Source of the DNA: Hyphomicrobiales bacterium
GTDB taxonomy: Bacteria; Pseudomonadota; Alphaproteobacteria; Rhizobiales; Xanthobacteraceae
Length of the DNA: 33,991 nt
Direction of reading: 5' to 3'
Assembly (NCBI GenBank): GCA_017304555.1
Contig: JAFKKS010000167.1
Span: forward strand, 1-33,991
The position numbers and the translations under genes are program-made. Under the pieces are notes generated by a model, which was not told the DNA's origin, searched no databases, and saw only the letters and a program-made list of their open reading frames with translations. Shown here piece after piece: positions 1-33,991 of the stretch. The first letter of the stretch is position 1. Each line of letters starts with the position of its first letter.

Positions 1-379
1 GATGGATGATCTCCGGCGGCAGCGCGGAGGCGAGCGCGTCATGCAGTTCAGCGCGGTGCATACACAGATACGGCGCGCCGTAGAGCGCATCCGGCATCGG
101 CAGCTCGCGTTTCAGTTCGCCGGTATAGCCGTCGCGGTTGAGATGCGAATAGGGCTGGAACGCCACGGCGCGCAGACGGTCCTCGACGCCGATGCCACGC
201 AGAACCTTCATCGAATTCGGCATCATCTGGATGCCGGCGCCGATGCGGCCGAACCGCTGCGTCTGCTCGTAGACCTGCGGCTCGAAACCCGCGCGGCGCA
301 GCGTCGCCGCGACGGCAAGGCCGCCCATGCCGGCGCCGACGATAGCGATGGAAGGTTTTCTGGACATCGTCTGAGCCAT
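1..379 (-). CDS. FAD-dependent monooxygenase, NicC/salicylate-hydroxylase type (partial, C-terminus outside window)
   Basis: About 126 N-terminal residues are visible. They begin MAQTMSRKPSIAIVGAGMGG, whose GAGMGG is the dinucleotide-binding GxGxxG of the group A flavoprotein monooxygenases. A later stretch, RIGAGIQMMPNSMKVL, matches the usual GAGI..PN block after the FAD-binding strand. The HLNRDGYTGEL segment resembles 6-hydroxynicotinate 3-monooxygenase (NicC), so hydroxylation of an aromatic or N-heteroaromatic acid with NAD(P)H and O2 is a reasonable guess; the substrate is not proven. The start at 379 has an AGGA box about 7 nt upstream; a second in-frame ATG lies at 367. The gene runs leftward out of the window. 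A 10-bp palindrome GCAAATTTGC at 438-447, about 60 bp upstream, could be an operator. It is divergent from the prophage remnant and belongs to the host chromosome. Confidence 0.8.
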   Translation of the reverse strand, partial: MAQTMSRKPSIAIVGAGMGGLAVAATLRRAGFEPQVYEQTQRFGRIGAGIQMMPNSMKVLRGIGVEDRLRAVAFQPYSHLNRDGYTGELKRELPMPDALYGAPYLCMHRAELHDALASALPPEIIH

Positions 380-437
380 GGCATGTTCCTGATCGCGACG
401 GCGCAAGACTAGCAGCGTCGCCGCGCCACGGGCATCC

Positions 438-447
438 GCAAATTTGC
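438..447. promoter_or_regulatory. Perfect 10-bp palindrome upstream of the monooxygenase
   Basis: GCAAATTTGC is a perfect palindrome lying between the divergent monooxygenase (start 379) and the truncated phage tail gene (463). Its position would suit a regulator of the monooxygenase, but no regulator gene is visible beside it and a 10-bp palindrome can occur by chance. Confidence 0.2.
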
Positions 448-462
448 AGGTCTGTCCGCCTG

Positions 463-2337
463 ATGCGTAGAAATTTTCGCAATCCGAAGGTTGCGCCGCC
501 GCGCGGGAATGCCGCCTATGAGGAAGAGGACGGCCAGCGGCTTTCCGCCAATCTCGATCTTCCGCTTGTCCAAGACGATGAGCACATGGAGCGGCTGCAA
601 CTGCAGATGCTCAACCGCTCGCGGCGCGAGATCCGGCACAAGGTGCCGCTGCCGCCGTCATGCTTCGGCCTGGAGGCCGGCGACATCGTCGCATGGACAA
701 GCTCGCGCAACGGCTACACGGCGAAGCTCTTCGAGGTCGACAGCAACGAGCTCTTCTACAATCTCAATTCAGCGCCGGCACTGATCGAGGTCGATCCGAG
801 CGATCACGATTGGGACAAGGGGACCGACTACGTCGCGCAGCCCGCGGTTTCACTCACCGTCGACCGGCCGGCGCCGAAGGTCATTACCGGCTTCGACGTC
901 GAGGCGATCAAGGTCACGGGCGATAATGGCGTCGAGAAGCCGGGCCTGCGCATCAGCTGGGACGCGCCCGAGGATGGCGACGTCAATGCGGTGCAGTGGC
1001 AGTATCGCCGCACGAGCGCGCCGGACGATGTCGCGGAGGGCAAGACCAACGACGTCGCGGCACTCCAGGTGCTTCTCGTTGGCGGCTTCAGTTCGCTCAC
1101 CAGCTACGACACGCGCGCGCGCCTGGAAAGCTTCAACGGCTATGCGGCCGACTGGTCACTGTGGGCGACGGTCACGACGCCTCAATGCGGCGAGACAAAT
1201 CTCTCCGTCTTGACGACCGAGGTTAACGACCTCATCGCCGGTGGTCAGAAGCGGCTCCAGGACGCGCTGCAGGAGGCGCAGCAACTCATTGCCTCGCTCG
1301 CGACCGGACAGGACGCGGCGAACCACCTCGAAGCGGTAGAGACGCGGCGGCTTCTAAGCGTTGAGCGCGACGACCGGAAAGCCTCGGTCGAAGAGGTGAT
1401 GACGGTCGCGGTTGGCGTGGATACGGCGCTCGCCGCCTACGAAGTAACGGTCAACGCGCATTTAGGAGCACTGGACTCGTCGGTTTCGACGAACGCTGGC
1501 GCGATCACGACGCTTGATAGCGCATTTTCGTCCTACCAAACGACGGTCAATGCTCACCTCGGAACGCTGGACTCGTCGGTTAGCACGAACGCCAGCGCCA
1601 TCGCCGACATCAATGGCAACCTCGCGGCGAAGTATGCGCTAACCGTCGACGCTAACGGCAACATCGCGGCCATGGAATTGATCGCCGGAGGAAGCGGGAG
1701 CGCGGTCCGGTTTCGATCCGATATTTTTGAGATCGCGATCAATGGCTCGCCGACCGGATACGCGGTCTTCACGGTCGCGAACGTCAGCGGGACTCCCACG
1801 GTCACGATCAGGGGCTCGGTTATCGCCGATGAGTTTCTCGTCAAGCGGATGATCGGCGACGACCAGGTCGACTACGACAAGCTGGAGACTGGCGCCGCAG
1901 CCGCTCTTGCCGATGCAGCGCATTCGACTATCAACGTTCTGTCGGCATGGACCTCGGGCCTTCCCGCCGACTGGCGCGATGTCGTCTCAACAACGATCAC
2001 CACCGTCACCGGCGACATCGAGATTTTCTACTACGCCAACCATTTCACGTACCTTCGGAACACGACCACAGGTCAAAGGATCGTCGTGCAGGTCCGCGTC
2101 CTGGTCGACGGCGTTGCGGCGGAAACCTTCGATCTCGTGACTGATGAGATCGCGAGCGGCAAATACTACTTCGACAAACCGATCTTCCTTCCTTCCTTCA
2201 AAACCGGGCTGTCGGCCGGCTCACACACCATCACGATTCAATCGCAGCGCGGGTTCGGGACATGGGGGACGGCGGATGCCGACAATGAATTCAGCGCCGG
2301 CAGAGTGCGCGTCAACGAACTGCGAAAGGCGGCGTGA
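463..2337 (+). CDS. Phage tail tip/host-specificity protein, J-like, N-terminally truncated
   Basis: 624 residues. The protein starts abruptly inside what looks like the middle of a J-like tail tip protein: residues ~15-60 (PPRGNAAYEEEDGQRL, then LDLPLVQDDEHMERLQLQML) resemble the region that normally follows several hundred N-terminal residues. Fibronectin-like material follows, with WQYRR at about residue 183. A helical, probably coiled region then holds a 32-residue repeat (TVNAHLGALDSSVSTNA and TVNAHLGTLDSSVSTNA, DNA period 96 bp, near 1447 and 1543). Next comes a DUF1983-like block, residues ~388-425 (YALTVDANGNIAAMELIAGG), a hallmark of tail fibre proteins related to lambda J. Full-length relatives usually exceed 1000 residues, so the 5' part is missing. 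The ATG at 463 lacks a convincing ribosome binding site, and the frame stays open upstream. Its stop overlaps the next gene (TGATG). Likely a non-functional prophage relic. Confidence 0.75.
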   Translation: MRRNFRNPKVAPPRGNAAYEEEDGQRLSANLDLPLVQDDEHMERLQLQMLNRSRREIRHKVPLPPSCFGLEAGDIVAWTSSRNGYTAKLFEVDSNELFYNLNSAPALIEVDPSDHDWDKGTDYVAQPAVSLTVDRPAPKVITGFDVEAIKVTGDNGVEKPGLRISWDAPEDGDVNAVQWQYRRTSAPDDVAEGKTNDVAALQVLLVGGFSSLTSYDTRARLESFNGYAADWSLWATVTTPQCGETNLSVLTTEVNDLIAGGQKRLQDALQEAQQLIASLATGQDAANHLEAVETRRLLSVERDDRKASVEEVMTVAVGVDTALAAYEVTVNAHLGALDSSVSTNAGAITTLDSAFSSYQTTVNAHLGTLDSSVSTNASAIADINGNLAAKYALTVDANGNIAAMELIAGGSGSAVRFRSDIFEIAINGSPTGYAVFTVANVSGTPTVTIRGSVIADEFLVKRMIGDDQVDYDKLETGAAAALADAAHSTINVLSAWTSGLPADWRDVVSTTITTVTGDIEIFYYANHFTYLRNTTTGQRIVVQVRVLVDGVAAETFDLVTDEIASGKYYFDKPIFLPSFKTGLSAGSHTITIQSQRGFGTWGTADADNEFSAGRVRVNELRKAA

Positions 2338-2861
2338 TGACATCGAAGCGCGAGGATTGGTGCATCGAGATTCGCGATGACAATCGCGACGGCACGCCGG
2401 AGATCACGGCCAAGTCGGAATATGTCATCCGCGGCCGCAATGGCGCGCGCCACGTCGACCAGGGGCTTCCGCCGCTCAAGACGGCGCTAGCTAACCTCGA
2501 CGATATTCCGGCGACCTTGCGCGACGGGACGGTGACGACTCTCGGTGCATGCGTCCAGAGCCTCCGCGACGCCGTCCGCGATGCAATTGATCAACTTGAG
2601 GTCGACATCGAAGCTGACCAGAAAGCCGACGCCCAGGACGCCGCCGAGCTGGCGCGTCGCTTCGGCGAGTTGGAGCGGCTCGACGCCGCGATCCGTCGCG
2701 CCGTCGCGCCGACGCAACAGCAACAGGACGCGGCGATGGCGAACTCCAAGGCGATCGGCGAGCTGCGCGATCGGCAAGACGCGCGGGCGCGCCGACGGCA
2801 CTGCTTGGCCGACAAGTTGCGCCGCTGTCAGCAACAGAAGGAAAAGGAGAAGAAGCAATGA
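2337..2861 (+). CDS. Hypothetical phage tail-associated protein, coiled-coil
   Basis: 174 residues from the ATG at 2337, which overlaps the previous stop by one base; AAAGG lies upstream. A GTG three bases earlier is less likely. No family is recognised. The N-terminal third (IEIRDDNRDGTPEI, then EYVIRGRNGARHVDQGLPPL) looks compact. The rest is a charged, alanine-rich helix (IDQLEVDIEADQKADAQDAA onwards) ending in a very basic Gln/Lys/Arg tail. Its place between tail tip and fibre genes suggests a tail accessory or fibre-assembly role, by position only. Its TGA overlaps the next ATG (ATGA), so the pair is probably translationally coupled. Confidence 0.65.
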   Translation: MTSKREDWCIEIRDDNRDGTPEITAKSEYVIRGRNGARHVDQGLPPLKTALANLDDIPATLRDGTVTTLGACVQSLRDAVRDAIDQLEVDIEADQKADAQDAAELARRFGELERLDAAIRRAVAPTQQQQDAAMANSKAIGELRDRQDARARRRHCLADKLRRCQQQKEKEKKQ

Positions 2862-3076
2862 CCGTCTACTTCGTAGAGAACCCGACCGGAATCACAACGG
2901 CTCTTGGCCGATCGTGCTTTGGCCCACATGAGGGCAAGGGCGCGCGCGACAAGGCGCTCGACATCGCCAAGAAGCTGGCGCGCGCGCCGGGCACGACGGT
3001 CCGCGTATTCGGTACGGATGGCGAGATTGTCACCGTTCAGGCGCCGGCCGCGGCTGCGATCAGCAGCAACAAGTAA
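2858..3076 (+). CDS. Small hypothetical phage protein
   Basis: 72 residues starting MTVYFVENPTGITTALG, with a strong AAGGAG about 8 nt upstream and a 4-bp ATGA overlap with the preceding gene. It has a basic central helix (ARDKALDIAKKLA) followed by a beta-like stretch (TTVRVFGTDGEIVTVQ), giving a compact alpha/beta mini-domain. No signal peptide or membrane segment. No function is recognised; the tail-operon position suggests a minor structural or assembly role. Confidence 0.65.
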   Translation: MTVYFVENPTGITTALGRSCFGPHEGKGARDKALDIAKKLARAPGTTVRVFGTDGEIVTVQAPAAAAISSNK

Positions 3077-3091
3077 GGCGGGGCTTAGACG

Positions 3092-5125
3092 ATGGGGCTC
3101 GGGTTCAAAGAAACGGGGACGATCAGCGTCACGGCCGGTAGCGCGACCGTCACCGGCACGGGCGTCGCTTGGTCCGACATCAATGAGTACGACGTGCTGG
3201 CCGCCGGCGGCTCGGTCGCGTTCATTGACAGCGTAACCGATACGGGGAGCTACAACGAGCTTACGGTAAAGGGGGCGTGGCGCGGCCCGACGCTGACCAA
3301 TCAACCGTATCTGATCGTCAAATTCCCGAAGGATTGGACGCGCACGCAGCAGGAACTGCGCGACCTTCTCAATCGGTTGAAAACCTACGGCGTTCCCTAT
3401 TGTCTCGGTGCCGGAGAGGACCCAGATAATTCGGTCGGAGAGGACGGGCAGTTCGCGTTCAGACCATCCGACTGGACGCTCTGGCTAAAGGTCGACGGCG
3501 TTTGGGTCGAGCAGCCTGCCCCCAACGCCGGCCCGGTCGGCCCTGCCGGGGGCGGCCTCACGCTGGACATGCTGGTCGACTATTCAAGCACAACTGATGC
3601 TGATCCCGGCCAAGGCAAAATCCGCGGCAACGTAGCCAACAACCTCGCCGGCTCGAGCGTGCTCTACGTGGACAAGGCGAACGTCTATAACAACAGCATC
3701 GTGGGGTTCTTGTCCGATCTCCGTTTGGCCAGTTCCGCGATTAAGGGATATCTCCGCATATCCGCGAAGTCGAACCGACTTCGCTTTGCTTACCATCGCG
3801 TCACAAGCGTCGACGACGCGACCGGATACGTGAAGATCAACGTTCAGAACCTCGCTGGCGCGCAGAATTTTGCGGATGGCGATGCGGTCGATCTCTTCAT
3901 CACGATCAAGGGCGACAAGGGCGACACGACGACTCCAGCCTTTGGCGGAACCTCCGCCACCAGCCTCGCGATAGGCACCGGCGCCAAGACCTTCACAACG
4001 CAGTCCGGTCTCGCGTGGCAAGTGGGCGCGCGCGTCCGGCTCGCGAATACGGCCGATCCGACCAAGTGGATGGAAGGCATCGTCACCGCTTATTCCGGCA
4101 CGTCGATGACGTTGGCGGTCGACGCGGCCAACAGCACCGGCACCCTCGCGTCCTGGAATTTGAATCCGGCTGGGGAGAAAGGCGCAACGGGAGGCGGTGC
4201 GCTCGCGGTGCGCGGCGGCCGGCTTTCGCTGGTTTCTGGAGATCCCGTTCCCGAAGCCGACGTCGTCGGCGCGACAACGGTGTACCTCGTGCCGGCGACT
4301 TCGAATACGAGCGAGGTGTGGGACGGAGCGGCATGGCAGACGCATCTGTTCAGCGAGTTGCCGTTGACGCTGGTGAGCGCTCATACGGCCGCGAACAACT
4401 TCGACGTCTTCGACTTCGTTAATGCCGGCGTGCTTGCGATCGGGACAGGGCCTGCGTGGAGCGCGGGCGCGGTGGCAGGCGGTCCCCGCGCGCGCGGACA
4501 AGGAGCGGGATCGACCGAGCTAGAGCTGTATCAAGGAAGGCTGGTCAACAAGAACGCCATCACGCTTCGGAACGGCTCCACGACGTACAGCGTCGCTGCG
4601 CGGAAAGCGACATTGCGCGGAACGATCCGCACAACAGCGAACGGGGAGACGGAGGATAGCGCGGCGAAGCGGTTCGTGAGCAATGCGGTCAATGCTGAGC
4701 TTCGCCCGCTCGTGAAGGTCGATACGACGACGGCATGGACTTATTCGACGCCGGCGTGGCGGCAGGCTCGCGGCTCGGCAGCCAACCAGTTCGAGTATGT
4801 GCAATGTGTCGCGGGGCGACGCTTAAAAGCCGACGTCAATGGCATCGCCTATAATTCGACGGACACCCCGAAGAACGTGAGCGTGGGCGTCGGCATCGAC
4901 TCTGCGACGGTCGACGCCTCGCAGCGAAGAACGGGTGGTGTGCTCAAAGCGCTCATCGACCAAACGCACGCATTTTATGCAGGCTTCCCCGGCGTCGGAT
5001 ATCACGAGATCAAGTGGCTTGAGTACGCCGCGGGAGCGGGCGACACGCAGACTTGGTGCGGCATCTTTTCGGCCCCGAACGCAGTGTACTTTCAAGCCGG
5101 CATCCAGGGCGAGACGCTGCTATGA
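3092..5125 (+). CDS. Phage tail fibre protein with collagen-like segments
   Basis: 677 residues; ATG at 3092 behind AAGGCGGGG. The N-terminal ~110 residues are beta-rich (GTISVTAGSATVTGTGVAWSD is the kind of repeat seen in fibre N-termini) and probably attach the protein to the tail. Short Gly-X-Y stretches act as linkers: GPVGPAGGG near residue 150, GDKGDTTTP near 275 and GEKGATGGG near 365. Glycine- and threonine-rich beta segments lie between them, and the last ~200 residues form a separate C-terminal region that would hold the receptor-binding part. Predicted to be a trimeric fibre contacting the host surface. Its stop overlaps the next gene (ATGATG). Confidence 0.7.
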   Translation: MGLGFKETGTISVTAGSATVTGTGVAWSDINEYDVLAAGGSVAFIDSVTDTGSYNELTVKGAWRGPTLTNQPYLIVKFPKDWTRTQQELRDLLNRLKTYGVPYCLGAGEDPDNSVGEDGQFAFRPSDWTLWLKVDGVWVEQPAPNAGPVGPAGGGLTLDMLVDYSSTTDADPGQGKIRGNVANNLAGSSVLYVDKANVYNNSIVGFLSDLRLASSAIKGYLRISAKSNRLRFAYHRVTSVDDATGYVKINVQNLAGAQNFADGDAVDLFITIKGDKGDTTTPAFGGTSATSLAIGTGAKTFTTQSGLAWQVGARVRLANTADPTKWMEGIVTAYSGTSMTLAVDAANSTGTLASWNLNPAGEKGATGGGALAVRGGRLSLVSGDPVPEADVVGATTVYLVPATSNTSEVWDGAAWQTHLFSELPLTLVSAHTAANNFDVFDFVNAGVLAIGTGPAWSAGAVAGGPRARGQGAGSTELELYQGRLVNKNAITLRNGSTTYSVAARKATLRGTIRTTANGETEDSAAKRFVSNAVNAELRPLVKVDTTTAWTYSTPAWRQARGSAANQFEYVQCVAGRRLKADVNGIAYNSTDTPKNVSVGVGIDSATVDASQRRTGGVLKALIDQTHAFYAGFPGVGYHEIKWLEYAAGAGDTQTWCGIFSAPNAVYFQAGIQGETLL

Positions 5126-5952
5126 TGGGGACAGCGTCGCCGCTCAACCGGCTGTGGGTTGATAATCCAGCGAAATATGTAGCCCCACACGGCGCCGTAT
5201 TCTTCCCCAACTTCGACAACCTGCAAGGCAAGACACAGGTGTCGCGTCGCCTGGTCGACGGACAGAGCACCGCCGTGATCGTTACGCTTGGCCAGTCGAA
5301 TTCGGCCAATTATCTCGGTTACGGGGAGACGCCTTACGTCGCATCACCGCTCGTTCACAATTTCAATTATCTGAACGGCGGGATGTATCTGGCGGCCGAC
5401 CCGCTGCTCGGATGCCCTGGAGAATACGGCAATTATGGTGCGCGCCTTGGCGACTTACTGATATCGCGCGGTCGGTTCCAGCGCGTGATCATCGCCCCGA
5501 TCGCCATCAACGCTTCATTGGCGGAGCATTGGAAGGACGGCGGTATCTTCAATCAAAATCTGCGCGTCGTGTTGCGGCGGCTCCTGGCGGCAGGCTTGAC
5601 GCCGACCTTCATCTGCTACCAGCAGGGTGAGAGTGATAACCGCATCGGAACGAGTTCGGCGTCGATCACAGCCTCGCTTCGGAGCATGGTGACGACGATC
5701 CGTGCCGAAGGTGTCAATGCCCCGGTCTTCATCGCCCTCACGGCGCTTTGGCCAGGTTATTCGAACGACGCGCAGATTCGCGCGGGGCAAGCCGCGGCTG
5801 TCGATCATAGCCTTGGCATTTATCAAGGGCCGGACACCGACACGCTTGACGCCGCGACCTATCGCACGGGCGGCGTTCATTTCAACGCGGCGGGAGCGCA
5901 GGCTTTCGCCGACCTCACTGAGCAGGTTTTAGCGGCGTATTTAGCGGGCTAG
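5122..5952 (+). CDS. SGNH/GDSL-family hydrolase (sialate O-acetylesterase-like), phage tail-associated
   Basis: 276 residues from ATG 5122 (an ATG at 5125 is equally possible), overlapping the fibre stop. The nucleophile block is GQSNSAN with Ser59, typical of the acetylesterase-like SGNH branch (SASA). GARLGDLL near residue 106 would be the Gly block and YQQGESDN (residues ~166-173) matches the family's QGES block. The C-terminal block reads TGGVHFNAAGA with His253. The acidic residue normally three positions before that His is Gly250, a GAC-to-GGC-type change, so the catalytic triad may be incomplete. Phage tails often carry such enzymes to de-acetylate surface polysaccharide; that role is inferred here from position. 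It converges tail to tail with the next ORF, sharing CTAG. Confidence 0.75.
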   Translation: MMGTASPLNRLWVDNPAKYVAPHGAVFFPNFDNLQGKTQVSRRLVDGQSTAVIVTLGQSNSANYLGYGETPYVASPLVHNFNYLNGGMYLAADPLLGCPGEYGNYGARLGDLLISRGRFQRVIIAPIAINASLAEHWKDGGIFNQNLRVVLRRLLAAGLTPTFICYQQGESDNRIGTSSASITASLRSMVTTIRAEGVNAPVFIALTALWPGYSNDAQIRAGQAAAVDHSLGIYQGPDTDTLDAATYRTGGVHFNAAGAQAFADLTEQVLAAYLAG

Positions 5953-6149
5953 ATCGAGCGTTCGAGATGCAGCCACTCCCGCAGCTCTTTGGATATCTCT
6001 CGATATTCCCACGAGCCATCGGGAAGCCGACGCCGCTCGCAATTGTCCCAGAACCACAGTCGAACGCGCTTCAGCGGGTCGGCGCGCGTCGGGACCCACA
6101 CGAAGGGGAACGGCGGATGGGAGAGGTGCCACGTCGCTTTGTCGAGCAT
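5949..6149 (-). CDS. Small hypothetical phage protein, Trp-rich
   Basis: 66 residues from the ATG at 6149; a GTG at 6182 would add 11. The sequence begins MLDKATWHLSHPPFPFVWV and holds WFWDNC and PDGSWEYREISKELREWL. The third codon positions are strongly GC-rich like those of real genes here, and the protein reads as a compact, tryptophan-rich soluble domain. No family is recognised. It lies on the opposite strand to the rest of the tail genes and shares the four-base CTAG with the hydrolase stop. No clear ribosome binding site precedes either start, which lowers confidence. Confidence 0.5.
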   Translation of the reverse strand: MLDKATWHLSHPPFPFVWVPTRADPLKRVRLWFWDNCERRRLPDGSWEYREISKELREWLHLERSI

Positions 6150-6268
6150 CGAAGAACCGTAGCGCAGAAGGAGACCGGACACAAAAGGAAGGACGAGGGC
6201 CGGATGACTCCGGCCGCGGGGCCAGCCTGGACAGCATCAACCCCGCTCGACGCACAATCGCTCTACGT

Positions 6269-6306
6269 CGACCCGCCGCGGCCCGAAGGCCGCGGGCAGA
6301 GGGTCG
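6269..6306. other. Strong hairpin just upstream of the adenine methylase
   Basis: A perfect 8-bp stem (CCGCGGCC, loop CGAA, GGCCGCGG) sits at 6276-6295, enclosed by a second 6-bp pairing CGACCC (6269-6274) with GGGTCG (6301-6306). It ends 23 bp before the methylase ATG. No T-run follows, so it is not a standard intrinsic terminator. It could slow transcription between the tail genes and the methylase or shield the leader. Confidence 0.4.
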
Positions 6307-6329
6307 ATGCATGTGGGGCAGATGGCAAT

Positions 6330-7139
6330 ATGAAATCGAAAATGCGCACAGTTTCGCCTGTGCGGCCGCTGGCGGGCTACGTGGGCGGCAAGAAGGTGTT
6401 AGCGCGGCATGTCATCGCGGCGATCGAGCGCGAGCCGCACGACCGCTATGCCGAGGCGTTCGTCGGCATGGGCGGCATATTCCTGCGCCGGCGATCGGCG
6501 GCCAAGGTCGAGGTCATCAACGACCGGAGCCGCGACGTCGCGACGTTCTTCCGCGTGCTGCAGCGTCATTATCAGGCGCTGATGGACATGCTGAAATGGC
6601 AAGTGACATCGCGAGCGGAGTTCGAGCGCCTCGCCGGGCAAGACCCGGAGCGGCTCACCGACCTGGAGCGCTCGGTGCGCTTCCTCTATCTCCAGCGGCT
6701 CGCCTTTGGCGGGAAGGTCGCCGGCCGCAGCTTCGGCATCGACACCAACGGGCCTGCGCGCTTCGACATCACAAAGCTCGGTGCGATGCTAGAGGCCGCG
6801 CACGAGCGGCTCGCCGGCGTCTGGATCGAGTGCTTGCCGTGGCAGGAGTTCCTGAAGCGCTGGGATCGGCCGGGAACGCTCTTCTATCTCGATCCGCCAT
6901 ATTACGGGTCGGAGCATCATTATGGCCGCGGCATGTTCGAGCGGGCCGAATTCGAGGCTCTCAACGAGGCGTTGAAAGGTCTTCAAGGGCGCTTTGTAAT
7001 GACGCTTAACGACGTTCCAGAGGTGCGTCGGATCTTCGGCTGGGCCAAGATGCGAGGCGTGCCGGTGACCTATACGCTGCCCGGCATGGCCGGCCGGCAG
7101 GCGGCGAAGGAGTTGATCATCACCGGCAAGCGAGGATGA
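6330..7139 (+). CDS. Phage-type D12 class DNA N6-adenine methyltransferase (Dam-like)
   Basis: 269 residues from ATG 6330; ATG 6342 is an alternative, and the long open stretch upstream is non-coding or belongs to the opposite strand. The SAM-binding N-terminus reads PLAGYVGGKKVL (residues 13-24), the Dam-type counterpart of AGGK. EAFVGMGGIFL is the next conserved block. The catalytic motif IV is DPPY at 188-191 in FYLDPPYYGSEHHYG. FVMTLND and ITGKRG near the end complete the fold. The family transfers methyl groups from SAM to adenine N6; the target sequence cannot be read from the protein. No restriction gene lies beside it, so it is an orphan phage methylase, probably protecting phage DNA. 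A small ORF starts 5 bp downstream. Confidence 0.85.
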   Translation: MKSKMRTVSPVRPLAGYVGGKKVLARHVIAAIEREPHDRYAEAFVGMGGIFLRRRSAAKVEVINDRSRDVATFFRVLQRHYQALMDMLKWQVTSRAEFERLAGQDPERLTDLERSVRFLYLQRLAFGGKVAGRSFGIDTNGPARFDITKLGAMLEAAHERLAGVWIECLPWQEFLKRWDRPGTLFYLDPPYYGSEHHYGRGMFERAEFEALNEALKGLQGRFVMTLNDVPEVRRIFGWAKMRGVPVTYTLPGMAGRQAAKELIITGKRG

Positions 7140-7143
7140 TGAC

Positions 7144-7356
7144 ATGACCAGGGATGAAGCGACGGCGTGGGCTATCAACACGGCCTCGGAGATCGCGAGG
7201 CGCGAGGGCGGACAGCTGGCCCTATCCTCTCGGGAACTCAACTTCCAGGCCGTCGAGGCCGACAGCACGTTGTTGGGGGCAGCGATCGCGCGGGCTCTTA
7301 TCGAGGCTTTTGACAGGGGCGTCGCGTCCGGCCAGAGGCCGCGGGCTTCAAAGTGA
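7144..7356 (+). CDS. Small hypothetical phage protein
   Basis: 70 residues (MTRDEATAWAINTASEIARR to the end), ATG at 7144, four bases after the methylase stop and so probably co-transcribed. Predicted all-helical and soluble, with no membrane segment. No family is recognised. It is the last phage-like ORF before the long non-coding stretch and marks the right side of the remnant. Confidence 0.55.
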   Translation: MTRDEATAWAINTASEIARREGGQLALSSRELNFQAVEADSTLLGAAIARALIEAFDRGVASGQRPRASK

Positions 7357-7377
7357 CACGACGATTCCGGCTGCTAC

Positions 7378-7413
7378 AAAATCAAGTGTCCCGGAATCTA
7401 AAATCAAGTGTCC
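7378..7413. repeat. Tandem 14-bp direct repeats, 22-bp period
   Basis: AAAATCAAGTGTCC occurs at 7378-7391 and again at 7400-7413, so the copies are two helical turns apart. They lie just past the last prophage ORF. They may be paired regulator binding sites or a leftover insertion-sequence end; no transposase is present in the window. Confidence 0.5.
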
Positions 7414-7456
7414 GGCTACAGCGGACTCGCGTCTTCCTGACAAATCGCGAAAATCG

Positions 7457-7484
7457 TTGACAACACTGTCAATGTGATTATATT
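7457..7484 (+). promoter_or_regulatory. Promoter-like sequence with embedded palindrome
   Basis: TTGACA at 7457-7462 and TATATT at 7479-7484 are separated by 16 bp, close to a sigma-70/RpoD promoter. The -35 box is half of a perfect palindrome, TTGACA-ACAC-TGTCAA (7457-7472), which could be an operator. The surroundings are much more AT-rich than the flanks. Nothing protein-coding follows for about 770 bp, so if active it would transcribe the structured element that starts near 7500. Confidence 0.4.
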
Positions 7485-7499
7485 CCCATTCATCCCGCC

Positions 7500-7910
7500 C
7501 CATCCGAGGGGCGTTCGCGAGCGTCACGCGCGCGGGGCGGGGAGCGGTGGCCGGGCGGCGCGTTCGTTGACGCGGACGCCTTCCCGGCGGGCCCAAGTCG
7601 TGTGGTCCCGGCGCGCCTGCTGTCGCGTCGACTTTGGGGCGCTCGGCGGCTTTGGTTTGCGGGCGGCGCCGACTGCCCGGAACGTAAAGGCCGCGCCCCG
7701 CCATCGGTGGATAGGCTCCGCACCCCCGCAAAGGGAGGAGCCTGAAAGGGTCAGTCCACCGGGGGCCACACGGAGCAAGCCCAAGCACACCGCGCGCGGA
7801 ACGCCGGGGTTTCCGGCGCACCGTGGTGACTAAGCCTGTGCACTCGTTCCTTCAAAAACGTGTGCAGGGCTGCGGGGCGTCTGGCGCCCCGGCGTTCCGC
7901 GCGCCCTCGG
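7500..7910. repeat. GC-rich, highly structured non-coding intergenic element
   Basis: No credible protein gene lies here. Open frames exist on both strands but are Arg/Pro/Gly-rich and show no family signature. Nested pairings are clear. Stem 1, CGGTGGA (7705-7711) with TCCACCG (7755-7761), encloses stem 2, AGGCTCC (7713-7719) with GGAGCCT (7737-7743). Further on, a perfect 18-bp inverted repeat (7792-7809 with 7887-7904) closes the 3' part. Its inner half, CGCCGG, can instead pair locally with CCGGCG at 7813-7818. From memory, similar blocks recur in Bradyrhizobium-related genomes, where they are often mis-annotated as proteins; this was not checked. A long structured RNA and a multicopy repeat are both possible. 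Confidence 0.55.
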
Positions 7911-7983
7911 ACTTTTCCGTGGGCAGGACGGCCGCACACCCCGGGCGCGTTCGCGCCGCGGGACGGATTTGGCGTGTTTGCAT

Positions 7984-8125
7984 CCCTCCCCGGAGGGGAG
8001 GGTGGCTCCAAATGAGCGAAGCGAATGAGGAGACGGGTGGGGACAATCGCAGTCTCATCCGAATCGCGAGGAGCCGTCCCCACCCGGCCGGCGCAAGCGC
8101 CGTCCACCCTCCCCTCCGGGGAGGG
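7984..8125. repeat. Mosaic inverted-repeat element, copy 1
   Basis: A perfect 22-bp inverted repeat, 7984-8005 with 8104-8125 (arm core CCCTCCCCGGAGGGGAGGG), encloses about 98 bp that includes GGGTGGGGAC and GTCCCCACCC near the centre. It resembles the short intergenic mosaic repeats of rhizobial genomes. A second copy in the opposite orientation lies at 9089-9214, so the pair brackets the transglycosylase gene. Confidence 0.75.
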
Positions 8126-8258
8126 AGAGGAGGGAAGACGCCGCGCGGCATCGCGGCTGCCACAATTTCGGCCCGGGCGTGCTATTGCTTGCCGGCGCTT
8201 TCCCTGTTCGCCGCGCGCGCGGCCCCTCCCCGCGCCGCTCCAGCCCCGAGGTCCCCGC

Positions 8259-9083
8259 ATGATCGCGCGCATCCGTGCCGCCGCCGCCGTCTCCGTCGCG
8301 CTCACCCTCCCCCTGCTCGGCGCGGCCGTCACACCCGCTTCCGCCGCGCAATGCGGCGGCAGTTTCCAGAATTTCATCGGCGCGTTCTCGCGCGAAGCAG
8401 CAGCGCAGGGCATCTCGCAAGGCGTCATCCAGCAGGCGCTCGGCGGCGTTACCGAGGATCCGAAGGTGCTTGCCTTCGACCGCCGCCAGCGCGGCACCTT
8501 CCGCAAGAGCTTCGAGGACTATGCGCGCACCCGCGTCGGCCCCGCGCGCATCAAGCGCGCCAAGGCGCTGATGGCGCGGCACGCTGCAACGCTCTCGCGC
8601 GTCGAGGCGCGCTTCGGCGTGCCGCGCGAGCTCATCATGGCGATCTGGACGATGGAGACCGACAACGGTGCCGACATGGGCAAGCTGCCGGTGGTGCGCA
8701 CGCTGGCGACGCTCGCGCATGACTGCCGCCGCACCGACCTGTTCCAGACCGAGCTGATGGCGGCGCTGAAGATCGTGCAGCGCCAGGACCTGCCGCTGCG
8801 CGACATGCTCGGCGCTTACGCCGGCGAGATCGGGCAGACGCAGTTCCTGCCGTCGTCGTACATCAAGTACGGCGTCGACTTCGACGGTAACGGGCACGTC
8901 GACCTTCGCCACAGCATCCCGGACGTGCTCGCCTCCACCGCGAACCTGCTCAAGGTCAACGGCTGGAAGAAGGGACAGCCGTTCGGCCTCGGCACCGCGA
9001 ATTTCGAGGTGATGCGCGAGTGGAACCGCTCCGAGGTCTACCGGCAGACGCTGCACTATTTCGCGGGGAAGATCGCGCAGTAG
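8259..9083 (+). CDS. mltB: Lytic murein transglycosylase, MltB/Slt35 type (GH103)
   Basis: 274 residues from ATG 8259 with GAGG upstream; the open frame extends further upstream but there it reads through repeat sequence. Residues 1-30 form a signal peptide (MIARIRAAAAVSVALTLPLL to PASAA), so the enzyme is exported. There is no lipobox, unlike E. coli MltB. The SLT_2 domain follows. The catalytic Glu is E133 in IWTMETDNGADMG, and the family block GEIGQTQFLPSSY is near residues 188-200. A DFDGNGHVDL loop (~207-216) resembles the Ca-binding EF-hand-like loop of Slt35. It cleaves the MurNAc-GlcNAc bond of peptidoglycan, forming 1,6-anhydroMurNAc. This is a host gene, although a prophage remnant lies nearby. 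Inverted copies of one repeat element stand on either side. Confidence 0.88.
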   Translation: MIARIRAAAAVSVALTLPLLGAAVTPASAAQCGGSFQNFIGAFSREAAAQGISQGVIQQALGGVTEDPKVLAFDRRQRGTFRKSFEDYARTRVGPARIKRAKALMARHAATLSRVEARFGVPRELIMAIWTMETDNGADMGKLPVVRTLATLAHDCRRTDLFQTELMAALKIVQRQDLPLRDMLGAYAGEIGQTQFLPSSYIKYGVDFDGNGHVDLRHSIPDVLASTANLLKVNGWKKGQPFGLGTANFEVMREWNRSEVYRQTLHYFAGKIAQ

Positions 9084-9088
9084 CGCGT

Positions 9089-9214
9089 CCCTCCCCGGAG
9101 GGGAGGGTGGACAGCGCGAAGCGCTGGCCGGGTGGGGACAGGTCGTAAAGATTGACCCCACCCGCCTCCTCACGCGCTCCGCTCGCTCGGAGCCACCCTC
9201 CCCTGCGGGGAGGG
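9089..9214. repeat. Mosaic inverted-repeat element, copy 2; likely bidirectional terminator
   Basis: The arms at 9089-9110 and 9193-9214 are the same 22-mer inverted repeat as copy 1, with one mismatch. The interior matches the reverse complement of copy 1 in pieces (GGTGGGGAC, GGCCGGGTGGGG), so this copy is inverted. It fills the gap between the convergent transglycosylase and SRPBCC genes, where a large hairpin could end transcription from both sides. Confidence 0.75.
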
Positions 9215-9221
9215 ATGAGCC

Positions 9222-9728
9222 TCACATCTCTTTCTTGATGTAGGCGACGAGCTGGTCGAGGCAGGTGCCCCAGCCCTGCTCGAAGCCCATGTCCTCATGC
9301 GTCTTGCGGTCGGCTTCGGTCCGGTGCAGCGCGCGCGCGACGTAGCGCGTGCCTTTTCCTTCCGGTTCGAAGGTGAGGATCGCGGTCATCATCCCACACT
9401 CGCCGTCACCCAGCGGCCCGCCGCGCGCCGGCCGATAGCCGGGGCCGAGCATGTCGGTCCAGATCAGGCGCTTGTTCTCGACGATGTCGAGATAGCAGCC
9501 GAGGTTCGGATAATCCTGCCCCTCGGGCGAGCGCATCACGGTGCGGAAGATGCCGCCGGGGCGCAGATCGATCTCGCAGTCGACCGTCGTCCACGGCTTC
9601 GGGCAGAACCACGGCAGCAGATGCTTCGGCGTCGTCCACGCCTTCCACATCAGTTGCGGCGGCACGTCGACGGTGCGCACCATTTCGAGGTCGAGCTTCG
9701 GATCGAATACATCCGGCGGCGTGGTCAT
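9222..9728 (-). CDS. SRPBCC/AHSA1-domain protein
   Basis: 168 residues from ATG 9728, overlapping the stop of the ArsR gene by 4 bp (ATGA); longer starts would sit inside that gene. The protein has the AHSA1 pattern: VRTVDVPPQLMWKAWTTPKHLLPWFCP at the N-terminus, the DLRPGGIFRTVM strand near residue 60, and a C-terminal helix (GWGTCLDQLVAYI). Members bind hydrophobic ligands in a helix-grip pocket; the ligand is unknown. ArsR/AHSA1 pairs are common in soil bacteria and the two genes almost certainly form an operon, with the regulator probably controlling both. No signal peptide. Confidence 0.85.
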   Translation of the reverse strand: MTTPPDVFDPKLDLEMVRTVDVPPQLMWKAWTTPKHLLPWFCPKPWTTVDCEIDLRPGGIFRTVMRSPEGQDYPNLGCYLDIVENKRLIWTDMLGPGYRPARGGPLGDGECGMMTAILTFEPEGKGTRYVARALHRTEADRKTHEDMGFEQGWGTCLDQLVAYIKKEM

Positions 9729-10072
9729 GCGTCGGTCTCCTTGTCCTTGAGTTCCATGAGGTAGGCGTCGAGTTGATCGAGCCGCTTGGTCCAGAAGTCG
9801 CGCTGGCGCTCGAGCCAACGTTCGGCCGCCGTCAGCGATTGCGGCCGCAGTTCACAGGTGCGCACACGCCCGGTTTTGCGTGAGCGGATGAGGCCGCTTT
9901 CCTCCAGCACCTTGAGGTGCTGCAGAAACGTCGGCAGCGCCATGTCGAACGGCTGCGCCAGTTCGCTGACGGACGCCGACCCGCGCCGGCCGAGTCGCTC
10001 CAGCACCGCGCGTCGCGTCGGATCCGCGAGAGCGTGGAAGGTGTCGTCGAGGTGCGGTTGATAGTTAGTCAT
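9725..10072 (-). CDS. ArsR-family winged-helix transcriptional repressor
   Basis: 115 residues. The ArsR HTH signature is complete: DDTFHALADPTRRAVLERL near residues 9-27, SVSELAQPFDMALPTFLQHL as the recognition helix (~34-53), LKVLEESGLIRSRKTGRVRT as the wing. The Cys pairs of metal-sensing ArsR/SmtB proteins are absent; only one Cys (in RTCELRP) is present. It therefore belongs to the metal-independent SdpR/YdfF-like group often paired with AHSA1 proteins. A perfect inverted repeat overlaps its start codon (10057-10088), pointing to autorepression of the operon. Confidence 0.9.
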   Translation of the reverse strand: MTNYQPHLDDTFHALADPTRRAVLERLGRRGSASVSELAQPFDMALPTFLQHLKVLEESGLIRSRKTGRVRTCELRPQSLTAAERWLERQRDFWTKRLDQLDAYLMELKDKETDA

Positions 10073-10088
10073 TTACCTAACTATCAAC
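10057..10088 (-). promoter_or_regulatory. ArsR operator: perfect 12-bp inverted repeat over the start codon
   Basis: GTTGATAGTTAG (10057-10068) and CTAACTATCAAC (10077-10088) are exact reverse complements with an 8-bp spacer that contains the ATG (10070-10072). Half of the site lies in codons 2-6 of the regulator gene. Both size and symmetry suit an ArsR dimer, and bound protein would block transcription or early elongation. Confidence 0.75.
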
Positions 10089-10131
10089 GCAGCGCTTCGC
10101 GATGTCAACCCCGCATCTCAAGAAGGGGAAA

Positions 10132-11316
10132 TCAGGCGTCGGACTTCATCAGTCCGGCAGCGCGCAACGCCTTGGCAATGACCGCGCCGACATCGAAGCC
10201 GCGCGGCGGTGGCGGCGCGGATGACAGCATCGCGGATTTCGTTTGCACGGCCTTCGCCGATGCCGCGGACACCGCTTCGGTGAGGCCGAAGAATTTCGCG
10301 ATGAGGTACGATGACGAGATGCCCGCCTCGAGAAGAAACGGGCCCGCTACGCCGTAAGCAATGTCAGAGTCCGGCCTCACGGCCTTGGTCGACAGCGGCA
10401 CGCCGTGCGCCATATCCGTGATCGTATAGGACTCGATCACACGCTCGCCGGCGGCATCGCGCCAGACCTCATGCGGAAACCCGTCGACCATGTCGGTGTG
10501 CCCATTCGCTGGATCCAGGCCGTGCACGTTCGCCCACTGCTTGACGATCTCATGCGCGTTCGACGGCACCACGGTCGCGTCGGCGCTGCCGTGCCACACG
10601 GAGACGCGCGGCCACCGTCCGCGATACGGAAAGACGGCGCGCACATGGTCGCCCCATTCCGCCGCCGTGTGCGTGCGGCCTTGGAACATCGCCTCGAACG
10701 CCTGCTGCACATTGCCCGCTGCGCCGTACGGCAGGCCGGCGATGATGGCGCCCGCGGTGAACACGTCCGGATAGGTCGCAAGCATCACCGATGTCATGGC
10801 GCCGCCTGCGGAGAGGCCGGTAATGAACACCCGCTTCCGATCGATTCCGTATGTGACGATCGCGTGCTCGACCATCGCGCGGATCGAGGCCGCCTCGCCG
10901 CGGCCGCGCGTCGTGTCGCCCGGCAAGAACCAGTTGAAGCAAGCCTTGGGGTTGTTCACCGCCCGCTGCTGCGGCGCCAGCACGACAAAGCCGTAACGGT
11001 CGGCGAGCGCCGACCATCCGGTGCCGAAATCATAGCCTGCGGCGGTCTGTGCGCAGCCGTGCAGGATGACGACCAGCGCGGGAGAAGAAGGCAAGTGCGC
11101 AGGCGCGTGGACGAACATCTGCAATCCACCCGGGTTGGCACCGAAGTCCGTCACTTCCGTCAGGCGTCCAGCGTCACGGAAAACGCCGAGCCGGGCCTCG
11201 CCGAGAGCATCGGCCAGTCCGGCAGGGGTCGGAAAAGCCGAAATATCGCGCATCAGTTCGCGCCAACGGCGGCGCTGGGCGGCAAGGCTGTGGAGGGTCG
11301 GTCCGAGACGGGGCAT
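10132..11316 (-). CDS. PHB depolymerase-family esterase (alpha/beta hydrolase)
   Basis: 394 residues; ATG 11316 with GAGG 9 nt upstream. The fold is clear: oxyanion-hole strand LVVILHGCAQTA (residues 81-92), lipase box GLSAGG with Ser169, the acid in WHGSADATVVP, and His in DMAHGVPL. This is the esterase/PHB-depolymerase group (LpqC/FaeC-like), hydrolysing ester bonds of short polyesters, acetylxylan or feruloyl groups. No signal peptide is seen; the N-terminus is basic and helical, so a cytoplasmic location is likely. The last ~60 residues (LIAKFFGLTEAVSAASAKAV onwards, with a PPPPRG linker) look like an added C-terminal tail. It stands alone, 59 bp upstream of the ArsR gene start on the same strand. 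Confidence 0.85.
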   Translation of the reverse strand: MPRLGPTLHSLAAQRRRWRELMRDISAFPTPAGLADALGEARLGVFRDAGRLTEVTDFGANPGGLQMFVHAPAHLPSSPALVVILHGCAQTAAGYDFGTGWSALADRYGFVVLAPQQRAVNNPKACFNWFLPGDTTRGRGEAASIRAMVEHAIVTYGIDRKRVFITGLSAGGAMTSVMLATYPDVFTAGAIIAGLPYGAAGNVQQAFEAMFQGRTHTAAEWGDHVRAVFPYRGRWPRVSVWHGSADATVVPSNAHEIVKQWANVHGLDPANGHTDMVDGFPHEVWRDAAGERVIESYTITDMAHGVPLSTKAVRPDSDIAYGVAGPFLLEAGISSSYLIAKFFGLTEAVSAASAKAVQTKSAMLSSAPPPPRGFDVGAVIAKALRAAGLMKSDA

Positions 11317-11450
11317 GTCTTTTCCTCGTTATTGATCGCCGGCTCGGGCGGCACATGGGACATTTGGTGCCCACCCTAACGTCGCCACGAGCGATAGGTT
11401 GCTGCGCGCGCACAAATTTTGTTGCAACGCAGCATTCCGACAACGGTATC

Positions 11451-11482
11451 CTGGGTAGACCCCGGCGAGGGAAGCCACCCAG
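11451..11482 (-). terminator. Weak hairpin downstream of the secreted orphan gene
   Basis: CTGGGT (11451-11456) pairs with ACCCAG (11477-11482) across a 20-nt loop, flanked by two copies of ACGGTATCC. There is no T-run, so it is a poor intrinsic terminator; the position 25 bp after the stop of the 11506-12159 gene is its main support. Confidence 0.25.
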
Positions 11483-11505
11483 CGACGGTATCCGGCTGAT
11501 GCTTA

Positions 11506-12159
11506 TTAGAACTGCCGCTTGAAGCTGGCGCCGAAGCGGCGGTCGAGGCTGCCGTCATCACCACCGCTGACCGCGGCGTTGAACTCGACCCCGCCGAAAA
11601 GCTTCTGGGCGGCGCTAAGGGTGGCGGTCGACGTCGCGCCGGAGGCGAGCGTCGTTCCGGCGGAGAATGTCGTCTCGGTCGGCAGCACCAGGCTCACCGC
11701 ACCGCCGCTGCTGACGCTTTCGCCAGACGCCGCGCCGGGCGCGGCGCTTTGCGTGACGCCGTAGCTGTTCTCGATCTTCAGCGTGACGCCATGCGCCAGT
11801 GGCACGGCGCGCCCGAAGGTCGTGGCAAGTGTGCGTTCCCGCGCCAGCGGATCAACGCGCGCGTCGAGCGCGCCCTTCTCCCATAGGGGCAGGAGCGACG
11901 ACGGCAGCTTCAGCCGCGCCCAGGCGGCGCCGCCACCCGCTTCCTGCATACCGGGCACATAGGGGTTGTCGCCAACGCACGAGAAGTCGGCCCCGACCTT
12001 CGCTTCCCATTGGGTCGGCAGCGCATAGGAGAGATTGTACGAGGCGGAACCGTCGATGTTCTCAGTGCGGGAAATCTGTTTCGGCGCACTCTGTTCGGCG
12101 TGCGCGGATATGGCCGTCCCAAGAATCAGGCCCACGACCAGCAGAGGAGATTTCGGCAT
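11506..12159 (-). CDS. Secreted hypothetical protein, probably outer-membrane beta-strand rich
   Basis: 217 residues from ATG 12159 with GAGGTGG upstream. Longer frames upstream lack a plausible start context. A clear signal peptide covers residues 1-22 (MPKSPLLVVGLILGTAISAHA, then EQ). The mature part alternates short polar/apolar strands rich in Ser, Thr, Gly and Ala (SASYNLSYALPTQWEAKVGAD; TTFSAGTTLASGATSTATL) and ends with RRFGASFKRQF, a terminal aromatic as in outer-membrane beta-barrels. No family is recognised. There is one Cys. A small barrel or porin-like role is an inference from pattern only. Confidence 0.65.
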   Translation of the reverse strand: MPKSPLLVVGLILGTAISAHAEQSAPKQISRTENIDGSASYNLSYALPTQWEAKVGADFSCVGDNPYVPGMQEAGGGAAWARLKLPSSLLPLWEKGALDARVDPLARERTLATTFGRAVPLAHGVTLKIENSYGVTQSAAPGAASGESVSSGGAVSLVLPTETTFSAGTTLASGATSTATLSAAQKLFGGVEFNAAVSGGDDGSLDRRFGASFKRQF

Positions 12160-12346
12160 TCCACCTCGAAGACGGTTCGCAACGACATTGGCGTCACGAT
12201 GATCGAGGCCGCAAGTTAAGCGATTCTTGCCGCACCGCAATATCCAATAACAAATTGATGATAATGGTATAATAACGCCACAGACGCACCGTGCTGCGCA
12301 CCTTCTTGCGCCGCAGCAAGAGCGCCGCGCAGGGACAGCAAGGAGT

Positions 12347-12973
12347 TCAGGCGCCCCCGCGCTCCACCGCCAACGCCCGCTGCACGGCCGGACGCTCGTG
12401 CATGCGCGCACGGTGCGCGCTCACCAGCGGCACGCTGGCGGGGTCGATGCCATCCGCCTCCAGCCACTGCGCCAGCGTGAAGAGGTAAGGATCGCAGACC
12501 GTATAGCGCTCGCCCATCACCCACGGGCCGGCGAACATGTGGCGCTCGATCAGCGCATACCCCTCGCCCACCGACTGCGGAACCTTGCGCTGCATGGACG
12601 CGATCGCGGCCGGATCGTCCGCCCAACGAGAGCCGCGCATGCGGTGCGCGTGCGCGACATGAAGCGACGAGCACAGGAAACTGTTGAACGCCTGCACCTG
12701 CGCGAACGCGAACGGATCATCGAGCGGCATCAGTTGGGCGGCCGGAACGCTCTGCGCGATGAAGGCAAGCATCGCCGGCGTTTCGGTCAGTATGCCGCGC
12801 TCCGTCACCAGCGCGGGCACGCGCCCTTTCGGATTGATCGCAAGATAGTCTGGCTGGCGCTGTTCCTCCTTGGCAAAGCTGAGGCGGACGGGGCGATAAG
12901 GCACGCCTGCCTCCTCCATCGTGATCATGGTGGCGAGCGAGCAGGTGCCTGGGGCGAAATAGAACGTGATCAT
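12347..12973 (-). CDS. Glutathione S-transferase family protein
   Basis: 208 residues, ATG 12973. The N-terminal thioredoxin-like domain reads FYFAPGTCSLATMITMEEAG (the S/C region that activates glutathione in the bacterial beta class), then NPKGRVPALV with the cis-Pro and LTETPAML with the glutathione-binding Glu/Thr pair. The C-terminal helical domain includes HMFAGPWVMGERYTVCDPYLF, the conserved N-capping/Asp motif. Predicted soluble; detoxification by glutathione conjugation is the family role, substrate unknown. It is divergent from the SDR gene, leaving a 111-bp shared upstream region. Confidence 0.85.
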   Translation of the reverse strand: MITFYFAPGTCSLATMITMEEAGVPYRPVRLSFAKEEQRQPDYLAINPKGRVPALVTERGILTETPAMLAFIAQSVPAAQLMPLDDPFAFAQVQAFNSFLCSSLHVAHAHRMRGSRWADDPAAIASMQRKVPQSVGEGYALIERHMFAGPWVMGERYTVCDPYLFTLAQWLEADGIDPASVPLVSAHRARMHERPAVQRALAVERGGA

Positions 12974-13084
12974 GTGCAGAGCTTATCCCGCGCCGCGCAT
13001 AGCGGCGATGAATTGTTTGCGTGCATCAATGACGGGTAATGATGAGAGGCGCCTAAAGGCGATCGAAGAGAAAAGGAGAGACGG

Positions 13085-13879
13085 ATGGACGTTCGCATGG
13101 ATGGCCGCGTGGCCGTGATCACAGGCGCGAGCAAAGGGCTTGGCTTCGCCATGGCCAAAGAGTTCGCGGCATCGGGCGCGTCGGTCGCGATGCTGGCGCG
13201 CAGCCCGGATACGCTGGCCGTGGCGAAGGCTGAGGTTGCGAAGCTGGCCGGAAAGGGCGCCAAGATCGAGGGCTACTCTTGCGACGTCGCCAAGGCGCAG
13301 CCGATCGCCGACACTTTCGCGACGATCATCCGCGATTTCGGCAAGGTGGACATCGTCGTCAACAATGCCGGCATCAGCCACGCCAAGTCGTTCGAGACGG
13401 TGACCGACGAAGACTGGCAGGGCGATCTCGACCTCAAGCTGTTCGCCGCGATCCGCATGATCCGACTCGCCCTGCCCGGCATGCGCGAACGTCGCTGGGG
13501 CCGCATCGTCAACGTCCTCAACATCGGCTCCAAAGCACCCGCCGCCAATTCGACGCCGACGAGCGTCAGCCGCGCCGCCGGCCTGGCACTCACCAAAGCC
13601 TTGTCGAAGGAACACGCGAAGGACAACATCCTCGTCAACGCCATGCTGGTCGGGCTGATCGAGAGCGACCAGTGGCAGCGCCGTCACAAGACGCATGGCG
13701 ACAATCAAAGCTACGCGCAGTTTCTCGAAGGCATGGCGAAGGATCGCAATATCCCGCTCGGCCGCATGGGCAGGGCGGAAGAGTTCGCGCGCATGGCGTG
13801 CTTCCTCTGCTCCGACGCCGCCTCGTTCATCAGCGGCGTCGCCATCAATGTCGACGGCGGCGCGAGCCCGGTCGTGTGA
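13085..13879 (+). CDS. SDR-family protein with degenerate catalytic residues
   Basis: 264 residues; ATG 13085 behind AAGGAG. Cofactor binding is intact: TGASKGLG (13-20), CDVAK, and NNAG (93-96). The active site is not. At the Tyr-x-x-x-Lys position the sequence is T159-S-V-S-R163, so the catalytic Tyr is Thr and the Lys is Arg. The Asn normally in the VN-L motif appears to be Lys118. Ser149 may be the usual serine after a small deletion (NIGSKAPAANSTPTSVSR). The C-terminal INVDGGASPVV is typical of beta-oxoacyl-reductase-like SDRs. It may bind NAD(P) without classical chemistry, or use different residues. I recall similar TS-SR motifs in other rhizobial SDRs, so this may be a conserved subfamily. 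Confidence 0.8.
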   Translation: MDVRMDGRVAVITGASKGLGFAMAKEFAASGASVAMLARSPDTLAVAKAEVAKLAGKGAKIEGYSCDVAKAQPIADTFATIIRDFGKVDIVVNNAGISHAKSFETVTDEDWQGDLDLKLFAAIRMIRLALPGMRERRWGRIVNVLNIGSKAPAANSTPTSVSRAAGLALTKALSKEHAKDNILVNAMLVGLIESDQWQRRHKTHGDNQSYAQFLEGMAKDRNIPLGRMGRAEEFARMACFLCSDAASFISGVAINVDGGASPVV

Positions 13880-13959
13880 TCGATGATGCGCGTGACGCGC
13901 CGCGTCAGGGCCTTATTCAACTGCGTTAAATCAGACTCGCCGCTCTTCTTATTGTTAGG

Positions 13960-14028
13960 GCATGATCTTTTCCGAAAACCGGTTCCATCCTCGGATCGCG
14001 TCCGAGGACATGCTTTTCGGGATCATGC
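13960..14028. repeat. Nested palindromic intergenic repeat
   Basis: Three nested pairings form one long cruciform: GCATGATC (13960-13967) with GATCATGC (14021-14028), CCGAAAA (13972-13978) with TTTTCGG (14014-14020), and CCTCGGA (13989-13995) with TCCGAGG (14001-14007). This GATCATGC/CCGAAAA core is, from general knowledge, a very common dispersed repeat in rhizobial genomes. It lies between convergent genes and may also end transcription. Confidence 0.75.
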
Positions 14029-14029
14029 G

Positions 14030-14317
14030 CTAATGCGGCGCGGGGCCGAGGGGTGGCGGCATGCGGTGCAGAAAGGTGATTGTCGCGAAAGCGCCAAGCC
14101 AAGAGCCCGCTGCTGCGAAAACGACGTAGACCCAATTGTTGGTGTAGCTGATCACCGCGAACGACGAGAGCAGATACCAGAGGCTGCTCCAGTTCGCCGC
14201 CGGGATGCGCTTGCGGGCGACGACGGCGGCCGTGAACATGACATAAGCGGCGTCCGTCGTCGCGGTGGCGAGGAGAACGCCGACCGCGATCAGCGGATCG
14301 ATCTGCAGAAATCCCAT
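14030..14317 (-). CDS. Small integral membrane protein, three predicted TM helices
   Basis: 95 residues; ATG 14317 with AAGGA upstream. Hydrophobic segments at about 7-32 (IDPLIAVGVLLATATTDAAYV), 43-60 (SSLWYLLSSFAVISYT) and 61-82 (NNWVYVVFAAAGSWLGAFATI) suggest three helices, separated by a basic VARKRIP loop. No family is assigned with certainty. It lies 48 bp upstream of the stop of the diguanylate cyclase gene, on the same strand and downstream of it, so co-transcription with the cyclase is possible. Confidence 0.65.
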   Translation of the reverse strand: MGFLQIDPLIAVGVLLATATTDAAYVMFTAAVVARKRIPAANWSSLWYLLSSFAVISYTNNWVYVVFAAAGSWLGAFATITFLHRMPPPLGPAPH

Positions 14318-14365
14318 GGAGTCTGGTCCTTTGGCGACGGGCCGCGGCGCGGCTGTTCCCGCCGC

Positions 14366-15652
14366 TCAGCGTACCAGCGCGAGATGCGGGGCGTCTTGCG
14401 TCTCCGGCAAACGCTCGCCGATGACGGCATTGCGGCCAGCGGCCTTCGCCGCATATAGACGCTCGTCCGCCACCGCGAACAGGCCGTTGTAGTCGGACGC
14501 GTCCTCCGCGCAGCTTGCGACGCCGATGCTCACGGTGACACGCGGCGCCTCGCCCACGGCGGCGCCCGCAACTTCGCGACGAATACGCTCACCGAGCGCC
14601 ACCGCCGCGGCGCCCGCCATGCCGTCACAGATCACGACGAACTCCTCGCCACCGAAACGAAAGACGAGATCGCTCGCGCGCACCTGCGCCATCACGTTCG
14701 CAGCAATGCGCTTGAGCACCGCGTCGCCGGCGGCGTGGCCGTAGCGATCGTTGAAACTCTTGAAGTTGTCGATGTCGACAAGCAGCACGCTTACCGGGCG
14801 GCCCGCAAGCGCCGCCGCATCCACCACCGCGCGCCCTTGCGACTCAAGGCGGCCACGGTCGAGCGCGCCGGTCAGCGCATCGCGCCCCGACCGCGCCAAC
14901 AGGTCCTCATAGCGTTCGCGGTAGGTGAGGAGATCGAATACATCGGCGAGCCTGCGCATCGGCTTCGCATTCTTGCGCGGCTCGAGGTGGCGCAAATAGA
15001 AGCTTACCAACGGGGCGTAGAGCGCGACCGCCGCCATCTTCGCGACCCAGCCGCCGACAAGCACCGAGTACGGCGCGCCGGTGAGCAGCCGCAACCCACC
15101 GAAGAACATCACCTGGTCAAAGGTCATGATGGCCGCGCCGCAAAGGAGAAGCCGCGGCAGCAAGTGTCCGCCAAAGAGACGTCGAACCTGCTCATAAGCC
15201 AGGATCATCAGGATGCAGTCGACGAAGAGCACCGCGGTGCCCCACACCATCAGCCAGCCCATCTGGTCGACGAGGCCGAAATCGGCTTCGCGCCCCGGCG
15301 ACAGCGGCAACGCAACGTGATTGCGGATCACAAGCGCCAGCGCGAGTAGCAACACATTGCCGAGAAGGAGGCCGTAAATCGGCTGACGCACCACAACCGC
15401 GTCGTCGCGGATGTAGACCATCAGCATCAGCATCAGCTTGCCGGTGAACAGAACGACCGAGCCGGGCGAGGCGATGATGCCGAACGGCAGTTCGACGTAA
15501 AGGATGGCCGCGAGATAGGTCTCGAGGAAGTGCATCACCCCGAGCGCACAGAAGAACGCGCCGATGCCGATGCGCGCACGGGCGCGGAATAGAACGGCCA
15601 GCACGCCGAAGTAGACGACCGCCTCGACGGCGAAGAGGGCCGCATTCAACAA
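14366..15652 (-). CDS. Membrane-anchored diguanylate cyclase (GGDEF)
   Basis: About 428 residues from a TTG at 15652; TTG 15655 is adjacent. No ATG or GTG lies in frame between the upstream TGA and the first TM segment, so the exact start is uncertain. Residues 1-225 contain about seven hydrophobic helices and may be a vitamin-uptake-like or other 7TM sensor. A short linker (ERYEDLLARSGRDALTGALDR) leads to the GGDEF domain. The active site is GGEEF at 334-338, VDIDNFKSFND binds Mg, and the RASD at 325-328 is an intact inhibitory I-site. It makes c-di-GMP from two GTP and should show product feedback. A PilZ protein, a possible c-di-GMP receptor, is encoded at 25163-25444. Confidence 0.88.
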   Translation of the reverse strand: MLNAALFAVEAVVYFGVLAVLFRARARIGIGAFFCALGVMHFLETYLAAILYVELPFGIIASPGSVVLFTGKLMLMLMVYIRDDAVVVRQPIYGLLLGNVLLLALALVIRNHVALPLSPGREADFGLVDQMGWLMVWGTAVLFVDCILMILAYEQVRRLFGGHLLPRLLLCGAAIMTFDQVMFFGGLRLLTGAPYSVLVGGWVAKMAAVALYAPLVSFYLRHLEPRKNAKPMRRLADVFDLLTYRERYEDLLARSGRDALTGALDRGRLESQGRAVVDAAALAGRPVSVLLVDIDNFKSFNDRYGHAAGDAVLKRIAANVMAQVRASDLVFRFGGEEFVVICDGMAGAAAVALGERIRREVAGAAVGEAPRVTVSIGVASCAEDASDYNGLFAVADERLYAAKAAGRNAVIGERLPETQDAPHLALVR

Positions 15653-15857
15653 CTGCGACGACGTAACAAGCGAAATGAGCGTCCGCGAAAAGGGGGAGCG
15701 GTCGCTCCTGGCGACGAGCGCGATCCCTATGGGACGTTCGTATGCGCGTCAGGGTTAACAAATCGGTTGTCGCGCGACCGCGGGGGCGCCGCAGGGTTTC
15801 CGCTGCGTTAACGCCCTTGCAGAAATTGCGTAGACCGATGCCACCGGCGCAAGACGC

Positions 15858-15888
15858 AAAAAGGGGCAGAGCCTTGCGGCCCTGCCCT
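15858..15888 (-). terminator. Intrinsic terminator of the aquaporin gene
   Basis: Read on the minus strand: GGGCAG, G, GCC, loop GCAA, GGC, T, CTGCCC, C, then TTTTT. A six-pair stem is stacked on a three-pair stem with one G-T mismatch, followed by five T, 20 bp after the aqpZ stop codon. Confidence 0.85.
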
Positions 15889-15907
15889 CAGCAATTTGAC
15901 AGAGACC

Positions 15908-16636
15908 TCAAGCCGGCTGGCGCTGCGTGCCCGTCACCTCGCCATGCGGCTCCTCGCTCAGCCAGCGATACAGCACGCCGCCGACAACGCCGCCAACGAG
16001 GGGCGCCACCCAGAACATCCACAACTGCGCCAACGCCCAGCCGCCGACGAACAGTGCCGGACCCGTGCTGCGCGCAGGATTGACCGACGTGTTGGTGATC
16101 GGAATGCTGACAAGGTGGATCATCACCAGCGCAAGCCCGATCGCGAGCGGCGCGAAGCCCGCCGGTGCCTTGCCGTGGGTCGAGCCCATGATCACGAACA
16201 GGAACATTGCGGTGAGCACGACCTCGGCGACGAAGCCGGACAGCATGCTGTATTTGCCGGGCGAGTGATCGCCGTAGCCGTTGGCGGCAAAGCCCTTCGC
16301 CAGACTGAAATCAGCCGTTCCGCTCGCGATCAGATAGAGGATCGCCGAGGCAATCACTGCGCCGATGACCTGCGCTACGATGTACGGCAGGATCTGGTTC
16401 GTGGGAAAGCGGCCGCCGGCGGCAAGCCCGACCGTCACCGCTGGGTTGAGGTGGCATCCGGAGATGTGGCCGATCGCATAGGCCATCGTCACGACGGAGA
16501 GGCCGAAGGTCAACGCTACGCCAAGCAACCCGATACCAACCTGCGGGAACCCCGCTGCAATGACGGCGCTGCCGCAACCAGCGAAGGTCAGCCAGAACGT
16601 GCCGATCGCTTCGGCGAAATATTTTCGCGTAGACAT
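15908..16636 (-). CDS. aqpZ: Aquaporin Z, water channel
   Basis: 242 residues; ATG 16636 with GGGAG 7-8 nt upstream. Six TM helices and two half-helices carry the NPA motifs at 64-66 (HLNPAVT) and 186-188 (VNPARS). The selectivity-filter residues match E. coli AqpZ: Phe44, His174, Thr183 and Arg189, the narrow orthodox-aquaporin set rather than a glycerol facilitator. [17 protein letters not shown] is the usual first helix. The C-terminus is longer than the E. coli protein by a short polar tail. It conducts water across the inner membrane. The gene is monocistronic with its own terminator and is divergent from the HlyU-like gene. Confidence 0.93.
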
Positions 16637-16735
16637 GGTTTTTCTCCCATTGTGGCGAATCGAATCACCGCAGAACGCTTCCGAGCCGGGTCAATATGTT
16701 ACCTTTTCCATTGAACAGGAAGGTGACAGTCTCGA

Positions 16736-16754
16736 CTCAGCCATGCATGCTGAG
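16736..16754. promoter_or_regulatory. Inverted repeat upstream of the HlyU-like gene
   Basis: CTCAGC (16736-16741) and GCTGAG (16749-16754) flank CATGCAT, itself nearly symmetric. It ends 20 bp before the HlyU-like ATG, where a repressor could overlap the leader. A looser pair, ACCTTTTCC/GGAAGGT, lies just upstream (16701-16724). Confidence 0.3.
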
Positions 16755-16774
16755 AAACGGGGAAAGGATCCGCG

Positions 16775-17083
16775 ATGTCTTTTCTGAAAAAGCTATTCGG
16801 CTTAGGAGCGCCGGCGGCCGACGAGAGCGGCAAGCCTGCTGCATCGGAGGCGATCGAGTACAACGGCTTCACGATCCGCGCCGAGCCTTACAAAGACGGC
16901 GGGCAGTATCAGACGGCTGGCGTCATCGCGCAGGAGATCGATGGCGTGATGAAGGAGCACCGCTTCGTGCGTGCCGACCGCTACGCTTCGCTCGAAGACG
17001 CGGTGACTTTCACGCATACGAAAGGCAAGCAGATCGTCGACGAGGCGACGCGGCTTGGCGGGACGAGGAAGTTGTTCGACTAG
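16775..17083 (+). CDS. HlyU-family protein
   Basis: 102 residues; ATG 16775 behind GGAAAGGA. The protein matches the small HlyU-type family: an N-terminal amphipathic MSFLKKLFGLG, then YNGFTIRAEPYKDGGQYQTAG and the charged HRFVRADRY. GKQIVDE is near the end. The family is named for Vibrio HlyU, but most alphaproteobacterial members are uncharacterised and this protein has no evident winged-helix DNA-binding motif, so a regulatory role should not be assumed. It stands alone between the aquaporin and the ABC exporter. Confidence 0.75.
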   Translation: MSFLKKLFGLGAPAADESGKPAASEAIEYNGFTIRAEPYKDGGQYQTAGVIAQEIDGVMKEHRFVRADRYASLEDAVTFTHTKGKQIVDEATRLGGTRKLFD

Positions 17084-17137
17084 GAGAATTGTCATCCCTA
17101 AGTGAAGCGAGCCGGAATGCCCTCCTAAGGCAAAACC

Positions 17138-17899
17138 TCACGTCTTCAGGCGATAGCCGGTCTTGAATATCCAAGCGATGATCGCGAGGCAGATCCCGAG
17201 ACAAGCGAAGATCGCCGCGATGCTGATCTCCACACTCACGTCGCCTTTGCCGAAAAAGCTCCAGCGAAAGCCGCTGACGAGGTAGAGGACCGGATTGAGC
17301 AGCGAAATCTTCTGCCAAAGCGGCGGCAGCATATCGATGGAATAGAAGCTGCCGCCGAGAAACGTCAGCGGCGTGATCACCAGCAGCGGAATGATCTGCA
17401 ATCGCTCGAAACTGTCCGCCCAGATGCCAATGATGAAGCCGAACAGGCTGAAGGTCACCGCCGTGAGGATCAGGAAGGTGAGCATCCAGAACGGGTGCTG
17501 AATGTGCAGCGGGACGAACAGCGCCGCCGTTGCGAGGATGATAAGGCCGAGAATGATCGACTTCGTCGCGGCGGCGCCGACATAACTGACGACGATCTCG
17601 ACATAGGACACCGGCGCCGAGAGTAACTCGAAGATCGTGCCGACGAAGCGTGGAAAATAGATGCCGAAGGACGCGTTGGCGATGCTCTGCGTCAGCAGCG
17701 AGAGCATGATCAGGCCCGGCACGATGAAGGCGCCGTAGCTCACGCCGTCGATCTCGGTGATGCGCGAGCCGATCGCCGAGCCGAAGACGACGAAGTAGAG
17801 CGAGGTGGAGATCACCGGCGAGACGATGCTCTGCATCAGCGTGCGCCAGGTGCGCGCCATCTCGAACAGATAGATCGCGCGGATCGCGTAGATGTTCAT
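17138..17899 (-). CDS. ABC-2 type transporter permease (YadH-like)
   Basis: 253 residues, ATG 17899, overlapping the ATPase stop by 4 bp (ATGA). It has six hydrophobic segments, and [21 protein letters not shown] opens the domain. The ABC-2 family signature region is near residues 190-215 ([29 protein letters not shown]). Together with the ATPase it forms an exporter of the YadGH/DrrAB class. Its substrate is unknown; lipids, polysaccharides or drugs are typical. Confidence 0.9.
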
Positions 17900-18825
17900 C
17901 GGCGGTCGCTCACGAGGCTGACGAAGATTTCCTCCAGCGAGCTCTGCGTCGTCTGCAGATCGCGGAAGCGGATGCCGGCGTCGGCAAGCCCAGCGAGAAG
18001 GCGGGTGATGCCGGTGCGCTCGCCGCGCGTGTCGTAGGTGTAGACGAGCGCATTGCCGGCGTCGGCGAGTTCGAGCGCGAAGCCCTCGAGCCCCGCCGGC
18101 ACGGCCGTGAGCGGCGACTGCAGCAGCAACGTGAGCTGCTTCTTGCCGAGCTTGCGCATCAACTCAGCCTTCTCCTCGACGAGGATGATCTCGCCCTTGT
18201 TGATGACGCCGACGCGGTCCGCCATCTCCTCGGCCTCTTCGATGTAATGCGTCGTCAGGATCACGGTGACGCCGGAGGCACGCAATTCGCGCACCAGCGC
18301 CCACATGTCGCGGCGCAATTCGACGTCGACGCCGGCGGTCGGCTCATCGAGAAAAAGGATTTGCGGCTCGTGCGCGAGCGCCTTAGCGATCAGCACGCGG
18401 CGCTTCATGCCGCCCGAGAGCGTGATGATCTTGTTGTCCTTCTTCTCCCACAAAGAGAGTGAGCGCAGCACCTTCTCGACATGCGCGGGGTTTGCCGGCT
18501 TGCCGAACAGGCCGCGGCTGAAATTCGTCGTCGCCCACACGGTCTCGAACGCGTCGGTGGTGAGCTCCTGCGGCACGAGGCCGATCTTGGAGCGCGCCGC
18601 GCGGTAGTCCGTGACGATGTCGTGGCCGTCGGCGAGGACGCGCCCGGTCGAGGGATTGACGATGCCGCAGACGATGCTGATGAGCGTCGTCTTGCCGGCG
18701 CCGTTGGGGCCGAGCAGCGCGAAGATCTCGCCGCGCCGGATCTCCAGATTGATGCTTTTCAGCGCCTGGAAGCCGCCGGCGTAGGTCTTCGACAGATTCT
18801 CAATCGAGATGACGGATTGGGACAT
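17896..18825 (-). CDS. ABC exporter ATP-binding protein (YadG-like)
   Basis: 309 residues, ATG 18825. Walker A is GPNGAGKT (39-46), the Q-loop is VPQELTT (~84-90), the signature is LSGGM (136-140) and Walker B is LFLDEP (157-162), followed by the H-loop in [13 protein letters not shown]-terminal extension of ~90 residues (from [15 protein letters not shown], ending [13 protein letters not shown]) is typical of ABC-2/DrrA-type ATPases. It powers the downstream permease, with which it is translationally coupled. The upstream gap to the helicase is 161 bp and shows no clear promoter. Confidence 0.92.
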
Positions 18826-18986
18826 GAAAAAACTTGCCGTGCCGAAGTGGCAGAGTTGTGAAACGACGAAATCGCGGCGAATCGGTCGGGGCGCGCGTCT
18901 TACGCGCCTTGCAGGCAGATGGCGAGATGCTTACGACCCGTGCCGGACGCAAGGGCTCCTGACGCCAGCGGACGCAACTGTTGCAT

Positions 18987-20108
18987 TCACACCACGACCG
19001 TCAGCCGCTTCGCGGCGCGGGTGATGCCGGTGTAAAGCCAGCGGTCACGGCTGTCGGGGAACGCAAAGCTTTCGTCGAACAGGACGACGTCGTCCCATTG
19101 CGAGCCCTGCGCCTTGTGCACCGTAAGCACATAGCCATAGTCGAATTCGTCGTAGGGCTTGCGACGCTGCCATTCGAACTCCTCGATGCCGCCGGTGAAG
19201 CATTCCGAGCGCACCGACACCTTGACCGGGCGGCCGCTACCCTCGTCGTCGGGCACGAGGCGCATGCTGATCAGCGAGCCGCGGCCGGCGTTGCGCTCCT
19301 TCACCGTCCAAAGGCCGCCGTTGAACAGCGCCTTCTTGCGGTTGTTGCGCAGGCAGACAAGCTTATCGCCGGCGACCGGGAGCTTTCCTTCAAGACCCCG
19401 CCGCTCGCGCATGCGCGCATTGTAGGCGCGGCGCGTGTTGTTGCGGCCGACGAGGACCTGATCGGCGGCGATGACGCGATCGGGATCGAGCGCACTTTTG
19501 CGCACGACCTGCGTCTCGCCATAGACGCCCGGCTCCAGCGCGCGGCCTTCGCGGACATCCATCGAGAGGCGAACGATCGGATCGTCCTGCGCCTGCCGAT
19601 GCACTTCGGTGAGCATCGCATCCGGCTCTTGGTCGGTGAAGAAGCCGCCGGCATTGGCGCCGCTCTGGATCGGCGGAAGCTGCGCCGGATCGCCGAGAAC
19701 GAGCAGCGGCACGTCGAACGAGATGAGGTCACGGCCGAGCTCGGCGTCGACCATCGAGCATTCGTCGATGATGATGAGCTTCGCTTTCGAGGCGGGCGCG
19801 TCGTCCCATAATTCGAAATTCGGCGTCTCCTCCCCGCTTTCGCGCGCGCGATAGATCAGGCTGTGGATAGTCGAAGCACCGATGCAGCCACGGCTACGCA
19901 TCACCTGTGCCGCCTTGCCGGTGAAGGCCGCGAACAGCACCTTGCCGTCAACGCCGTCGGCGATGTGGCGCGCCAGCATGGTCTTGCCAGTGCCGGCATA
20001 GCCGAACAGGCGGAAGATTTGCGGTACCCCGCCTTTCCCTGGCTTGGTTTTCAGCCAAGCCGAGACGGCGGAGAGTGCGGCATCCTGATGCGGGGTGAAA
20101 CTGGGCAA
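18987..20108 (-). CDS. RecD2/Dda-like ATP-dependent DNA helicase (SF1)
   Basis: 373 residues from TTG 20108, chosen because GAGG lies 7 nt upstream and the product begins MPSFTPHQDAAL; a GTG at 20129 would add 7 residues. SF1 motifs are in order: GYAGTGKT (Walker A, 36-43), TGKAAQVMRSRG (Ia), IIIDECSMVD (Walker B/II), LVLGDPAQLPPI (III), the SH3-like insert, then YGYVLTVHKAQGSQWDDVVL (V) and LYTGITRAAKRL (VI). The length and motif set match the compact 5'-3' helicases like T4 Dda rather than RecBCD RecD. Likely role: replication restart or repair. No recB/recC neighbours. Confidence 0.88.
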   Translation of the reverse strand: MPSFTPHQDAALSAVSAWLKTKPGKGGVPQIFRLFGYAGTGKTMLARHIADGVDGKVLFAAFTGKAAQVMRSRGCIGASTIHSLIYRARESGEETPNFELWDDAPASKAKLIIIDECSMVDAELGRDLISFDVPLLVLGDPAQLPPIQSGANAGGFFTDQEPDAMLTEVHRQAQDDPIVRLSMDVREGRALEPGVYGETQVVRKSALDPDRVIAADQVLVGRNNTRRAYNARMRERRGLEGKLPVAGDKLVCLRNNRKKALFNGGLWTVKERNAGRGSLISMRLVPDDEGSGRPVKVSVRSECFTGGIEEFEWQRRKPYDEFDYGYVLTVHKAQGSQWDDVVLFDESFAFPDSRDRWLYTGITRAAKRLTVVV

Positions 20109-20210
20109 GCGCGGACCTCGTCGATCCACGCAGAGAGAACAAAAATGGAACGATCGTCAAGCCCGAAAGGTGAGCTTGAAGCCTAGGCCCAGAAATGGAC
20201 GGCCATGAGC

Positions 20211-20332
20211 CGTCATGCCCGCACTTGTTGCGGGCATCCACGTCTTTCTTGATTTGTTGCAAGCAAGACGTGGATGGCCGGGACAAGAGGGCGTTCACGC
20301 CCGTCTTCGACGGGCTATGCCCGGCCATGACG
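20211..20332. repeat. Dispersed palindromic element with 12-bp perfect arms
   Basis: CATCCACGTCTT (20235-20246) pairs with AAGACGTGGATG (20265-20276) around an 18-nt loop. Outer pairing CGTCATG (20211-20217) with CATGACG (20326-20332) encloses a second small hairpin GGGCGTTCACGCCC (20289-20302). This arrangement (GTCATGCCCG, then ACGTGGATGGCCGGGAC) is familiar to me as a frequent Bradyrhizobium-group repeat. It sits upstream of the helicase and downstream of the SHMT-like gene, both on the minus strand, and may end the latter's transcript. Confidence 0.7.
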
Positions 20333-20345
20333 AGAAACGTTGGCG

Positions 20346-21704
20346 TCAGGCCGGCGGGAGGCCGTGTTCGAAGCAGTAGTAGAGTGTCGGGAAGCTATGG
20401 CGCAGCGCCACCGCGTCGTTGCGCACATCCTCCGGCTTCTCACCGCGCACGATGACGCGTGCGATCATCTCGGCGATCGCCTCCATCTCGCGCTCCTTCA
20501 TGCCGAAACGCGTGACCTCGATGGTGCCGATGCGCAAGCCCCCGGGGAAATCCCAGTCCTCCTTACGGTCGCTCGGCAGCAGGTTCTTGTTGACGATGAG
20601 GTTGGCGCGTTCGAGCGTCTGCGCCGCTTTGAGTCCGCGCCCATATTTACGCACGTCGGCGATCGCCTGATGCGTCGTGGTGAAGCCCTTGTGGGCGCCG
20701 AGCATGGGGATGCCACGCTCCTGCAGCGCCTTCGCGAGCGCCTGCGCATTCTTCACGATCTGCGCCTGCAGCGCGTCGCCGAACGCGATCGCCTCCGCCG
20801 TCGCGAGCGCCAGCGCGGCGACGCGGTTGACCTGATGCGTCGCCGCCCAAACCGGGAAGACGGCCGTGGTGACCGGCTCGGTGATGTCGGGATCATCCCA
20901 GACGATGATGCCGGACTGCGGGCCGGAGAAGGTCTTGCCGGCGGAGCCGGTCATGATGTCGGCGCCTTCCGCCAGCGGGTCTTGGAACTGGCGGCCGCCG
21001 ACGAGGCCGAGTTGATGCGCGGCGTCGAAGAACAGGCGTCCGCCCCATTCGCTGATCACCTTCTTCATCTCCGCGACCGGCTGCGGAAACAGCGTCATGG
21101 AGAGGCCGAGCGCGACGAGCTTCGGCGCGACGAGCGGCGCACTGCGGCGGAACAGATCTATATCGACGACCAGTTCTTCCGGGTCGAAGGGGATGTCGAC
21201 GATCTTGCGCCCCATGGCGCCGGCGGGGCCGTCGAGACGATTCGACGAATGCCCGCCGATCGGCTGCGCTGCGGTCATCACCACGTCGCCCGGCTGCGTC
21301 AGTGCGGTGTAGACGACGGCGTTGCCGACCATCGACGCGCACATGCGATGGTCCGCATAGGCGCAACGGAAATGCTGCTTGAGAAGCTCGACGCAGAGCG
21401 CCTCGACCTCGTCGATATGGCGGGTGCCGGCAAACCAGCGATTGACCGGGCCGATGTGCCCTTCCGCTGCGCGGGTGCCGATCTCGGCGGCGAGAAGCGC
21501 GCGCACGCCGGGGCTGGTTGGCGCTTCCGGCGCGAGGAGATTGATGCAGTCGGCGCCGCGCCACTGCGCGTTACGGGCGACCGCGGCGGTGACCGCTTCG
21601 CCCATCGCCTTGGCGTCGGCGCAGGCGTCGAGCACGGCGCGCGCCGTCGCCAGCGCATCACGATCATGGACTTCGATGCGGTTGGGGCGGACGACTTCGT
21701 TCAT
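20346..21704 (-). CDS. Serine hydroxymethyltransferase-like PLP enzyme (not the standard GlyA)
   Basis: 452 residues; ATG 21704 with GGGAGAG 6 nt upstream. Fold-type I SHMT features: AAEGHIGPVNRWFAGTRHID (79-98) matches the AEGYPG..RYYGG segment, keeping Glu81 but changing the Tyr pair to Trp-Phe. Asp227 and His230 sit in FFDAAHQLGLVGG as in SHMT. The PLP lysine is Lys257 in GSAGKTFSGPQ, where GlyA has THKTLRGPR. The carboxylate Arg lies in GLRIGT. Substrates could be alpha-methylserine, glycine/serine or another beta-hydroxy amino acid. A divergent Lrp/AsnC gene 119 bp away suggests amino-acid-responsive control. The usual glyA neighbours (nrdR, ribD) are absent. Confidence 0.8.
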   Translation of the reverse strand: MNEVVRPNRIEVHDRDALATARAVLDACADAKAMGEAVTAAVARNAQWRGADCINLLAPEAPTSPGVRALLAAEIGTRAAEGHIGPVNRWFAGTRHIDEVEALCVELLKQHFRCAYADHRMCASMVGNAVVYTALTQPGDVVMTAAQPIGGHSSNRLDGPAGAMGRKIVDIPFDPEELVVDIDLFRRSAPLVAPKLVALGLSMTLFPQPVAEMKKVISEWGGRLFFDAAHQLGLVGGRQFQDPLAEGADIMTGSAGKTFSGPQSGIIVWDDPDITEPVTTAVFPVWAATHQVNRVAALALATAEAIAFGDALQAQIVKNAQALAKALQERGIPMLGAHKGFTTTHQAIADVRKYGRGLKAAQTLERANLIVNKNLLPSDRKEDWDFPGGLRIGTIEVTRFGMKEREMEAIAEMIARVIVRGEKPEDVRNDAVALRHSFPTLYYCFEHGLPPA

Positions 21705-21822
21705 GGCGGCTCTCCCTGCGATTGAGGTCTTCAGTGTATGACGAAATCCACGTGAAGAAATTTCGAATTGCCTTTTCATCCTTTCCAAGATGGAATGCCG
21801 AAATCGGCCTTTGAGGAAATCC
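21705..21822. promoter_or_regulatory. Divergent control region between the SHMT-like and Lrp genes
   Basis: 118 bp of AT-richer DNA between the two divergent starts. It contains GAAATTTC (21755-21762), a perfect palindrome in an A/T-rich run, which is the general character of Lrp-type sites. No strict -35/-10 pair is convincing. An autoregulated operator serving both genes is inferred from layout. Confidence 0.4.
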
Positions 21823-22332
21823 GTGAAAAGCCAGGCCAATAAACCGCCACCGCGTAAATCCGCCGCCGTCGCACTCGATTCGTTGGACCGACGCATCCTC
21901 ACGGTGCTGCAAGAGGACAACCAGATCACCAATCTCGCGCTCGCTGAGCGGGTCGGCCTGTCGCCTCCCGCTTGCCTCAAGCGGGTGCGACGGCTGCGCG
22001 ACGAGAAGGTGATCGTGAAGGACGTCGCGCTGGTCGATCCGGACCGCGTCGGGCAAGGCATCGTCGCCTTCGTCGGCGTCGAACTCGACCGCCAACGCGA
22101 AGACGTACTCGCCTCCTTCGAGCGCAAGATCGCCGCTGAAAGCGACGTGCAGCAATGCTACTTCGTCTCCGGCGAGATCGACTATCTTCTGATCGTGACC
22201 TGCCGCGACATGGATGCCTACAACGCGTTCGCGCGGCGCGTGCTCGCCAACGAGCACAACATCAGGCGCTTCCGCACGAGCTTCAATCTCTCGCGCGTGA
22301 AGTACGAAACCAAGGTGCCGCTGCCGGACTGA
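21823..22332 (+). CDS. Lrp/AsnC-family transcriptional regulator
   Basis: 169 residues from GTG 21823, chosen because GAGG lies 6 nt upstream; an ATG at 21790 would add 11 residues without a ribosome binding site. After a basic, proline-rich tail of ~20 residues comes the HTH (LDSLDRRILTVLQEDNQITN, then LAERVGLSPPACLKRVRRLR). The RAM/AsnC ligand-binding domain follows (QQCYFVSGEIDYLLIVTCRD). Such regulators form dimers/octamers and sense amino acids. It is divergent from the SHMT-like gene, its most likely target, and the thioesterase follows 36 bp downstream. Confidence 0.9.
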   Translation: MKSQANKPPPRKSAAVALDSLDRRILTVLQEDNQITNLALAERVGLSPPACLKRVRRLRDEKVIVKDVALVDPDRVGQGIVAFVGVELDRQREDVLASFERKIAAESDVQQCYFVSGEIDYLLIVTCRDMDAYNAFARRVLANEHNIRRFRTSFNLSRVKYETKVPLPD

Positions 22333-22368
22333 CCGGCTCCGAACTGACCGACTTATATGGGATGAACA

Positions 22369-22821
22369 ATGTCCGCACCGCAGAAACCTGAGGTCAAGAA
22401 GAAGCCGCCGACCGTCTCCGTCGGCGGCGAACCGCGCGGAGAACTAACCGTGCGCACCATCGCGATGTCCGCCGACACGAATGCGAACGGCGACATCTTC
22501 GGCGGCTGGGTGATGTCGCGCATGGATCAGGCGGGCGGCATCGCCGGCGTCGAGCGGGCGCAAGGCCGCGTCGTCACTATCGCGGTCGAGGGGATGACCT
22601 TCATCCGCCCCGTAGCAGTCGGCGACGTGTTGTGCGTCTACACGGAAGTGGAGAGCGTCGGACGCACGTCGATGCGCATCCATATCGAAGCCTGGGCGCG
22701 GCGCTTCCAAAAGAATTTCCGCGAGAAGGTGACCGACGCCACATTCACGTTCGTCGCCATCGACGACGAGGGAAAGCCGCGGCCGATCCCGCCGCTCGAG
22801 ACCAGCAGCGCCCCGTCCTAG
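22369..22821 (+). CDS. Acyl-CoA thioesterase, YciA-type hotdog protein
   Basis: 150 residues, ATG 22369. The hotdog core is unmistakable: RTIAMSADTNANGDIFGGWVMSRMD with the catalytic Asp of YciA-type thioesterases in NGDIFGG, then the central helix IAGVERAQGRVVTIAVEGMTFIRPV. TSMRIHIEAW and TDATFTFVAID follow. It hydrolyses acyl-CoAs in the cytoplasm. The first ~25 residues are a charged, Pro/Lys-rich tail. Gene position after the Lrp gene could mean read-through, but no functional link is evident. Confidence 0.9.
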   Translation: MSAPQKPEVKKKPPTVSVGGEPRGELTVRTIAMSADTNANGDIFGGWVMSRMDQAGGIAGVERAQGRVVTIAVEGMTFIRPVAVGDVLCVYTEVESVGRTSMRIHIEAWARRFQKNFREKVTDATFTFVAIDDEGKPRPIPPLETSSAPS

Positions 22822-22850
22822 GGGACCGCAGCGAAATGTTGCCACCGTTC

Positions 22851-22879
22851 ATTGAATTGTCACGATTGGCGCCTATATG
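22851..22879 (+). promoter_or_regulatory. Possible promoter of the transcript ending at 23002
   Basis: CTATAT at 22873-22878 fits the alphaproteobacterial -10 (often CTATAT). The best -35 matches are weak: ATTGAA at 22851-22856 with a 16-bp spacer, or TTGAAT one base later. A direct repeat of ATTGTCA at 22855-22861 and 22883-22889 brackets the -10 region and could be a regulator site. Support is modest. Confidence 0.3.
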
Positions 22880-22882
22880 GAC

Positions 22883-23002
22883 CATTGTCAGTCGCCCGAC
22901 GCTTCGACTGCAGCTTTACCACGGATGTACTGGGAGGCGCGGTTAGGTCGGGTGGCAGGCACGGATGCCCGCCCAGGGATGCCCCTCGGCGGGTTTCTTT
23001 TT
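22883..23002 (+). ncRNA. Candidate small RNA or attenuated leader, about 120 nt
   Basis: A promoter-like sequence at 22851-22879 and a strong intrinsic terminator at 22968-23002 bracket about 120 nt with no gene. The 5' part (GGGTGGCA, 22950-22957) can pair with TGCCCGCCC (22966-22974) with one bulged C, and that pairing uses the left arm of the terminator. The two structures exclude each other, as in attenuators. Alternatively the terminator simply ends the thioesterase transcript. No known RNA family was recognised. Confidence 0.3.
22968..23002 (+). terminator. Strong intrinsic terminator
   Basis: CCCGCC (22968-22973) pairs with GGCGGG (22988-22993); after one C-C mismatch AGGG (22975-22978) pairs with CCCT (22983-22986) around ATGC. 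TTTCTTTTT follows at 22994-23002. It lies 147 bp after the thioesterase stop. Confidence 0.85.
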
Positions 23003-23081
23003 GGCCTCTGGAAACTCTCAGCGCCGCTGCGGCCGCTTCCGAAATCCAATGCTCCCCGGATTGCAGCCTTTCCGAAACCTT

Positions 23082-23210
23082 AAGAACTGAGGTGGGAACG
23101 CCGATTACGGCATTTTTTAAAGTGCCGAACGCGGCATTAACGGAATGGTGGAGACCCGTGCATTAAAAAAGCATCCGTAAAACCTCTGACTGGCCAGTCC
23201 AAGAACTGAG
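23082..23210. repeat. AT-richer segment flanked by 10-bp direct repeats, with paired hairpins inside
   Basis: AAGAACTGAG occurs at 23082-23091 and 23201-23210. Inside, GCCGA-NNN-CGGCATT occurs twice in tandem at 23100-23114 and 23124-23138 (24-bp period), each able to fold into a small stem. The segment also has several A/T runs in an otherwise GC-rich region. It precedes the HerA-like gene by 27 bp. A small insertion with target duplications, or a regulator-binding leader, are both possible; no terminal inverted repeats were found. Confidence 0.4.
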
Positions 23211-23237
23211 AACGGCCGTCGAGGGCGGAGGCTTCAG

Positions 23238-25085
23238 TTGGACGGGCACCTTCAAACGCATGGCCACGGGCAGACAAGGGAACCACTAGGGCGGGTTCTC
23301 TCCGTCAATGGTTCGCAGGCAAGCATCGGCCTTCTTGCCCCACACGGCGACACCCTCGAAGAGGCCCGTGCGACCGTCGGCCAGTTTCTCGTCGTCCGTA
23401 GCGGCACATCGCTTCTCGTCGGCGTCATCACCGACGTTTCGATCCAAACTCTCGATGTCGCCCGCGAGCAGGGCTACTACGCCACCGCCCGCCTCGACTT
23501 GATGGGAGAGATCAAGGACGTCGAAGGCGGCGCTGCCAAGTTCCAGCGCGGCGTGACCGACTATCCGGTGATCGGCGACCCGGCCGCGATCATCACCAGC
23601 CGCGAACTGCGCCTGATCTACGAGATCGCGAGCAAGGATACGATCGACATCGGGCATATCCTGCAGGACGAGTCGATCCGGGCTTACATCAGCCTGAAGG
23701 ATATGCTGACCAAGCATTTCGCGATTCTCGGCACGACGGGCGTCGGCAAGTCGAGCGGCGTCGCGCTCATCCTCCAGCAAATCCTCGCCGCGCGTTCGGA
23801 TCTGCGCGTCTTCCTGATCGACGCGCATAACGAGTACGGCCGCTGCTTCGGCGACCGCGCGCAGGTGCTCAATCCGCGCAATCTGAAGCTTCCCTTCTGG
23901 CTGTTCAATTTCGAAGAGGTCGTCGACGTGTTCTTCGGCGGCCGCCCCGGCGTCGACGAAGAGGTCGAAATCCTGTCGGAAGTGATCCCGCTCGCCAAGA
24001 GCGCCTATACGCAATATCACAGCGGCGGCGCCGACCGGGTGACGATCAAGAAACACGACACGCGCACCAGCGGCTTCACCATCGACACGCCCGTGCCCTA
24101 TCGGCTGGCGGACCTCGTCGCGTTGATCGACGAGCGCATGGGCAAGCTCGAGAACCGCTCATCGCGAATGAAATACAACCGGCTGATCACGCGCATCGAA
24201 ACCGTGCGTAACGATCCGCGCTACAGCTTCATGTTCGAGAACGCCAATGTCGGCGGCGACACGATGGGCGAGGTGCTGAGCACGCTGTTCCGCCTGCCGC
24301 CGAACGGTAAGCCGATGACAATCATGCAGCTCGCCGGCTTCCCGGCGGAAGTCGTCGACTCCGTCGTGTCGGTGCTCTGCCGCATGGCGTTCGACTTCGG
24401 GCTGTGGAGTGACGGCGCCGTTCCACTCCTTTTCGTTTGCGAGGAAGCGCACCGCTATGCCTCGGCCGATCGCTCGATCGGGTTCGGCCCGACACGGCGC
24501 GCGGTCTCGCGCATCGCCAAGGAAGGGCGCAAGTACGGCGTCTATCTCGGCCTTGTCACCCAACGCCCCGCCGAGCTCGACGCCACGATCCTGTCTCAGT
24601 GCAGCACGCTCTTCACCATGCGTCTGGCGAACGATCGCGACCAAGCGATCGTGCGCGCGGCGGTGTCGGATGCGGCGGCAAACCTGTTGGCGTTCCTGCC
24701 GTCGCTCGGAACGCGCGAAGTGTTCGCTTTCGGTGAAGGCGTAGCGCTTCCCACGCGGCTCAAGTTCGCCGAACTGGCCGGCGGCCTCATTCCGTCGAGC
24801 GAGGCGGTGAACAACGCACGCATGGATTCGGGCCGCGGCGTGCACGAGGATTTCATCGCTTCAGTTGTCGAGCGCTGGCGCGGTTCGACGATGAGCAACA
24901 AGGCCAAGTCCGACGACTGGGGCCACGATCTCGACGGCGGCGCCGTGGACGAGCCCGTCGCTTCGCCGCCGCTTACCGGTCTCGATCCCGATCGCTTCAC
25001 GCTGCTGAAGAAGCGCTCATCCCTGACGCTCGATCCGGCGCCGCGCGTCACGACCGAGCCGCGTTCTCCGTTGCTGCGGCGCTGA
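23238..25085 (+). CDS. HerA-like P-loop ATPase (DUF87 family)
   Basis: 615 residues from TTG 23238, supported by GGAGG 6 nt upstream (23226-23231 region). Residues ~15-110 form the HAS-like beta-barrel (GRVLSVNGSQASIGLLA). The ATPase core has Walker A GTTGVGKSS (165-173), DAHNEYGR, and Walker B LLFVCEEAH (397-405). The sensor/arginine-finger region is GLVTQRPAELDATILSQCST. The last ~100 residues are polar and low in order (from STMSNKAKSDDW). HerA proteins are hexameric DNA translocases, in archaea partnered by NurA nuclease for end resection, and in bacteria also in defence. No nurA, nuclease or defence gene is adjacent, so its job here is unknown. Confidence 0.85.
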   Translation: MDGHLQTHGHGQTREPLGRVLSVNGSQASIGLLAPHGDTLEEARATVGQFLVVRSGTSLLVGVITDVSIQTLDVAREQGYYATARLDLMGEIKDVEGGAAKFQRGVTDYPVIGDPAAIITSRELRLIYEIASKDTIDIGHILQDESIRAYISLKDMLTKHFAILGTTGVGKSSGVALILQQILAARSDLRVFLIDAHNEYGRCFGDRAQVLNPRNLKLPFWLFNFEEVVDVFFGGRPGVDEEVEILSEVIPLAKSAYTQYHSGGADRVTIKKHDTRTSGFTIDTPVPYRLADLVALIDERMGKLENRSSRMKYNRLITRIETVRNDPRYSFMFENANVGGDTMGEVLSTLFRLPPNGKPMTIMQLAGFPAEVVDSVVSVLCRMAFDFGLWSDGAVPLLFVCEEAHRYASADRSIGFGPTRRAVSRIAKEGRKYGVYLGLVTQRPAELDATILSQCSTLFTMRLANDRDQAIVRAAVSDAAANLLAFLPSLGTREVFAFGEGVALPTRLKFAELAGGLIPSSEAVNNARMDSGRGVHEDFIASVVERWRGSTMSNKAKSDDWGHDLDGGAVDEPVASPPLTGLDPDRFTLLKKRSSLTLDPAPRVTTEPRSPLLRR

Positions 25086-25162
25086 TTTTCGCGCCCGCAT
25101 TCAACGTCGCGGAGACGTTGAGCCGTCGCCGCGAATCTTAGCATCAAGAAGCATGACGAGAG

Positions 25163-25444
25163 CTAACCGGGGGCCGTGCCGGCCTTCACGAAAGTGACAC
25201 CGACCTCACCATCGCGTCGCCAGATCACCTGGCAGAAGCGTGGCTCGCCGCCTGCCTCGAAGACCAGTTCAAAGGTATTCGGAAGGCCAACCTGGGAATC
25301 GACGATCAGTTTGGCGCCCTTGGACGAGAGATTGCGCACCGTGCAACTCATGACCGAGGAGCGGTGATTGAAGATCAACCGTGCGGCCTTCAGCGCCCGT
25401 GGGCGCAGTTCGCTACGACGTTCGGGGGTTCTGCTATCGGCCAT
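25163..25444 (-). CDS. PilZ-domain protein, possible c-di-GMP receptor
   Basis: 93 residues; ATG 25444 behind GGGAGG. The c-di-GMP motif RxxxR is present at the N-terminus (ERRSELRPRALK), followed by the (D/N)xSxxG motif as RNLSSKGAKL. The remaining strands (FELVFEAGGEPRFCQVIWRR, then GEVGVTFV) make the small barrel. No other domain. It probably changes partner binding when c-di-GMP is present. The diguanylate cyclase at 14366-15652 is a potential source of ligand in the same region, without direct linkage. Confidence 0.85.
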   Translation of the reverse strand: MADSRTPERRSELRPRALKAARLIFNHRSSVMSCTVRNLSSKGAKLIVDSQVGLPNTFELVFEAGGEPRFCQVIWRRDGEVGVTFVKAGTAPG

Positions 25445-25660
25445 GGCACGCCTCCCAGCGTGCGTCGATCGGATTTATGTTAAACGCGATCCGTTGCTTC
25501 CGGCTTAAGCCAATCGCCTAAAGACCATGAGATCTTGTTTAAATTCGGCGGCCCCGCATATGTTTCCTCCGTATTCTGGTAGGGTCGACGGCAATAGCCG
25601 ACGAAATTGCAAGCCGGCCTACGAAAAGGTCACGCTCACGCGCATTTAAGGAGCCGCCCC

Positions 25661-26224
25661 ATGTCCACGACCGCCCTGATCGTTCTCGGCGTCATTGTCG
25701 TCATCGTTCTGTGGGTTATCTTCATCTACAACGGCCTCGTGGCCATGCGGCAACGCGTGAACCAGGCGTTCGCCGACATCGACGTGCAGCTCAAGCAGCG
25801 GCACGACCTCATTCCGAACCTCGTCGAGACGGTGAAGGGCTACGCCGCGCACGAGCGTGGCACCCTCGAAGCGGTGATCCAGGCGCGCAACGCCGCCATC
25901 ACCGCGCAAGGCCCCGCGCAGGTCTCGGCGGCAGAAAACCAACTGACCGGCGCGCTTCGCCAACTGTTCGCGCTGTCCGAATCCTATCCAGACCTCAAGG
26001 CGAACCAGAACTTCCAGCAGTTGCAGAGCGAGATCAGCGACATCGAGAACAAGATCGCGGCGTCGCGGCGGTTCTTCAACAACGCCGTGCAGGAGTACAA
26101 CACCGGGATCGAGCAATTTCCCGCCGCGATGTTCGCCGCATCGCTCGGCTTCTCGCGCCGCGAATTCTTCGATCTCGGAGAGACGCGCACGACGATGGAG
26201 CAGCCGCCGCAAGTCAAATTCTGA
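25661..26224 (+). CDS. LemA-family membrane protein
   Basis: 187 residues from ATG 25661 with AAGGAG 7 nt upstream; longer in-frame starts lack one. One N-terminal TM helix (ALIVLGVIVVIVLWVIFIYN, residues 5-24), then the LemA cytoplasmic or periplasmic helical bundle with YNGLVAMRQRVNQAFADIDV, KQRHDLIPNLVETVKGYA, and SRRFFNNAVQEYNTGIEQFP. It is followed, 71 bp later, by an M48 protease, a pairing found in many bacteria. The function of LemA proteins is poorly known; a role in membrane protein quality control with the protease is plausible. Confidence 0.9.
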   Translation: MSTTALIVLGVIVVIVLWVIFIYNGLVAMRQRVNQAFADIDVQLKQRHDLIPNLVETVKGYAAHERGTLEAVIQARNAAITAQGPAQVSAAENQLTGALRQLFALSESYPDLKANQNFQQLQSEISDIENKIAASRRFFNNAVQEYNTGIEQFPAAMFAASLGFSRREFFDLGETRTTMEQPPQVKF

Positions 26225-26295
26225 CGCGGCATTCGCATGCGCGCCAACCTTTCTTCCCTCTCCCGGCAAGGGCGAAGGTGAAAGAGGGATAGGCC

Positions 26296-27504
26296 ATGGA
26301 ACAGGCCTACGGGCTTTACACGCATATCCGCGCCAACCGCGTGCGGTCGGCGTTTCTTATCGTCGGCCTGTTCTTCCTCGTCTATGTGATGGTGTTTGCC
26401 GGCGCGCTGCTGGCGCGTGCGCTGACGATCGACGCTTCGGTCAATTGGCTTGTACGGCAGGCCCTGCACGACACGATCGTCGCCGCACCGCTCGCGACGA
26501 TCGGCACGGTGATCTGGATCGCCATCGCTTACAGGTTTCATCAGGCCCTCATCGACCTGGTGACCAGCAGTCACGAAGTGACACGCAAGGAAGAGCCGCG
26601 CCTCTATAATTTGCTCGAAAATCTCTGCATCTCGCGCGGCATTCCGATGCCGAGGTTGAAGGTCGCGGACGATCCCGCTCTCAATGCCTTCGCTTCCGGC
26701 ATGAACCCCAAGCAGTACGCCATCACGGTGACCAGCGGGCTGCTGGAGAAACTCGACGATGCGGAGATCGAGGCCGTGCTCGGGCACGAGCTCACGCATA
26801 TCCGCAACGGCGACGTGCGCCTGCTGGTGATCGCCGTGATCATCGCCGGCGTGATCGGATTCGTTGCGGAAATGGTCTTCCGCATCATGTTCAACGCCGG
26901 CGGCTCGGCGCGTCCGAGCGGATGGTCGCGCCGCTCGCGCAGTAGCGATGGCGACGGCAAAGGCTCCGGCGGCGCATTTATTGCTATCATCATCGCTTTG
27001 GCGCTGATTGCTCTCGCCTGGATGCTCTCTCTCGTGATCCGCTTCGCGCTGTCGCGTTCGCGCGAATATCTCGCCGACGCCGGCGCGGTCGAGCTAACGA
27101 AAAATCCCGACGCGATGATCATGGCGCTGCGCAAGATCGAAGGGCGCGGAGAACTGCAATCCGCGCCTTCCGCCGTGATGGAAATGTGCGTCGACAATCC
27201 GCGCTCCGGTTTCGTCGATCTCTTCGCGACACATCCGTCGATCCAGCGCCGCGTCGACGCGCTCGTTCGCTTTGCCGGTGGGCATGATCCCGGCGTGCTG
27301 GCACTGCCGGAACCAGCACCGGAGCCGGACGCATCCGAGAACGCGCCGCCAGCGTCTCCGGCCGAAGGTCCGCAACCAGACGGCGCTTTCTTACCGAGCC
27401 AATCGCCGCTCGCGACCGGCGGACAGCCGGGCCCCTGGGGACCGCACTCACCGATTGGACCAGCGCCCCCTCCATCGCCGTGGGGACCGCGGCGCGACGG
27501 TTAG
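26296..27504 (+). CDS. M48-family membrane zinc metalloprotease (HtpX-like)
   Basis: 402 residues, ATG 26296. Two N-terminal TM helices (residues ~17-44 and 62-79), then the zinc site HELTH at 164-168 with the third ligand Glu257 in SREYLADAGA. Two further TM segments (~176-198 and 228-250) flank a Ser/Gly-rich loop. The active-site layout matches HtpX, but the protein is longer than HtpX (~290) by a C-terminal Pro/Gly-rich tail of ~80 residues (from ALPEPAPEPDASENAPPASP), which may bind partners. It degrades misfolded membrane proteins. It follows lemA closely and is very likely in the same operon. Confidence 0.9.
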   Translation: MEQAYGLYTHIRANRVRSAFLIVGLFFLVYVMVFAGALLARALTIDASVNWLVRQALHDTIVAAPLATIGTVIWIAIAYRFHQALIDLVTSSHEVTRKEEPRLYNLLENLCISRGIPMPRLKVADDPALNAFASGMNPKQYAITVTSGLLEKLDDAEIEAVLGHELTHIRNGDVRLLVIAVIIAGVIGFVAEMVFRIMFNAGGSARPSGWSRRSRSSDGDGKGSGGAFIAIIIALALIALAWMLSLVIRFALSRSREYLADAGAVELTKNPDAMIMALRKIEGRGELQSAPSAVMEMCVDNPRSGFVDLFATHPSIQRRVDALVRFAGGHDPGVLALPEPAPEPDASENAPPASPAEGPQPDGAFLPSQSPLATGGQPGPWGPHSPIGPAPPPSPWGPRRDG

Positions 27505-27544
27505 GAGTTCCGGCGTCGTCCCCGCGAAGGCGAGAGCACGATCG

Positions 27545-28294
27545 TCAACGCCAGTCGCCGAGCACGGTCTGCACCAGTGCCAGAGCGGCAACGGCTGCCG
27601 TGTCCGCCCGCAAAATCCGCGGGCCGAGCGCCAGGCGGACGACCCGCGGCAATTGCAGCAATGCGTCGCGCTCCTCCGGCGAAAAACCGCCCTCCGGTCC
27701 GATCAATATCGCGAGTGGGGACGGACCGGCACTCCGGGCGGCGGCCAGCGCCGCCACGGGATCGGCAACGTCGGCCCGTTCGTCGCAGAAGATCAGCACG
27801 CGATCCGGCGCGAACGTGGCCAAGGCTGCCGACAATGGCGCGGGCTCGCCGACCTCCGGCACGACGAGCACACCGCACTGCTCGGCCGCCTCGATCGCGT
27901 TAGCGCGCATGCGTTCCAAATTGACGCGCGTTACTTGCGTATGGCGAGTCAAAACCGGCTGCAGCCGCGATGCGCCCATTTCGACCGCCTTCTGCACCAT
28001 GTAGTCGAGGCGGGCGTGTTTGAGCGGCGCAAAGAGATAATGCAGGTCGTTCGGCCGCGGCTGAGGGCGGGTTTGCGCGACAGCCGTCAGCGCCGCGGCC
28101 TTCTTGCCCGCCGGTTCGAGCCGGGCGCGCCATTCGCCGTCCCGCCCGTTGAACACGAGCAGTTCGGCCCCGGGCTGCAAGCGCATCACCTGCAGCAGGT
28201 AGTGGCTTTGCGCCTTCCCGAGCGGAATCGTTGCGCCGCCCGCCAGCGCCTCCTCGACGAAGAGGCGGGTCCCGGTGAAATCATAGGCAGGCAT
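27545..28294 (-). CDS. rsmE: 16S rRNA m3U1498 methyltransferase
   Basis: 249 residues, ATG 28294. N-terminal PUA-like part (TRLFVEEALAGGATIPLGKA, HYLLQVMRL), then the SPOUT domain with KHARLDYMVQKAVEMGASRLQPVLTRHT and the trefoil-knot SAM site LIGPEGGFSPEE, ending LGPRILRADTAAVAALALVQ. RsmE methylates N3 of U1498 in the small subunit. Length fits the family (~245). It converges with the M48 protease gene, 40 bp between stops. Confidence 0.93.
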   Translation of the reverse strand: MPAYDFTGTRLFVEEALAGGATIPLGKAQSHYLLQVMRLQPGAELLVFNGRDGEWRARLEPAGKKAAALTAVAQTRPQPRPNDLHYLFAPLKHARLDYMVQKAVEMGASRLQPVLTRHTQVTRVNLERMRANAIEAAEQCGVLVVPEVGEPAPLSAALATFAPDRVLIFCDERADVADPVAALAAARSAGPSPLAILIGPEGGFSPEERDALLQLPRVVRLALGPRILRADTAAVAALALVQTVLGDWR

Positions 28295-28467
28295 GGCGCC
28301 CCCGGGCGAAAAGCGCCGGCGTCAGCATTTCGGAAACCATCGCGTGTGCATGATCCTGAACAACGGCGAACCGATTTCGGTAAAAGTGGCCGCACCGGCG
28401 TAAGCGCGCGCCGCTTTGCCGCGTTGTCGCCGAAATCCCCAGGTGTTGTATAGAGAAGCTGCATCGC

Positions 28468-28986
28468 ATGATTGTTCCCAGCGGGAGATTCTTAACCTCC
28501 ATGCCGCGCCTCCTTATGTCTCGCGTCCCGGTTGCGGCAGCGCTCGCGCTCGCGGCCGCCACGTGGACGGCCCTGCCCGCTCATGCCCAGGTTCCGTGCA
28601 TGAACGAGGTCAATGCCGCTCGCGCCCCGGTCGAAACGACCGGCAAAGCCGTCAAGGCGGCCATCGACGCGAAGAAGGGGCCGGACGAAATCTGCAGCCG
28701 GCTCAAGACCTTCACGGCCGCCGAGGCGAAATTCATCAAATATCTTGAGGACAACGCCTCGTGGTGCGGCTTCCCGCCGGACGCGCTCACCCAGGTGAAG
28801 CAGAGTCACGCCCATAGCCTGAAGCTGCGTGGGCAAGCCTGCAAGGTCGCCGCGGCACCGCGCGCGCTGCCCACCGGCCCCGGACTTGCCGACGCACTTG
28901 GCACCAACCGCCCCGTCGCCGCCCCTGGCGGTTCCAAACCCAGTGGCATCTTCGGCACGCTGAGCGGTAATTCGCTGCAGCAATGA
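28468..28986 (+). CDS. Secreted small hypothetical protein with four cysteines
   Basis: 172 residues if ATG 28468 is used; ATG 28501 and 28516 are alternatives that give more usual signal peptides (MPRLLMSRVPVAAALALAAA). None has a good ribosome binding site. Cleavage probably follows AHA (residue 40). The mature part is helical with four Cys (VPCMNEV, DEICSRL, SWCGFPP, GQACKV), likely forming two disulfides in the periplasm, and ends in a Pro/Gly/Ala-rich tail. No family is recognised, although it looks conserved in type. Its stop overlaps the ubiA start by 4 bp (ATGA), so the two are translationally coupled. Confidence 0.7.
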   Translation: MIVPSGRFLTSMPRLLMSRVPVAAALALAAATWTALPAHAQVPCMNEVNAARAPVETTGKAVKAAIDAKKGPDEICSRLKTFTAAEAKFIKYLEDNASWCGFPPDALTQVKQSHAHSLKLRGQACKVAAAPRALPTGPGLADALGTNRPVAAPGGSKPSGIFGTLSGNSLQQ

Positions 28987-29921
28987 GCACGACGGCCGGC
29001 CAGGTCGCTGATTCCACCGGCAACTGGGTCGACCATCTGGCGCCCGCGCCGTCGCGGCCGTACCTGCGCCTTGCCCGCGCCGACCGGCCGATCGGCTTCT
29101 GGCTGCTCGTCATCCCGTGCTGGTGGTCGGCGGCACTTGCCGCCGTCTATGGCCACTCGCCGTTACCAAATTTCTGGCACGTCGCGCTTTTCGCCATCGG
29201 CGCCCTAGCGATGCGCGGGGCCGGATGCACCTGGAACGATCTCGTCGATCGCAATCTCGATGGGCTCGTCGAGCGCACGCGCTCGCGGCCAATCCCGTCC
29301 GGGCAAGTCACGCCGAAAGCCGCCGCCGTCTTCCTCGTGTTGCAGGCGCTGGTTGGGTTCGCAGTCCTCTTGACTTTCAACCGCTTCGCCATCGGCGTCG
29401 GCGTCGCTTCGCTCGCCTTGATCGCGATCTACCCGTTCATGAAGCGGATCACCTGGTGGCCGCAGATCACGCTCGGCCTCACCTTCTCCTGGGGCGCGCT
29501 GATGGGCTGGGCCGCCGCTTTCGGCAGCCTCGATATGCCAGCGTTACTGCTTTACGCCGGCTCGATCATGTGGGTGATCGGCTACGATACGATCTACGCG
29601 CACCAGGACCGCGAGGACGACGCCCTGATCGGCGTGAAATCGACGGCGCGGCTCTTCGCCGAACGCACCAAGCCGATGCTCGTGATCTTCTATGCTGCGA
29701 CCATCGTGCTGTTCGCCGCCGCTTTTGCAACGGCGAATGCCGGCGTCATCGCATACGTCGGACTGGTCCTCTTCGCGGCGCATCTCGCCTGGCAGATCGC
29801 ACGGCTCAATATTGACGATCCGGCCCAGTGCCTCGTCGTCTTTAAGTCGAATCGCGACGCCGGGTTGATTCTCTTCGCGGCCCTTATCTGCGATTCCGCC
29901 GCCCGCGCGTGGCTGGCGTGA
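28983..29921 (+). CDS. ubiA: 4-hydroxybenzoate polyprenyltransferase
   Basis: 312 residues, ATG 28983. The two Asp-rich UbiA motifs are present: NDLVDRNLD (85-93) and YDTIYAHQDREDD (201-213), which bind the Mg-polyprenyl diphosphate. RTRSRPIPSGQVT is the conserved loop after the first. About eight TM helices. It attaches the polyprenyl tail to 4-hydroxybenzoate in ubiquinone synthesis at the inner membrane. The N-terminal ~25 residues are extra and polar. It follows the secreted four-Cys protein in one operon and abuts the opposed DUF6101 gene with no base between their stop codons. Confidence 0.92.
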   Translation: MSTTAGQVADSTGNWVDHLAPAPSRPYLRLARADRPIGFWLLVIPCWWSAALAAVYGHSPLPNFWHVALFAIGALAMRGAGCTWNDLVDRNLDGLVERTRSRPIPSGQVTPKAAAVFLVLQALVGFAVLLTFNRFAIGVGVASLALIAIYPFMKRITWWPQITLGLTFSWGALMGWAAAFGSLDMPALLLYAGSIMWVIGYDTIYAHQDREDDALIGVKSTARLFAERTKPMLVIFYAATIVLFAAAFATANAGVIAYVGLVLFAAHLAWQIARLNIDDPAQCLVVFKSNRDAGLILFAALICDSAARAWLA

Positions 29922-30503
29922 TCAGTTCCGCGCGATGATCTCGCGCTCGCCGCGGATCACGGGCATCTCCTGTCGCGGGCACGCCTGCCGGCGCAGCACC
30001 ATGGTCGAACGCCGCCGCTTGATGGCGTTGCGCCGCCGCCGCCGCTGACCGACGGCGCCAACGCGCACGCCGCCCATACGCGGGAACGGCTCACGCAGCG
30101 CACCATCCTCGGCAACCAGCAGCGGCAGGCCAAGCACACGCGCCCATAGCTGCCACTCGGCCTCGATGTCGCAATTCTCAGGCGCCTCGAACACCGTCGT
30201 CGAGAGCGCCGGATCGCGATGCTCCAGGCAGATGGACACGGCTTCGCCGTGCCCCTCGCCCTCGGCGACGCGACGCACCACCACGCCGAGAAAATTGGCG
30301 ACCGGAACGTTGACGCTGATGGTCATGCCGCGCACCGAACGGCGCACGCGCATCCTGGCATGATCGAGTTCGACGTGGCGCACTTGCCCGTCCGCGACGG
30401 CGTCTTGCGCCGTGAAGCGGACGGGCAGTGCGAGCGGATCGAGCCGCGCGTGGCAGCCCGACCCAGCGGGGACTTCCCCGCCGAGCACCGTTTGACGCCT
30501 CAA
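29922..30503 (-). CDS. DUF6101-family protein
   Basis: 193 residues from TTG 30503, supported by GGGAG six nt upstream; no closer ATG/GTG gives the conserved N-terminus. The protein is a rhizobial family of unknown function, assigned from memory of its pattern (LDPLALPVRF, RHVELDHARMRVRRSVRGMT, then EWQLWARVLGLPLLV). A striking basic patch near residue 157, RRRRRNAIKRRRST, could bind nucleic acid or phosphate-rich surfaces. No signal peptide or TM segment. It shares a 225-bp upstream region with pmbA. Confidence 0.7.
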   Translation of the reverse strand: MRRQTVLGGEVPAGSGCHARLDPLALPVRFTAQDAVADGQVRHVELDHARMRVRRSVRGMTISVNVPVANFLGVVVRRVAEGEGHGEAVSICLEHRDPALSTTVFEAPENCDIEAEWQLWARVLGLPLLVAEDGALREPFPRMGGVRVGAVGQRRRRRNAIKRRRSTMVLRRQACPRQEMPVIRGEREIIARN

Positions 30504-30728
30504 TTTAAACTCCCTGCCCAGACTTTTCGCCGGGTTATGGGAGGAGCATGCCAGAGAGCCTTTCGGATCGGCTTAATTTCTTCGGTTAACCGCTTGTATC
30601 AGCCGCTTCCTCGCCTCGCATGCTTGACGAGAGCTTTCGGAGTTTGCGTAATTTTTCGTTGCCTTCGCGGTATCGCGGTGCGCGGATGTGGCCTTGTCAG
30701 GGGAACGGGCACAGCCTAAACGAAGGGC
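30504..30728. promoter_or_regulatory. Divergent upstream region of DUF6101 and pmbA
   Basis: 225 bp, AT-richer than flanking genes. Toward pmbA, TTGACG at about 30622-30627 is a fair -35; the corresponding -10 (GTAATT, 18 bp on) is weak. CGGTTAACCG near 30583 is a palindrome. Two TTAA words 9 bp apart near 30574-30590 resemble a CtrA site but have the wrong spacing. Confidence 0.3.
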
Positions 30729-32090
30729 GTGACGGCCACGATTTCCCTTCTCGACCAATCAAAACTGACGGCGCTTGCGGAGCGTCTCGTCGATGCGGCG
30801 CGCCGCGCCGGCGCGGATGCCGCCGACGCCGTGGCGGTGCGCTCCAGCGCACTCTCCGTCGAGGTCCGTGACGGTGTCGTCGAGGAGACCGAAAGCTCCG
30901 AAAGCGACGACCTCGGCCTGCGTGTCCTGGTCGGAAAGCGGCAGGCCGTAATCTCGACGAATGATCTCTCGCCCGCGGCCATCCCTGCGCTGGCGGAACG
31001 GGCGGTCGCCATGGCCCGCGTCGCGCCGGAGAACGAATTCGCCGGGCTTGCGGACGCAAACCTTCTGGCCAAACAGATCGCCGACCTCGACCTGCTCGAT
31101 CCCGAGATGCCGTCCGTCGCGCAACTCGAAGCGCGGGCACGCGAGGCCGAGCAAGCCGGCCTTGCCGTCACCGGCGTGTCGAAATCCGGCGGCGCTTCTG
31201 CCGGCGCCGGCATCGGCGGCATGGTGCTGGTGACAAGCCACGGCTTCCACGGCGCTTATCTCGGATCCAGCCATTCGCTCAGCATGATGGCGATCGCCGG
31301 CGAAGGCACCGGCATGGAGCGCGACTACGATTACGCCTCGGCCCCGCATGCGAGCGATTTGCGCGACCCGCAGAGCATCGGGCGCACGGCGGGCGAGCGC
31401 GCGGTGGCGCGGGTCAACCCGCGCAAGGTGAAAACCCACCGCATCCCGGTCGTGTTCGATTCGCGCCTCGCCGGCTCGCTCGTCGGGCATCTCGCCAGTG
31501 CGGCTAACGGCGCCGCTATCGCACGGCGCACAAGTTTCCTGCAGGACAAGCGCGGTGAGCGCATCTTTGCGCCGGGCATCAGCATCATCGACGACCCGCT
31601 GCGCCCGCGCGGACTGCGCTCGCGTCCGTTCGATGGCGAAGGCGTTGCCGGCAAGCGTCTCGCGCTGGTCGAGGATGGCGTGCTGCAATCGTGGATCCTC
31701 GACTGTGCGACCGGGCGCGAACTCGGCCTGCAAACGACGGGACACGCGCAGCGCGGCGTCTCCTCCGCGCCGTCGCCCGGCGCCAGCAACCTGCACCTCG
31801 CTCCCGGCAGCAAGACGCGCGACCAGCTGATCGGCGAGATCGCGCAAGGCCTCTACGTCACCGACCTGATCGGCATGGGCGTCAACATCGTCACCGGCGA
31901 CTACAGCCGCGGCATCGCCGGCTTTTGGATCGAGAACGGCGTGATCACCTATCCGGTGAGCGAGGTGACCGTCGCCGGGCATCTCAACGATATCTTCCGC
32001 AGCCTCGAGCCGGCCGACGACCTGCAGTTCCGCTATGGTACCAACGCCCCAACGGTGCGCGTGGAAGGACTGACCATTGCCGGCAACTGA
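30729..32090 (+). CDS. pmbA: PmbA/TldE-family protein (TldD-type protease partner)
   Basis: 453 residues from GTG 30729. The family pattern is clear: ADAADAVAVRSSALSVEVRDG near the N-terminus, then RVLVGKRQAVISTNDLS, SFLQDKRGERIFAPGISIIDDP, and C-terminal blocks NLHLAPGSKTRDQLIGEI and VNIVTGDYSRGIAGFWIENG. TldD/E heterodimers degrade unfolded peptides and process microcins; PmbA is the subunit without the zinc-binding HExxxH, and none is seen here. No tldD in the window. Its stop lies 14 bases inside the next gene, and it leads a run ending in lipid A genes. Confidence 0.92.
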   Translation: MTATISLLDQSKLTALAERLVDAARRAGADAADAVAVRSSALSVEVRDGVVEETESSESDDLGLRVLVGKRQAVISTNDLSPAAIPALAERAVAMARVAPENEFAGLADANLLAKQIADLDLLDPEMPSVAQLEARAREAEQAGLAVTGVSKSGGASAGAGIGGMVLVTSHGFHGAYLGSSHSLSMMAIAGEGTGMERDYDYASAPHASDLRDPQSIGRTAGERAVARVNPRKVKTHRIPVVFDSRLAGSLVGHLASAANGAAIARRTSFLQDKRGERIFAPGISIIDDPLRPRGLRSRPFDGEGVAGKRLALVEDGVLQSWILDCATGRELGLQTTGHAQRGVSSAPSPGASNLHLAPGSKTRDQLIGEIAQGLYVTDLIGMGVNIVTGDYSRGIAGFWIENGVITYPVSEVTVAGHLNDIFRSLEPADDLQFRYGTNAPTVRVEGLTIAGN

Positions 32091-32880
32091 GTGCGCGATC
32101 GACGCGGCGGCCATGATGGCCACCCTCGAAGCCGCCGCGCGCGAAGCGGGCGCCCTGGCGCTGCAGAAATTCCGTTCGACATTCAAGATATGGACCAAGG
32201 GCGGCGATTCGCCGGTTAGCGAAGTCGACATCGCCGTCGACAAGATGCTGCGTGCGCGACTATCCAAACTGGCACCCGCCGTCGGCTGGCTTTCGGAGGA
32301 AAGCGTCGACGACCCGGTCCGCCTGGAGCACTCGGCCGTCTGGATCGTCGACCCGATCGACGGCACGCGCGCCTTCATCGCGGAAAAGACCGACTGGGCC
32401 GTTTCCATCGCATTGATCGAGGGCGGGCGGCCGACGGCGGCGGTTCTGTTCGCGCCGGCTGAGGACAATCTCTTTCTAGCGACTGCCGGAGGCGGCGCGA
32501 CGCTCAACGGCCGGCCGCTCCGGGCGAACGGCGAAAGCCTCAAGGGCGCCCGCACGGCCGGGCCGAAGACCCGGCTCGACGCGCTGGCCGCGTTCGGCAT
32601 CACGCCGCTGCCCAAGGTGCATTCGCTGGCGCTACGGATCGCACGCGTCGCGCAGGGCTCGGTCGATGTCGGAATCGCAGGGCCCAACAGCCATGACTGG
32701 GACCTCGCCGCCGCCGACCTCATCGTCCATGAATCCGGCGGCCGCCTGACCTCGTTCGACGGCGCCGCGCCGACCTACAATCGCCCTAATCCGGTGCACG
32801 GTGCGCTCGTGGCGGCGTCGAACGCCCGCCACGCTATGCTCATGCGGCTTGTGCAGGACCGGCGCGTCGACTTGCAGTGA
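32077..32880 (+). CDS. Inositol-phosphatase-family enzyme, CysQ-like 3'(2'),5'-bisphosphate nucleotidase
   Basis: 267 residues from TTG 32077, with GGAAGGA about 8 nt upstream and a 14-bp overlap with pmbA. Mg-dependent phosphatase motifs are intact: SEES at 73-76 (metal Glu), DPIDGTRAF at 92-100 and HDWDLAAADLIVHESGG near 207-223. It removes the 3'-phosphate from PAP/PAPS-like nucleotides or acts on inositol phosphates; the sequence alone does not separate these. Translational coupling with pmbA is conserved in rhizobial genomes as far as I know. It precedes DUF4170 by 83 bp. Confidence 0.85.
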   Translation: MPATECAIDAAAMMATLEAAAREAGALALQKFRSTFKIWTKGGDSPVSEVDIAVDKMLRARLSKLAPAVGWLSEESVDDPVRLEHSAVWIVDPIDGTRAFIAEKTDWAVSIALIEGGRPTAAVLFAPAEDNLFLATAGGGATLNGRPLRANGESLKGARTAGPKTRLDALAAFGITPLPKVHSLALRIARVAQGSVDVGIAGPNSHDWDLAAADLIVHESGGRLTSFDGAAPTYNRPNPVHGALVAASNARHAMLMRLVQDRRVDLQ

Positions 32881-32963
32881 TCCCTTGCCGGGGACTCACT
32901 GTCGGTTATTCACTGTGGCGGCTTTCCGCCGTGATCCTGTAATCCGCAACCAAACGAGATACG

Positions 32964-33230
32964 ATGTCATCCGCCCCCGCAAAGCAGCTCCTGCACCTGG
33001 TGTTCGGCGGCGAATTGAGCGGCCTCGACGAGGTCAATTTCCGCGACCTCGACAAGCTCGACATCGTCGGCGTTTTTCCGAATTACGCGACCGCCTACAG
33101 TGCGTGGAAGGCGAAGGCGCAGCAGACGGTCGACAACGCCCACATGCGCTATTTCATCGTGCACCTTCACCGGCTGCTCGATCCCGACGCCACGCCGCAA
33201 AGCGGCTCGCAGACCCGTTCGGACCCGTGA
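32964..33230 (+). CDS. DUF4170-family small protein
   Basis: 88 residues, ATG 32964. The sequence MSSAPAKQLLHLVFGGELSG, then DIVGVFPNYATAYSAWKAKAQQTVDNAHMRYFIVHLHRLLDP, is the DUF4170 pattern: a ferredoxin-like small domain with two strands and two helices. Function unknown. The position directly before the DUF374 acyltransferase (3-bp gap) and waaA is the standard one in Hyphomicrobiales, hinting at a link with envelope lipid synthesis. Confidence 0.82.
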   Translation: MSSAPAKQLLHLVFGGELSGLDEVNFRDLDKLDIVGVFPNYATAYSAWKAKAQQTVDNAHMRYFIVHLHRLLDPDATPQSGSQTRSDP

Positions 33231-33233
33231 TTC

Positions 33234-33944
33234 ATGCCGCTCAAGCGACTTCGGGACGCCGGCTGGTTCCAACAAACGGTGGGCTTCGGCATGGCGCTGT
33301 ATCTGCGCGCCGTGTGGAAGACGAGCCGTTTCGTGTTGGAGCCCGCGGACCTGCACGAACGGCTGGCGCCGGACCTGCCGGTGATCATCACCCTGTGGCA
33401 CGGACAGCATTTCATGGGGCCGTTCATGCGGCGCCCGGACTATCGCGCGAAAGCGCTGATCTCGTCGCATCGCGACGGCACGCTCAATGCCATCGCCGCC
33501 GAACATCTCGGCATGGGGACGATTCGCGGATCGGGCGATCATGACGGCCGCTACGACCGCAAAGGCGGCGTGCGCGCCTTCGTCGCGATGCGTGACGCGC
33601 TCGCAGATGGATGGAACGTGGTCACGACGGCTGACGTGCCGAAAGTGGCGCGCGTCGCCGGGCGCGGGATCGTGCTCCTGGCACGCAGTTCCGGGCGCGC
33701 GATTTATCCCGTGGGGATCGCGACCAGCCGGCGTTACACTCTCGACAATTGGGATCGTTCGGTTGTGAATCTTCCCTTCAGCCGCGGCGCGATCGTGCTT
33801 GGTGAACCGATTCGCGTTCCGCAAGATGCCGACGATGCGGCGCTGGAACTCTGCCGCCAGGCGGTGGAGGCATCGCTCAACGCGGCGACGGCGCGGGCCT
33901 ATGTTTTGGCCGACGCCAAAAAGGGAGAGGCGGCGAGTGCCTGA
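33234..33944 (+). CDS. DUF374-family lysophospholipid/lipid A-type acyltransferase
   Basis: 236 residues, ATG 33234, three bases after the DUF4170 stop. Motifs fit the DUF374 acyltransferase group: LPVIITLWHGQHFMGPFMRRP with the catalytic His in WHGQHF, LISSHRDGTLNAIAAEHLG, RGSGDHDGRYDRKGG and TTADVPKVAR. The N-terminal hydrophobic patch would associate with the inner membrane. Neighbouring waaA makes a role in acylating lipid A or a Kdo intermediate likely but unproven. It overlaps the next start by 8 bp. Confidence 0.85.
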   Translation: MPLKRLRDAGWFQQTVGFGMALYLRAVWKTSRFVLEPADLHERLAPDLPVIITLWHGQHFMGPFMRRPDYRAKALISSHRDGTLNAIAAEHLGMGTIRGSGDHDGRYDRKGGVRAFVAMRDALADGWNVVTTADVPKVARVAGRGIVLLARSSGRAIYPVGIATSRRYTLDNWDRSVVNLPFSRGAIVLGEPIRVPQDADDAALELCRQAVEASLNAATARAYVLADAKKGEAASA

Positions 33945-33991
33945 GCGGCCGACATTCGCCTTGCGGACTTATCGGCGCTTCACACGCGCTG
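33937..33991 (+). CDS. waaA: 3-deoxy-D-manno-octulosonic acid transferase (partial, start only)
   Basis: Only the first 18 codons are present, from GTG 33937 with GGGAGAGG upstream, overlapping the acyltransferase stop. The peptide VPERPTFALRTYRRFTRA matches the beginning of alphaproteobacterial WaaA (KdtA) proteins, which transfer Kdo from CMP-Kdo to lipid A precursor. The identification rests on this short N-terminus and on gene order. Confidence 0.65.
   Translation, partial: MPERPTFALRTYRRFTRA

Follow-up and report, generated by a model that had tools for sequence, protein, structure and literature searches.

Few bacterial RNAs match the size and complexity of the one described here, and of those solved so far, several do something unusual. 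The closest described examples are presumably the large structured RNAs OLE, GOLLD, ROOL, and HEARO. Described elements of related bacteria include (i) Br-REP1 and Br-REP2 of Bradyrhizobium and Rhodopseudomonas, short palindromes of ~20–40 nt; (ii) a larger repeat around Br-REP2 in the same bacteria, which is mentioned without data; and (iii) BjsR and BjrC of Bradyrhizobium, independently transcribed small RNAs, some of which are present in two to four copies (PMC5082802).

The DNA analyzed here, referred to as the window, is a stretch of 33,991 nt from a Hyphomicrobiales bacterium (contig JAFKKS010000167.1). Its plus strand carries, at 7457–7985, one copy of a dispersed family that we interpret, with a probability of roughly 0.75, as structured RNA genes present in multiple copies, most of which would have a start signal of their own. 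The family alignment and covariation place a non-coding structured RNA of ~470 nt at 7491–7965 (plus strand), both ends being approximate estimates. A preliminary description of this locus had read it either as a structured, non-coding RNA or as repeats whose structure is conserved; both readings hold, as the family is dispersed and its copies show compensatory changes on the plus strand. Screening the window against Rfam release 15 yielded no match at the gathering thresholds; relaxed cut-offs brought up only chance-like matches that fell far short of threshold. A search of the open-access literature found no description of the element. The family is apparently uncatalogued.

Size and distribution of the family

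The RNA unit of the family measures ~450–550 nt, and the homologous unit, which includes at least seven helices, ~550–620 nt; assignment to the REP/BIME palindromes, whose unit is a single palindrome of ~20–60 nt, was rejected on these dimensions. The element matches its own genome once, and no second copy above noise was found in that assembly (89.6% complete, 542 contigs). A search of related genomes by DNA similarity matched 32 of 101, the weakest matches being short. Scanning named genomes with a conserved 20-mer identified at least 119 stretches, with matches in Pseudolabrys, Rhodopseudomonas, Afipia, Tardiphaga, Nitrobacter, and Pseudorhodoplanes, among others; a match to the 20-base pattern in Halorussus (L204) was put down to chance. 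Once duplicates were removed, 139 distinct copies were available, 110 of which include the 5' domain.

Scored with a covariance model built on the 3' domain, 122 of the 249 genomes sampled from the window's bacterial family contain the element, and these represent 24 of 47 genera. Outside this bacterial family, one genome matched, from another family of the order, and there was no other match to this model among 289 genomes sampled across the class. This lone 3'-domain match (L211, in genome G374) scores 84 bits and lies in different surroundings; it may be distantly related, have been transferred, or resemble the family by chance. Genomes of these soil bacteria, relatives of Rhodopseudomonas, Afipia, and Pseudolabrys, hold from one copy to dozens, with tens in some genomes of genus g25, which we suspect to be Bradyrhizobium; per-genome counts obtained with the covariance model are lower bounds, only the best candidates having been scored. 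In the g25 genomes (5.5–8.8 Mb), a closing-stem pattern matches 15–141 times per genome, both arms often being counted, and its reversed control 0–1 times. Searches of plasmid and phage collections returned no match.

Promoter and fold of the RNA

As the preliminary description had noted, the element is headed by a sigma-70-like promoter (7457–7484, plus strand) in which TTGACA (7457–7462) and TATATT (7479–7484) are separated by a 16-nt spacer. It matches the consensus at 11 of 12 positions, and a scan of 7200–8300 returned two promoter-like sites where shuffling expects 0.1; the RNA of this copy is predicted to start at ~7490–7492. Of 106 copies, 77 have a strict -35/-10 pattern at this distance from the RNA, versus 11 of 2120 random positions (0.5%), and many of the copies that fail it are near misses. 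The palindrome TTGACA-ACAC-TGTCAA over the -35 box (7457–7472, plus strand), to which the preliminary description had also drawn attention, is present but private to the window copy; other members keep the -35 and -10 boxes without it.

Two groups of copies depart from this arrangement and count against the gene-family reading. In g25, the upstream sequence is of the form AAAAATATTCC...CAAATCA, without a clear TTGACA/TATATT; about 10 other copies have a type of their own, in which CTTAT comes after CTTATCCC or a related form. In members of this second class (L042, L043, L044, L060, L061, L067, L094, L173, L181), CTTATCCC or the related TCCCCGCC form lies ~15 nt ahead of CTTATNAT or a similar sequence and stands in for TTGACA/TATATT, with the distance to the RNA unchanged; it is possibly the target of another sigma factor. 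Several of the g25 copies among L214–L226 have in common a block further upstream, TGCGACAAAACAACCCGACGGGCAAATCA, which itself contains the near-palindromic CCCGACGGGC. The spacer of many copies (upstream regions of L034, L047, L049, L081, and L195) contains ATTCCTA...TAGGA followed by TATATTCC; this inverted repeat overlaps the -10 box and could be an operator.

At -263.7 kcal/mol, the plus strand of 7490–7925 folds much more stably than its dinucleotide shuffles (z = -5.1), while the minus strand scores much more weakly (z = -2.2). In the 5' domain (7493–7542, plus strand, as for all helices below), P1 (7493–7501/7534–7542) surrounds P2 (7511–7513/7531–7533). The long-range helix P3 (7544–7793), in which GCGGTG at 7544–7549 pairs with CACCGC at 7788–7793, closes a central domain of variable length, and its final two nucleotides double as the first nucleotides of P6. 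Inside it, P4 (7599–7772) pairs CGTG at 7599–7602 with CACG at 7769–7772 and is lengthened in the window copy by additional pairs. The nested stems P5, both of which are found within 7705–7761 where the preliminary description had placed them (7705–7711/7755–7761 and 7713–7719/7737–7743), occur with different letters in two other copies, L085 and L088, an assignment made by inspection of these and the window copy. The 3' domain (7792–7904) consists of the closing stem P6 (7792–7805/7891–7904) and the hairpins P7 (7835–7843/7860–7868) and P8 (7874–7879/7885–7890).

The perfect 18-bp closing stem first described for this locus (7792–7809/7887–7904) exists, but the conserved stem is 14 bp long because its last four base-pairs (7887–7890) are taken by P8 in the family consensus. 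Likewise, two mutually exclusive pairings of CGCCGG had been described, and both can form, since CGCCGG at 7802–7807 can alternatively pair with the local CCGGCG at 7813–7818; covariation, however, backs the long closing stem, and the local alternative, which uses the same constrained 5' arm, is largely missing in g25. Downstream, a GC-rich hairpin (7939–7962, arms 7939–7949/7952–7962), seen by eye at the same position in other copies, likely lies close to the 3' end of the RNA.

Compensatory changes, which the preliminary description had proposed to look for in the stems, occur on the plus strand in several helices. P1 is paired in 97.3% of cases among 63 sequences, with two-sided changes at six of its nine pairs. 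A rival 5' fold, the local hairpin CGCCCC/GGGGCG, is 97.9% paired, but its covariation does not exceed that of shuffles; P1 is therefore preferred. Each of the six positions of P3 is paired in 96–100% of 106 copies, and its one-sided changes are nearly all to G.U, with two double changes. For P4, 307 of 332 cells are paired (mean of 264 and maximum of 274 in 500 shuffles), the pairing types being CGTG/CACG, CGCG/CGCG, CGCT/AGCG, CGCA/TGCG, and TGCA/TGCA. The 3' domain has 97.1% of its cells paired, 171 two-sided cells versus 52.6 in shuffles, and a covariation score of 0.312 (0.157 when shuffled, 0.03–0.12 with slid partners); as the sequences in all of these counts are related, the comparisons with shuffles are not probabilities. 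Most of the two-sided changes of this domain lie in P7 and P8. P6 varied little in the first set of copies; with g25 added, it shows two-sided changes at four pairs while being 99.3% paired, and across genera its sequence changes in a compensatory manner (GCGCGCGGAACGCC against GCGCAGGGAAGGCC).

Furthermore, G.U cells greatly outnumber A-C cells (107:9 in the 3' domain, 59:5 in P1, 22:1 in P2). A plus-strand RNA would produce this asymmetry, but a DNA palindrome or a minus-strand RNA would not, and the bias speaks against the minus strand or double-stranded DNA as the target of selection. Together, the compensatory changes and this bias support one plus-strand fold comprising the 5' domain, P3/P4, and the 3' domain; in these alignments, the case for selection on RNA is carried by the agreement of several helices with the strand bias.

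Gene family, mobile repeat, and other readings

Copies within a genome resemble each other more closely than do copies at matching sites in different genomes. In the sister genomes G016 and G058, two matching-site pairs are 89.8% and 86.2% identical (the flanks match firmly for L058/L065 and more weakly for L057/L063), whereas the figures for non-matching copies inside either genome are 97.1% and 98.6%. On a tree of the copies, genome labels require 38 changes, compared with at least 62 in 200 shuffles. By these measures, the within-genome uniformity is the product of either concerted evolution or repeated spread. The main rival to an RNA gene family is a non-autonomous mobile repeat, similar to a MITE or a bacterial SINE, that has its own promoter, is moved by a protein supplied in trans, and has an RNA fold serving its own copying or protection instead of the host. 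The two interpretations are not exclusive, as a gene family is compatible with such an origin.

Several observations suit mobility. One to dozens of copies occupy intergenic sites that are largely unrelated; the homologous unit is fairly sharp-ended, at the -35 box and ~60 nt beyond the closing stem; and presence at the window's site, upstream of mltB, is patchy (of 23 genomes tested, 4 have it, among them the window's). Many contigs start or stop inside the element, 16 of the 80 matches listed lying no more than 200 nt from a contig's first base, a pattern that near-identical repeats would produce. Copy number, spread, and assembly breaks also fit a mobile repeat and to that extent count against the gene-family reading. 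However, inspection of the ends of copies by eye showed neither terminal inverted repeats nor target-site duplications, none of the copies found contains an inserted protein gene, and some sites are common to different genera (the site clusters include a few double entries, which stem from palindromic mirror matches on the other strand). Moreover, promoter letters vary while the transcribed part is near-identical within a genome, which fits selection combined with gene conversion better than simple copying. For two copies compared between two sister genomes, no clean empty site was found, the matching contigs starting or stopping at or near the element. On this evidence, a mobile repeat is quite possible, although we lean against it. 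Two further points speak against the gene family we favor: on the copy tree, the window copy belongs to none of the well-supported groups, and roughly half of the genomes sampled from the bacterial family lack a match, so that the lineage taken as a whole can do without the RNA.

The motif GCT[GCT]TTTGANA is found in the 250 nt that follow the closing stem in 41 of 135 copies (~30%; 0.007 expected per copy), in several genera including g25 (4 of 20 copies). It also occurs ~250 nt before 16S rRNA in four genomes of the bacterial family, as GGGCTGTTTGACA, which from its position and its resemblance to the textbook motif we take to be boxA. In these leaders (L276, L277, L278, and L279), it reads GGGCTGTTTGACAAGTGAAG or close and is followed by GAAGAAAGAGAAACGTGGACGGCGG. 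The core motif GCTGTTTGACA is common to the element and the rRNA operon leader, and the flanks are similar; in the element, however, boxA lies at the 3' end, no rRNA follows, and the remaining sequence is unlike the leader. The window copy is among those without an rRNA-type core: at 7970–7984 (plus strand) it has TGGCGTGTTTGCATC, a probable relic of the tail motif that is intact elsewhere as GTGGCTGTTTGACAATTGAATC or close, the form of the rRNA-leader boxA. RNA can probably still be made from this copy, but with no functional boxA.

That most copies, the window's included, lack boxA weighs against the gene-family reading as outlined here, and also against the view that the element is a decoy for the antitermination machinery, in which boxA in multiple copies titrates NusB/S10 and ties rRNA output to the level of this RNA. 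The identity of the core with that of the rRNA leader across several genera would suit a decoy, but the low share of copies with boxA (41 of 135, and 4 of 20 in g25), an elaborate upstream fold that would be superfluous, and a window copy that is a relic at best make it improbable.

In the window, the element precedes, on the same strand, an open reading frame for a lytic murein transglycosylase of the MltB_2 subfamily (8025–9083, plus strand), which is a neighbor outside the element and whose true start probably lies further in, near 8184. The interval between the two contains a perfect 23-bp inverted repeat, TCCCTCCCCGGAGGGGAGGGTGG, at 7983–8005 and 8104–8126, with 98 nt between its arms. 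On the other side, a prophage-like block (463–7139, plus strand) encoding tail fiber and tail proteins (463–2337, 3092–5125) and a D12-class adenine DNA methyltransferase (5967–7139) ends ~320 nt before the element. Further relatives have the element beside the same mltB neighbor, an arrangement that would suit a 5' leader or riboswitch-like control of the downstream gene. However, with genes predicted from GC content by codon position, the downstream gene shares the element's strand in 67 of 131 copies and lies opposite in the other 64, and it varies from copy to copy. Because of this random orientation, an mltB leader was rejected, and a leader function in general is very improbable; together with the upstream promoter, the orientation indicates that the copies behave as free-standing intergenic units.

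Finally, a protein-coding gene or an element acting as DNA (a cruciform, a protein-binding palindrome, or a REP-like repeat) is hardly tenable: high GC content, many inverted repeats, and REP-type repeats adjoining some copies would fit the latter, but the G.U excess of ~12:1 in the 3' helices marks selection on RNA, and indels of many lengths, with constraint in the family alignment falling on base-pairs instead of protein, argue against translation of the overlapping reading frames (119 aa on the plus strand, 157 aa on the minus strand), in agreement with the preliminary description, which had found no credible protein.

Proposed function and comparison with described RNAs and repeats

If the copies are RNA genes, RNA polymerase would initiate just downstream of the -10 box of each, making it a free-standing gene, and the transcript of ~450–550 nt would fold into three parts: a hairpin domain at the 5' end, a central domain whose length varies and which P3 and P4 hold together, and at the 3' end a rigid domain made up of the closing stem and two hairpins; a terminal hairpin would follow and, in ~30% of copies, an rRNA-type boxA. 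Sequence documents the position of the promoter, the plus-strand fold, the dispersal of many copies, and their closer similarity inside a genome than between matching sites of sister genomes; we further infer that the RNA is made and is stable, and that gene conversion keeps the copies alike. By analogy with rRNA operons, boxA may recruit Nus factors. The RNA would act in trans, most likely within a ribonucleoprotein; taken alone, this role as the RNA part of such a particle has, in our estimate, slightly less than an even chance of being correct. More tentative still is the full proposal of an undescribed class of large, multi-copy, trans-acting RNAs with rRNA-like antitermination signals, kept uniform by gene conversion and forming a ribonucleoprotein specific to the Xanthobacteraceae/Nitrobacteraceae lineage. 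A family that unites such copy numbers with a common fold, a boxA in some members, and uniformity inside genomes would be an unexplained RNA in a tractable and well-studied group, the relatives of Rhodopseudomonas, Afipia, and Nitrobacter, and a test case for whether families of this kind are host genes or mobile elements at the RNA level.

Br-REP1 and Br-REP2 resemble the element in being repeats scattered through the intergenic regions of this bacterial group, but their printed consensus sequences were not seen by eye in the window element; the larger repeat mentioned around Br-REP2 could be related to the element or merely adjacent to it (PMC5082802). BjsR and BjrC differ from the element in copy number, which is far lower (PMC5082802). 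With OLE, GOLLD, ROOL, and HEARO the element has in common a length of hundreds of nucleotides, a covarying fold of several domains, and independence from neighboring protein genes. It differs from them in that no Rfam covariance model matches it, that it is nearly restricted to one bacterial family, in which up to dozens of copies are dispersed through a genome, and that a subset of its copies carries an rRNA-type boxA.
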